The notes below the pieces were generated by a model. It was not told where the DNA came from. It saw only the letters and a list, made by a program, of their open reading frames with translations, and searched no databases. A program made the position numbers and the translations under genes. Below, piece by piece: positions 1-64,000 of a DNA stretch of 64,000 nucleotides (position 1 is its first letter; every line of letters begins with the position of its first letter). The stretch covers positions 1 to 64,000 of the forward strand of contig KV424017.1 of NCBI GenBank assembly GCA_001632435.1. The letters are read 5' to 3'. This DNA comes from Calocera cornea HHB12733. Its lineage: Eukaryota > Basidiomycota > Dacrymycetes > Dacrymycetales > Dacrymycetaceae.

Positions 1-625
1 CTTGTCACATTGTATGCTTGGGGTGGTGGATGCGACAAGACTGGAATCTTGTCACATCTGGCTCTAATGTCATATCATACATCTGCCTGGGATGCAGGAA
101 TGCAGAACTGTGGGCCCTGGGAGGGCAGCTTTGACCCTAACTTCTTTGAAAAAACCCCTTAGATGTGGGCAAAACACTATGAGATTGTAGGTAGCAAAAC
201 AGGTTATCCCTGTTTGGGTTAGGGTTGTGTAGCTGGAATTGGGGTTAGGGTGCAAGGCACATTTCAGGGTTCGGGCTGTCAGGGTTGTGGGTCCGCCAGG
301 TTGAACCAGCAAAGGCAGTGGAGTTGGGGGTGCGACATCTCACAAATTAGGCAGGCGCAAAGCTGGTACGAGAAAGTATCCGGTCCAGAATGGATGGTCA
401 TCTCAATCACAAGTATATGAGGACTAGTTGTCGGCAAACCTGGCCTGGTTTGCCTGTCCGCCGTCTCCCTTTGGCGACAGAGCGTTAGCAGTCCAAGGCA
501 TCAAACAAATGGGTTAGCCGCAGCGGTTTTCAACATATAGTAGTCACTGCAGAACGCACACGTCGCTTGATTGGTAACTAGTACACATGGTATAAGCAAA
601 ATGTCCAGCAATACTCAGACGCTCT
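1..625. other. Window edge, no gene seen
   Basis: No reading frame here has coding character or splice structure. It lies downstream of the acyltransferase stop. Two short TTAGGG-like blocks (around 215-225 and 241-250) resemble degenerate telomere-type repeats, but they are isolated. Confidence 0.5.
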
Positions 626-3557
626 TCATTCCTGATGCAATGTACTTGAATGTTCGTGGTGATGAGGATGATGATGATGGGTTTCATGCAGTCGCTTGTT
701 GATGTCCTCTGTCGCAGAATTGAAGTGGTCATGTTGATTGAGCTCGCTAGTCAGGGTCCCGACCTTGACGGCTGACTCAAGACTGCTCTTGCGTCGTCGG
801 CGCCCCCCAGCGTGCCCCGTCACAGGCGGATGGCCTCCCTCGTCCATTGCTACGGCCCATTCATGCTGCGAGACCACGAAGATGGGAGAGGCTTCACGTG
901 ACTCCGGGAGAATGGAGCTTGTCATGGCATTTTTCCCGTTTGCTATGGCGATGGCTGGTGAGGTAGGAGAAGTCGTAGTTGACCCATTATGATCATTATG
1001 ATGGTGGACGGGCGTGAGGGGTGCGAGATCGCCTGGGCCTCGGTGACGTAGCCCGGAGGTGTCAGACGCCTCTACTCCCAGCTTGTGCAGGTCCTTGTAG
1101 CTGGTACGGCCAGATCCACGGCTAAGGCTGCGACTTCGGCGTCTCTTGTCGAGTGTATCCAGGATGCCGAGCACGTCGTCCCAGTCACCGCGATCCTCTG
1201 TCGGCTCCGTATCGCTCTCCTCTCCATCGCTTGCGGTCGGGGACGTAATTTGGCTGCTGCCAGCAGAATGCTGACCCCAGATATTTGTTCCACGCTTGGC
1301 ACTGCGCGACCAACCAAAGACACGTTCGTCCAGCCAGGTCATCGGGTGGATAAGCAGGTTACCCTGCGCATCAGCACCGCCCATGCCTGACTTGCGCCTC
1401 CAGAGGCCCAGGCGGGTGTCACTAGACGGCGGTCCGCCCGCAGCTGGGACAACGATACGTCGGGCATCAAAGTCGTCATATAGCTTCGGACCGAACTCGC
1501 TGATAACATCGGAGACCTCGTTCGAGAGCTCGGCACGCATTGCCTTCAGGCGATTGAGACGCTTTTGTTGCCCTGGGAGTAGCGATAGCACCAAAGGTGG
1601 AAGACTCCTAGTGGGTGCATGAGCTTCATATTGGGTTCGTGCCCTGGTATACACGTACTTGAGCACATCCATCCCTGCTTCACCGAATTTGAGAGCTGAA
1701 TAGCCAATAAAGGGCAGAGCGCTCATGATCACTATTGGCGTTGCGACTTGATACTTGAGCGACAGGCGACACTGGTGAGCAATGTAGGTGGCGATAATAG
1801 CGTATATCGTGTAGAGAAGGGGCGTGAGGATCAGGGAGACCAGCACTTTCCAAGTGCTGATGACATCCCGAGCGGCTATTTTTACAGTGGAGGCCGCTAA
1901 CGCTTCTGCAGAAGATATCAGATAGACCGACCAGCATTTCGACGGGAGAAAAGTACCTTTGGCCTTTTGTTTGGAGATGTAGGCAGCAGTGAGAAAGATG
2001 GGCGCATTCAATATGACCCCTGGAAGTGCAAAGATAGTCCATGCCATCAACAGGCCAGTCCGGTATACAAGCAAAACCGCAGTCTTCCAGCTATGCCGCG
2101 TAGCACCCTCAACCTAGCCAGACACACGTCACACGATCTGCCCATGTGGAGAGATGTACACAACACACCTGGTGGTCTCTCAGACCTACATTTCGTAGCG
2201 AACGATTGTACTTCTCGACACGCTTCTTCAGAGCCTGTATTCTCGGCTCGTTCTGGAAGTGTAGATAGCCCTCGATAAAGCGCTTATTGAGCTCAACGAC
2301 TTGACTGAGTGTCAAGTGCTGTCCTGGTGTTTTGTACAAGCGACGGCTAGCTTGGATGAGCTAGAGGCATGTTATCAGCGGGAAGCCGAGCAGACGTCAA
2401 GTGTCACGCACCATAAGCGTCTCCCAATCTGGTGCGCGGACGGTGACAGTCTTCAGTCCATCGTAGATGAGATCCAACATCTTGGAAACTGCGGTCCGCT
2501 TGCCATCGCCGCCGAGCTGGAACATCTCAACCAAATCGGCAGGAACTTCAAACGCGCGACCGAACTCAATGACTGCCCTAGATCGGAAACGGTGCGGATG
2601 GAAGTATGACAGTCCGACCGGCACTATTCGAACGTGTAGACTGGGATCTCCAGCCATGGCGCCCAATGCCATCAGGGAGACGCCAGCTTTGAGGGGAAGG
2701 AGGTCGGTACGATCATGGCTTCCACCTGTGCGCCAGTCAGCAACAGTAGTGGGATGCAGAGAGCCTGACGCACCTTCGGGGAAGATTCCGATGCACTCTC
2801 CCTGTTTCAGACGCGCATACACATGCATGTACATCTCCTTCTGGTCCAAGTGAGGGACAACCTTCCACTCGAACCCCTCCTTCGCCTCGCTCTTCAACTC
2901 CGCCATCTTCTCGCGCACCTTCTTCGTCGCTTTCGATCCATCTCCAACAACGAACTCGGTCTTGAGTCGCACCTCGGTGTCGGAGAGAATCTCTTTCACT
3001 TCTGCAATGGCATACGAGGTGGACTTCGGCAAGAGAATCTGGGTCTTGGGGCCGAGCTGAGCAGTGAACTTAGTGCCCGTACCCAGGACGAGAGTAGAGT
3101 CTTCGGGATGGAGAGCGACCAGTCCCACCCCATTCTTCTTGTTGTCACCTGCGCGTTCAACGGGAACTGAAGGCAAGAGACATCAGCTGAGGAGGTGCTC
3201 TGACCAAGGCCAGGGGAAGACATACTGGCTCCCATCCAGCTAGCACAGGTTCCTATGACCGCACGCTTCATACTCGAAGTTGCGATCAGGTATCCGATCC
3301 TGCGCCCTGACTCTTTGAACGTCTCACTGGCGACAATAAGGGGATCAAGGAACTGTGGAAGCTATCAGCTCAGACCCCGATGAGCGTATACGTGGCAGAC
3401 GTACTTGGTTGTGATGAGGGGCCGCAACGAAGATGACCGGTCCTGTTCCTGGGATGTGCCATGCTCCTCGCGGTCTTATCTCACGAAAGAAGAGGTTGAG
3501 CACGACCCTCCAGAAGAGGAGGACGCTATCGTATGCAAATTTCGAGCTGGTGCTCAT
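626..3557 (-). CDS. SCT1: Glycerol-3-phosphate O-acyltransferase, Sct1/Gpt2 type
   Basis: Likely an ER-membrane enzyme that acylates glycerol-3-phosphate (or dihydroxyacetone phosphate) to start phospholipid and triacylglycerol synthesis. Seven exons: 3557-3405, 3352-3226, 3166-2774, 2725-2412, 2360-2169, 2113-1957 and 1905-626, giving 871 aa. Acyltransferase block I is APHHNQ-FLD (H49, D54) and is split by intron 1. Block II is IPVER, rebuilt across intron 2. Block III is FPEG-GSHDR, rebuilt across a 48-nt intron, and LLPLKAG follows. Hydrophobic segments after about residue 400 (near GLLMAWTIFALPGVIL and VSLILTPLLYTIYAI) are probable membrane helices. The tail is acidic and Ser-rich with a His-rich run near the end. 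Two introns (2726-2773, 48 nt; 1906-1956, 51 nt) are in-frame and stop-free, so a naive reading keeps them as spurious insertions. The family assignment is firm; Sct1 versus Gpt2 is not resolved, because basidiomycetes may hold a single copy. Confidence 0.93.
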
Positions 3558-4201
3558 GGGTGCGTGCTGAGTAGGGGGTGATTGCTGGAAGTCTGACTCG
3601 TATTCATGTACGCGTGGACGGCAGCTTGTGCATAGAAGTGACTGAGAATATGAGGGCGATGGTAGATGAACAAATGCAGGTGTAAGCACTGGTCGTTCTT
3701 TGGGTTTGAATAGTGAGGTTAGGTGCGCATCTGAACTTTGCGGACGGCGGAGAGCCCCATGACGTGTGGAAATGTGACCTACGGTTCCCCACGGAAGCTC
3801 TTCGACGCGTTCATTACCTCACACGACCCGTAATTCACGCATCCTTGGTCCGCTTGGCAATCAATCATATGCTCCCAACTTCTACACTCGACATGCGATT
3901 TAGTCCGCAGTAAATTTCGATCGCTTTATCAGTCATTGCACAAGGATGTCAACGCCTGCCATAGCAAGTCGACACGGTCTGCAAGAGCGACATTACCACA
4001 GCGCCTCACGCGGGCACTTTCGGAGCCGTTACCCGGAACCCGCCATTCCGCCGCCGATCGGACGTCTTGCAAGTTCAGCAGAAATCAGAATCCATTGATG
4101 CTTATATGGACTATCATACAGCGTATAGAGATACACTAAGCATGCCCGATAATATGAGAGTATAGGAAAGAACATGGAAGGATATCAACAATGACAGGTA
4201 A
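3558..4201. other. Intergenic, acyltransferase promoter side
   Basis: This 640-nt stretch separates the stop of the TOG-protein gene from the start of the acyltransferase gene, both on the minus strand. It should hold the acyltransferase promoter and the TOG-gene 3' end. I see no clear TATA box or other gene. Confidence 0.5.
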
Positions 4202-7200
4202 TTAATGATCACGGAGATCGCGTAGCTGCGCAAGCACATCGTTCGACCTAGGGTTATCATCCCCTTGCGTGGCCACCGTAGATCCAGATGTGGGCCGCCC
4301 AGGGCTGCCGACTGCCGAGCCACGGTATCCAAATATCCCGTGCAGCCGAGTCAGAGTGTTTTGCTCATCTGGGGAGAGCTCCTTCGTGGCCAGACTCGAC
4401 CGCCTAGCAGAGCTCATGGACGGCGTTCGGTGCGGGGAGGACACCTTCGGCGAGGAAGGCACGGAACGAGTGGAATTTTCCAGTTCTGAGAGACATTAGC
4501 TTATCTGCATGAGCGCGAGGGTTGCACTTACTGGACAGGGTATCAGAGAAGACCAGCTCCCTCTCTTCATCGTCCTCAGCCCGCGTGGCCAGAGCTCTAG
4601 TAATGTACTTTTTGAACTGAGGACCCGTCTTGTCCAGCATTCTGTCCACCTTTGTTCGCTTGTGTGGATGTGCCTTCAAAAATTGGTAAAGCTCCGTGAT
4701 GCCTTGCTTGTGTAAGGACCCGGTGGTTTCCGAAGAGATATGGTCTAATATATCCATCAACCGCAGATCTGGATCATCGTCCGGAGGGGTGCCATGGGCA
4801 GTGTAGCCGTTGGTGGACGAGGACGCTGCACGACTCGGCGTCGAGCTCCTCCGCGCCTCGCTTTCTACCGAAACATGACGGCGCGAAGGAGTGAGGCTCT
4901 CAGATTCTCCCTGAAGTGAGGTTGCTGAATCGGATGTAGGCAATCCATCTTGACCACTGGTGGTCTCAGGGGAAGCAGGTCGTGCACTGCTGACTTGTGA
5001 GTGAGGTCGCGTATGATGTTCCGTTGCGTTGTCGGTGGCACGTGCAGTCCCCGCATTCAGAATGCGATAGACGTAAGGGTAGACAATTGTTGCCGAAGGA
5101 TCGTCGAACGATGCAGACAGCTGATCATAGGTGTCGTCGCCATAATGCTGGACGACATGCTGGATGATAACTTTGACGGTCCGCAGAGGCAGGTCTCCAG
5201 AAGGCACCTTTGCTGCTGCTCGCGCCCTCCATTCATTAGGTGGCACAGATTGTAGGAATGCCTCGATACATTTGAAGAGTTGGCACGGGTCCAAGAGCTC
5301 TTTCTGAAGGTCTTCGGGTATTGAGCGAGCCATCTTCCAGATGCACTTCAGTACGAGTTCTACGACCTTTGCATCTTCCGACTCAGCAGAAGTCATCGTG
5401 TTCATATCCCGAGCCAAGCGTAAGAGGATAGTGAATAATGCCCTGTTACTATCATCAGCACATGGAGCCGATGCTAAAGATAGGCACACGGACCTGAAGA
5501 CGGAAATGCGCTCCGCAGTTGTGAAGAGCTTGAGCAGGACCATGTTGATGTACCGAGACGTGTCCTTGCCTTTCGGGTCATCGGCCTCATCCGTCTGCAG
5601 CAGTCGCAGGGTCAGTTCTTCCAGCAAAGCCGTTAAAGCCTCTGAATCTAGCGAGCCGGCCAACGCAGGCTGTTCGATGAAGTTGCTGAGCGTAGTGATA
5701 AGATGCTTTGTCAGGCGCCATGTCTTCGCATCCCGCTCGCTTCTGTCCTCAAACAAATGCTGCATGCGAATTTGGATGCTCTCGACAAGATCGACAGAGT
5801 TCTGTGATAGTTCGCGGAATGCAGGATTATCTTCGCCTGTTTCGCCAATCACGTCGAGTCGTTCCTGGATCTTCTTCAAAGCTCGGATGGATGTCTCCAT
5901 GTCATTGCTCAAGATGAGCTTGATCAAATCCTTGACAGCTTCTGGTTCACTCGTGTCATAGGTGGCACGGCTTGCTGGACGGGCTTGAAGCGGGACGCGA
6001 TGGCTGGCGGGGATGACGTCTGTCTCCGCACCGCTATCAATGGATGCCAGGTGCGGTGCATCTGGCGCAACCGTGGAGGATGGCCGAGTATGGACCGATC
6101 CGAGACGGGAGGGGAGCATGCTCTTGGGACGCCCGCCGGCCATTGGCAGGGCGGATGCTCCTGGCCGTGGAATGCCACCAGCAGCACGCGCCACAGTTGG
6201 AAGAGAGGACGGACCCGGTGACATGGCCCGAGGAGCTTGGAGCTTGGACGGGCCCGGCGATGCCGCCCGAGCGATACTGGATGATTTAGCAGCAAGGCCC
6301 CTAGGAATGCCATTTGTGGGGCGCGTGGGTTCTGCCTTTACTGGCGGAGCGAGACGGCGTAGACGCTCTTCAATCATGGTCTTGTCCTTGGCAGGAAGGG
6401 TTCCAACGCGAGCCCAAATCCCATCGCCAACCAGGCCATAACCTTCTCCGATGACTGCTAGTGCTGCTTGACGAACGGATGCATCTCGGTCAGACACCAT
6501 GGCTGCCACGGCCGAGAAAGTCTTGGACGGGTCGCAGATGGACATTCCATACCGATTGAGAAGGCTGGCCATATCCTCGAGGGAAGACTGTCGTGTCCTT
6601 GCATTCTTGGACTTGATCCCGTGCTCCATCAAGAGCAGGAATATCTTGCTGTAGGGGTACTGCTTCTCCAGAAGACGGAAAATGCCACGGATTTTTTCGC
6701 GGGTAACCTCCCTCGAGTCACCAAGCTATCAACATAACATCAGATAACCATTCAGGAATATCAAACGAACAGATCCCACCTTGCCAATCATCGAAGGAAC
6801 AAATGCCGCTACTTCGCCGTCGGTCAGGGAGTAATCGGCTTTGTTGAGGAGCTCCAGAACGTGTGTGATCAGCTCCAAGCACCGCAGCGTCATAGTTGGA
6901 CTGGTATCTTGCAATCGAATCGAAGAGTACTTCAATGGCAGATCCGAATTTGCGATGAGAATGGACATTACATCCTCATATGGCAACCCGTATTTATCGT
7001 CCTCGTTGAGTACTGCAGCAAAGCACTCGTCCATGACAGCAAGACCAAGGAGGTGGTCTCGATCAGCGTTGTGGTCGTGGCTGAACAACTGCGCGACAAG
7101 ATCTTTTGAGGCATGAGGCTCCATCTGTTGCTGCAACAGATCTATGACATCCTTGGAGGGTGCGACAGAGTCGAAGATAAACCGCCCGCGATCCTTGGCT

Positions 7201-10200
7201 AGTCGAGACCGTTTATTGTCGAGACTGGTGCCAGAAAAAGGCGGCGAATTTACCGCCTCGATCTCAGCGGGGCTGACGCTTGCTTTGTTCACAACGGTGG
7301 GCTTCTTCAATCCGTATCCAAGCCGTGACTTGGGCGCAGAGACCGCCGTTACAGAGGTTGGGCGCTCGTCGTCTGTGGCATCAGCACGTGATTGAGGCCG
7401 AGAGGATGCTGCACCTAGGCGCAATGAGCGAACGCCAGTGGTGCCGCTTATACCGTTCAAGACTTTGGGTGCTGCCGGCTTCGTGGGCGGTACGGGTAAA
7501 GATTCAGTGCTCTCCATTACTGACTCCACTGTCTGTGGGGGTCGTCGAGTCGAGCTGGGCGCTGCTCGCACCGGCACCGGCGCGACGGGTTGAGTAGGGG
7601 CGGGTGCGCTAGCGACGGGCTTTGCGGCCATGATGAGAGGGCGAACCGCTTGTTGCGAGGCCCCTTTCAAGGATGAAAGCTTTCCCAAGACGAAATCGAA
7701 ACCCGCTTGAGCAATGATCGTAGGTAATACGGCCTGCCCAGCCTTTCGCACATCGCCACTCTTGTCGTCGAGGCAGACGATGATAGGACCTGCCAGCGGT
7801 GTCAAATCCAAGGAAGGTGATGGAGGATGTTCCTTAAACCAGTCAGCCACCCAGTTTAGTAGGTTGCTCCGCAGGAGTGGATTCGATGTCTCCAGAGCAG
7901 AGACGATTCCCGGAATAAAGCCGTCGATGTCTTCGCACGCATTCGCCATGTTCGTGAGGGAAAGCAACGCGGCAGCACGTATTGGGGCCTTCTGATCGGT
8001 GAGTACGCTCGCTACGGGTGCAACGAACAGTCGGACGTGTTTCTCAAAGGGCTTCCCCATGCCGGTAGCGATGCGGGAAAGGATATCCAGGGTTAGGGCT
8101 TGGACCGCCTTGTTTGTGTCAGGCACCCGTGTTTTGAGAACCTGGCCAATCTCGCCCATGGTCGGTTTCAGTCGCTTGTTGGCGGCTTCATTCAAAATAG
8201 CCTGTGCAGCTTCTAGCGCCTCTTTGCGTGTCTTCCAAGCATCGCTCTTAGCGTCGGTAAGTACCTTCGCAGGGATGAGCTTGTCAAGATCAACGCGTGG
8301 GTAGAGGCTATCCATCGGGTCGTCCCCTGCACCGCCCGACGACGCGGTCGTTGTCGCACCTGCAAGATCGGCTTGAGATCGCGTAGGGTCTGGCGTAGGC
8401 GTTCCTTCAGCCTTGTCGAACTCGGTAGAGATAGTGTTCAATAGCTGAGGGTTGAGATCCGAAAGGAAATCTTTGATGCCAGTGCCAGCGAAGAGTCGAA
8501 GCGTAACGAGCGTAGATGTGCCGGCGGAGCGAACAGCGGCATTCGAGTTTCCAAGGGCAGCCTTCAGGAAGTCAACAAGAGCGCGAAGATTGAGGCCCGA
8601 GACGCCGAATTCTGTCAGCATTTGACCGATCCAGCCGAGTGCCTCTGCTTGAACCTTGGGGGCCTTCTGTTTTGACATGGGCTCATAAGCTGTTATAGCC
8701 ATTAGATCGATCAGGGCAACTAGGTAAACGTCCCGACCTTGACTGAGAACAAAAGACAGGCTTGTCTTTTCCGCGAACAGACCAAGCGCGTCACCAGCGG
8801 GTTTCTTCAGCTTCATATCGCCAAGCTTATCTGTTAGGTGAGGAATGGCAAGTGCAGCTGAGGGCTTTCCAAATGAAGGGCTTTTCTCCGCGAGGATTGA
8901 AAGCACGCTGTAAACTTTCGCAGAGACCTGTGGGCCATTAGATTGTGTATAGAGGGGAAGATTGTCAGACGTACCTGAAAGTTCTTTTCGTTCCAGTCAC
9001 GCTTCTTACCTCCAAGAAAACGGAAAACTACTTCAGAATCTATATTCTCTGCCTGTTCATTCGCCCATCCCTCCATTTCTTCGACCGCTGCTAATCGGGT
9101 CTTCCAGTTCGCATCCGCATATCCAGCAGCGATGGATGGTGGGATAAGCTCGACGATAAGGCTTTCGGCTTCGTCAGGAGTGTGCTTGAACTTGAAAGTA
9201 TCCGTGGCTTGTGGTGGCGCACTCTTAGCGTTCTTCGACGGTCCTGCTGCTGGAGCGGCAACTTTCTTCGGCTGAGGTACGGCAGCAGCTGCTGGAGCTG
9301 TTGGCTTCTTTGCCTGGCTGGCTGTTAGACATGACCAATACGGTGCGTGCTTTCACGTACCATCAATCGTGCGGGAGGCTTGGCTGTTGGCTTTGGAGGG
9401 GCAGGCTCGGCCATGCCGTCATCGTCACCGAAGCCGGCTGCCATGGGTTGTTTGCGCTGAGCAGAATTATTAGAATATTTGGAGCATCAAGGTGGCGCCG
9501 ACATACCGGTGGGGCGGCGAACTCTTCCTCTACATTATTCTGCTAAACGCATGAGTACGGGTAGGAGACAGTTATATCATTAAGCGGACCAAGTCAGGAG
9601 CTCGTGAAGACGCGGTGCCCTCCGCAGCACCAGTAGCTTGCGACGGGGGTCGGGTCTTGCGCACAGGTGCAGTCGCAGACGGTTGCGGTGGAGCGGATGC
9701 ACCTTCGGCGGGTTTGGAAGCCATGATGAGAGGCCGCACCGTCTGTTGTGTTGCGCCTTTAAAGGAGGACAGCTTGCTCAATACTGCGTCGATGCCAGCT
9801 TGCGCGATAACGAATGGTAAGACCGCTTGAGCTGCCTTTCGTACATCGCCGCTTTTGTCTTCCATGCATGTGATGAGATGCCCAATCCAGGATGACAGAT
9901 CGATAGAGGGCGATGGCGGGTGCTCCTTGAACCAGTCGGCTACCCAATTGAGCAGATTGCTCCGCAAGAGGGGGTTCGGTGACTCCAAAGCAGTCGTTAT
10001 TCCGGGAATGAAGGTCTCGATATCCTCGCAGGCATTGGCCATGTCGGTCATGGTACGCAGAGCAGCGACGCGGATCGGGGCCTTCGTGTCGGCCAGAACT
10101 CCGGCCACTGGCGCCACGAAAATCCGTGCATATCTGTCGAACGGCTTCCCCATACCAGTAGCGATCATGGATAGTACGCCAAGAGTAAGAGACTGAACGG

Positions 10201-11633
10201 CTTTGTTGGTATCCGATACTCGTGCCTTCAAGACCTGGCTGATCTCGCCCATAGTCGGGTTCAGCCGCTTATTAGGTCCCTCGCTGAGGATAGCCTGGAC
10301 GGTGTCCATAGCCTCCTTTCGCATCTTCCAAACATCGCTTTGTGCATCGGTGAGTACTGAAGCAGGTATTATCTTGTCAATGTCGACACGAGGATAGAGG
10401 CTGTCCAATGCGTCACCACCAGCGGCGGCACCAGGACCCGAAGCCGCGCTGCTCGCTACTCCAGCAAGGTCGGCTTGAGAGCGAGTGGGCTCGGGAGCAG
10501 GTGTTCCCTCCACCTTGTCGAATTCGGCAGAGATCGTATTCAGCAGCTGAGGATTGAGGTCGGAAAGGAAGTCCTTGATGCCGGTACCAGCGAACAGTCG
10601 GAGCGTGACAAGAGTAGATGTCGCTGAAGAACGGACCGCAGCGTTTGCGTTTCCGAGAGCACCTTTGACAAAGTCCACGAGTGCACGAAGGTTGAGCCCA
10701 GCTATGCCGAACTCGGTGAGTGCCTGGCCGATCCAGGCGAGCGAGTCTGCCTGGACCTTTGGCGCCTTCTGTTTGGACATGGGCTCGTACGCTGCGATAT
10801 GACTCAGCAAAGCCGTGGCAGTATTGCCAAGATAGCATACCTTGACCGAAAACGAACGACAGACTACTCTTCTCCGCAAACAAGTTCAGCGCCTCAGCTG
10901 CTGGCTTCTTCAGCTTCACGTCTCCCAGCTTGTCAGTCAGGTGTGGTATAGCGAGAGCAGCAGAAGCCTTTCCGAAGGAGGGACACTTGTCTGCCAGGAT
11001 AGACAGTATGCCGTACACCTTGGCGGAGACCTAGCATACAGTCAGCGGGCTGCACTTCTGCGGGGTATGAGCGCGCGCACCTGAAAGTTCTTCTCGTTCC
11101 AATCTCGCTTCTTTCCACCCAGGAATCGGACCACCAGTTCTGAGTCTAAGCTCCCCACCTGCTCGTTCACCCAGCCTTCCATCTCCTCCACAGCTGCCAA
11201 CCGAGTCTTCCAGTTCGCATCGACGTAGCCTTCGAGGATTGAGGGTGGTATGAGCTCTGCAATCAGGCTTTCGGCGTTGTCAGGCGTATGCTTGAACTTG
11301 AAGTCGTCGGACGCCGGTCCAGGTACGCTCTTGCCGCTCTTCGAAGCACCGGCTGCACCTGCTGTCGGTTTCTTTGCCTGTATCGAGCTCAGCAATGTGA
11401 CAAATGAACGTCATGCGCAATGCAACATACCATTAAACGAGCGGGTGGTTTTGCGAGCGGCTTGGGTGGTGATGTGTTCAGCGCATCTTCGTCACCGAAG
11501 TCGGCTGTCATAGGCTTGATGCGCTGAAAGGATGTTAGGGACTGTCAGAAGTGCATACAACGAGTCGACGCACCTGTGGCTCTGGCGTCATCACGGTGTT
11601 CTCCTTGTCCGCATCGGAGTCTTCGGCCCTCAT
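4202..11633 (-). CDS. XMAP215/Dis1-family microtubule polymerase with duplicated TOG module
   Basis: Predicted microtubule plus-end polymerase that binds tubulin through TOG (HEAT-like) domains. Twelve exons: 11633-11574, 11523-11431, 11377-11081, 11030-10841, 10791-9590, 9542-9507, 9456-9361, 9313-8975, 8927-8738, 8689-6780, 6725-4532 and 4485-4202. They sum to 6891 nt, 2296 aa. Exons 2-5 and exons 7-10 encode two copies of one two-TOG module. Each has NWKTR, KNFQ, SGLNLRAL or AGLNLRAL, and KSGDVRKA, patterns I recall from vertebrate TOG3-TOG4. A TOG5-like segment follows (near FIFDSV and LAVMDECF, then SDRDASVRQAAL), then a Ser/Pro-rich linker and a C-terminal helical region. The usual TOG1-TOG2 N-terminus is not found upstream. 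Phase is kept across the module junction through a 47-nt intron (9543-9589) with a weak GTCCGC donor; if that intron is not used, the upstream module would end at a stop at 9572. The family is certain; the single-gene model is likely. Confidence 0.85.
7619..9456 (-). repeat. TOG-module tandem copy B (gene-proximal, downstream)
   Basis: This copy of the two-TOG module runs from the exon that begins RKQPM to the linker motif LIMAAKP. Exon order, intron phases and several exon sizes (for example 190 nt) match copy A at 9712-11523. The proteins are mostly identical with scattered substitutions. Intron sequences differ almost completely, so the duplication is not recent. Confidence 0.85.
9712..11523 (-). 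repeat. TOG-module tandem copy A (upstream)
   Basis: First copy of the duplicated two-TOG module, from the exon that begins RIKPM to LIMASKP. It aligns end to end with copy B at 7619-9456, including intron positions after the motifs ARLM, KNFQ and the GQ/SQ codon. Its frame is open throughout, which argues for continuing selection. Confidence 0.85.
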
Positions 11634-12757
11634 AATGGGCTTGACACCTTGTCGGACGCCGGGTAGAGAATGAGAAAGGAATGGAGGGTGTTGGATATGC
11701 ACAACGTCGAGTCGAGGCGGCTGCAACAAGTATCATCGACGCGTGCATTCCTGCGGAAGCAGATGCACGCGCGCGGACCCCAAGAACACAAGGCGCGTCC
11801 AAAGTCGGGTGAGGCTCGACGCGTCTGTCTGTCACCTTGTTTACAGTCATGGGACATGCGACATGCCCCACTCATCCGCTGGATGTGCATCTGCTGACAT
11901 GCATTTCCTTGCTCATGCATCTACCACCACATACTTGTCCACGACAGTGTTTGAATATGCGAATTCGTGCTGCTACTGTTGTTACGTCATTGATATAGGC
12001 TGGTCAGCATCTTGTACCTGAACATTTCATTGTATCACGACGCAGGCCTGTAGCTTTTGGTGGGAATCCAAGCGGCACAATCGAGTTTGATACAGGGGAG
12101 TGAAGGCAGCAGGGGCCTGGTCCCATGGTTATAGGGCTGCGGTACCCTACCGCACTGACATCGATGAAGCGGATTCGATTCAGTGGTTGCAGGAGAAGTG
12201 GAGTTACATGACGAGAGGATCGACAACGGCTCCAGTTGATCGTATGCTGCCGTATCCATTCACGATGTGCTTCATGAACGCCGCGCGTCAGATCCCCTCA
12301 AGCTCTCCACTCAATCAGCGGCCCTCTGGCAATAGTTGGCCTCGGACATCCAGATGTATGCGGAAATGTATGATCAGACAGCACATACGCCGAATCAGAA
12401 TGCGTGGCGAATTGAGAGAAGACGAGGTCTTGTACATGTGTCAACGGAGGGACTGACATCCTCCACACGTATTACAACTAGAATGACATAATACGAGTAT
12501 CGCGATGCCCCGCAGCGGGGAGAGAATGAGATTGTCCCTTTCAGCCTAAAGGGGAACGGATGCTGTGCAGAAGACAGACTGAATGAGGGAAAAAACCTAG
12601 AGCAACGCGGAAACACGTGTCTGTCATCTTTAAACTGCCTTGCAATCGATCCGGTCCTTCGGCCGCTCTGTGCCCACGCCACCTTCTTCTCCACACGAGG
12701 ACACCCGCAAGATCTTTTCTCGTCCCCTCCTCCCTGTTACGTTCCCCGGATTGCCCA
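11634..12757. other. Shared 5' region between divergent genes
   Basis: This 1.1-kb region separates the start of the TOG gene (minus) from the start of a coiled-coil gene (plus), so it should contain both promoters. I searched it on both strands for a TOG1-TOG2 remnant that would complete the TOG protein and found none. No other gene is supported. Confidence 0.5.
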
Positions 12758-14503
12758 ATGTGTGCTCATCGTGTTCCCGTTCCTTCTGTATTTTGGGAAG
12801 AGGATTCTCCTGGGTCTGGCTATATGGAATACTTTGGACCGCTAGATCCGTATGGATACCCGCCTGTTCTGCGGGCGCCGCGATTTTGCTTCGTGTGCAA
12901 AATGCCCGCTCGCGTGGATGAGGAGGAGCTGTACTTTACTTGGGATGGTTACCGGTTCAAGAAGCTACGGGAAGGCGACCCCCATCCCGAGTATAACAAC
13001 TTGCTCTTTGTACGTACTATGGGGAGGTGCTCATGGTCCAACCCGCACAGTGGTACGCAGAATACTGCGTATGTTCCTGTCCAATACAGCGAGAGGCATC
13101 CCTTACCAACTAACCTTGGGAAGGACGATGAACGCAGTGCCTCCTCCTGAGACACCGGCACGGCGTGAGATCAGACCGCTGCCTCGAGGCCCGAAAGCAT
13201 TAGCTCGTGGAGCTCCTCCCACAGGACCGGCGATCGCTACCCCGCCCGCAGGACTAGCACCGACCTCGTCACCGTCGCACTCGAGAAGAGACGCACAATC
13301 TTCGCCTCCAGGGGCGCCTCGGTCCCTTCCGACTATGCCTTCTCCATCCCAGAACCAGATGGGTGATAACTGGAAACCCAACACGGTTCAGCGAACGCAG
13401 CTCTTCCTCAAGTAAGTCGTTTCTTCCTTTTCTTTTTTTGGTGGTATTGACTGAGCATACGACAGGAAGTTGGCACAAGCCTCCGAAGTGTACGATGAAA
13501 TCCGCCTGCCCGACGAGCTTCCGCCCGGTCTGCGCTTCTCCAAGCTGGCCGTTTCGGCGACGCAAAAAGCTCAGCAGGCGACTTCGGAGGAGAAGCATGC
13601 ACAGCAGATCCGGCAGCGCACGAGCACGGCGCAGCAAGCTCTGACGGACATCGTCGACGTGTACCAGAAGCGGGCGGGGGAGATCTATGTTGCGGCACAG
13701 GCGCGAGCGCGGCAGTCCCGCGCGGAGAATCTCAGCAGGCTTGAAGAGCAGCTGAAAGCGATGGGCGAGGAGATGCAGAAGCTGCAGCAGGGCGTCGCGG
13801 CGCACCAGACAGCCTTCAAGGAGAGAACGCGAACGGGCGACGAGGCGCTGTCCCGGGTGAGCCAAGCGCTCGACGACAAGTTCTCCTCTGTGCGGGCGAG
13901 CGCGAGGGAGATGCAGCGGCCGGTCAAGCTCGACAAGCTCGAGCGGCAGATCCTCGAGCTGGACGACGATCTTGCGCGGCTGCAGGACGCGGACTCGGAC
14001 GCGGACTCGGACGACGAGGATGCCGCTGGGGCCGTGCCGGTGCTGGAGGAGTTCCGGCCGTACGACTACGGCCGTGAGAGGGAGGTGCTAGCGCGGGCGG
14101 AGGCGTGGTTGCGCGCTGACGCGCCGCTGGCGGAGGAGCGCCTGGACAGGGTCTGGCTGGATCAGGGAAACGTACGGCTGGCTGTTGCAGATTGGATCAA
14201 AGCGAGCTGACTGTGCAGCAGATGCGGGAGCGGCTTGATGCTGCTGCCAGACCGCCCGATACACGCGTCATGAACGAAGAGCTGCTGCAGCTCGGGGTCG
14301 CCGCTGCTACTTCTGCGCACCGCAAGACGGGTGTGCGGCTCGTGAAGGAAAGTACGCGGGAGACCCGGGCTGCGCTGAGCGCGATGGAGGAGGACATGAA
14401 GAAGCTCGCAAAGACGGCACGGAGGGTCGCGCGGCCGATGCGGGAGGACCCTCGGTCGAGCACCAGCAGCGCGCGTAGACCAGAGGACCGCTCCAGCAAG
14501 TAA
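12758..14503 (+). CDS. Coiled-coil protein of unknown function
   Basis: I do not recognise this 529-aa protein. Four exons: 12758-13068, 13124-13411, 13466-14171 and 14219-14503; phases agree at every join. The N-terminal 100 residues are Tyr/Pro-rich and contain CFVCKMPA, a lone Cys pair. A Pro/Ser/Ala-rich disordered stretch follows. From about residue 200 to the end the protein is mostly charged heptad-like helix, interrupted by an acidic run (DADSDADSDDED). The join at 13069-13123 uses the acceptor GGGAAG; an alternative in-frame splice from 13009 would leave an 8-nt exon and was set aside. It is transcribed towards the CCCH/coiled-coil gene, and their stops are 123 nt apart. A structural or scaffold role is possible but unsupported. 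Confidence 0.75.
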
Positions 14504-14626
14504 TAGCATAGGCGTAAAGTGAATCGATTCCTGTCTAGGACTACAGATTGATATACAACATTAATGATCCAAAGACGGGGAGGAAAGATGTCTAACGGGC
14601 GCTGCGGGTATCTAACGCGTGCGACC

Positions 14627-16600
14627 TCAGCCGAGCTGCATCGCTCCCTCGCTCTGACTCCGATCGTGCGACGGCGCGGGATTATCCAGGTCGCTGAGCA
14701 AGCGTGACCCCGGAGGGAGGCCGAGCAGCGCGAGCCGCTCGTCCATCCTTGCCTGCAGGCTCTTGAGCTCCTCCGCGACGTGCGCGTTGTTCTTCTGCAG
14801 CACGCCGACGATCTGGGGCGTGAGCCGGTCGAGGATCGAGTTGACAAGGGTGGGCTTGTCTGGTACGGATGCGATTGCCGAGTCGATGAGGGCGCGCAGC
14901 TGGAGATCTATGAGATAAGACACAAGAGCAGGAAGAGGGCGAAACTGACCTCGTTCTCGACCTCCTCCACGCCAGCAACCCTAGGCTCCATCTGATCCAC
15001 GCGCTCGACAACCGTATCCAAGTCCGTCCTCGTGTACGAGAACACCTCCTGCAGTTCGAACATGCGCTGGTGGAGTGTCTCGATCTCCGCCTGGGCGTCC
15101 GCATCGACCTTCCTGCGCTCGCCCATCTCGCGCTCGAGCGCGTCGAGCCGCGCCAGCAGGCCGCTCGAGTCCAACCGCCGCTGCTTGATCTGCTCCAGGC
15201 GGAGGTCGTCGAGCGTTTTCGCGAGCTCGTTCATGCGCCTGTCGACGTCTTCGTCCCTCGGCCGTGGGGCCTGCGCGGCCTGGACGACCCTCCCCTCCGC
15301 TCTGCGCACCTCGTCCCGCATCCTGTCTTCGAGGTACCGGCCCATCTCGCTCTTCAGACTGTCGATCCACATTCGCACGCCCTCGACGTCGCGCACCTCT
15401 GCCAAGCCCGGCAGGTGGCCGAGGGCGATGGTGAGCCCGAGATGTCGCCAACCGACCTCGACCTCTGTCTGGTACCGGGCGAGCTTCTGCTCGACGGCGT
15501 GGATGGCGCGGCGGGAGGCGTCGAGCTGCTCCTCGACCTTGTTGTTGGGCGTTGCGGAGCCGGGGAGGGGGAGGGGCGCGACTGTCTGGCGGAGGGACTT
15601 TAGGACGAGGTGCTTTGCGACGAGGTCTTCGCGTGTTACGTTTGTGCGTACTGCGGCGGACATGCGGCTGTATGCGGGTCAGCAGTGCGTTGAACAAGGG
15701 TGGGAGGGAGGGGGTGCGGACCGCATGACGAACTGGAGCACGTCGTTCGGGTTGCGTATCTGGTCGAGGGTGACGTTGTTCCCCAGCTCTGGGACGATGA
15801 TCTGGCTCGCGCGTGCGTCTGCCATGCTGCCGGACGGGCCCGAGAAGAGGTCTGGGATCGGCTGGCCGGCGCCGCCGACGGTGCTGGTCTGCGGGGAGAG
15901 GAAGCCGAATGCGCTGGTGGTGATCGCCGGTGACGCGCTCGCGGTCGACTGGGCGGAGGAGGCGGCGCGCTGGGGCGGGCGGGCGCGGGGATCGGCGCGT
16001 GTCTGGGCGTGAGCCGAGGGCGGGAGAAGGGCGCCGGCGAAGGAGGTTACCGGTGAGATGAGGTCCCTGTCGAGGCTGCTCACCCCAAATCGGGACGGCG
16101 CGGCTGCAGTAGAAGGCGTGGGAGGATGGCCCGAGCCGGCGCCGTATCCCCAGCTGTCCGTCCGCGCCCGCTTCACACTCTCCCGCTCGTCGCTCCACCC
16201 CTCCTCGGATGTTCGCCGCCGTACGAGGTCGGGCCGGGCGGTGGGCGCCTCGCCGTAGTACAAGTGCAGGTCGCTTTCGGTTGGGCGGCCGGTGCCCCAC
16301 CCCTGCTCACCTGCTGCTGCTGCTGTTGCTGCTGCGACCGCCACTGGCCTTCCGTTAGGGCCGGGCCAGTTGGAGTTCCACGGGTGCAGGAACTGACACT
16401 GATCCCACGAGCAGTTCTCCCCGCGCTACGCCGGTCAGCGCGGCCCTCGCTCAGGCGCAACAAGAAGAGTGGCGCACCTTGCACGGCACGGGGTTCTTCG
16501 ACGGTCCGTAGTTGCGTGGGCCTGCTGGACGGTGTCAGCACCTCTCTCTCTCTGTGTGGAAGCGGGAGAAGGGTGGCGCACCTTGGCGGTACGAGGCCAT
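14627..16600 (-). CDS. CCCH zinc-finger protein with long C-terminal coiled coil
   Basis: Five exons (16600-16582, 16521-16478, 16425-15722, 15667-14950, 14899-14627) give 585 aa. Near residue 20 a single CCCH finger with spacing C-x5-C-x4-C-x3-H (CKRGENC, then SWDQCQFLH) is completed across the second intron. A low-complexity Ser/Ala/Pro region with a few FG dipeptides (SRFGVS, SAFGFL) follows. The C-terminal half is a long charged coiled coil from about residue 255. CCCH plus sparse FG plus coiled coil loosely resembles the nucleoporin Nup42/Amo1 layout, but I cannot assert that; RNA binding is the safer inference. Intron 3 (15668-15721) starts with the unusual donor GTCCGC. The final intron (14900-14949) needs the acceptor CTCCAG for correct phase. 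Confidence 0.78.
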
Positions 16601-18098
16601 GGGCGCTGGCGGCGCCGGGTCGGTAGCGGATGGGCGGCGATGGCCGGATGGGTGGATGATCAGAGAAGCGAGGCCGCGCTGGGCGGAACCCGTGGCAAGG
16701 GACGCGCCGCTATTGGTCCCGCTGCAGGGACAGCGTCGCCGCTCCCTATAATTGGGCACTACTAACCCATGCTACGAGATGACGGTATTCCATTCTCTGC
16801 GATCGTAATAGGCAGGTCGATCCTCCTCAGCCCGACCTCCCGGAAGCCCGCGCTCCCGCTCCCCCTCAGCCACCCCTCGTGCCTCTCCCCACCCCCCAGC
16901 GCGAGCCCGTGCTGCCCCTGGGACCGCGCCGCCGTCTCGTCTCGTGGAGACTCCCGATCTGGGGCAGGACGGCGTCCGTCTCGGGCGCAGGGGAGGACGT
17001 GGTGCGGGCTGTCCTCGAGCAGAGGTAGCCAGCCCGGAACAGGACAGTGCAATACAGTAAGTACAGTGACCGGAACGGGCTTGCCGTCACGGGCGGACTG
17101 CATCGTCCTGGACCGGTCTGAACTCTGATGCGAGCAGCATCTGGAAGGGCCGGCGTGGCTGATCTGGACCGTGTGCCAGCGATGTCGATGAACGGCTCCG
17201 CACACCACTGGGGGGACGGGCCGAGACTGGATGGCCGAGCGCTAGCTGATGATGTCGCCGGGGACCGGGTGTTTCTCTGGGAAAGATGGGCAGACAAGCA
17301 CACTGCCGTCTCGACAGGGGGATATACCTTGCAGTCGTCCACGGGTGGTATAAGCAAATTAGATACGCAGCGCAGAGTCTCATTCAACTGTGCCGTACGG
17401 TCCGGTCCGCCTCAGGTCCCACGGCGCTTCGGCCATCCGTTTGAAGCGGTCGGATTGAGAATCCCCCTGAATATGGCGCCCCCAGTGCAGTATCCATATT
17501 GACGGATGGCATATTCCTGCCCCTGCAGTTAGCGTGCGTAACTCAGGTGGTCGCCATGGAGAGGCTTACACGGTCCAGGCGGCGCTTTCTGGCCCTGCGT
17601 TCCCCATGTACTTAGTAGTTCCTTGTAATCAACTCAAGGTTTGTGCAGATCTGACACTGTACATGCCCATGCTATAGTCAGTCGTGCGTGAACCACAGTT
17701 CTGCGGGGCCAGCAGTTCCTTCCTACGCCTTGCACGTGACCACGCGTCGCGTGTCACAACAAACGGCAGTCGAGCTGTTTCCCTGTAAACAGGGATCCAA
17801 GTGACAACCTTGCCAGCCGAAATTCAGTCCGGTGCTCCGTACAGTATATGCGAAATATGAAATACTGGTTTGGGAATATTCCAATATTGTGTTTGTTTCT
17901 GGAACTCCCAAAGGAGAACGGAGATCCCAGACAGGAATAGCTGGGCGTGTCAGGGACCGACGACCGTGCCGACCTCGCAGGTGCACGGCCCATCATCTCC
18001 CCTCCTCTGGCATCCCTTGATCCTCAGCCACCACCATCGTCCTCCCTCTTATCTGCCCCAGACTTGACAATCCATGTGATTCAACTGAAATCCGGCGG
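16601..18098. other. Gene-poor 1.5 kb, nothing supported
   Basis: Upstream of the CCCH gene. GC-rich to about 17.5 kb, then of mixed composition. The open frames present are short, overlap on both strands and lack matching splice sites or recognisable motifs. The first few hundred bases should carry the CCCH-gene promoter. Confidence 0.4.
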
Positions 18099-18823
18099 AT
18101 GCCGCCCTTAGTGGAGCATCAGAAGAACTTAGTCGCAAGGCAAAATCTGAATGACGTCATGGTCGACGCATCGCCCAGCGCTTCTTCAATGACAGCGTTT
18201 GGAAGAGGAATGATTGACGGCAGCGCGCCCTCTTTGCTCAACACCAATGGCCACCACGACGAGGACTGAGGCTCTCAATCAAGTGGTTGACACCGTCCGG
18301 ACGACGGCGCCCCGAGTGCAGGTCGGTAGTCCGGATACTACGGCGTCGCCCGGGAATGATATGAATGTTCCCGCAGTCACCAGAGCAGGGCCAGGCAGGG
18401 CCGTCCATAACTGCCGCAGCAGCTTCGGACTCGTCTCTCGATTCGCACTCAAGACCTAGAGCCTCCAAACCGTCCGAGCAGGTACGCTGGATTGACCTTA
18501 TGCTAAGGCCAACGGACTCAAAGATGATCGCAAAAGCACTATTACCCTCCTCAACCCAGTCCCAGAAGAGCACCGACACGTGAGCTGCAACCCATGTTGC
18601 CTACGTATCGTAACCTAATTATACGACTCAGAAACGACACAACCTGTGAACAAGCCCGCTCCCTCACGACACCCGGACGAGCACTGGAAAGAGAAGCTAT
18701 ATGATTACTTGGATGTCGCTGGTCAATGGTACGTATCTTCAGTGCATTCCGATTCCGGCTCAACAGAGCACTCACCATACCATGTATAGGGGCGTATATG
18801 TAAGTCTTGAGAGCTGCAACTGA
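18099..18823 (+). CDS. Tentative small multi-exon gene
   Basis: Unrecognised. Several adjacent stretches read like coding sequence. An open frame starts at 18099 and runs about 56 codons. A Ser/Pro-rich frame ends PSEQ at 18480. Then come exons 18537-18579, 18634ish-18727 and a last exon ending VSLESCN plus stop at 18823. The join after PSEQ (GTACGC...AAAAG), the join with donor GTGAGC at 18580, and the join with donor GTACGT keep phase and yield a segment around HPDEHWKEKLYDYLDV. I could not find a convincing splice between the first open frame and the second, so the 5' half is unresolved and coordinates are approximate. Confidence 0.3.
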
Positions 18824-19444
18824 ATATAGCTCAACGCTTCTGGAAGGCCCTACTTTGCCCCGTAGCAGCTGTGGGTATAATCTGTTGTCCCGCTCGTACG
18901 TGATGTGCAAGAACTCCCGTACAGGATACTAATCAGCCGGAATAGACTTTGACGATTGGTGGCGTCGGCATATGTCGTGATACCTTTATGAAAACATACC
19001 TCATACCCGCAAGTAGCACTCGAATATTTTGATGTGGGAACTATGTTCTCTTTTGTTCGATCGGGTGAGCTGTCCGGGAGGGTTCGAGACAGCATCACCC
19101 GGTTGCCATATGGGGGGGAGGTAACACACGCGCTCTACTTTCACATTAGTGGATCGGACATGAAGGACACAATCCCCCGATCTGCTCGGCGTGCCTACGG
19201 CAGACCTTCCGCACGGCCCCTGTCCGCTCCCGAGTCCAAGGCGCCGGGTCGGACAATGGCGTCAGGGATGGGTCTGCACATGCCAGTCGAGGTGTATTCA
19301 TGGAGGGGCGCATCTGTCACTTGAGCGGCGATCAGAGGTCAGCTCATTGAAAGAAGTACGTTCCTCTCGGAGGATAGGAGCACATTATCAAGCGACCAAT
19401 CGGACTGCGGCGATTACAGTAGACTCTCGTGCCGTCAGAGATAA
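18824..19444. other. Intergenic, nothing clear
   Basis: Downstream of the tentative small gene and of the convergent SET-domain gene. It contains GGATACTAATCAG-like splice-type words near 18925 but no open frame I can connect to them. Confidence 0.35.
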
Positions 19445-21021
19445 TCAGTCGAAATCTATTAAACCGCTACTAAGGCTTCTCTTGACGGCCGCCGCAACTA
19501 TCAACTCCTCGTGCCACAGAGCCTTCACATCCTCGCTTCCCAATCTTGCATCTTCTAGGAGGCCCAGTGCATGCTCCGCTCTCTTGATTAATACATCACA
19601 CATGTCACGTAAGGAGTTTGATACCGCTTGGTCAACTCCCGGGTGTGTTTCGGAGAACTGTCCACTCCAGAGCATCTGAAACCACATCACGTAGTCCTCG
19701 GAAGAGGATGCACTGTGTAATAGTCGCAGAGCCACAATCAGGCCATAAGACGGAGAGGGCGGCTCGGGGCGGAGGTGTAGTGCAAATTCCCGGCTGTGGG
19801 GGATAACATGAGAGCGCGGATTCCCTCGCAGGTTACAAACGTACGCCAAATAGCCATGCTGTTCAAGGCAGGCAAGCATATCCTTCCCATGCGGCCCTTT
19901 TGCTTCAAACATAGGAACCATGAGGTCAACCACGGAGACAGTCCATGCGCTGCTCTCCTTCGAGTGTAGCATGAAGCCATACTCCGCCAGTAGCTTCGCA
20001 TTGCCGTGGAAGCCGTATTGAATGTAGACCTCGTCGCCTTTCTTTAGATCGTACGGCACGTGCAGACAGACTGCCTTGCGTGAGGATACTGGCATGAGTT
20101 TCCCTCCGGATCCAGGCGTGTGATTGCACATGTCAAATATAGGGGCCAATGTGATGTTATCGCACTTTGACAGGTCAAGGGCCGTCCAGACCTGCCTCGT
20201 GTTAACTACACTCAAGCTTAGCAGATTGGATGAATGAGATGGATGTCATATCTCACCATTCAGCCAGCCCCATATGAACTGTACGACGTCAACTTCTCCA
20301 TTGAGCCCGAATAGATCGCGGTGGCGCGCAAGACAGGCCTTGACTGCTTCGAAATCCTGTTCGAACCGCGCAGCTGCCTCGTGCAGCAAAGAAAGAAAGG
20401 CGGGAGGCGCCATGGATAATGCCGCATGCCGCGCGCGTGGCTCTCTGGGACGCATCTCAGAAGAATATCGCTGGATGAGGACGGCATTGAGAGGATGATC
20501 ATGGAACTCGACGGGCAAGACTTTGATATAAGGCGCCCATGGACATGTCTGATCATATCGGTTTGCCGCCAGATATAACGATAAAGCTTGCACTGCTGAG
20601 AGCGTGCTGCGGGCATTGCCAGGGCTAGGGATGGTGTTTGCGGGAAAGAATGGAGCCAACGTCCGTGCGTTCATCAGAGCGCCTGCGGGAACATAGAAGA
20701 GTGATCGCAGAGCCTGGAGATACCATATATGTTGATTATTGCATATACAAGCGGGCAGCCACTAACGGGTATGTCTTTGACAGCAATCAGTCCTCGTCCG
20801 GCACCTAAAACCAGTCTGAGAGGCTGGATGGCTACAATGTGCTGATTCTGCGCACCTGGTGTTTCAGCCCACTGGACACACAGACTGTCCGGTCTTGTAT
20901 CCATGCCATGTCCATCCCGCAGCCATGCCAGCAATCCTTCCCACGCCTCTTGGTCTGCGTCCAGCTTCGCGAGATGATCGTCTGTTGTTGGACGTTGGGA
21001 GAACGGCACAGATGCCGCCAC
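19445..21021 (-). CDS. SET-domain protein lysine methyltransferase (SETD6/Rkm-like)
   Basis: Probably transfers methyl from S-adenosylmethionine to a lysine of a non-histone protein. Three exons: 21021-20767, 20713-20257 and 20205-19445, 490 aa. The SET core is visible in order: a glycine-rich start (GAGRGLIAVKDIP), a long helical insert, VNTRQVW after the second intron, FDMCNHTP carrying the invariant Asn-His, and GDEVYIQYG then LLAEYGF with the catalytic-type Tyr. About 200 helical residues follow, as in the substrate-binding domain of Rkm and plant LSMT enzymes. The key residues are present, so I expect activity. The substrate cannot be told from sequence. Intron phases 0 and 1 fit exactly. 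Confidence 0.85.
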
Positions 21022-21716
21022 CTTGGCATGCGCAGCGGGTGTAATCGGCTTTACCAGCAGGGGTTAGCGCCGAAACGGGTCGATCTTCTCCAAATGCGAA
21101 TTCTCGAGGCGCCAGGAAATTTGCAAGAATTTTCTTCAGTCCTTCTCAATGGTGAGCATGTCCGCGCGGTTGTGGGAGGCCTCGCCACCACTTTGAGTAC
21201 TGCTGCCCAGGGGCCAATTTGCTGCGCCTCATTCTTTCCGTGACCACATCGCTTGCGACAGGAGGCGTAAGACTTGAAGGCTATTCCGCACATTGACGTC
21301 CGCCTCTCACTCGCAGGTGGCCGCTAAATTGTGCAGTTTCCCACCATTCTGAAGCACCGCTTAAGGAGCCACGACTTTCTCGTTCTTCACACGTGTGAGC
21401 CATCCCGGAACTCGGTAACTCGCCAAACTCCGTAATTTCACAGGCTGGACTGAATGGCACCGAGGCCGCGGTCCTGGGCACAATGGGCCACTGACAGGTG
21501 TCGTCCGACCTGATCGACATTAGCCAGTCAAGATCAAACATGTCAATGACCACGGCGTGTCGGCTTCAATGAATACATTTGTACAGCAAGAGAAGCTATC
21601 CATCCAAAGGCATATGGCTACAAAGTACGTTTGCTGTGACGGTATCAAGGCTTATTGAGGGTATGTGCTTCATTACTGATCGACTGAATCCTTTCTGACC
21701 CAATCTGTGCCGGTAT
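21022..21716. other. Intergenic, nothing supported
   Basis: Lies between the start of the SET gene and the stop of the velvet gene, both minus. It should contain the SET-gene promoter. No frame on either strand looks coding. Confidence 0.4.
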
Positions 21717-23470
21717 TTAGAACCGCCTTTCGGCCTCATCGTTCATTCTCCGCTTTCCCCCTGCACCTGGAGCCTCGCGCTCCCATCGGTCATAGGTCGG
21801 CCGAGGTGGAGGCGGCATACTGGCGTATCTCCCACCTTGACTGGGGTGAGGAGGAGGCGGTGGTCCAAAGAGTCGAGGAGGTGCCACCTGTGAAGGTCCT
21901 CTCCGAGTATCAACCTCCGGAACTTGTTGGGTCAACGACGGAAGGGTCGGTCTGCCGGACGAGCCTTGAGTAGGGTGGTTTCTGGAAGGTTGCGATTCAT
22001 AAGGTCCGTATGAGTGTGATGGACCGGGCATGCTGGGTCGTGATGGGGGGCCGGCCAGGAGACTACTGGGAGGTAGGACATGCGGGGGGGACAGAGGACG
22101 CCTGAGAGGAGATGGGGCAGGGATCGGCCCCCGTCGGATGGATGAATTGGCGAGAGGTGGATCAGGATGATGAGGTGCGGGTGACCTTGCACCGTAAGCG
22201 GAGCGCGCTTGCGATTGAGGTGGTTCTAGACCATCGTCGTCGTCTGGAACATCTTGGCGTCCTCTGCCACGTTCCGCGTTGATTTGAGCTTGGCTTCGCC
22301 CCATTCCCCGCCAGTTCACAGGGATGCCGTAGTTCGAAAGGTGCTGTGCATCGTAAGTTCCCCTGTGACGAGGGCAGCAGAGTGAGACTCACCCTCGTGA
22401 GCGGAGTGCTGGCCGTAAGGCCGGGAAATCTGTTCCAGATGAGTTAACGTCCATGAACACTTCTGGGAAACGCACTCTTTGGTCCCCACAACCACAAACG
22501 GTGAGCTCCATTCTTCGGCACAGATCGGAATGATCTTGTCCGAGCTGATACTGCTGTACTGCAAAGAAGTTAGAATATTCCTACGATATCGCTCTTCGAA
22601 CATACTATGTCAAAGCAGCGATAGCGCAGGACGAAACTGCAAGTCAATGGATGCTTAGCTTGCTGATCTACTCGCGCGAGCTAAGCACTCACTGGCCCTC
22701 TGTGCGGACCGAAATGTCCTATTCATGTTTGAGTTCATTGCTGCTGGAGAGCGAAGGCAAACTCACCCCGAAAACGAACACAGAACAAGGATGGTTCTGG
22801 AGGTCCTTGATCTGAACGGCATTCACCACGGTGCAACCGAACAGCTTATCAGTGCATTTCTTCTGATCAATTTCAGCCTCGTCTTGGCTAATACGATTCT
22901 TGAGTTGCTCATATTCGGCTGCGTCTGTGGGATTGGCGTGTCGATGTTCGGGTCGAGGCCACTCAATGACGATACCATCAGACCATTGTTTCATGGGCTT
23001 CGGGCCCTTGAAACCCGCAGGCTCTTTGATAGGAAAGAGATCGACATGGCATACGAAGCCGTTGTAGGCATGATGTGAGCTGATATCCGGATGATCAGCT
23101 AGAGAGGTGATGAAAGTGAGCTGACAGACCTCGCTTCCATTTCGGTGACCCGCTCTCCTGCGGCGCCTTCGTTCTCAATTTCGAAAAGTCTGAGCTTGAC
23201 AACAGGAGGCGGGTCAAGAGGACGGCGCTCTATCCTATCGACGCTGTTCTCGGCTGAGATGAGAAGATTACTCATGTGTTATGAGCGTAGTGACACATAC
23301 ACACCCATGGGAGTGGACGTCTTTCGATTGATGAGCGGCTTCTGCATCTCTATAAGTTCCACGCTGAGAACCGGATAGTCAGAAGCCTGCAAGTACATCC
23401 AATCGAATACCCACCGGATAGTTCTCCCGATGAGGGGCCCGGCAGTAAACTGGAAAGTGTCTCGATGCAT
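21717..23470 (-). CDS. Velvet-domain transcriptional regulator
   Basis: Velvet factors are fungal DNA-binding regulators of sexual development, sporulation and secondary metabolism. Nine exons: 23470-23415, 23363-23305, 23253-23130, 23079-22767, 22718-22693, 22636-22606, 22558-22476, 22429-22393 and 22343-21717. They give exactly 1356 nt, 451 aa. The domain occupies roughly residues 5-240 and shows its landmarks in order: AGPLIGRTIRVELIEMQK, RRPLDPPPVVKLRLFE, GFVCHVDLFP, KLFGCTVV, VFGDISVRTEGHF, and KEFPGLTASTPL. Most landmarks are interrupted by introns, and two exons are only 26 and 31 nt, so they cannot be found as open frames. After the domain, about 200 residues are Pro/Ser-rich and disordered, ending in a basic patch (GGKRRMN) that may be a nuclear signal. 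Subtype (VosA, VelB or a basidiomycete class) is not decided. Confidence 0.92.
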
Positions 23471-23565
23471 GTTCAGAAAATAAGGGCGATATTTCGACCG
23501 CGTCGATCCACAGAGAGAGTAAGGGCCTGGGGTTATTGCCGGGTGGGTGAGGGGCGCAGGAAGCC

Positions 23566-23571
23566 TTTATA
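23566..23571 (-). promoter_or_regulatory. TATA box of the velvet gene
   Basis: TATAAA on the minus strand about 96-101 nt upstream of the velvet start codon at 23470, a reasonable spacing for a fungal core promoter. Inferred from position only. Confidence 0.4.
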
Positions 23572-26262
23572 TGCACAATTTGAATCCGGACGAGATGGTC
23601 GAAAGCACAGGGCCACCCCTTCTACGGTTCCCAGCCGGTTGGTCCGTCGGAAATGGAAATAGGAAGCCAGCGAGTGGGGGAGAGAAGATAGTGGAAAGAA
23701 GAAGAGATGAAGCGCTTCTGATGCAGGGTTGCTCAGGACAAGTGGCATCGATGAGGTTTGTTCTATCATCCAGGTTGGCACCAGGCACGAGAGCGAGAAT
23801 ACAATGCGACCCGGGATCAGGGACGAGCGCCGCGCGACCGGCGCAGGCGATAAATGACGGAGATCAGCGGGCGTTGCGGGCGGGGGCGGGAGGCGTTGCA
23901 AGGCGACGCATATGTCATGCCCCTTCCGTGTTGGCAGATGAGAAGACCCTCCTTGGAACCCTTCGCCGTGTATAGGGTAGGAGAAGGAGAAGAAGAAGAA
24001 GAAGAGAATTGCCGGCTTTGCGTTGCGCGCTCCTCGAAGCTCCAAAGGCGTGGCGTTGAGCCTGTCGGAGAACCTGCCCAGCCCCGTTCGCTCCCGCGCT
24101 ATCAGTCTGCATCAAGATATGCTTCCATTCCGCATTTTTGCCTCCTTAATTCAAACTTCCGTCCCCGCCAGCTCCTCCAAGGGCGGCCCCAGTCCGACTA
24201 GGTCACGGCCGGTCGCCTCCATTTGGCCTCGCTCGGTCGTGTATTCTGCCCAAAGAGAGTAGCCTCTACACATGAATCACCTGTGCGTTTGAGGTGCGAT
24301 TCAAAACCGAGAGAAGCCCGAGCTGTCGGGTTGCCATCGCAAATCAAATCCATCGCATCGCCATCTACCCTGTGCAAGGCAGCAAATTCCGCTCTATCAC
24401 CTTCTGAGCAGCGCGTCATTGAAATCATCACCACGGTACTTTCCGAATCTTGACCAGCACAGACACTTCCCCGGCGCGAGCGCTGCCAGCGCAACCACTC
24501 CGGCATCGTTCGGCAGCTGTATCCGGTTCCGGCCCGTATCTCCATCCGAGAAGAGGGCGATTCTATACCCACACCTGGGGTTGTCAGCAAACGGTATTTC
24601 CTGCCCAGATTCAGGGATCCGGATCATCGGTGGCCTGGTGTGGATGATTCGCGGCCTCAACCACATTGCCTCTCGATTTACCAAATGAGTTCCGGAACTG
24701 CGCAGCCACCACAAACGTAACCCACAAGCACAGTCACCATAATGCTCCCAGCTATGGCCGCACCGTCGCCTGACCTTTCACAGCAGCTGCAATGCTGTAT
24801 TACGTTCCCAAGCTGGCCAAGATCCTTAAGTTTGTGGGATTACACGCCCTGTGTGTGAGTAAGACACGTGCAACTATGGGAAGTCTAAGTCTTGTCATCT
24901 CAACTTGTGGTGTAGCTTCTCGCGCCGTTTGTGGCGAATGGAGGACTGTTGCAGAAACAACAATCTTGGGCCTGACGAGCTGCATACAGTCTGAGGATCC
25001 GAACTATCTTCCGTTCGCTTGTGTGAATCATGAATGGGACGGCTGCTTGTTCTGACGTATATGACGTAAACTGATGTATCGGACGTCAAACGACTACCCA
25101 GCGGCTTCATAACCAGCCAGAAATGGGTCGTTGCAGCAGTGTTGTCGCGTGTGTCCCACGGACTTACGGCCCTTACGCTCGTTGCAGTGGTTGTCCGGAA
25201 GTCGGACGGTCCTTCCGTCGAGTGGAGCCCGGTTTGGTTAATGGCAAATGCAGAATATAGCTTCCTCGCTGGCCCATGCCCGCAGCCGAACAAGATGGCC
25301 ATGTCGAGGGACAGTTGTCACTCAAAGGTGGAGTCTGAGTAAGGCGCTAAGGGTCCGAGGCGTGCCCCAGCCCTGGAAAAAGGCTTGCCGGATGTCCATG
25401 AGGGCGCAACGACCCGCACAGCATGCGCCTGTTATTCGCGCCCGCGATTGACGGGCCCGGTTCGCTATGTGCACACTTGCCACCGCCGCCCCGGTGGGGA
25501 AAAAGCAGCGTTTGGAGAATGAGCTGCTGGAACACAGCACGTCAACAGCCGTTGTAAGTATACCAATGGAGCTCGGTACCACTTTCGCCACAAGTGTACT
25601 ACTCAACTGCAAGCCGACATCCTGTGGGCGAAGGTGTGAAAAGGAGGGTCATATGTCACTTGCTAGGAGACTACGGTTGTGCCGCCGAGACCGCGCGTCT
25701 ATGGGGTCCCGAGGTGCTGTCCCGACATTCACGCTCATCCGAGCATGATGCCTTTGTCCCTACGCCATCCTTACGCCATGATGTCTGGGCGATACAGTAA
25801 CGCGCGTGGTCTGCAGCTTGTGAAGTGAGCTGTGAACTAAGACTAACGAGATGACCCACATGGTGACCAACCGGTGGCGGGTGACCATCACTTATACCAG
25901 TCTTAAGATGACGCTGTCCTCGAGGACTCTGGAGTGACAAGTCTGACGTGGCCAAAAAAAATGGAAATTGGCCAGGTGCAGTAGCCCGTCGGACAGCTGA
26001 AGTCGCAAAGGTGTGTGAGAGCCCACAGGTTGTTGATTCAGGCAATCGCTTTTAGCCGAGTGTAAGGTTTTCTTAAGCGAGTCGAGATCCCGCTGCCCCA
26101 GCTACGCTTCTTGATCAGAGACACCGGACTCCTATTTCCCACTGTAGACGGTAATGAGAGCATGCCAGGAAAGTGCGATAGTATCTGATATTTGTAAAAA
26201 TTGGGAGGACATGACATGTGCTTAGCTAGCATAGTATTGAGATGGTTTGTGGTGTTGTAAGG
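23572..26262. other. Gene-poor 2.7 kb
   Basis: Upstream of the velvet gene. There is a short purine run (AGAAG repeats near 23985-24005) and many small overlapping frames on both strands. None has recognisable motifs or consistent splice sites. The first few hundred bases should contain the velvet regulatory region. Confidence 0.4.
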
Positions 26263-28561
26263 CTACCACGGTGCGGATGCTCCCCAGGCAGAACCCGAGT
26301 CATTCTCCGCAGCCGACCCCGAAGCACCCCAGCCGGAAGTAGCACCTGTATCGGCAGTAGTGGCAGCGCTCTGTCCCCAGCCCGCAGAACCGCCCCATCC
26401 TCCATCTTTGGAAGCCGGCTCGGAGGCAGTCGTAGCACCGTTGATAGCCATCGGAGCATCAACAGTTGAGCTTGCTGGAACCGCCCCGATAGTGCTCACA
26501 TCCCCAGCCGTAGATGTTTCCCAGCCACTGCCTCCTGCTGCAGTGGTGCTGCCCCAGTTAGCAGTCTGACCACTAGTGTGTGCAGGTGACGCCCCGTTGT
26601 TCCTGTCGAAGCCTCCGCGATATCCGCCTCCAGACCCACCTCCTCGCCCTCTTCCACGCCCGCGCCAACCCCCGTCGGTTCCGCCCCGGTCTCCTCCATA
26701 GCCGCTGCCGCCGCCGCCATATCCGCCGCCACCGCCACGGCCATAGCTGCCGCCGCCAACGCCACCACCGCCGCCACCGCCGCTACCGCCCGACTGCCAG
26801 CCGCGGTTAGAAGCTCCTTCCTCCACCTTACGTTTCAGCTCATCCAGTTCTGCCTTTATCGTCATCTTCTCTGTACGCCATGCGGCCGTTTCCTCGTCCA
26901 ACAGCTTGACACGTTCCTGGACTCGCCGCTGGTGCTCGAACTCCGCCTTGAACTGCGCGTTCTCCCTCTCCAGCTTAGCAATCTTCTCCTTCATGTGATA
27001 GTTGTCGGAAAATAGAAGCGGCGCTAGTTCCTCGTGCTTGAGTTGCATCTTGTGCGTGTAGCCCATAATCTGAAGTTGTAGAGCCTCCAGCTCAGCTTTG
27101 TCCATGGAACCATCTTCCTTGGCTTTGACAAATTTCTCTTCAAGTACACGACGAAGCGTCCGGAGCTGCTGGATATCGAACAACAACCTGATTCATCGTC
27201 AGTTGGGAGGGTTCCCGCAAAAATGATAGCAGGACCACGGACCTGGTGATGGTTCGAGCTCGATCCGCGCGGCCAGGACTAACGGCGACAACAACAAGTG
27301 GGTTCGGCTTCTCGATTTCCGGTCGTGTGGTCGCCCATTCGACGACAGACGCATCGAACGGCTGATTCGCTTCAGAATCTCGACGGATACGATTGGCGTC
27401 CCTCCGACCAGCTTGGAAAACGGCGTTTACCGTCTCCACTGGGGTTGCGCCGTTCCGGAGAGTCGTCGCCGCACTGCCATGTCCGTTCGGACCTCCCGCG
27501 GGACCGGTGGCCCTCCGTTTCTCGGCGTTGTATTGTGCCCACGGATCGATTCCATTAGGGTTGTCTTTACGCTTCCTGGAGGGGCTCAGCTCAGCATCGG
27601 TGGGACTAGTGGAGTGATTGACGGTCGCGCGATCAACGTTGGATGCGGGAGCACGAATGGCGAGAGGAGAAGGCGGTTGCGGCGGAAACATGCCCTCCCA
27701 GACAATATCGGAGTCGCCGTCGTCGGCGATGTCGTAGACTTGGTGTTCAGCAGTGGTTGAAGAGTCGTAAGCAGCATGAGAGACTGAGGGCTTAGATGAC
27801 GCGCTCGAATTCGGAGCGGTGGAGGTCTTCGACGCAGAAGTCGCATGGGTGTTACGTGGGCTGGCAGCGGTAAATGGGGGCGCAGGCGACGCAGCAGCAC
27901 TACGGCCAGTCTGAGAGAAGATCTCGCCCTCCTCGATCGCATCAACTTTGGACTGAGACGGGCGATCGGAGTCCTGATTGACTGCAGATTCGGAGATAAT
28001 CGCAAGCACAGAGCTTGCCTCCTGAGAAGAAGAACCGGCAGATAGTCCAGACTGCGATGGTTGATGCACATCTTCTTGGTCCATCTGGTCACTGTCCTGT
28101 ATTTCAAGGAACACAGGAAGATTAGGAAACTTGGCCGCCACGATGCGTCGTTCCTCCATAGAAATGAAGTCCTCGATGTTGCCGAGGTCTTCTTCCCTGG
28201 GTTTCACGAGATACATCAGTATATGCTGGCGAACCAGTCGATTGAGCTTACGTTCGACCTTGCATACAGGGCAAGGCCATCCTTTGATGAGACGGGACGA
28301 AGTCAGACGCAGCATATACCAGTCCCGATATACGCACAATGTATCGACAAGGTCGTTTGTATCGACTTGTTCGGCGTCAGACGAATCCATTTTTTCGTCG
28401 TCAAGGTGGTGGTCGTCAGACGCGGAACCGTCGCTTATGACCTGTATGCCACATATATGCGTGAGCACTCGGTGGTCGGACGAGTCAGGAAAGGCGCATA
28501 CATGAACGGAGTTGTGGCCGACGACCGTCCAGTCAGTCAGACGCGTGCCATCGGCCTCCAT
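26263..28561 (-). CDS. Low-complexity RGG- and GW-rich protein with coiled coil
   Basis: Function unknown. Two exons, 28561-27243 and 27187-26263, give 747 aa; an in-frame Met at 28735 would add 58 residues. The N-terminal 200 residues are ordered-looking, with a CPVC pair and a basic helix near KLNRLVRQ. A long Ser/Thr/Pro/Ala-rich linker follows. Exon 2 opens with about 130 residues of coiled coil (from FDIQQLRTLRRVLEEK), then a Gly-rich RGG/GYGG tract typical of RNA-binding proteins. The tail holds several GW/WG dipeptides in Ser/Ala/Thr context (near GGWGGSAGWGQ, TSGWGASG and AWGASAPW). RNA binding is likely; an Argonaute-hook role for the GW tail is speculative. The single intron has a GTCCGT donor and joins in phase. 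Confidence 0.8.
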
Positions 28562-28971
28562 TGGTAGGTCGCGCGTTTCTGGTAGGGCGCGGGAGGAGCT
28601 GGAAGAGACAAGGGAGAGATAAAGGGGAGATGAAAGGAGTGGTGGTTGGAAGGAGAGAAAGCGGCGAAAGGGTGCCGTGATCGACGCGTCTCGCTTTTGG
28701 ATGGCGAACTTGTTGATCTTCCCGTGTCTTCTCAAACCTCCGCATCGGTAAGTATTGTCGGAATTGCATAATAGGGGTGCACCGCCTTCCTACGATAGGA
28801 ACCTGCACGGCTGCGTGGGGCTTCTCATCACGGATTCCGCGCGCCGAACGCTGCAATTCATGTTCTTAGTTTCCAGGGCAACATAGCACGAGACGAACAC
28901 GAACTGACAGAAATCGTCCATGCCATTTTCACTGCGGCTTCATTGCCCTGACGTATTGATATCCTACTTCT
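28562..28971. other. 5' region of the RGG/GW gene and 3' end of the GH79 gene
   Basis: This gap of about 410 nt separates the GH79 stop from the RGG/GW gene start. The RGG/GW frame stays open to an earlier Met at 28735, so part of this stretch could be coding. Confidence 0.4.
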
Positions 28972-30801
28972 TCACCCCTCCGCAAAATACGCCACGATGA
29001 CCTCCGTTCCTACGCCAGAGAACGCCTCGCCCGTGACACTCTCGTCAACCCTCGTCCCGCTCGGCGTACCGTCAGCCGTTTCGAAGCTCTGCTGGGCCCA
29101 GGTAAGGCCGCTCGTGGCGTCCGCACCGGGCACATAGAGCCGTCTGAGGAAATAACTACCGCTACCACCGTTGCCCGCCACATTAGCCGCGGTCAAGCCT
29201 GAAAGGGTGTAGCTGAATTCTGCCCTTGTCCCCGGTGTATAATAGGTGTAGTACGGCGCCGAATTGATGATAACGACGCGCAACAGAGCACTCGTGTCAG
29301 CCGCATAAATGCCGTATGCTGCTGCGAAGTCCGAGTCTGTGGTGAGTTCCGCAATGTAGATTGGGCCGGAGTAGGACGTCAGCTCGGATTGGATCAAGAG
29401 CGCGTGGTACAGCGGCAGGATGTGCGGAGCAGTGTACGGCGTTCCGTCGTTGATCCCTATTGAAGCCAAGCAATAAGCATGTGTCAAATGATGAAGCCAT
29501 AATGCGAGCGTACCGTTGTAGGGATCGAAGAAATCGTACTTGTACCCGATACCGTTGTGGAAGTACAGCCTCTCGATGCCTAACGATGCGGCTTGGAAGA
29601 TATCTGCCATCCATTAGTCACTGTATGGCGGCATTATGGCCTTAGCCACATACAATCTACGCCCCAGACAGCGGCACCTCCAGCATTGCTCAATCCCGGA
29701 GCGCCGTGGCAGCTGACGCTGTTGGTTTCACCCTGCAGCTCAGTCAGTAGGGCCAGCAGATAGTGGTATAGTAATTACGCACCAGCTCGAACCTCCATCC
29801 CTGCTCATTCGCAGCCGCGATCTCGGGCACAAACCCGCTCAAGTTGCCCCTCACGTACGCCTTGCTCATCAATTCGGCGACTGCACCTCCCGCGCCCTGG
29901 CAGAAGCTGCCCTGATAATGATGCTCGCTGACGGTGTACACGCTCTCGCGGAGCGTTCCGCTCAGAAGGCCCGCATTGAGCGCGCCAGAGACGGTGAAGC
30001 CGTTCGATGCCGTCGGATTGGCGAAGGAGAGGATTTGCATGCGAGGCGGGTACGAGAGCGCGCCTTGGATCGAGGTCGCGAGGCTGTTCCACAGCGTCGT
30101 GTAGTAGTCGATTGTCCATCCCTGCACCATTGGTATCAGTTGGATGTACAGCCGAGCAGAATGGCAAGAAGCTCACACCAGCATAAAGGTCGGGCTGCGG
30201 AGCTAGTCAGCACAAGGGCACAAGGTTGGGAGCTAGAGCTTAGCGGGCGCACCTCGTTGCCCAGCTCCAGATAGCGCAACGTCACCCCGCTCCCCTGATC
30301 GTACAGCGTCTGGAAGACCTGGGTGATGATCTGCGCCTCGATGACGGCTTCGTAGTTGGCCTGCGCCTTGAGGTTGATACCGAACGTGAACTCTGTGCCC
30401 GAGGGGAAGTTGCCGGCGAGAGACCAGAAGTCGGTTCCGACCAGCACAGTGTCTGCCTCGGGATACGGCGTCGTGGTGGTCACTGCTGGGTAGGTGTTGT
30501 TTGAATATTGAACGTCGCCAGACCAGTGCGTCTTATCTTCCGTGTTGCCGCCCACACGGATCGGAGGCGGCACGCCGTACCGGTCGACAATGTTTTGCAG
30601 GACGGACATCGTGTATGGGTTGGGGGAGCCCAGGGTGCCCGCCCAGTCCGGGAAACGGTCTTGCTCAATCGACATGCCGACAAGGGAGCCATACAGGTAC
30701 TTGGCGGTCGACGGGATGGAGGGCGGAATGGTGATCGTCACTGGCGTCTGGGACGCAGCAAGCTGGGCGAGCCCGAGGGCACCCAGGAGGAGATGGAGCA
30801 T
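28972..30801 (-). CDS. Secreted GH79-type glycoside hydrolase (beta-glucuronidase-like)
   Basis: Predicted extracellular retaining glycosidase acting on glucuronic-acid-bearing glycans. Six exons: 30801-30253, 30194-30177 (18 nt), 30121-29783, 29732-29654, 29603-29514 and 29456-28972, 519 aa. It begins with a signal peptide (MLHLLLGALGLAQLAASQ). The acid/base Glu is E183 in LELGNEPDLY, a motif rebuilt across the tiny exon 2. The likely nucleophile is E304 in FELGETN, again completed by a splice. The C-terminal 150 residues look like the beta-sandwich that accompanies fungal GH79 enzymes. The intron at 29457-29513 (57 nt) is stop-free and in-frame, so it can be misread as a 19-residue insertion after DPYNG. 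The family is confident; the exact substrate is not. Confidence 0.87.
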
Positions 30802-32483
30802 TGTGTTGAAGTCGTATCTGCAAAGCTGTCAGCTCACGCCTACAGCAGAACTACCAGGCAACACGTACATATATCGCAGACATCACGTCCAGCTCACGGG
30901 GGCGCAGGTGGATGAACACTGTTGAAGATGTCCACTGAGCCGTCCTCCACATCAGGCGATGTGGGGAAGAACGAAGATGGCGTCGAAGAGAAGAGAACGC
31001 GAATCGGTTGGGCAGTAGCCATTATCCGTGGAAGTCGCATTGCTGCATATGTGCTGTGGGGCTGGGCATTCGCTGGCTACATTCCGAGTTGGTGACGCTG
31101 AGGGCATGCCGAACGCCGCAAGAAGCTGAGGAGGGACGTTGAGTGAAACGTTCAACACGATGAGGAAAGACTTACAACGACGACACTCGGTCCTTCGCTG
31201 CGAGTCGGAGGTGGTGTGGGGAGGACTCCGCTGGTCGGGCATGCTTGAACCACAAACCTTCGTGAAACCACGCTCTCAACTCGCTTCTCCCAGATTCTGC
31301 TGAGAATTCCACAGCTCAAGTGACAAATCGCCCGACGCATGGACACGTCCGCCCCGATGACCACTGTCAGCCCAGAATGGAGGACAGTCCCTTCGCAAAT
31401 AGGCAGCGACAGAAGCTGTACGGGCTGACAGCCGCAACGCCGATGGCTTGCAGAAGGGTGCTGAGGAGACACCACCCGTCAGGCACGGACGCCCGGGTGC
31501 ATCTACTGCATGTTGACGCTGCCGAGCCGGAACCAGAGAAGAATTGATCGCCCCAAATCAGGTCCATGGCCCCGGGTCACCTTCGCGAGCAGAAGGCCGA
31601 GAATCAAGCACCCTTCCCAATCCAGCCAGGGTAACAACTGAATGCAACGGTCGCGCATTTTCGCCGTGCGAAGACTCGCCCGCCCGCCAGGTTGGCCGCA
31701 TTGATTGTTCCCTGATTGGGCGAGGCGATGGCGGAGATGACACCGGGTCCACTGGCGCAGTGTCGTACCAGAAGTTTTGCACGCCGCGTGTTACGGCATT
31801 TAGGCCACGAAATTGCTTTTGCCCGCTTTGGGGCGCAGCACCGTCCGTCCGTCAAGGCGGCACACAAGCAGGGCTGGGTTGAGTTGCCTCGAGGGTACCT
31901 GCAGGCTGTTCGGTGCGATGACACGAGTCGGACGTTGTATGGCGGGGCGCTAACCAGGCTAATGACATTGCGGGAGGAGAGTTTCTTCGCCTCCGAGTAA
32001 GGGTATTCGGCTCCGACAGCTTGGCTTTTCATTCCACGCGCTGTCTCGGAATTGATGCCGGAATATCTGTCGATCACTCGTCCATCCCATTGGTATCTGC
32101 TACAAATCACTCAACGACCTGATTACACGAAGCAGACGTTGGTCAGTGGCACAAGCTGCTACGTGCGGAAGACAGATCGGGTCATTTTCATTGGGATTGT
32201 TGTGAACACGGGTTCGTATAGTGATCGGCTAACCATCTCGGACCAAATTTATCAATACAACATAAGCGTAGCAACGTGTAGATCCTCATAAGATTGGGCA
32301 TACAGATGGAATTTGTGGACGTAATACGACACGACACGACACGGTCGTGCAGCGTATCAGACGCAGTATCTCAAGCGCGCAGGATGTATTGCAGCATTAC
32401 GCAATACGCGGAGCCCACGCGTTGTACAGTACATACGACATTACGGCAGTTTCAAAACTCGGACGAGAAGATCGAAGGACCAG
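30802..32483. other. Gene-poor 1.7 kb
   Basis: Upstream of GH79. A minus-strand frame of 168 codons (31604-32110) and several shorter ones exist, but they lack motifs, introns or recognisable start context. The region next to 30801 should hold the GH79 promoter. A small ACACG tandem lies near 32328-32342. Confidence 0.4.
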
Positions 32484-33353
32484 CTATGTCCCGTCAAGCA
32501 CTAGCTGCAGCTGCGGGTCGGCGGGAACGAGCGATTCCCCATCGTTGTCCTCAACCTCGACATAGAACCACAGCCCCGCGAGCGGCTCGTTCAGCCCAGT
32601 GCGCTCCGCAAACCTCTTGACATTGAAGCGCTTCCGATCGTCCCAGTCTACGAACGTGAGGTCGAGGTCGTCCGGCTGCGCGTACAGCAGCGTGACGTAG
32701 CGGTGTGGGCCGGAGCCGGGCGGCGGTGCCTATGGACTGGATTAGCTATATCCCTGCGGAGAAAGATAGGGGCGTACAGGGGGATACCACTCGCTCAGCG
32801 GCGTGCTCTCGTTCTCCAGCTTCCATGCGTACGGGAGCTCGTCACTCAGCTCGCCCCTGAGCCAGAGATCCGTCTGAAGGAAATGGCGGAAGGGCGAGTT
32901 CTTGGGGTCCGAGTGGGAGGGCGCGTCCGGGTCGACGGTGAGGATCAGGTAGGGACCGCGGTGCCCAAATGGCAGATTGGAGGCGGTTAGGATGGGTGTG
33001 GAGGCGCTGTCTGCTCGCAGATGAGGATCGGAGACAAAGACGAGGTTTGGGAGCGGGACGAACCGGACTTGTTTACGCTGCAAGGGGAGTTAGCTGTGTG
33101 ATCGATAGGTTTACGATGATACGCACCTTTTGCCCGGGGTGACCGCCATATCCAACTCCCACTCTAAGAACACCTGCGCGCTCGGGTCGAACTCATCGAT
33201 AACATCGGGGACGATGCGGGCGTCCTTGAACGACCGCTTGATCTCGTTCAGCTCCGGGATCGGTGGGATGGGCAGGGTGTGCGGGACACGTAGGCAGAGG
33301 GCGGCCGTCAGCGGGATCGCGAGTAGCGCTAGGGAGGCTAGAGGGAGATGCAT
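32484..33353 (-). CDS. Secreted PEBP-like protein (phosphatidylethanolamine-binding family)
   Basis: Three exons, 33353-33123, 33077-32778 and 32729-32484, encode 258 aa. A hydrophobic N-terminus (MHLPLASLALLAIPLTAALC) looks like a signal peptide. The PEBP signature is clear: TVDPDAPS (the DPDAP motif), FRHFL, then GPHRYVTLLY, and RFNVKRFAERTGL, with WFYVEVE closing the fold. Relatives bind anionic ligands or lipids or inhibit proteases such as carboxypeptidase Y; a secreted form in a fungus has no certain role. The first intron (33078-33122, 45 nt) needs the weaker donor GTATCA to stay in phase; the stronger GTGCGT nearby breaks the frame. The second intron (32730-32777) is standard. Confidence 0.85.
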
Positions 33354-36244
33354 GGTCGATGAGAGGACGGGGAGGACCAATGGGAATTAGAGGTCGCATG
33401 CATCGTTATACTGGCTGTAGGGGAGATGGCAAGTAGAGGCGCTGTTGACGTCACGGTGTGGGGTGACCGAGCGGAAGACAAGCGCGTTGCGAAGAGACGA
33501 CGCGTCGCGGGCAGAGGGCAGCTGGCCTCGCCTCACAGCTCTGTGGTCGATAGACTCTTTGGCTTTTGGCCTCCAGCGCTCTCCTCCAAGTATGGCTATA
33601 GCCCGTCTATAACCCCTTCGCATCAAGATCCACCATAGCAGCAACGTACCAACAACGAGGCTCGAACCCATACTGTCGTACATCTTGTGGTCGCAAGCAC
33701 AGGTTACTCCATCTACTGGGCTGACCATGGCCAACGTGGCAATCCGGGCAGAGCGCAGACAGCACAGCCGGTAAGGAGTTTTACCTCTTCCCATGGTTGA
33801 CAGTCATGAGACTAGGTCATATGCATAGATGGAAGGACGCGACACGATGACACTGCCCTCTGGAGATCATGGCACATTATGCACAGGCAGGCCACCACAC
33901 AAACTATCTCTGCGCTGCCTCTGTGCAATGTGCCAGCACTCGAGAGGGTCAATGACTCGTCTCCGGCAAGCCTTGTCCTCAAATGGAATCCAGGTTGAGC
34001 GAGCTGAAGTGCAACTGGCACTGCAAAGAGATCTCCGAAGACCAGTGCATGCCACGAAACAGCACCACCCTCTGGCATAAACATTAACGAGAACAGAGGC
34101 AAGATTTGATCTATCAGTGCTCTCTCTTGTCGTCAACCCATGTGTATAGAGCAAGGATGTGCCTTGTGTAGAGTTTCAGGGAAGAGCATTAGAGCCATTG
34201 GGTTGGCCTGCATAGTACCAGTGCCCGTGCGAGGTGTACAGACGCCTTCCTATGTTGGGGTGTTCAGAGCCCTTTACTGCCAGGAGATGGAGACGAGTAC
34301 AGTAGAAGTCAACACCAATATTTCTCCACCCTCTGTTATACCCCGAGCTCTACTCACCTTCAAGATGGCTGATAATCCTCAGTGCCCCTTCAGTGAGATA
34401 CTACGGTATGAGAAAGGGCTGAATCATCTTGCGGACGCCAGTGGATCAAGCCTTAGCCAAGAGTACAAGGCCTGAGCGACACAAGCCAGTGTTGGTGCTC
34501 CAGGTACTTTGTACTGAGATAGCGTGTCACGTCCATTGTGCCGTAGTGTTGTAAGCACTTAGAGAGGCTACGTGGACATGGGTGCACCCAAGAAGAGCAA
34601 GTGAGATAAGTCGACTCAAACATCTTCGTGGGCTTGTACCTCCGAACAGTGCACATCATCACCCCTGCGGACGAGTGCACAGTGGTTGTACCGTTAACTT
34701 CGAAAGATGTTAAAGAAGATGATCTCTACCACAGTAGACCAACATGCAAGAGCCCTCCAGCAGATGCTTGCCTTTCATGTACCAGGCTTACATACAGAGA
34801 CATGCCTCGCAGTCTGAATGCGGATGCGCATGCAAGATGTAGCATGACCATGAAAGGGAAATTTTCAGCTGGCCATGAGCAGTATCATCGAAAATATTGA
34901 CCAGTAGGACGAAAGAAGACCCAAAGGCACACAAGAGACAGCCCATCCGTGCTGCTCTTCCTATCCATCCGTCAGGGACGGAGGAGGGCAGCCAACAGGA
35001 TGGGGAGTCAGACGCAGCCGCTATCCCGAAAGGGAGCAACTAGAACATGCCGTACACCAAGGCAGTGCAAGCGCAGAGATGGGGAGCCATACAAGGACAA
35101 CACCAGTGGTAAATAGATAGACAAGGCTTGCCCAGACGTGCAAAGAAACATGCCTTATCTCGAGTTTATACCCCGCTGCTGGAGAACAGGGCGCAACAGG
35201 CCCAAGCACTAAGCATGCAGCCAAAGCGCAAAGTGCAGCCCATGGGAAAGCAGGTACAGGACATGTTACGGTGCAGCCGAAAGCATTGTGCCACATCAGG
35301 ACTTGTGCCATGAGACCCCGTCGAGGTCCGCCAGCATGGTGAGTGGAAGGCCACCGGTGGCCAGGGGCAAGGCCCGGAGGAAGCCAAGTGAAGATGGGAA
35401 AAAGCTGCCAGAGGGTTGTCCGATGTTGTAGAGTAAAGTGGTTGTACAGATAGAAGGAAGGCATGCGAGAGCATACCAGCCCTCTCCGGAGGTCAAGATG
35501 ACTATGCCAACGAGCAGGCTCACTGAGGGGCACTCAGTAGCATACCGGTTCATCATCAAGCCACGGAGAGGGGAGGGACTGCAAGCATTAAGCCATACAG
35601 AGAGGGCAGTAGTAGGCGGGCAGGAAAGGGAGCGGCAGGTCCAGAGTGGGAGGAGGGGAGAGCCAAGTGGTGGTGGGGGCGAAGAGGTGGGGGAAATCAC
35701 GGCGGGAAGGCTCTGACTTATATCACCAATTTGCTTTCGACGAGGCTGGTCCGTGCACAGACGATTTTCTAGAACATGCCATGTTGCCAGCCAATCAGAA
35801 ACGATCTGTTTAAGCTGCTTGCCCTCGCAGGCAACAGCTGACCATGGACGGTCCGAAAAGAACGCAATGTTGGTGGTTGGAGGCCTCGAGCATACAAAAC
35901 AGCAGGATGTTGCCAGAATGTCGCTCTAGGCGAAGAAGCGGGTGCAAACGGAGGCACTTCAATTGAGTCGGCGAGTCGCGCTTTGATAATCGGCCGACTG
36001 GTCATGTAACGTGCAAGTCAGGCCCTAAGCAGCAACAACGCGTCGACCGCCACGCTCCATCTGGACGCGTCTGTCATATCTTGCTCGCTCCCTATCCTTC
36101 AGTAAGCAGCCGTGATATCCCTCCCTCTTCTTCACACAACCGCGATCCCCTCTTGCATAACGAGACGGTGTGCTATACCTATCCGACGCGCACTGTCAAC
36201 CCGACATCACTCAATCCCCAACCCCTGACGCCCAGGACCACACC
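33354..36244. other. Gene-poor 2.9 kb upstream of DNMT5 and PEBP
   Basis: This is the divergent interval between the PEBP-like gene (minus) and the DNMT5 gene (plus). Between about 33.8 and 35.7 kb, several short frames on both strands are unrelated to known families. I see no terminal repeats, transposase motif or clear promoter element. It may contain decayed mobile DNA, but that is only a guess from its size. Confidence 0.35.
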
Positions 36245-39200
36245 ATGGGCAAGCAGGGCACCCTCGACGCGTTCATGCGTCGAGACGCACAGGCCTCGTC
36301 TTCACCCACGAGGCCACCAACCAGGTCCAGGCGCGTATCCGACCCCGGATCTCCACCCCGCGACCTCAAGTCTGCAGAGTTCCGCGACGACACCGTCCCC
36401 GAGATCGTATCGCGTCGCGTCACCATCGAAACCCAGAAAGGCATGCCTCAGATCCGCCCACCGCAGAAGGCGATCGACTCGAGCGACCCGCCCATCAGCA
36501 ACATCAACGAAATGTTTAGGGACATCGTACGCCGCTTTGAGGGGTTCAAGAAAGTGCTCGAGTTCTTCAACGACAAGGAGGCGCTCAACGTCGCGACGAT
36601 GTGCTCCGGTACGGAGAGCCCGCTGCTCGCGCTCAAGATGCTGGACGAGGCCTGCCTCTCGCACCACGGCATCCGCCTGAGGACGAACCACATCTTCTCC
36701 TGTGAGATTGTCGACTACAAGCAGGCGTACATCGAGCGGAACTTTCAGCCAAAGATTCTTTTCAGAGACGTGTGCGAGCTGGGCAATGAGATGGCGTGAG
36801 CTTCCCCAGTGCTTCCTATCGCGTCTTCTTCATACTCACGCGTTTTACAGAGCTACTGCCTACGGCTCCCAGAAGAAGGTCCCGCTCGACTGCAACATCC
36901 TCATCGCCGGCACGTCGTGCGTCGATTACTCGACGCTCAACAACAAACAGCAAAAGATCACGGACAACGGCGAGTCCGGCCGCACCTTCCGCGGCATGAT
37001 GGGATACGTCCGCCGCGCGCGCCCTCAGATTATTATACTCGAGAACGTTTGCAAGGCGCCCTGGGACCAGATCGTCAAGTACTTCGGGGAGGAGGGCTAC
37101 GCGGCCACTCACAGCAAGTTCGACACGAAGGATTTTTACATCCCGCACACGCGTAACCGTGTCTATCTCGTCGCGTTCGACACGCGCAGGGGCGGCAACT
37201 CGACCTGGTCCATGCCGGAGAAGTGGAACACCAAGGTTCTGCAGATGAAGCGCCCCGCGTCCAGCCCGCTCGACGCATTCCTCCTCCCCGCAGACGACCC
37301 GCGCATCCACCGCGCGCGCGAGCGGCTCGTGCAGGAAGCTACGCAGGCGATGACCCGCGGGCGCGCGAGGATCGACTGGAGCCGGTGCGAGGGCAGGCAC
37401 CAGCGGGCGAGGCTCAGCGAGGAGCTCGGCATGAGGAGGCCGTTTACGTTCTGGGAGGAAGGTGCGCATACATAGGCTGCCTTGACTCCGACAGGTGCTG
37501 ACTAGACTGCAGGCGGAAAGTCGAACATGCCCGACTGGACGTGGCGCGACTGGGGCGTGAAGCAGGTCGAGCGCGTCTGGGATCTCGTTGACATCACCCT
37601 CCTCCGTTACGCGAAGGAAGACTGGGACCCGTCCTACAAGACGCTCGTCTGGAACCTCTCCCAGAACGTTGATCGCCAGATCGGCTCCGGCGTCGTCGGC
37701 GTCTCCCCCTGCCTCACCCCGTCGATGATCCCATACGTGACGAATCGCGGTGGGCCTATGACCGGCCTCGAGGCACTCGCGCTGCAGGGCCTGCCCATCA
37801 ACGAGCTCTTGCTGACGCGCGAGACGGAGGACAACCTCGCTGATCTTGCTGGAAACGCTATGACTTCTACTGTCGTTGGCAGCGCCACGATGGCCGCCCT
37901 CTACGTGGGCTTCAAGCACCTGTTCGAGGACCTAGCCGACAGGATGGACGTGGACGAGCAGGTCGAATCCGACAGCGTTGTCGAGGCGCATATAACTGGC
38001 GAAGAGCGGCTCGAGTCCAGGCCGCTTGACCTGGCAGCGACCAAGCAGGTTGACCTTAAGCGTATCCTCGACATGGCCCAGCGCAGCGCGCGTCTGTGCA
38101 TCTGCGAAGGTCGTGCGGGTATGACGGCAGCTACGATCAACCAGTGCAAGGACTGCCTGGTCACCTCCTGCGAACGCTGCGGCGGCCGTCCGACGCACAA
38201 CTATGCCCCCTACCAAATCGACCGCCTCTCCCCGGCGGAGTTCGAGAAGGAGCTCAAGGCTGCACTTCCGATGTGCCTCGAGTTCAGCTCGATCGAGGAC
38301 GATGATCTTGATTACGACGCGTTGACCGAGAACCTCAACCTGACCGACGAGGGCGCGATGAGCTCGAAACAGTTCCGGTTCTGGAAGGACACTGTTCTGC
38401 GAGCAACGAAGGACGTCTTGCGCTTCACTGCGCTCAAGCGCCAGGAGCTGTGGCTGGTCAACTACGAGAGCACCTCGGCACGGCTGGAGCTCGTCCTGCA
38501 CCCCACCTCGAAGCCTCAGTGGTTCCTGTACGCCAAGCCCGACCCGACGATGCCCGCCAACTCGCTTTGGCGGCATATGGTCGCCCAGCCCATCCTGCGC
38601 TCGACTGGGAAGAAGGGCTTCTTCGACGGCCGTTGGGAGTTCGGTCTCCCGGTCACCGAGAAGTTCGACGTTAAGGTCCAGGGCACCGGCAAGCTCGTTC
38701 CCAGCTTCAAGAGCGCCCTTGGTTTGCAGGGCGATTTTGCTGCCGAGCGGGTCTGGGATACGTGGAAGATCACGGTCGATCCCGACGATGTCGAGCGCCT
38801 GGACTTCGATATCTCCGGTACCTACAAGCTGCTGCCCGACTGCGGTGGCGCCGCTCGTTCGCTGCATCGCCGAGCTGAGAAGGCGCCTGACGGCCGGGAG
38901 TTCTTCTTCTTCCGCGATCCCAGACGGGGCGACTTCGCGAGAGAGGATTGTTATTCATTCTCTTCCACTCATCGGAGGCTCGACTTCGGCGAGGATCGGC
39001 CTGTGGTCGCTGCTCTCGCTAAAAGCTGGAGAGAGCACGATGGAAAGGGTGCCGAACGGGTTCACACTCATGTACGACGGGCATGGGTGAGGGCTGCGGG
39101 GCTCGAGATTCTGGTATGTTCTCACTTTCAGCCATGTCGGAAATCAAGGCTCATCTGCCTTGTAGCCTGTTCAAGAAGGAGATGCCTTGTTCGCGGTCCC

Positions 39201-42200
39201 CGCCGGCCCTCTGCCGGTCGATGTTGAGGTTGACCACTGCAAGACCGCAACAGCCATCCTCACTTGCCATGTTCCTATCAAGGACGAAATGGCTGATCAT
39301 TGGTCGAAGGATCGCTGGACAGAAGTCGACGTAATCCACGAGCGCGCAGTCTTCCAAAATTTGTCTTGGCTGACAGAGCGCGTCAAGGGCATCTCTGGAA
39401 TGCAAGATTGGAGCACTGTGCAGACCGCAGCTTGCGACCTGCCTGACTGTCCTGCCTGCGCGCCCAAGGCCCCGACGATCCAGTGGTACAAAGGACCAAC
39501 CAGGGGCGTCATTGCAATGGAAGATATGGTAGAGGCTGGACGATACGAGCAAGCCTTGAAACATCGTCCTTCCGCCTTCATCACCCAGTGCCGTCTGCTG
39601 GACGGGGTTGGCACCATGCGGATCGGTGTCAACTTTGCCAGCCTCGTTCATCGCGCCGCCGCCGCCCTATCCGACCGAGGCAACAAGGTCGTGCCTCAGC
39701 TCTCGTGGCGGTTGACTACGGAATACATGCCGGGCTCCATCCTCAACTTGCCCAAGTTCAGGCTATCAAGCAATCGCCACGATTCTGAATCGGCGCAGCC
39801 TCCGAACTTCAGGAAGAAGGTCCCACTCCGGACGGAGCAGCTGCGATCTCTGACCTGGATGCTACGTCAGGAAGCGAAGGACGCGCTACCGTTCATCGAG
39901 GAGGAAATCGCCGAGGCGGTTCTGGATCCACTCGGATGGCGTGCTGAGGGCCGTGCCACTCGTCCGGCCGTCATTCGTGGTGGTGTGCTTGCCGACCAAG
40001 TGGGCTACGGAAAGACGGCCATCACGCTAGGTTTGATCGACGCCGCTTCTCGGAGGCCAGCTCCCAAAGTGGACGCCGAGACTCTGCGGGGTCATATACC
40101 CGCCCTGCAAACCACTCTGTGCATCGTACCTCCACATCTGATTAAGCAGTGGCCATCTGAATTCAACAAGTTCATGAAGCCCGATGCGTACGAGATGGTG
40201 GTCATTGAGAGCATGGGACAGCTCAACAGGGTCACCGTCGAGCAGATACAAGAAGCGAAGATTGTGATCGTTGCGTCGAATCTTTTCCAATCCAAGGGGT
40301 ACGTGGAGCGACTGGGCATGTTGGCGGGGAAGTCTATGCCGCCGCCCCCGACAAACGGCTCCGGTCGACACTACCGAGCTCGGCTGGACCTCGCGTTGGC
40401 GGCTCTACGGCGCCAGATGGCTCGGCTAATGGGTGATGAAGGCGCTGCGGGCGTGTGGAGCAAGGTCAAAGCAGCTCAGCTCCGAGGTTAGCACCAGTCT
40501 CACTTGACAGTGGACATCTTTATTGATTGTCGTCAGGTCCTGATGTGGAAGAGGTATTTGTTCAGGGCAAGCGGCTCAGGGGGCAGAAGTACCGCGACGC
40601 CCATGCTCAAGATTCCACCGCGGAGCCCTCCAAGAAAGGAAAGAAGAGCGATCCTAGCTCGAGCCAGTCTCCCAAGAGGAGGCGGAGCGATGACGATTCG
40701 GACGACTCAGACGATGAACCGGCCAACAAGAAGACAAAGGCTGTTAAAGCTGTCGTCGATCCGTGGGGGTTGCAGACCGTCCGCGTGAAGAACGATTGGC
40801 GCCAACTCGTATGCCCACCTCTGGAGGCATTTCATTTCGAACGGCTGGTTGTGGACGAATACACGTATCTCAAGGATGCGCCACTCGCTGCCGTAACGAA
40901 GCTTAAATCAGCGTACCGCTGGGTGCTCTCCGGCACGCCGCCCGTTCATAACTTCGCTGCCGTTAAGACTATCGCCGTGTTCCTGAATGTGCATCTTGGA
41001 ATTGACGACGCCAGCGAGATGAAAACACCAGGCAGGGGGGGATCCCGAAACGAGCAGACGTGTAAGTGTCCCTCATTCTGTGTGCAACACGACCTTTAAC
41101 TCCGCAAACAGCGGTGGAGAAGTTCCACTCTTTCCGAGAGGTGCACACTGCTGCCTGGCATACGCGCCGTCATGAGAAAGCTCAGGAGTTCTTGGACCAC
41201 TTCGTTCGTCAGGTATGAGCTTCATTCTGGCGTCCGTGTTCCTGTCTGATTCGCTTATAGAACATAGCGGAAATTGACGAGATACCCTGTGAACAATCTC
41301 TGAAACTCGTTACTCTACCTGCAGCCGAGCGGGCAATTTATCTCGAGTTGCTACATCATCTCATGGCGCTCGACATGACCGTCAAGAAGGGCAAGAGAGG
41401 AGAGAGCGACCGAGACAAGCGCTTGGCCCAGTCTCTCGGAGAGAGCGAGTAAGTGAAAGCAAGCATCATAGTAATCTGCTGTCTGACCCATCTGATAGCT
41501 CTGCCGAGGAGGCGCTCCTGAAACGCTGCTCCCATTTCGACCTCGACATGGACGGTATATCGCTGGACAAGCCACACAAGAACGCGGGGAAGAAGGGCAG
41601 GAAAAGCGATGAAGACTCCGAACCCGAAAGTGACGAAGCTGCGGATGAAGACGACGAGGATGCTGACAGCGACGTGGTGGTAATCACACCTGGCACCTCC
41701 AAGAAAGATCGCAACCGAAGCGACAATGCCCTGCAAGCTTGCGACATTATCGTGCGGGACCGGACCGAGCAGCGGGCTGACTGCGAGCGAGACCTGAAGG
41801 AGAAGATCAGGGAGGCGATAGCTCTCGAAGCCAAGATTGGGCACATCGAAGAGGACGGTCCGTTCCGGGCCTGGATCAGAGGCTGTCAGGAGCGCGGTGT
41901 CAGCGATACCGATGCATCTGCATTGATTCGGAAACTCATTCGCGAAGCAACGTCGAAGACGCCTGCGACTCCGAACGGCAAGCTGACAACGCGCGATCCC
42001 AACGTGAACTCCTCCCCATCGTTCTTCCAAAAGGGATACCAGGTAGAGCCGAGTCAGAACCGCAAGCCGAGTAAGACGGCGAAGTCGAACAAGAAAGAGA
42101 ACGTGGCGCCGAAGAAGCCCAAAAAAGCCAAGGACGACGACGAGGACGATGATGATGATGACGAAGATGAGGATGGCGGTGGGCAGAAGAAAAAGACCGC

Positions 42201-43408
42201 AGTCGACATCCAGGACGAGCTGAGGTGGGACCTCCGTGAACAAACGCACGTCATCCGCCGCCTGGAGAAAGAACTCATCGGTCGTGTGCGTTCGCTCCGC
42301 TACTTCGCAAACGTACGCGATCTGCAAACGCTGGACGAGGAACATCGTCGAGGCGGCATGACGGAAATCGTCTGTCCCGACTGCCCTTACACCAAAGGGC
42401 CGCTTCCCATACGCAATCTCTCAATTTTGTCATCGTGCGGGCACATGGGCTGTAGCAAGTGTGTGATGGAACACGCCATGCTAGAGGAATGTGTGCATCG
42501 CCGGAAGGGATGTGGTGCGCAAGCTCGGGAACTCAATATCGTTCCGGCCGACACTCTTGGTATGGACGAGACTCGCGATCGCAAGACCAAGCACTATGGC
42601 ATCAAGCTGGAGAAGATAATGCACCTGATCAAGTGAGTGCAGTAAACGCATTGAGAAGAGTTTGTCGCTAACAATCGTTTGTGATAGGCGCGAAATACCC
42701 ACGGGAGAGCGTGTGCTGGTGTTCGTCCAGTTCCCTGATCTCACCGAGAAGGTTGCAGCTGCCCTCAAAGCGCACAACATCTCCTTCCTCCAAATTAGAG
42801 GAAGCGCCAGCCAGAAGTCAAAGGCGCTCCAGCAGTTCCAAAACCCCAACGCATCGGAGAAGGTCTTATTGCTGAATGTGATGGATGAGAGCGCTAGCGG
42901 AGCGTGGGTAGTCTCAATCACGCACTCGAAACCAGCTGCTAACCATGTTCGCAGGAACCTCACGGTTGCCAACCACGCTATCTTCATCTCCCCCCTTCTC
43001 GCTCCGTCCCAGGAGATTTACGAGGCAAACGAAACGCAGGCCATTGGTCGTCTGCAGCGATTTGGGCAGACGAAGCTCGTGCACGTGTACCGTTTCTTGA
43101 CAACGAACTCGATCGACATCACCATTTTCGAAGACCGGGCAGGTTACAAGGTCGACCAGACGAAGAAGACGATCACACTCAAGCTTGACGATGTCAAGCG
43201 CCACGTCAAGCCCGAGAAACTGATATTCGATGGTATCGACATACCCTCTCCCGAGTCGGTCGGCCATCGATCCAGTCGCACCTCTGCTAACCCATCGATT
43301 GACGTGGACCTCAACCCCGTAATCGACCTGACTGACATGGATTCTCCGCCGCCCGAATCTATGTCGGTCACCCTAGTTGCTCCCTTGATAGCCGCGGTTC
43401 CTGCTTGA
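36245..43408 (+). CDS. DNMT5: DNMT5-type maintenance DNA methyltransferase with RING and SNF2 ATPase
   Basis: An ATP-dependent maintenance cytosine methyltransferase: the family methylates hemimethylated CpG using an SNF2 motor. Ten exons: 36245-36795, 36851-37461, 37513-39113, 39166-40486, 40537-41061, 41112-41212, 41261-41448, 41499-42632, 42688-42903 and 42955-43408; 6702 nt, 2233 aa. The methyltransferase motifs are MCSGTESP (I), AGTSCVDYS with catalytic Cys207 (IV; SC rather than PC, as I recall for DNMT5), LENV at 247-250 (VI), TRNR (VIII) and AGNAMTSTVVG (X). The SNF2 motor has GYGKT near residue 1200, VVDEYT, LSGTPP and, at the end, GRLQRFGQTK. A RING finger (CPDC...CGHMGCSKC) lies near residue 1925, between the motor lobes. 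No chromodomain is seen. The N-terminus carries QGTLDAFM, a PIP-box-like sequence. Acidic and Lys-rich inserts split the motor. Confidence 0.95.
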
Positions 43409-43758
43409 CTACCTACATTGGTTTAACGCCCTGTCTGATTTTGATCTGCAAGGACCTGTCATGTCGTTCACATTGCATCCTTACATATTCTAACATTCTA
43501 ACATATCACCCTCATCTCCTTGAAACGATGTACCCCCTCTTGCTTGTGTAGCTGTATGCAAGGCTCCTAATGTCAGTTGTTACCTGCGTTCGTGCAATAT
43601 AATTGATGACTCGCGATTACTCAGTCCAGTCGCAAGTTGTGCTGGGTGCGCGCACGGGGCATTCCTCATTAGTCAGCGATAAACGCTGTTATGATCCCTG
43701 AGAGGTGGCAGCCACACCTTTCTCGTCTTCACCTCTCTCCGTCACCTCTTCACGAACA
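43409..43758. other. Intergenic between DNMT5 and methionine aminopeptidase
   Basis: 350 nt between two plus-strand genes. It contains the DNMT5 3' end and the aminopeptidase promoter, with no distinct element I can name. Confidence 0.4.
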
Positions 43759-45352
43759 ATGACCACCACGGCAACCACAACGACGACAGAAGTGCCTTGC
43801 ATGGGCGTAGACTGCCCCAACACGGCGGGCAAGCTCGAATGCCCGACTTGCGTCAAGTTCGTCCATGCCCTATTGATGGATGCAAGACGGTTTTGCTGAC
43901 TGCTCGCAGGCTGGGGATCAAAGGCTCGTTTTTCTGCAATCAGGATTGCTTCAAGAGGAGTTGTGAGTACCATTGGCTACCATAATGATCGTCGTGCTGA
44001 CTGCATAACTAGGGGTATGTAAGCGCATGCCACTGATTATCCTGACGAGCTTACCCACGCCGCGGTAGAAAACGCACAAGCTGATCCATGCGACGGCGGC
44101 TCCTCCAGCGGATCAATCAGGTGTGTAAGAGCTACCACATGTATTGTACCACCATGCTGACCGTATAGCAGGCAAGCATGATCCATGGCCGTTCTTCACC
44201 TACACGGGCTCCGTTAGGCCCGCATATCCGCTCAGCCCGAGGCGCGAGGTGCCGGAGAGCATACCCAAACCAGACTACTGGAAGGATGGTACGCACGCTT
44301 GTTTGAGCTGATCTAACGGTTCTCTCACACATACTGTAGGCATCCCCAAGTCGGAGCGCTCCTTTGATGCGCAGCGCAATCCGCGAATTTTGAACAAGCA
44401 GGAAATCGAAGGGATGCGTGTGTCTTGCCGAGTGCGTCCTCTCCTTGACCTCATCCAACACTGTGCTGATGCCAAGGTTAGCTCGCGCGTGAGGTGCTCG
44501 ATATTGCGGCCGCTGCGGTGGCGCCAGGTGTGACGACCGATGAGCTCGACAAGATTGTGCATGAGGAGACGATAAAGCGGGGTGGATACCCGAGTCCCCT
44601 TAATTACCGCGATTTCCCCAAATCTGTCTGCACGTGAGTGGATACGTCAAATCTGATTGAAGAGGAAGTCTGATGTGACATAAATAGATCGGTGAACGAG
44701 GTCATTTGTCATGGTATACCCGACCACAGACAGTTGCAGGAGGGCGATATTGTCAATCTTGGTGCGTTCTGCAATATCAACCTATGACCTGATATTAATT
44801 GCCGTTTTAGATGTATCACTATACTACAACGGGTTCCATTCCGACCTCAATGAGACATATCCAGTCGGCAAGATAGACGAAGATTCCCAGCGGCTGATTG
44901 ACACCACGCGGACGTGTCTAGACGAGGCGATCGCGATGTGCAAGCCGGGGGCATTGTTCAGGGATATTGGGAAGGTCATGTGCGTTCTCTTATTGTCGCC
45001 GATGGAATCTTGTGCTCATGCACGATGCAGAGAACCAATAGCCAAAGCGAACGGCTGCAGCGTGGTCCGCACGTACACCGCGCACGGCACCAACCAGCTC
45101 TTCCATTGCGCTCCAACCATCCCTCATTACGCGAAGAACAAGACCCCGGGTGCGATGAAGGCAGGGATGACGTTTACGATCGAACCGATGATCAACCTCG
45201 GCTTATCACACGACGACCACTGGCCAGACAACTGGACCTGCGTAACCAGAGATGGCAAGCGCAGCGCACAATTCGAGGAGACACTACTCATTACCGAAAC
45301 GGGGGTGGAGGTTTTGACAGCGAGGAAAGATCGTAAGAGGATCTATCCTTAG
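43759..45352 (+). CDS. MAP1: Methionine aminopeptidase type 1
   Basis: Removes initiator methionine from nascent proteins at the ribosome. Eleven exons: 43759-43856, 43910-43962, 44013-44014, 44069-44120, 44172-44288, 44340-44431, 44482-44633, 44688-44761, 44811-44979 and 45031-45352, counting a 2-nt exon at 44013-44014 (ten listed blocks in all); total 376 aa. The N-terminus is the ribosome-associated zinc finger ([29 protein letters not shown]). The pita-bread catalytic domain shows the metal ligands in [28 protein letters not shown] and QFEETLL. The Trp codon of KRSWKTH is assembled from T + GG, where GG is the 2-nt exon flanked by two canonical introns (50 and 54 nt). The intron at 44980-45030 (51 nt) is in-frame and stop-free. 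Identity is certain. Confidence 0.94.
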
Positions 45353-45509
45353 TGCTGGAACAGGGCAAGATTCTGGGTTGAACGGCATGTATTGCTAGCT
45401 GTACACTTCGTGTAATGAGCATACATTGGTTCGGATTGTTCGGTTGCCGACGTTCGTGTGGCTTCTATTCCGCACATCATTGTTACATGGTTCTTACGTT
45501 GTCCATCCA

Positions 45510-46538
45510 TCACGCCGCCGCTGTCTCCACGGTGGTCATCGGCGTTCCCCACGCATATAGGTCATACCCCTCCTTGTACCGAATTCCCGGCTCGCGCTCG
45601 AACGTTGGGGGCCAAATTTTCCTGCGATGGGCGTAGTAATCATCATGCTGATCCCCACCCTCCGAGATAGCGTTGTAAGTGGCGTATATGGCTGCCCGCC
45701 CATACGGAGAGTTGTTCGGTCCAGAGCGGTGGGCAAGGAACGACCCGAAGACGAGCATGTCGCCTGCACCGGGGTGTCAGCCTCGTGTCCGCCGACCCGT
45801 CCGACCGGGGCCACGCACCTGTATCAAGCGGCACCGGCGCCCACTGGCGTGCGGCTTCCCACTCTTTTGTGATCGTGTGATCCTGGTTGAGCGGGATGTC
45901 GCGAATCAGATGCGAACCGGGGACGACTTCGAGGCAGCCGTTCTCCGCCGTGGCCGGCTCTACGGCGATGAGGATCGTGAGATGCTTGAGCGCGGCGATA
46001 TGCTGGTACGCCGGCGAGTCGGTGTGCGGGTCGAAGCCCCCGCCGCCGGGAGACTTGTAGTTGATCTTTTCCTGAGGTAGACGGGTTACCGAAATAGCAC
46101 CTAGTCGTGGGCGGGAATGTGACGCACCTTGAAGAGCACCATCTCTTCTCCCGCCAGCTGTGCCAACATCTCGCGCAGTCGTCGACCACGAAGCAGTGTG
46201 CCGAAGCCTTGGTGGAAGTTGGCATAGTTCTCGGTGCGTGTGAGGAATCGGCGGCCGTATCTGTCGACCTCTTCATACGGCATGTGTGCGCCGGGTGTGT
46301 TGGGCCATCCCTACTTGGGGGTAGATTGTGTTAGAGAGAAACACGAGATAGAAGCTGGACTGCTTCTAGCCTGGAGACGCACCTTGACTTCCGCCGTCCA
46401 TGTTATCAGATCCGCTTGTTCGCGCTCGTCGAGGAGCCCGCGAAGGACGAGGTAGCCGCTCTGGGCAAAGAATGCCTTCTGTTCCTCGGACAGCTGGAGC
46501 ACGGCGTCGTTCGGGGTTGTGCTCGCCGCGCTCGTCAT
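45510..46538 (-). CDS. PhyH-type Fe(II)/2-oxoglutarate oxygenase, paralogue 1 (PhnY/TmpA-like)
   Basis: Four exons (46538-46383, 46310-46128, 46071-45819, 45763-45510) give 281 aa, normal for the family. The double-stranded beta-helix iron site is complete: H129 and D131 in FDPHTD, distal H209 in FLAHRSG, and R220 as probable 2-oxoglutarate anchor. KINYKSPGGGGF and ENGCLEVVPGSH are family landmarks. Its closest relatives, as I recall them, are bacterial PhyH enzymes of the PhnY/TmpA group, which hydroxylate the carbon next to phosphorus in aminoethylphosphonates. A second paralogue and a PhnZ-like gene follow at 47180-49787, which supports that reading, although other substrates are possible. 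An upstream Met at 46556 would add six residues. Confidence 0.85.
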
Positions 46539-47179
46539 CGTGATACCGTGCCGCAAAGCTTAGCCGGGCAATGGTGCAAACTAAATGGCGCACTGTGCGC
46601 GTGTCGGCGACGGCATCTCGGACGAGCTCGATGAGGAAGGGAGGGCCCGGGGCGACCTTTGCCGTGGGGAAACCCGCTGCGGGCGCTGTCAACGGCCTGC
46701 GTTCGACCCCTTCGCCTCGTATGTTCCTCTCTTCGCCATTCAATCGACCACGCCAAGTCTCGTAACGCCGCGGGAGCCTATATATGGTCATCGTTCGCCA
46801 GCATGCTGGTTCTGGAGGACAGTGCCCCGGATCACCTCCGGTTCCTCCTATGCCACTATCCATGATGCAGGGTGAGGTAGCATGCGCAACAGCACGAGGC
46901 GGCAGCATTGCCATCAGCGCAACCACCCGCCTGTCCGGCAAGACCGGCGGCAGTGTATGGCACTGAGTGACAGGAACAAGAACAGTGGTGTATTCATATG
47001 GAGAAGGGCAGAATACGGCTAAGCAGATTGGCTGTGTGCCGCCCTTTGCCGCTCGTGCAAGATTCGCAAAATGTATTGTGCGAGTGTATTGATGGCTAAC
47101 GCCATAAACGTGCTGGATGATATCGATGATGTCCGCGCTGCAGGCCGTGGCTCCCAGTCCCGCTGGGAGTATCCACACC
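46539..47179. other. Intergenic between the two oxygenase paralogues
   Basis: 640 nt containing the promoter of paralogue 1 and the 3' end of paralogue 2. A TATATA word lies near 46779-46785, about 240 nt upstream of the start. A long minus frame here (46366-47178) overlaps the first exon of paralogue 1 in another frame and is not credible. Confidence 0.4.
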
Positions 47180-48190
47180 CTATGCGGCGCCCTCCACCGT
47201 AATCATCGGCGTGCCCCAGGCGTACCTGTCTCTCCCCTCGGTATAACTCTTCCCCACCTCGCGCTCGAACGTGGCCGGCCACTCTGCGCGACGATGTTTG
47301 TAATACTCATGGCGCCGATCGCCGCCCTCCCGGATCGGATTGAACGTGGCGTACAGCATGGCCCGTCCCAGCTTAGAGTCATTGTTCGCGGAGCGGTGCA
47401 CGAGGAGGGAGCTGAAGATGAAGATATCGCCTGAAGCGTGCATCATCAGTGCGTGGTCTATCGCTGGTTAATGAGGGACGCAATCTTACCAGTGTCCAGC
47501 TCAACGGGAACCCAGTCCTGCTTCGCGCACCAGTCGTCATCGATGCACTGGTCTGGCCTTGTGGGAATATCGCTCAGAAGATGCGACCCAGGGACGACTT
47601 CGACACAACCGTTCTCCAGCTTCGCCGGCTCCACGGCCATGGCCAGGGATTGGAAACTGTCCGGGCCGATATGCTGATAAGAAGGCGCGTCCGTGTGCGC
47701 GGGGAAGCCGCCGCCGCCGGGCGACTTGTACACGATCTTTTCCTGATGGAATAACGAGCTGCGCTCAGAATACCATATGCCCTCATGTAAAGCCGGACTT
47801 GCCTTGAACAGCACCATCGGCTTGCCGGTCAGTTCCTCGACCAGTTTGGCAAGTACGTTACTGCGCAACAGCTGACCGAGCTGCTTATGGTAATCGACAA
47901 AGTTTTCCGTGATGGTGAGTATCCGATTGCCATTGCGGTCTACCTCTTCATAGTGCATGTGACGATTTGGTATATTTGGCCAGTTCTGCAATAGGCGCGT
48001 AAGGGGACTACTTGTTGAGCAGTAGACATCGGTGAAGAGGACGTACCTTGACCTCCATTACCGAGTTGATGAGGCCGTCTCTCTCCACCTGGGTGAAGCG
48101 ATTGCGCAGGATCACATAGCCATCCTTTTGGAAGGATGCTTTGAGGTTGGCGGGAAGATGCCAGTTGGAGATGCGCGAGAAGATAGTCAT
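47180..48190 (-). CDS. PhyH-type Fe(II)/2-oxoglutarate oxygenase, paralogue 2 (PhnY/TmpA-like)
   Basis: Four exons (48190-48047, 47985-47803, 47742-47490, 47430-47180), 276 aa. Exons 2 and 3 have exactly the same lengths (183 and 253 nt) as in paralogue 1, so the pair arose by tandem duplication. The iron site is H125 and D127 (FPAHTD) and H205 (LVHRSA), with R216 as the likely 2-oxoglutarate contact, so both copies look active. Intron 2 (47743-47802, 60 nt) begins GCAAGT and ends CAG, a GC-AG intron; it is in-frame and stop-free, and its position matches a GT-AG intron in paralogue 1. The gene is divergent from the PhnZ-like gene, sharing about 615 nt of promoter. It is the best candidate partner for that enzyme. 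Confidence 0.87.
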
Positions 48191-48805
48191 ACTCGATCGT
48201 CTGGATGAGGATCATAGCTCTCAAAACGAGTTGCCTTTATACCCTTGAGGCGACACGGTAGAGAGCGTTATTGCGAGTGGAGGCGGCGAAGCGGCGAGCC
48301 ATCAGAAGGGTGAGAGATGGGCATCGACAGAACACAGGATTCATGTAAAGCGCCGGAGCGCACATACAGCGGCAATCCGTACGCATACTCCATCTGCATC
48401 TCCTGTCCGTCTCTGAGCATAGTCCATTTCGGGCAGTCCGCCGCGGCGGTCCGTCCGCTTTCCGCGCTGCGTGGTGTCTTCGGCGCACAGATGTTTGATG
48501 AGATAGACGGAAAGAAGACGCATCAGCAGATCGCACGGCGCCTCAGAGGGCAGAGGAGAGCAGCGAGATCGAAAGTCATCAGGACAGGAGCCATCAGCAA
48601 TTCAGACGTTGTAGGCATAGTGCGGGACATGAGGTGACAGCGCAACCCAAGGAGAATCCAGGGCGCACGGTCATCGGGCGCGCAACGCGGACCGCGTAAG
48701 CAAATGTCAGTGCCCGGACACCACGCCTCATCGATCAACGACGGCTCAGCACACCATAAATATTTCACCCTCTCCCTTGATCAGCTTCTCCCCGGCGTCC
48801 GGAAA
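48191..48805. promoter_or_regulatory. Bidirectional promoter of the oxygenase/PhnZ-like pair
   Basis: A divergent 615-nt interval between the start codons of PhyH paralogue 2 (minus) and the PhnZ-like gene (plus). Each side has a TATA-like element about 45-50 nt from its start codon: TATAAA at 48241-48236 on the minus strand and ATAAATA at 48756-48762 on the plus strand. Such close TATA-to-ATG spacing suggests short leaders. Co-regulation is an inference. Confidence 0.5.
48236..48241 (-). promoter_or_regulatory. TATA box of PhyH paralogue 2
   Basis: TATAAA within GGGTATAAAGGC on the minus strand, 46-51 nt upstream of the start codon at 48190. Confidence 0.5.
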
Positions 48806-49787
48806 ATGACCACGGACGCTCCGCAACATACAGTGGATCATCTATTTCACCTTCTCATCAGCCAAGGCGATGCCGATTACATCGGCGAAAAAGTATCCCA
48901 GCTTCAGCATTGCCTGCAGGCCGCCCATCTCGCCCAATCGGCAGGTTTGTCCACCCTTTCCGTATCTTATGTCACGCGGAAGATGCCTATCTAATACAAT
49001 TCTCCCTTACGACATTCTCCTTCTATCGCCACTTCTATACAATCCATGTCACAGGCTCTGATGAAGAAAGTGCGTATGGCTGTTCTTCTTTGCCTGTCCA
49101 CCAAGTCGGGTTGCGAGTTGACATCGCTTATCTATTCGCTCCCTCCTTGCCGCTTCCCTGCCGCGTTCTTCCTTGTCTTCGATCATGGGATTCACCTTCC
49201 TCCAGCGATTCTCGCAGCCCTGCTGCACGATATCGGGCAATTCCTACCGGAAGACGCGGCCGAGGCGATGATGACCGAACAGGGGTCCGTGGGGCGTCAG
49301 GGGCACGAACAGCTGGGCGCAACTTACCTTGCCGAACTTGGCTTCTCGCGCAAGGTGCGTTCTCATCGAGTCATTCTTTCCCGTCCTGTTCCGCATATTT
49401 GATATTCCTGTAAAGTCTGTTTGCTGCTTGCCGAATCTAACGCCGGGTTATAGGTGTGCGACCTGGTGGGAGCACACGTTGTGGCAAAGCGATACCTGAC
49501 GGCGATCGACAAGTCCTATTATGACGGATTGAGTGATGCCAGCAGGATGAGTTTGCGCTTCCAGGTGCTGCTTCCTGCCGGATTTCTGAAATTCGGGCTT
49601 ATCGGTTGCGCAGGGCGGCCCATTCACGAGTCCCGAGGTAGAAGACTTCGAGCGCGACCCCATTTTCCCGGCCAAAGTCGCGCTGCGCAAATGGGACGAT
49701 CAAGCCAAGGTTGTCGGCCTCGTTGTCCCGGAGGTCGATGCGTACCGTCCGATGGCCTTGCGGCATCTGCTTCTTCAGTCTTCGTGA
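48806..49787 (+). CDS. PhnZ-like HD-domain di-iron oxygenase
   Basis: Five exons (48806-48944, 49055-49069, 49206-49354, 49454-49564, 49614-49787) encode 195 aa, the length of bacterial PhnZ. PhnZ uses a mixed-valent di-iron centre and O2 to cleave the C-P bond of 1-hydroxy-2-aminoethylphosphonate. Candidate ligands are spaced almost as in PhnZ as I remember it: H35 (SQLQH), H59-D60 (LLHDIG), H85 (RQGHEQ), H109 (GAHVVAKRYL) and D166 (KWDD), with Y25 and E28 (DYIGE) in the substrate-gating positions. The C-terminal signature runs through LRFQGGPFTSPEV, then RKWDDQAKV and AYRP. Introns 1-3 are longer (110, 136 and 99 nt) than elsewhere, and exon 2 is only 15 nt. Its divergent neighbour is a PhnY/TmpA-like oxygenase. 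Natural substrate unproven; a MIOX-like or phosphohydrolase role is less likely. Confidence 0.88.
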
Positions 49788-52700
49788 TCGTGCAATGAGG
49801 GCGGGAAATGACATTAGTGGGGAATGTTGGGGTTGGCCGACCAACGCCGAGCCTACACATCGACGGTAATACAGGGATGCTCACTAAGCTGACGGTACCG
49901 AAGCGGACCGAATTGATGCGTTGTTGCGCCGAAAGTGCACGTTGCGATGGCCACGCGCAGAGCGCCTGATTATTAGCGCTCATCCCCTTGATACCCGCCG
50001 CTTGCTTGGTTGCCCTTTCTCCATTGCGATCATCACTGGCCTCTGATTCTCAGTCATCCTCTTATAGATATTCTGATACCATCACGATCGTACACTCTCG
50101 CAAAGTATCACTGCGTTCTAATATTCTGATACTAAATCGCCGCTACATACTGTACTGCACAGTGCATTTCCAGTTCGTTCTGCCGGAGCCTCTCGATTCG
50201 GCTCCGGAGAGATAGGGCTTCCAATGTGAGCGGCATGTCGGACGCGTCCAAACCCAAAATTGGTTTATCCGGCACTTTGAAACAACTTCGAATTATCAGA
50301 CTGTGCTCAAAGCTCAGTCCTGCGATTTAGGTCTCTATGCGTGAAGGCGGGGAGCAGGCATGGGTTCTATGTCGTTTCCTGCACCGTGACTGGTGTGTGC
50401 AACTTGCACAAGCTCCAAGTTCACGGCAACTGACATAGTGATGGTTCTCTAGACTTGCTGGCCCCGTATTTCCTATAATCTTCTAAACGCACTTAACAAC
50501 GTCCGATTGAGGCTCCTCGTATTATCCCGGTAAGTCCGGGGTTCAGGATTGATAGCATCCGGTGACGATGTATGTAAGTAATGGCCCCATGAGGCTGTCT
50601 CCTCGGCCCGTCGGTGCGAACGACCTGTCAATGGCTGTGGATGATGGTATGTGGACCGTGCTGGATGTGAGCAACGGGGAATCTCTATTTCTGGGTAGTT
50701 GACATTTGGTATCTTTGAGTGTTATCATGGGGAGGAGCACTGTCGAACCCAAGTGTGGTTCCTGCGGTCAGGCACGCTGTGCAGGAGGGCTCGCGATAGG
50801 ATGCTGTCCTGTAAGCACATCAGTCCTCCCATCCTGAGCCCTCTCGATAGTTGGCTGTGTCAAGTGATTCCCGGTCTTATCAAAAGATACTAGAATAGTC
50901 CAGTGGTCTGAGCAAGCACTCTTAGCCAGCGGTCTAACTGTAGATTCGTGCCTCGTTTGGCGGTCGTGCCTTGCTGGACCGAAGCACAATTCGGAACTCC
51001 AACGTTCCAGACTTCCTTTTCGTTGCCGCCCGCTTCCTCTATATGCTTGGTGTACATTCTGAGGCAACTTCTACTTTTGGCACGCCTCCGCGCTGAAGTG
51101 CGGATTGTGCTATAGTGACATGAGAGTCCGTGGCCACTTTTCTGGAGGATGGGCGGCCTGCGGGCATGAAGACGCTAGCTCGGAGTTGTCCGAGCGGACC
51201 GACCCCAACATGGCCAGTGACATAGCCTAGAGAACCTATCGATACCATTGCTGTGGAGACGAACTGCATCCTTGAGCTTAACGCGAAATGCGGAAATGCG
51301 GGCGCTCCGCTCCGCTGGCCAAGTTTGTCTAATTGCTGGCCCGCCTTAGTAGACTCGGATCTTGATGCCTCCAATACTGTAGTCTATATTTAACATTACG
51401 CGGTTTGTTGCCGAGCGCCAAATGGGAGGCGTAATCGTGAGACCGAGTACCTCCATGCAACGAAGCTCGGCCGTTGCTGCTTCGTAGCATAGCATAGCCC
51501 TACAGGACCGAATCTTCGAAGTCGCTTGCCGAACTTTCAGCGACTGTCTTCGGCGGAGCTCTCTTTCTACTAGTAGGTCACCATCAAGTGGGCCTTGCAG
51601 TCACAATTATTTATGACCATTTAACATGTCCGGAGAGCTACGTAGGGCCGGCTCTGTCATGAATGGGAGGTATAGGTAGGCTTGGGTGCTCCTGCACCGC
51701 CTGAGCTGCTGGTCATTTGTGGTGGGATCGACAAAAATTGGGGGCTTATTTGCTTCCCGCCGGTCACCGCCTCAAGAGAGTGGTCGAAGCAGCGGACCGC
51801 GGCTGTCCCTCGTCAACCCGCAGAATAATCCATAGAAAATACCTTCCGAGAAGGGGGGTGGAACAAGCCGAGCGATGGTATTCCACGGTAAAGAGGCGGA
51901 CCCAAGAACCTGCTGCCGTATCCCTGACTGGTTAGCTCAAGTCTGTGCAACGCTCACATAACTACAGTGCGATGGAAGCTCCGCCGGCCGAGTGGAGGCT
52001 CTCCGCCGGCTCAGTTTACCCTTTCAATTTGGGTGAAGTCCGTAGGTTTTGAGGATTCAACATTCTCGGGTCCTTTAGACGGAATCCAAAATGGTTAAGT
52101 ATTCAAGAAGGTGGCCCCGGGCTGCACGAGAGCCGGCGGTCTTATCTCACCAGAGCATGAGCGGGGAGAAGAGACAAAGGCGCTCTTGAGCGGGGTGGTG
52201 TACCCCTGGGGGTTTCTTGTCCAGACCACTGGTAAGCGCAGAATGCCGAAAGCCGCGGTCGGGATGTCTTCCCACAGTGAGACTCTTCGAATTCTAGACT
52301 CCTGACATCAAGAGGAGAATCCCTCAGCGGCGTGCCGACCGCAGAGTATGGCGGTAACCGGTTAACATTGTTGCCGGGGCGCGAGGAGGCAATATTGTCC
52401 TCAATTACCTTTGTGGTTCACGGCCCGCTCGCCCTGCGCTCCCACAGTACCCTTGCTCCACTGTCCACGCACGAGCCGCGCCTTTGCCCGCAAGGGCAGG
52501 TCCCTTGTGGAGTTGTGTCCTCGGCATCTCTAGAGTCTTGACGGTCTAGTCTTCTCCGCGAGCCTTTCTTGTCTTCGGCCAAGATGTAAGTCCAGAATCC
52601 CGAGCTTGACGCATGGTACAAATACTGACATTTACGCGGAGGAGGTCAGAGTTCAGACAGAATTCTCGACCACTCTATGGTTTACACGGAAATCACGATC

Positions 52701-53113
52701 GGCGTTCGGAAATGCCCGTGCATGTCTGTGGATGGCTTGCCCCTTTCAATACTGGGAAGTTAGAAGCTGTGCAGAGCGACCTTGTACGGCTTAGGCAGTC
52801 GGCCCGATCGAAGGTGATGCCGTCGCACGTGTTCACTCGCACGGAGGCCGACTGTATCTATATATAACGAAACAGCACGCGCAAAAGTTGCAGAAGCCAG
52901 GAGGATAGGAAAACGGTTGGGAGTACTATAGTTGCCTGGCACGTAAACGTCAAGTGATGACTACAGAACAGTGACTTTCCATAGGAGTAGGACAACCTAA
53001 AGGGGCGGCACTTGCCGATCGAATAACAAGGCGGATGCAGCCGGGATTGCAACTCCGACACGGCGGGACCTTTGGCGACGCGTCGGGCGAAGGAAGACGC
53101 CGCGTGCTTACGA
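49788..53113. other. Gene-poor 3.3 kb
   Basis: The longest empty stretch in the window. Frames are short, overlap on both strands and lack motifs or matched splice sites. I found no transposase motif, long terminal repeat, tRNA or inverted repeat by eye. It separates the oxygenase cluster from the F-box/CCCH region and could be decayed repeat DNA. Confidence 0.4.
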
Positions 53114-53745
53114 ATGACCGAAGTTGCTGAAGTACCACCACCTCCCAACTCGTTTCTTGACACGACTCGCAAGACCTCAGTCTTGCATGAGCTGGTTGAA
53201 CTGCTGAAGGTATACTGTCAGACATGGGCCACAGTGGAAGGCCCCAAGCGGTACAAGAAGCTACTACCCCGTGATGCAGTCACATACTTCAATCCTGTCT
53301 CATTCGAAGACCTCGGAGCGTCAGTGGCGACCTCCGTTTCGTGCAAGATACTCAAGAATCGAGACCTGGCGAAAGTCGGCGAATGGGATGTCCAAGGGAA
53401 ACCCATCAAGATGACCCTCTGTACGCTATTTCTTCTCTGTATTCAATGCTCTTATCCAAGCGTTCAGTAATTTGCGGACAGCCTCTTAGCCCCTTCGATC
53501 CCCTTGCCACGTCTCCTGACCTCGTTCTGTTGGTCGAACGCAAGGTGCATTCGTCAAAACACATTCAGATGGAGCTAAAGACAGATGTGAGGTTGCATCT
53601 ATCGCTGCTTGAGCCCATGTCTGCCATTAATTTCGCTGGGGGACATGACCCGTACAAGGTCTCCCTTGGGGGAAGTAGCTGGAGATTTAATGAACGCATC
53701 GGTGCCCAAGGTGCGCAAGTTCGGTGGCTCTTGTATCTGGACTGA
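53114..53745 (+). CDS. Small protein of unknown function
   Basis: Unrecognised. Two exons, 53114-53420 and 53468-53745, joined by a 47-nt intron (GTACGC...TTCAG) in correct phase, give 194 aa. The first in-frame Met is chosen; an upstream TTG is not used. The sequence is mixed and soluble-looking, without signal peptide, membrane segment or repeats. It ends QVRWLLYLD. Its stop lies 118 nt before the F-box-like gene on the same strand. Confidence 0.55.
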
Positions 53746-53863
53746 CACATCCCTAGCGTGCGTACTGGATCGTGACGCCTAGTGCGCCACTCTGTGGGAG
53801 TGGGGAAGTCCGGCCGGCCGCAAGAAGTGCTACATTTGCTTCGCTATTTCGTCAACTTCCACC

Positions 53864-54628
53864 ATGACGCACTTTGCACACCTCGATGGGGTAGGCAGTC
53901 TCTTGTGCATTTCCCCCGAGGTAGTGAACACGATTGTGGACAATCTCAGCCTCCCGGATGTCCAACTCTTGCGTTCCTCCTGCAGGGATCTTTGTGACAA
54001 GCTGTCCGACACTCTCGATCGCCATCTACGTCGATCTTTCGCGCCGTACTTCTCGGATGCCGTTGCGTTCGCTGCGGCCTTGCGAGTATCTCACGCTATC
54101 TTGGGAGGGTCGACCGCTCTCCATATCCTTCGCCCTGGTAGTTGGCACCCTGTCGATATGGACCTTCTCGTTTCGGCTCGCTACAGTGATCGTCTCCGAG
54201 ATTTCCTCGTCAATCATCGCTTTAGGGAGATCATGGGCAAGCTGTAGGAAGAGAGCGTCTATCCTGGGTTGATCGATGATTGGCGCCGCATATACTGCGA
54301 CTACCATTACTACAGGAAAGGGACCGCTAAGATAGATGTATGCGTTACGAAGTGCATACATCTCACTCCTGCGAACCACATATTGACCTACCACTCAACG
54401 GCGGTTATGAACTTCTCTGATGGACGCGACATATTCTGTTTGTTCCCTGACGAGACGTTCGATCATTGGACGGTTTCTCTACAACGAGTTCACACCTACC
54501 AAAAATTCACCCAAGCCATTGAGAAGATCGAGTCGCGCGGCTACCAGACCACGGGAACCAGCATTCAGGATCACTATCCCCATCACGACGATGCTCACGT
54601 AACTGTCGATAGGCTTGTCGACACCTGA
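53864..54628 (+). pseudogene. F-box-like protein gene with an in-frame stop
   Basis: Reads as one continuous frame of about 254 codons, interrupted by a TAG at 54245-54247. The first part has an F-box-like helix (ISPEVVNTIVDNLSLPD, then LRSSCRDLCDKL) and the segment AILGGSTALHILRP followed by DMDLLV, a pattern common in basidiomycete F-box expansions. After the stop the same frame continues with IDDWRRIY and KIDVCV, again family-like. No intron with good signals removes the stop. It is therefore a recently inactivated gene, a truncated protein of 127 aa, or a sequencing error. There are no other breaks. Confidence 0.6.
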
Positions 54629-55108
54629 CGTATGAAGTCCAGTTTCTGAAGCTAATCACCGCCATCGCGTACTAACGTTCTGGTCGATACAGCCGACATG
54701 GCGTGAGGTTCACCAAAAAGGAAAAAAGGCTTCTATGCACGAAGGTGTTTGCAGTACATAGCTTCCCCAGAGTTTCCAGGCTCATACGTAGAGACAGTAT
54801 TCATTGGAGGTCGAAAGAGACACAATTAATAATTATCGCCTTTCTCGAACCTTATGTCTGTAGCTCGACCTTTAGGCCTCAAGGGAGGGTAGTACGTGCT
54901 GAGGATGAAGACTGCGCGGGACAAAGGCGCATATACTTGATGAGCGGAAGCACCACGCATTTGTTCGCGAGTCTTCTGAGGGGCTGAAAATGGTACTGCT
55001 CCCGCTGGCGACCCACGATGTCTCGACCTGTCCCTTATCCATTCAGCACACAGCGCTCTCTATCTCGACCGTAAACTCATCATATCATAAAGAAAGATCT
55101 ATTGGACA
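54629..55108. other. Intergenic before the CCCH/RS gene
   Basis: 480 nt between the F-box-like gene and the CCCH/RS gene. A 94-codon frame overlaps it but has no recognisable feature. Confidence 0.35.
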
Positions 55109-57613
55109 ATGCCCAGTAAAAAGGGAAAGAAACGGATGCCTAGCGGCAAGATACTTATCCGCTGTTGGTTCTACGAGGGCAACAGTAGACAAGGTTGTCC
55201 GGCTCCCAGAACTTGTAGTCCGTTTGCCCTACTCAAGAACTGCTTGTCTCAATCTATAATACTGATCTGTCCTGTGATACAGACTACATACATCCATGGG
55301 AACCTGATTGGTCCAAAGTTCCAAGCGCAAATACCGTCATTCGGTGCTCTGTGAGCGCGCATGTTCGGTGGTGGAGCTTACAGCCACTCAGATGCTTCCC
55401 TTAGTTCTTTGACCTTGATGGACTGCCAAAGGGCGCTGGATGTCCGCAGGGATCTTCATGCAGGTCTGTTTTCCGGCGGAACCATACCAATCCATGTTGA
55501 AGCTATCGCCGTCGTAGGTTCCTACATCCAAGCGACCGTGGTTGGTGCGATGCCGCACCGGCCTATAGCCTGACCTCTGCCAAACCTCCCAGCCCTGTAT
55601 CCACTCGTACTCATTCTCCTGCTGCGAGCTCCATGTCACACAGACGCCTTCTGGCCCCAAGCACTACTAGATGTCGTGTATGCCGCCGGCATCTTCCCCT
55701 CAACTTCCTTCCTCGTCTCACGCCGTCTTGCAGTACTTTGATGCGAAAGGCGAGGTCATAAATGGTGGATGTCAACGCGGTATCGAGTGCGGGTACGTTT
55801 TCTATAATTGATGACAGGCAAGACATACGCAAACGTGTTGACACGTTCGCCAACCAGGTTCGCGCATCCTACAGATCCAGAATGGAACAGCCCATCCTCT
55901 TTAGGAAGGGACGCGGATAAGCGGGTTCGTTGCGCGGTGAGCATCTCCACAACTCTGTGGGACGTCATCTGATCAACTTCAGTTTGTGAGTGACGATGGC
56001 AGGCCTCTATTAGGGGGATGCTACTCCGGCCCGCATTGCACCTACCTGCATCCCGGCGATGAGGGCTGGAAATCTGCTCCAAGATTGTACAAAACTGCAC
56101 GCTGTGAGGTAGGCGAACTACAACTCATTTTTCCTGCACTCATTGCTTACATCATGAGCAGAACTATGACGATAATGGAAACCCAGTGAGAGGCGGATGC
56201 CCCCATCGGCGCAGTTGCACGTGAGCGGACAATATTATGTTGCACTTTGCTTCTCTTGACAGTGCCGTTATAGCTATGTCCATCCCAGCGACCTGCAGTG
56301 GAAGACGGTAACTAGGCGAAACAAGCCAGAACACACCAGGGACTGGAAAACGCTAGCAAATCGCGGACGAAGCCGTTCACGGTCCCCCCGTGGCGCCGAT
56401 AACCGTTACAGCTATCGAAGACGCTCTCCCAGCATCCAGCGTCACGGAATCGATCGCCGTTCGAGACGCGATTTACGCAGCCCGGAACGTCTCGGGGACC
56501 TCCGGCGTGGAAGGTCTCGCTCTCCAGAACCTAGGGAGCGTGATCGCCGTCGCCGAGATGATTCTCTGGAGCGAGGGAGAAGATGCTACAGTCCTCGCTT
56601 CAGACGACGCTCTCCCAGCCCATCTTACAGAAGACCTCGTTCGCCATCTGAATACTCAAGATCTGGTCCTCATGATGCAGATCATCGTAACCGGTCAAGA
56701 TCGCCCCGTGCTCTTGCCTGCCAACGAAACACGAGCTATAACACATCTGAAAGCGAACGTGGGAAACAACATCTGAACCATCCAAATTTGGAAGCGGCTG
56801 GATTCTCTGTTTTGAAGATTGAAGACGAGACATATTATGCGAAACTCTTAGAGAAAGTTGCTTATGGTGAACTGATGCTGCAAGACGCCGAAACTATGAT
56901 GAAGGCTGGAGCTACTGATGAGACAATGATGACTGTAACTACTGATGATACGAGGAAGACTGAATCTACCCCTCACGAATTGATGTGGAAAGCGCTGATG
57001 TATGTGCTCTCAAAGGTTCCCCAGGCTATCAGACTGACACATGGCAGATCCATCTCGCAATTATTCCCTACTGCCCGGATTCTGCTGAGTGAGCGCCGTG
57101 TCTGCTGGGTGCGTGCACGACTGACGGCCCTTTTGCGTCAGACGATCCCAACCAAACATATGACCCACTCACGGTGGGAAAGACTGATATACGAAATAAA
57201 CTCGAGGAAGTTCAATGCTATATGATTGCTGTTCAAGGTTCTGTTGAAAGATATCGAGATGCCACGGGCAGGACGCTGGATGATCGGAAGTCGCTGTAAG
57301 CAGACTTCGTCCGTGTTTTGAATCCGGCTGATGTACTGAATCTTTCCAAATCAGAATTAACAATCAGCGCGCTTTGGTTTTGCAGGGCAAAATACGCCGC
57401 ATCATAGCCGGTCTGAGCCGCCTAACAGGCGAAGAAGCTATCAGCACTCCAGTGACCGAGGGGTCGGAGACTGACACTGCGAGAGGAGATCTGATGGATG
57501 TCGACGTATCTCCAGCGTCGAAGGTCGTTCTTGAAGCTGAAACGAGCTCAATTGTTCCGGAAGTGAGCAGCGTATGGCGTCGTGTAAAGAACATGTTCGG
57601 GTGGGGTGGTTGA
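55109..57613 (+). CDS. Four-finger CCCH protein with RS domain
   Basis: A probable nuclear RNA-binding/splicing-type protein. Ten exons: 55109-55217, 55283-55350, 55734-55792, 55858-55936, 55983-56108, 56162-56220, 56274-56999, 57048-57088, 57142-57295 and 57355-57613; 1680 nt, 559 aa. Four CCCH fingers, mostly split by introns, end in CNYIHPW, CGFAHPTD, CTYLHPGD and CTYVHPSD; fingers 2-4 share an intron just after their first Cys. A dense Arg/Ser region follows (blocks such as RGRSRSRSPRG, RRRSPS, RSRSPEPRERDRRRR), then a helical acidic C-terminus ending FGWGG. The RS region has no start codon and lies under a shadow frame beginning at 56390. Intron 1 has a GTCCGT donor, intron 2 is unusually long (383 nt), and intron 57000-57047 is in-frame. 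The single-gene model rests on phase and finger logic. Confidence 0.82.
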
Positions 57614-59189
57614 TCTGCAGATAAGTACGATGATACAGCAATACAAGACCCATGCAATGCATGAATTCGATTTGACTCGTGGAGCATGGCTCAGACCGAC
57701 TGTTATCCCACACGGACCAGCAGAGTGGTATTGAGAACTCTATCATCACCCGTCTTCATTCGGAAGTTGCCATGTCGTCTGAGATGACTGAAATTTGCAA
57801 AAGCGGCCCCTGAGCCGTTCCATCGTTTTGGCTGTGATCCCACCGACGAAAGGTCCAAGGGGAGGGGATCGGAGGATCCGACCACTACAGCCGCCGATGT
57901 TGTACGTACGTCGGCAGAATTGGTGCTTAGGATGACGAATGAGGCTATGATGGCATTGTGGACGCGTAGTTGCGCAAATTTGATAGTGATAACGAAGTAA
58001 TGCTCCACGGATCGATGAGCAGTACGCTTTGCGTCATTGAATACAGTCCCCTGCCACCTTGACGAACGCATGGCAACGGAATACATAACATCAAGAACCC
58101 GAACCCCGAGTTGTTGCTGAAGAAACCGCGCCAGCTGAATCTCCAAGATGACAGAAGCTGATGAGCGATGGGCGAAGGGGGCCGAGAGCGGAACTTTATC
58201 TTATCTATTCCCCAAATATGGCAGGCCCCTTTCTCGCGCCCCTTTCTTAAGAACGTCCATCAACGCGCCATGCGGCCGGCGCATTCCCGCCATTCAGCAC
58301 GTCTCTCAATGGCTGAAATGCAGAGGTCCTGTATTTCGTGCCTGCTTGGCACGACGAGTCGTTGTCTTGTGTCTTCTGCGTGATGCGGGGTACAGGTTAC
58401 GGCGTATGCCGATAGGCGATGTGCGTTGCGGAAAGTCGTAGATGACCGAGGAGGTGTGAGGATACGGCGAGTGGCAACAGTTAGGGTTACCCAAGTTAGG
58501 GTTAGCCTAGGGACCAGGTCGAGACGACTCAGGCAATGCCCGTGGTTGTCCTCTGCATATAGATCAGGCAGAGCCCGTTTCTACTGCAGGTACTGGTTGT
58601 TGGTGACTCTTGATGGGAATATTAATCACTGGGACTCATCCATGGAGGACGTATCTTCCAGCAGTAGGTGGATGTCAAGAATGTAGATTGGATGTAGTTC
58701 TAAGGGTGCGTCTTAGGGGCGCATTTGCTTCCGCTTTTCGCTTACCTAAGCTAGGGTTGTGTGCGCGACTATGCAATCTGCATCACTGCGATCCTCGGAG
58801 GTTGCGCAAAGGCCGTGCGAAATGAGCTGCGCCGTCAGGCAGGCCCAGCGTGATCTAACTCAGAAGCATGCTATCGCGTGACAGAAGACGATAATTCATT
58901 GGCAACAACTACTGCTTCCCTCATCCTTCTCAGCTTCTCATTCTCAGAATCCCTGAGCGCCCCGGCAGATCCGGACAGCTGACCGAACCCGCGGATTTCG
59001 TACACCCCTCGTTCCCCTGCGGCCCCTGCCCCATGCCGACCCTGACTCGTACATATACCCCGGCTTTGGCATTTGCTCAGAGGTGGCAACATCCTCCTGA
59101 CAACCTCCCGCTTCATCTAGAGTCTGCTGCTGTGCTACTGGTCCTGCATTGCAGTTCATGCTTATTCGCTAGGCTACAACTTCCTGTAC
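57614..59189. other. Gene-poor 1.6 kb
   Basis: Between the CCCH/RS gene and the DUF6533-type gene. TTAGGGTTA-like words occur near 58481-58505. A minus-strand stretch at about 58871-59159 has some coding character in two different frames, but I could not join them by a splice. The last 200 nt should carry the promoter of the next gene. Confidence 0.4.
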
Positions 59190-61060
59190 ATGGACAGCGA
59201 TGCGCTGCAATTCTTGGAACATGCCCAGCAGGGCCGTTACGTCACAGGTATTCTCATGAATCCTTTCCCCATGTGCTGCTTATGGACATGTCTCGAAGTA
59301 GCGGCCCTGTGTCTTGTTCTTCACGATCATTGTACGTTCGCAATGCTACCGACTTCTCTTCTACTCATTGTCAATTAGTTTTCACATGCCGACAGGAGGT
59401 GAGTGGTTGCCGCGTACTGCAGATCGCCGCATAATTAACAGCTCCGCTATAGTGGAAGTTTATCTGGGTGCGTTGCAAATGAGGTTCATGCTAATATCTG
59501 TCTCTGAATTGATGTCTAGATCCGAAAATGGTCGTTCTCCAAAGTCTTGTTCTTTCTGGTCCGTCTCGTCCTGCTTTGCCAGCTTTCGCCATATCTTCCC
59601 CATTTGCAGAGTCGATACGGCACCCTTGGCATCCTATTGTAAGTCCGAACCAATAGGTTTGATATGCATATTGACGTGGTGCAGGTTTGATCTATTTGGT
59701 ATGCAGTACAATTCTGCTCTTCAGGATGACCACTGAGCTCGTATTCCAGTGGCTCGTAATGGTGGATCGTCCGATCATGTAAGTCTCATCCAGATAGCTT
59801 CGCTCAAGGTCTAACCGCGTTATTCAGTTGTGCGTGATGAGGATCGTTAATTGCTACTGACGCTGAAACTTCATAGCTGTTCCGCGTGGTTCTGCTTCCA
59901 ATCATGGAGTGGTGCGTCCTCACGCAGCCTTCCAGCTCCCCCTCACTAATCTACATCCAGGGTTCTATAGCGCAGTCATCATCGAAGGTAGTTTCTACCG
60001 GAGGGAGAGGTCCTTAGCATAGCTGATTGCTGATGTAGCCGTTCTCATCTTCCGTATCTATGCGATGTATCACGGGGAGAAGAGGCTCATGTACTCTCTC
60101 GGCGCGCTATTCGTCTGTCAGCTCGGTGGGATGGCGTATGTACTGCAAGCGGGTTGCCGAGGGCTAACCGGTATGCCCCTCCTGCACGTGGGAGGACTCC
60201 ACTCAGGTTCTACACCAGCGATCGCCGACCCCCTCCCGGGTGTACAGGAATGCGCCATCACGAGTACGATCTCGTATGAATATGCTTACTGGGGTACGTC
60301 TCCTCCCCCGCCCTCGACCTTTTCTGAACCCCGTCCAGCTGCACTTCTCTTCTTCGAAACGCTCCTGTTCTACCTATCCATGCGCAAAGCGTATGAGCAC
60401 ATCCGGCAGTACGCATTCCGATTCGAAGAGCTGGTCGTCTCGCGCCGAGTGGGCGAAGTGCTCATCCGCGACGGCGTGATGTACTTCCCCTTCATCTTCC
60501 TCTCCTACCTCGCCAATCTCGTTCTCTTCACCCTCTCCCCGCGCTATCTGGCTCAAGTGGCTCCGCACATAGCTCTCGCCTTAAGATCCGTGCTCACCAA
60601 CCGCCTACTGCTCAACGTGAGCAGGAAGTTCTACTACCCGAACGCGGGACAGCCGATGGGGAACGACGGCGACTTAACGGGGCGAGACTCGGTGCTCGGG
60701 TTTATTGTATGGGCTAGCCCGGCACGGAGGGGACCGAGTAGGAGTCAGCTGGGTCTGGACACCGTGGATTCACAGGGCGTGGAAGGCGGAGGGGGGAGAG
60801 GGCGGGAGGCGGCGATGAGACTTGTGAAGGGCAGGGGGCTTCGGAGGGTCGACGAGGCGGACGATGAGTATCTGAAGGATGCTGATGAGCGGGTTGGCGT
60901 CATGCCTAACGAGCGGGTGGAAGAGGGGAGCGGTAGCCCCGAACGGGGAGACGAGGGCGGGAGAAGGATGCTGCAAGCCTCCGGGCCGAGGGCTACCGTG
61001 TCCCTCACGAGCTTGGACGGGGACCCGCTGGGCGCTGCCGAGGCGGGGGTTGCACTCTGA
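59190..61060 (+). CDS. DUF6533-type multi-pass membrane protein
   Basis: Eleven exons: 59190-59247, 59299-59331, 59379-59398, 59453-59467, 59520-59638, 59707-59778, 59877-59911, 59962-59988, 60039-60170, 60219-60293 and 60339-61060; 435 aa. This is the basidiomycete family of roughly seven-helix proteins of unknown function (DUF6533 at the N-terminus). Landmarks are QEWKFIWIRKWSFSKVLFFLVR, then CSAWFCFQSWSG and IEAVLIFRIYAMYHG, the last two rebuilt across splices. Hydrophobic helices include VLFFLVRLVLLC, FVCQLGGMAYVL and YFPFIFLSYLANLVLFTL. After the last helix about 130 residues are Gly/Arg/Asp-rich and cytosolic-looking. Three introns (59248-59298, 60171-60218, 60294-60338) are stop-free multiples of three. 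Several exons are 15-35 nt, so their borders rest on phase and family pattern. Confidence 0.82.
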
Positions 61061-62196
61061 GTATAAAGCCGTGAAGTGGGTTCCTTGATTGTTTCATATC
61101 CCTGTTCTGGGTTTTCGGTTTGGCAGAGTAGCGGACTTCATTTGACTGGGGCTTCACGGTTGTAATGATCGCACACCGCTGCAACTCACGCAATGGTAAC
61201 TGTTGCGAGAGATGCGGGAAGCGTTTCCTGCATGATGTGCAACGACTTCCAGGAGGAAGCGCTCGGCAGTCATCATGAGTGGGAAACACGGATTTTCATA
61301 TATTCTGGCCGACCGTAGGCTGTAGCCATAAGCTTCGGTGATACATAAGGGTTGCCCGCCCGTTTGAACGGTCTGGTCACCAGTCCTCCTAAAGCATCGC
61401 TGCTTCAGCGCCAATAAAAGATTCTCAGTCCGCCGTGGCAACGAGCAGCTGCATAACGTCGTCTTGAGTGTTGGAAGTCGGTCAGAAGTTCAGCCACACC
61501 GGTTTTTTTGAGGCCCCGGGCGGGGTAGCTGTAGGGTAGATCGTAGGGACGCGGTCGACATGTATGTAGCGATGATCAGAGCGGGCGCTTCTGCCCCCCC
61601 CGCAGCACGTGCACGGTGCGTCATAGCAGCCCCGCGGCGAGACCCTGAAACCTGGTCAGCCGGCCAACATCGCCTCGGGTCTCAGGCGGGGCTCGCTTCC
61701 CCCCCATAGGCGGCCGCCTTCCCTTGAGTCCTTCCGCCCCTTCCGCCCCGCCCCTCTCCTTCCCCCTTTCACCGCTGGCAGGTGATCGGCTCTGACTCGT
61801 GCTCCCGCCTGTCCTTGTGCTCTGCACGCCGCAGTGAGACCGCCGAGCGTCACGGACCCGGGTGCTGGTCACTCGCAGTCGCAAATCATCGTCACTCGCA
61901 CTCGCTCATCACCGCATACGCCCATCCCGCCTCACTCACCGCCCAATCCATTCATCAACCTTCCGCCCGTGCGCCGCCCATCTCTGCGAACACACGCGAA
62001 GCACACGCCCGGGCAGAACCTCAGAAGGGGCGCCATCCTCCGCATCCCACGATCTGCACCGTCTGCCGACACATCTGCCGGAGCGCCGCCCGTCCTGCAT
62101 CGCCGGACTCGCCGGACAGCACAGCGCCTTGACGCAGGCTCATCTCCCTCGGCGGCCTATCCCACCGTGCCCCCTGTCGACTGAGCTGCCATCGGG

Positions 62197-62202
62197 TATA
62201 TA
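62197..62202 (+). promoter_or_regulatory. TATA box of the secreted-protein gene
   Basis: TATATA within GGGTATATAGAGCGC, about 160 nt before the start codon at 62363 and followed by a C/T-rich leader. Confidence 0.45.
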
Positions 62203-62304
62203 GAGCGCGCCGGCCGCCTCTTCCCTCCCTCACAACCCTACATTGCACCTTCGCATATTCGTTCCCACTTGTATTTCACTCGCACTTCCCTCTTCGTTCG
62301 CCCT

Positions 62305-62339
62305 CACGACCCACGACCCACGACCCACGACCCACGACC
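62305..62339 (+). repeat. Heptamer tandem repeat in the 5' leader
   Basis: Five uninterrupted copies of CACGACC just upstream of the secreted-protein start codon, probably within its 5' leader. Confidence 0.8.
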
Positions 62340-62362
62340 GCACCCTCCGACCCCGTCCAACG

Positions 62363-63093
62363 ATGTTCACCCTCGCCCTCCTCGCCGCCCTCCTCCCCGC
62401 GCTCTCCGCCCTCCCCCTTACCACACGCACAGTCGGCACCGAGACGTGCACGACCCTCGCCTCGGGCGTCCTGTCCGGGGGGGCGATCGCGGACCACCCG
62501 CAGAACTTCTTCATCTGGGACTCGGTCCTCTACTACGGGGGCGAGGACGGGCTGGAGGTCGAGTTCCAGGCTTGCTCGCCGAATTTCGGTGCGCCCCCCC
62601 GCCCCCCCTATGCATATGCAGAACAGCGCTAACATCGAGAGCAGAGGGGATCCCCCAGAACGCGACTCTCCAGACAGGCCACCTCTACGTCCCCTACCTC
62701 CAGCAGTGCCTCTCCGTCGACCCGCCCAACGGCACCCCGCCGCACGTGCTGACGGCCGAGCCGTGCACGTACTCGGAGGACTCGGGCCAGATATTGCAGC
62801 AGTGGTGGTGGGTCAACGGGACGAGCGGCGTGGAGTACGTTTGGGTGCGTGTACCTACCTCTTTCCTGCACTCTGCACTCTCCACAGCGCATCCGGCTGA
62901 CCGGACATCCTGAACACAACAGGCCGGGTTCACGGACAACCACGGGAACGTGCAGAACGGCGCTACCTGCAGCAGCGGCACGTTCGGCTATGCGGCCGGG
63001 AGCGACCTCGCCACCCCGCCCTCGGAGGGCGTCGCCCAGATCGTCTGCACGCAGGACGCGGGCGCGCAGCCGTTTAGGATCATCGCGCAGTAG
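62363..63093 (+). CDS. Small secreted protein
   Basis: Three exons (62363-62588, 62645-62844, 62923-63093) encode 198 aa. A signal peptide (MFTLALLAALLPALSALP) is followed by a compact domain with several cysteines (for example ETCTT, QACSP, QQCLS, EPCTY, ATCSS, IVCTQ), suggesting disulphides. The pattern QQCLSVDP...ILQQWWW recalls beta-trefoil, ricin-B-like proteins of basidiomycetes, but one QxW-like motif is not enough to claim the fold. The strong-looking promoter and signal peptide suggest an abundant extracellular or wall protein, perhaps effector-like. Confidence 0.72.
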
Positions 63094-64000
63094 ATGATGA
63101 TTGCCGCGTAGCACCAGCACGAGGGACGGCTGGGATGGTGGAGGTCGACGAACAACGGACTGGATGATAACTTGTAGCACCGCTCTTCGCGTTTCTTACG
63201 ATCACGGACTTGACGAAAACAACCTCTGATGATGAGACATCGAACGAGAGATGTGGTGTACCTATGTTAGCTTGTAGGGTATCGAATAATTCAATCATGA
63301 AGAGAAGCTGGAGACGCTAGGCAAGCACTCAGCCTGGGTCTTGAACGCGACCGGAGACCGACGGAGAGGGGATGCAGATGCAGAGGCACTGTATGTCCAC
63401 TTGGTGCAGACTACGCTACGGTGCCCGATCCTGGGTCACCGGAGGGAAGTCCTTGCACAGATTACTCCCGAAGGGCAGAGCACAATCCCCGAGCAGATCC
63501 TTGTTGATCGATGATGAAGACCTCTCTCGCAGCCGGATCAATCTCGCTAGGCTGAGGATGCACCCCCGCGATCCAGCCCGGTTCGAACTTGGGGTCAGAC
63601 CAAGTCCCCCCGAGCGAAACTGAGCCGGGACGGGCTTTTGCCGCAACTGCTATAGCTACTGTAATTGGTCCAAGCCGGGCACTCGGTCCGTTCTGTCTCC
63701 AACAGCTCAGCCAGAAGCCACTGCCCGCTGGGACAATGCAGTCCGCTGCATCCTAGCCCACTGTAGGGAGGCAGATGCTTGAAAGCTGCTGGGGGACAGG
63801 CAAGTACTTCAATTGACCGTGACGACCCTAGGTTGTCTGCGCGTTTCACTTTCAACCCATTCCGGACCGAACCGAACCGAACCGAACCGAGCCTTGGGTA
63901 CCGGCGCCGAACGTGCCACGTCAGCTCGTCCCGACCATGATGAGCACCGTCAAACTCAACCACGATCTATTTGCTCTCGTGACAGATGAAGTTCTCTACT
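63094..64000. other. Window edge, no gene seen
   Basis: Downstream of the secreted protein. Short frames only. A pentamer repeat near 63866 is listed separately. Confidence 0.45.
63866..63890 (+). repeat. ACCGA pentamer repeat
   Basis: Five uninterrupted ACCGA units, a simple microsatellite in apparently non-coding DNA. Confidence 0.85.

What the first reader, a model, noticed from the sequence alone, without database searches (positions are those of the whole stretch)
45510..49787. Candidate fungal phosphonate-degradation cluster: two PhnY/TmpA-like oxygenases with a PhnZ-like HD oxygenase
Seen: two PhyH-type oxygenases with intact HxD...H iron sites sit beside a 195-aa HD protein whose Tyr, Glu, His and Asp positions (25, 28, 35, 59/60, 85, 109, 166) track those of bacterial PhnZ. 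One oxygenase is divergent from it across a shared promoter. Known: PhnY/PhnZ and TmpA/TmpB act in series to hydroxylate and oxidatively cleave aminoethylphosphonates. Inferred: the fungus may use this route to obtain phosphate from phosphonates, possibly with a second oxygenase of different substrate range. I am not aware of a described eukaryotic cluster of this kind.
Basis: partly seen in the sequence, partly recalled or inferred. Interest (0 to 1): 0.88.

Follow-up and report, generated by a model that had tools for sequence, protein, structure and literature searches.

The report
Fungal phosphonate-cleaving gene cluster, unfused
This jelly-fungus genome carries three neighbouring genes that look like a split version of a known fungal enzyme that cuts carbon-phosphorus bonds, plus an extra, altered copy of its first-step enzyme that may handle a different compound.

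Summary
Window 45510-49787 holds three intact, intron-bearing genes: two tandem PhyH-type 2-oxoglutarate/Fe oxygenases (OxA, OxB; 56% identical, all three intron positions shared) and a divergent 195-aa HD-domain protein with the PhnZ diiron and YxxE residues. The window is Calocera cornea (Dacrymycetes).

Sequence scores and the preferred tree branches put the HD protein with PhnZ rather than TmpB, although an AU test does not exclude TmpB. The oxygenases are PhnY-like. The most likely function is hydroxylation of an aminoalkylphosphonate, then oxidative C-P cleavage to phosphate.

What seems new is the unfused cluster, linked in several other fungi; fungal fusions do not form one clade. There is also a Dacrymycete-specific second hydroxylase, OxB. 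It keeps the iron and 2OG ligands but has Val where 136 of 139 homologues have Asn, and Ile/Leu at a mostly conserved Arg. The Asn aligns with N101 of proline hydroxylase H11. I infer a changed substrate for OxB. No activity has been tested.

The parts
45510..46538 (-). OxA: PhnY-type PhyH-fold Fe(II)/2OG hydroxylase, 281 aa; exons 46383-46538, 46128-46310, 45819-46071, 45510-45763
   Evidence: gene model; 100% to P0121 Calocera cornea; NF052437 methylphosphonate hydroxylase 186 bits, curated cut-off 500; PhyH 1.4e-27
47180..48190 (-). OxB: tandem paralogue of OxA, 276 aa; exons 48047-48190, 47803-47985, 47490-47742, 47180-47430; second intron is GC-AG
   Evidence: gene model; 56% to OxA; Dacrymycete-specific duplication, 100/99; V at the position homologous to OxA N117
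48191..48805 (.). 615-bp divergent intergenic region (shared promoter) between OxB and HD
   Evidence: no CACGTG, CACGT or GATAA on either strand
48806..49787 (+). HD: PhnZ-type diiron C-P cleaving oxygenase, 195 aa; exons 48806-48944, 49055-49069, 49206-49354, 49454-49564, 49614-49787
   Evidence: identical to P0001; 4mlm PhnZ 1e-35 with a 190-aa model lacking the microexon; TIGR03276 191 bits with the full model, curated cut-off 214.6; the only gene of this family found in the genome search

Best explanation
The cluster is the unfused form of the fungal PhnY-PhnZ (PhoF-type) oxidative phosphonate pathway. OxA hydroxylates C1 of an aminoalkylphosphonate (most likely 2-aminoethylphosphonate) using Fe(II), 2-oxoglutarate and O2, giving the (R)-1-hydroxy compound. 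The HD protein, a mixed-valent diiron oxygenase, then cleaves the C-P bond, releasing phosphate and glycine (or the matching amino acid). OxB is a Dacrymycete-specific duplicate of OxA, kept and fast-evolving, that most likely feeds the same HD enzyme from a different, perhaps less polar, substrate. Shown by sequence: gene structures, family resemblance, catalytic residues, linkage and duplication. Inferred: substrates, order of steps, OxB's altered specificity, and use for phosphate supply.
For: PhnZ crystal sequences are the best PDB matches (1e-35; profile 5.9e-64). The diiron ligands and the YxxE loop described for PhnZ/TmpB (PMC8177086, passages) are invariant in 23 of 23 rows. OxA and HD are 53% and 49% identical to the two halves of a Fonsecaea pedrosoi fusion (P0167), from the genus of the characterised PhoF (PMC10574752). 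Comparing all 120 listed HD rows with the 122 listed non-fused PhyH rows, 10 contig lengths are shared, one of them (2109, from different sources) probably by chance; locus tags are consecutive in two Marasmius. OxA/OxB duplication 100/99 and OxB clade 100/100. N117 is N in 136 of 139 rows and V in the 3 OxB orthologues.
Against: No biochemical or expression data. The curated NCBIfam cut-offs are not reached (HD 191 of 214.6; OxA 186 of 500); two Fonsecaea fusions also miss them (173 and 177; 169 and 165). No CACGTG or GATAA site in the shared promoter. No transporter found beside it, in a partial scan of 20 of 107 ORFs. The PhnZ rather than TmpB placement is not exclusive by AU test (p 0.22), and in the rebuilt tree the fungal HD rows are not one clade.
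Confidence: 0.82

Rival explanations
1. OxB is simply a redundant or decaying copy of OxA with the same substrate, kept by dosage or on its way to loss.
For: OxB orthologues diverge faster: window OxB is 65% to Dacryopinax and 71% to C. viscosa, while OxA is 85% to Dacryopinax. Marasmius sp. AFHP31 also has two tandem copies.
Against: The open frame is intact once a GC-AG intron is removed, and the iron and 2OG ligands checked are kept in all 3 OxB orthologues. C. viscosa has OxB while no OxA of it appears among the 120 listed of 652 hits. Decay would not be expected to leave the same Val in all three.
Confidence: 0.25
2. OxB has lost 2-oxoglutarate-dependent phosphonate chemistry and acts on a non-phosphonate substrate, with linkage to HD only historical.
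For: N117V and R77I/L change residues kept in 136 and 122 of 139 homologues.
Against: S211, R220 and the iron triad are intact; OxB and HD share a contig length in C. viscosa and Dacryopinax; OxB and its two orthologues still match the methylphosphonate hydroxylase model at 156-167 bits.
Confidence: 0.15
3. The pair is a methylphosphonate pathway like Gimesia PhnY/PhnZ, yielding formate and phosphate.
For: The best hydroxylase model is the methylphosphonate hydroxylase NF052437, and the second HD model is the hydroxymethylphosphonate dioxygenase NF052439.
Against: Both lie far below the curated cut-offs (186 of 500; 159 of 300). Two Fonsecaea fusions, from the genus of aminophosphonate-acting PhoF, give the same ranking. 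E28, which contacts the substrate amine in PhnZ (PMC8177086), is invariant, although the Gimesia enzyme also accepts hydroxyaminoethylphosphonate (PMC10574752), so this is weak.
Confidence: 0.12
4. The HD protein is an ordinary metal-dependent phosphohydrolase, as some annotations say, unrelated to C-P cleavage.
For: A few database names read 'HD phosphohydrolase' or similar (P0014, P0031, P0064, P0103).
Against: The YxxE loop and the H..HD..H..H..D oxygenase pattern are present; the PhnZ match is 1e-35.
Confidence: 0.03

Closest known systems
PhoF, fused PhnY-PhnZ of Fonsecaea multimorphosa (cited in review PMC10574752, passages read; the original 2022 paper is not held and was not read)
   Same: Same two enzymes in a fungus; OxA 53% and HD 49% identical to the matching halves of a Fonsecaea pedrosoi fusion
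   Different: Here the enzymes are separate, divergently transcribed genes, with a second hydroxylase (OxB). The PhoF-type fusions in Chaetothyriales and Tremellomycetes do not form one clade (AU p 0.0003 on PhyH; 0.015 on HD)
Bacterial PhnY/PhnZ (bacterium HF130_AEPn_1; PhnZ structures 4mlm, 4n6w, 4n71)
   Same: HD is closest to PhnZ in the PDB and keeps the diiron ligands and YxxE loop
   Different: Eukaryotic, intron-bearing and with two hydroxylases; LHDLGH in PhnZ reads LHDIGQ here.
TmpA/TmpB of Leisingera caerulea (6npa)
   Same: Same reaction logic; TmpB is a homologue (1.5e-25)
   Different: TmpB scores lower than PhnZ and groups with four bacterial rows, 100/97, though a fungi-plus-TmpB clade is not rejected; the oxygenases here are PhyH/PhnY-type. 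That TmpA is of a different 2OG family is recalled, not tested
Gimesia maris methylphosphonate pathway (NF052437, NF052439)
   Same: Best-named NCBIfam hydroxylase model
   Different: Scores are far below the cut-offs, as for the two Fonsecaea fusions

Membership tests
PhnZ-type HD oxygenase (Phn-HD) | Diiron ligands H..HD..H..H..D | tested here: met
   H35, H59, D60, H85, H109, D166 invariant in 23 of 23 rows
PhnZ-type HD oxygenase (Phn-HD) | YxxE substrate loop | tested here: met
   Y25 and E28 invariant in 23 of 23 rows; loop described in PMC8177086
PhnZ-type HD oxygenase (Phn-HD) | Reaches NCBIfam TIGR03276 curated cut-off (214.6 bits) | tested here: not met
   191.3 bits. Two Fonsecaea fusions also miss it (173.4, 176.8), so I do not file it as that NCBI equivalog
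PhnZ-type HD oxygenase (Phn-HD) | Groups with PhnZ rather than TmpB in a tree | tested here: inconclusive
   PhnZ-side branch supported, 99/96 and 100/98; but forcing the fungi with TmpB is not rejected (AU p 0.22)
PhnY-type hydroxylase | Fe triad and 2OG Ser/Arg of PhyH enzymes | tested here: met
   H129, D131, H209, S211, R220 in OxA and the equivalents in 3 OxB rows; same spacing as EctD H146/D148/H248/S250 (PMC2871039 passages)
PhnY-type hydroxylase | Reaches NF052437 curated cut-off (500 bits) | tested here: not met
   186 and 156 bits; it is therefore not filed as a methylphosphonate hydroxylase
PhoF-type pathway | Hydroxylase and HD oxygenase fused in one polypeptide | tested here: not met
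   Separate genes on opposite strands; it probably works like PhoF but is not a PhoF
PhoF-type pathway | Phosphate release from aminoalkylphosphonates | not testable with these tools
   needs an enzyme assay

The most novel reading that the evidence does not exclude
Dacrymycetes evolved a two-input phosphonate pathway: one C-P cleaving HD oxygenase fed by two diverged hydroxylases. In OxB, two changes at likely pocket positions (Asn to Val at the H11 N101/EctD N133 position, and Arg to Ile/Leu) opened a substrate class, such as a longer or N-alkylated phosphonate, that no characterised PhnY, TmpA or PhoF handles.
Probability: 0.33. Interest if true: 0.62.

Novelty: new variant of a known kind. 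Interest (0 to 1): 0.45.

Why it matters
It suggests that the oxidative C-P cleavage route is widespread in fungi, well beyond one pathogen genus: homologues of the HD gene appear in Basidiomycota, Ascomycota, Coemansia and Podila. The route exists as linked genes in some lineages and as fusions that do not form one clade in others. Calocera and its relatives offer non-pathogenic material to test fungal phosphonate use, and OxB gives a natural experiment on which residues set substrate choice in PhnY-type hydroxylases.

Tried and rejected
A four-exon HD model (190 aa) was rejected after P0001 revealed a 15-nt microexon. In the first HD tree two fused metagenomic proteins (P0238, P0250) were cut at the wrong domain; they were recut and the tree rebuilt. 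In the rebuilt tree the fungi are not one clade, though their monophyly is not rejected (AU p 0.454), so I make no claim on the direction of transfer. The Marasmius fusions (P0143, P0171) lack residues at the join of the two halves and may be merged gene models; I left them out of the fusion tests after seeing the trees, so those p-values are not for a group fixed beforehand. Promoter motifs: none found. Other phosphonate genes in the genome: phosphonatase 29 bits and PEP mutase 23.5 bits, both below cut-off; PhnA none. These searches ignore introns. Rfam scan of the window: no match. No description of an unfused fungal cluster turned up in the search listings (open-licence PMC only). What N133 and N101 do in EctD and H11 was sought and not found in held papers.

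Full report
The window lies in the genome of the jelly fungus Calocera cornea HHB12733: OxA is 100% identical to P0121 and HD is identical to P0001, both on a 116,241-bp contig. The assembly held is 32.1 Mb in 302 contigs.

Gene structures. OxA and OxB are each four-exon genes on the minus strand. Their introns fall at the same three places with the same phases (exon lengths 156/183/253/254 and 144/183/253/251, from the coordinates), so the duplication followed intron gain and the genes look like native fungal genes rather than bacterial contamination. OxB's second intron uses GC-AG. The public annotation P0158 keeps that intron as 20 extra residues in the middle of the conserved FKEKI strand. 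HD has five exons, one of 15 nt. The left neighbour is an M24 peptidase. To the right, no Pfam domain was found in the 13 stretches scanned there (20 of 107 stop-free stretches of 100 aa or more were scanned in all, from 25-45.5 kb and beyond 49.7 kb).

Resemblance of HD. The closest solved structures are PhnZ (1e-35) and then TmpB (1.5e-25); with a profile of 23 homologues, 218 against 168 bits. NCBIfam gives Phn-HD 191 bits, hydroxymethylphosphonate dioxygenase 159 and TmpB 141, each below its curated cut-off. The diiron ligands and the YxxE loop are invariant. In the first tree (76 rows, two of them badly cut) 46 fungal rows form one clade (96/97) inside a PhnZ-side group (99/96), and TmpB lies outside with four bacterial rows (100/97). 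In the rebuilt tree the PhnZ-side branch is 100/98, but the fungi are split around the bacterial PhnZ rows. Fungal monophyly is not rejected (p 0.454), nor is a fungi-plus-TmpB clade (p 0.22). The placement with PhnZ is therefore favoured but not proven.

Linkage. Comparing the longest-contig lengths of all 120 listed HD rows with the 122 listed non-fused PhyH rows, 10 lengths are shared: C. cornea, C. viscosa, Dacryopinax, Ramaria, Dothistroma, two Marasmius, two metagenomic contigs, and one 2109-bp coincidence between different sources that I discount. In the two Marasmius the locus tags are consecutive (PQX77_002159-002161; PM082_006624-006625). The other HD rows show no shared length, perhaps in part because both lists are cut at 120.

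Prior art. A 2023 review (PMC10574752; passages read) states that a fourth version of the pathway was found in Fonsecaea multimorphosa as the fused enzyme PhoF, acting on 2-aminoethyl- and 3-aminopropylphosphonate. The original paper is not held. OxA is 53% and HD 49% identical to the halves of a F. pedrosoi fusion. That this fusion is the orthologue of PhoF is inferred from genus and architecture. The pathway in fungi is therefore known, while an unfused cluster was not seen in the search listings.

Fusion history. Fusions of Chaetothyriales and Tremellomycetes (7 rows; two Marasmius fusions left out as possible merged gene models) do not form one clade: held together, p-AU is 0.0003 on the PhyH tree and 0.015 on the HD tree. 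Fusion therefore happened at least twice, or was once ancestral and split repeatedly; the trees cannot tell these apart. A different arrangement, with HD first, occurs in a gammaproteobacterial MAG (L044) and two metagenomic proteins, which group at 99/98.

OxB. The OxA/OxB split is a Dacrymycete duplication (100/99), with a long OxB stem (0.67). At 16 positions none of the three OxB orthologues has the residue that at least 70% of 37 other rows carry. The most striking is N117: N in 136 of 139 homologues, V in exactly the three OxB rows. R77 is R in 122 of 139 (4 gaps), and I/L/L in OxB; ten other rows also lack the Arg, so that change is less specific. The alignments put N117 at N133 of EctD (3emr) and N101 of proline hydroxylase H11 (numbering of chain 7e01); an H11-N101I mutant has been crystallised (7dt0, title). 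N117 alternates with K113, K115 and K119 on one predicted strand (109-119), so it probably faces the same side as they do (inference). The Fe and 2OG ligands checked are intact in OxB. I read this as retained activity with changed substrate choice; no assay supports it yet.

Mechanism proposed: OxA (and OxB on its own substrate) C1-hydroxylates a phosphonate, and HD cleaves the C-P bond, releasing phosphate. Family knowledge for these steps is from PMC8177086 and PMC10574752 (passages). Uptake and regulation are unknown: no CACGTG or GATAA site on either strand of the 615-bp shared promoter, and no transporter seen in a partial scan.

Noticed in passing
47743-47802: OxB's second intron is GC-AG; the public protein P0158 (296 aa) retains it as a 20-residue insert in the core strand, so the database entry is probably misannotated.
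   Followed up: yes
49055-49069: A 15-nt microexon in the HD gene encodes part of the GSDEET loop.
   Followed up: yes
L044:3440-4846: A gammaproteobacterial MAG encodes an HD-first fusion (PhnZ-like then PhnY-like), the reverse order of the fungal fusions; two metagenomic proteins (P0238, P0250) share it and group with it at 99/98.
   Followed up: partly
L042:5140-6666 and L050:5192-6660: Legionella brunensis and L. parisiensis carry adjacent PhnY-like and PhnZ-like genes.
   Followed up: no
L011-L090: Of the 80 bacterial HD loci kept (best of 589, flanks up to 6 kb, some shorter), 3 have a PhnY-like PhyH match and 77 show none; which hydroxylase, if any, serves those 77 was not examined.
   Followed up: no
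L100, L101: Plasmids of Rhodococcus sp. NJ-530 and Dietzia sp. carry a PhyH-HD gene pair next to a GPR1/FUN34/YaaH transporter, a second 2OG oxygenase and a methionine synthase-like gene.
   Followed up: no
P0023, P0035 (protein ids, tree): Two Mycena HD proteins group (99/97) with two Tremellomycete sequences, one of them fused (P0154), hinting at gene transfer or a fusion later split.
   Followed up: no
P0052 (protein id): A Tremellales HD protein starts with about 40 residues that resemble, by eye, the N-terminus of the PhyH half; possibly a broken or misannotated fusion gene.
   Followed up: no
39166-40488: A stop-free stretch matches the SNF2-related helicase domain (1.2e-11); a downstream stretch at 42629-43405 matches Helicase_C weakly, below cut-off.
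   Followed up: no
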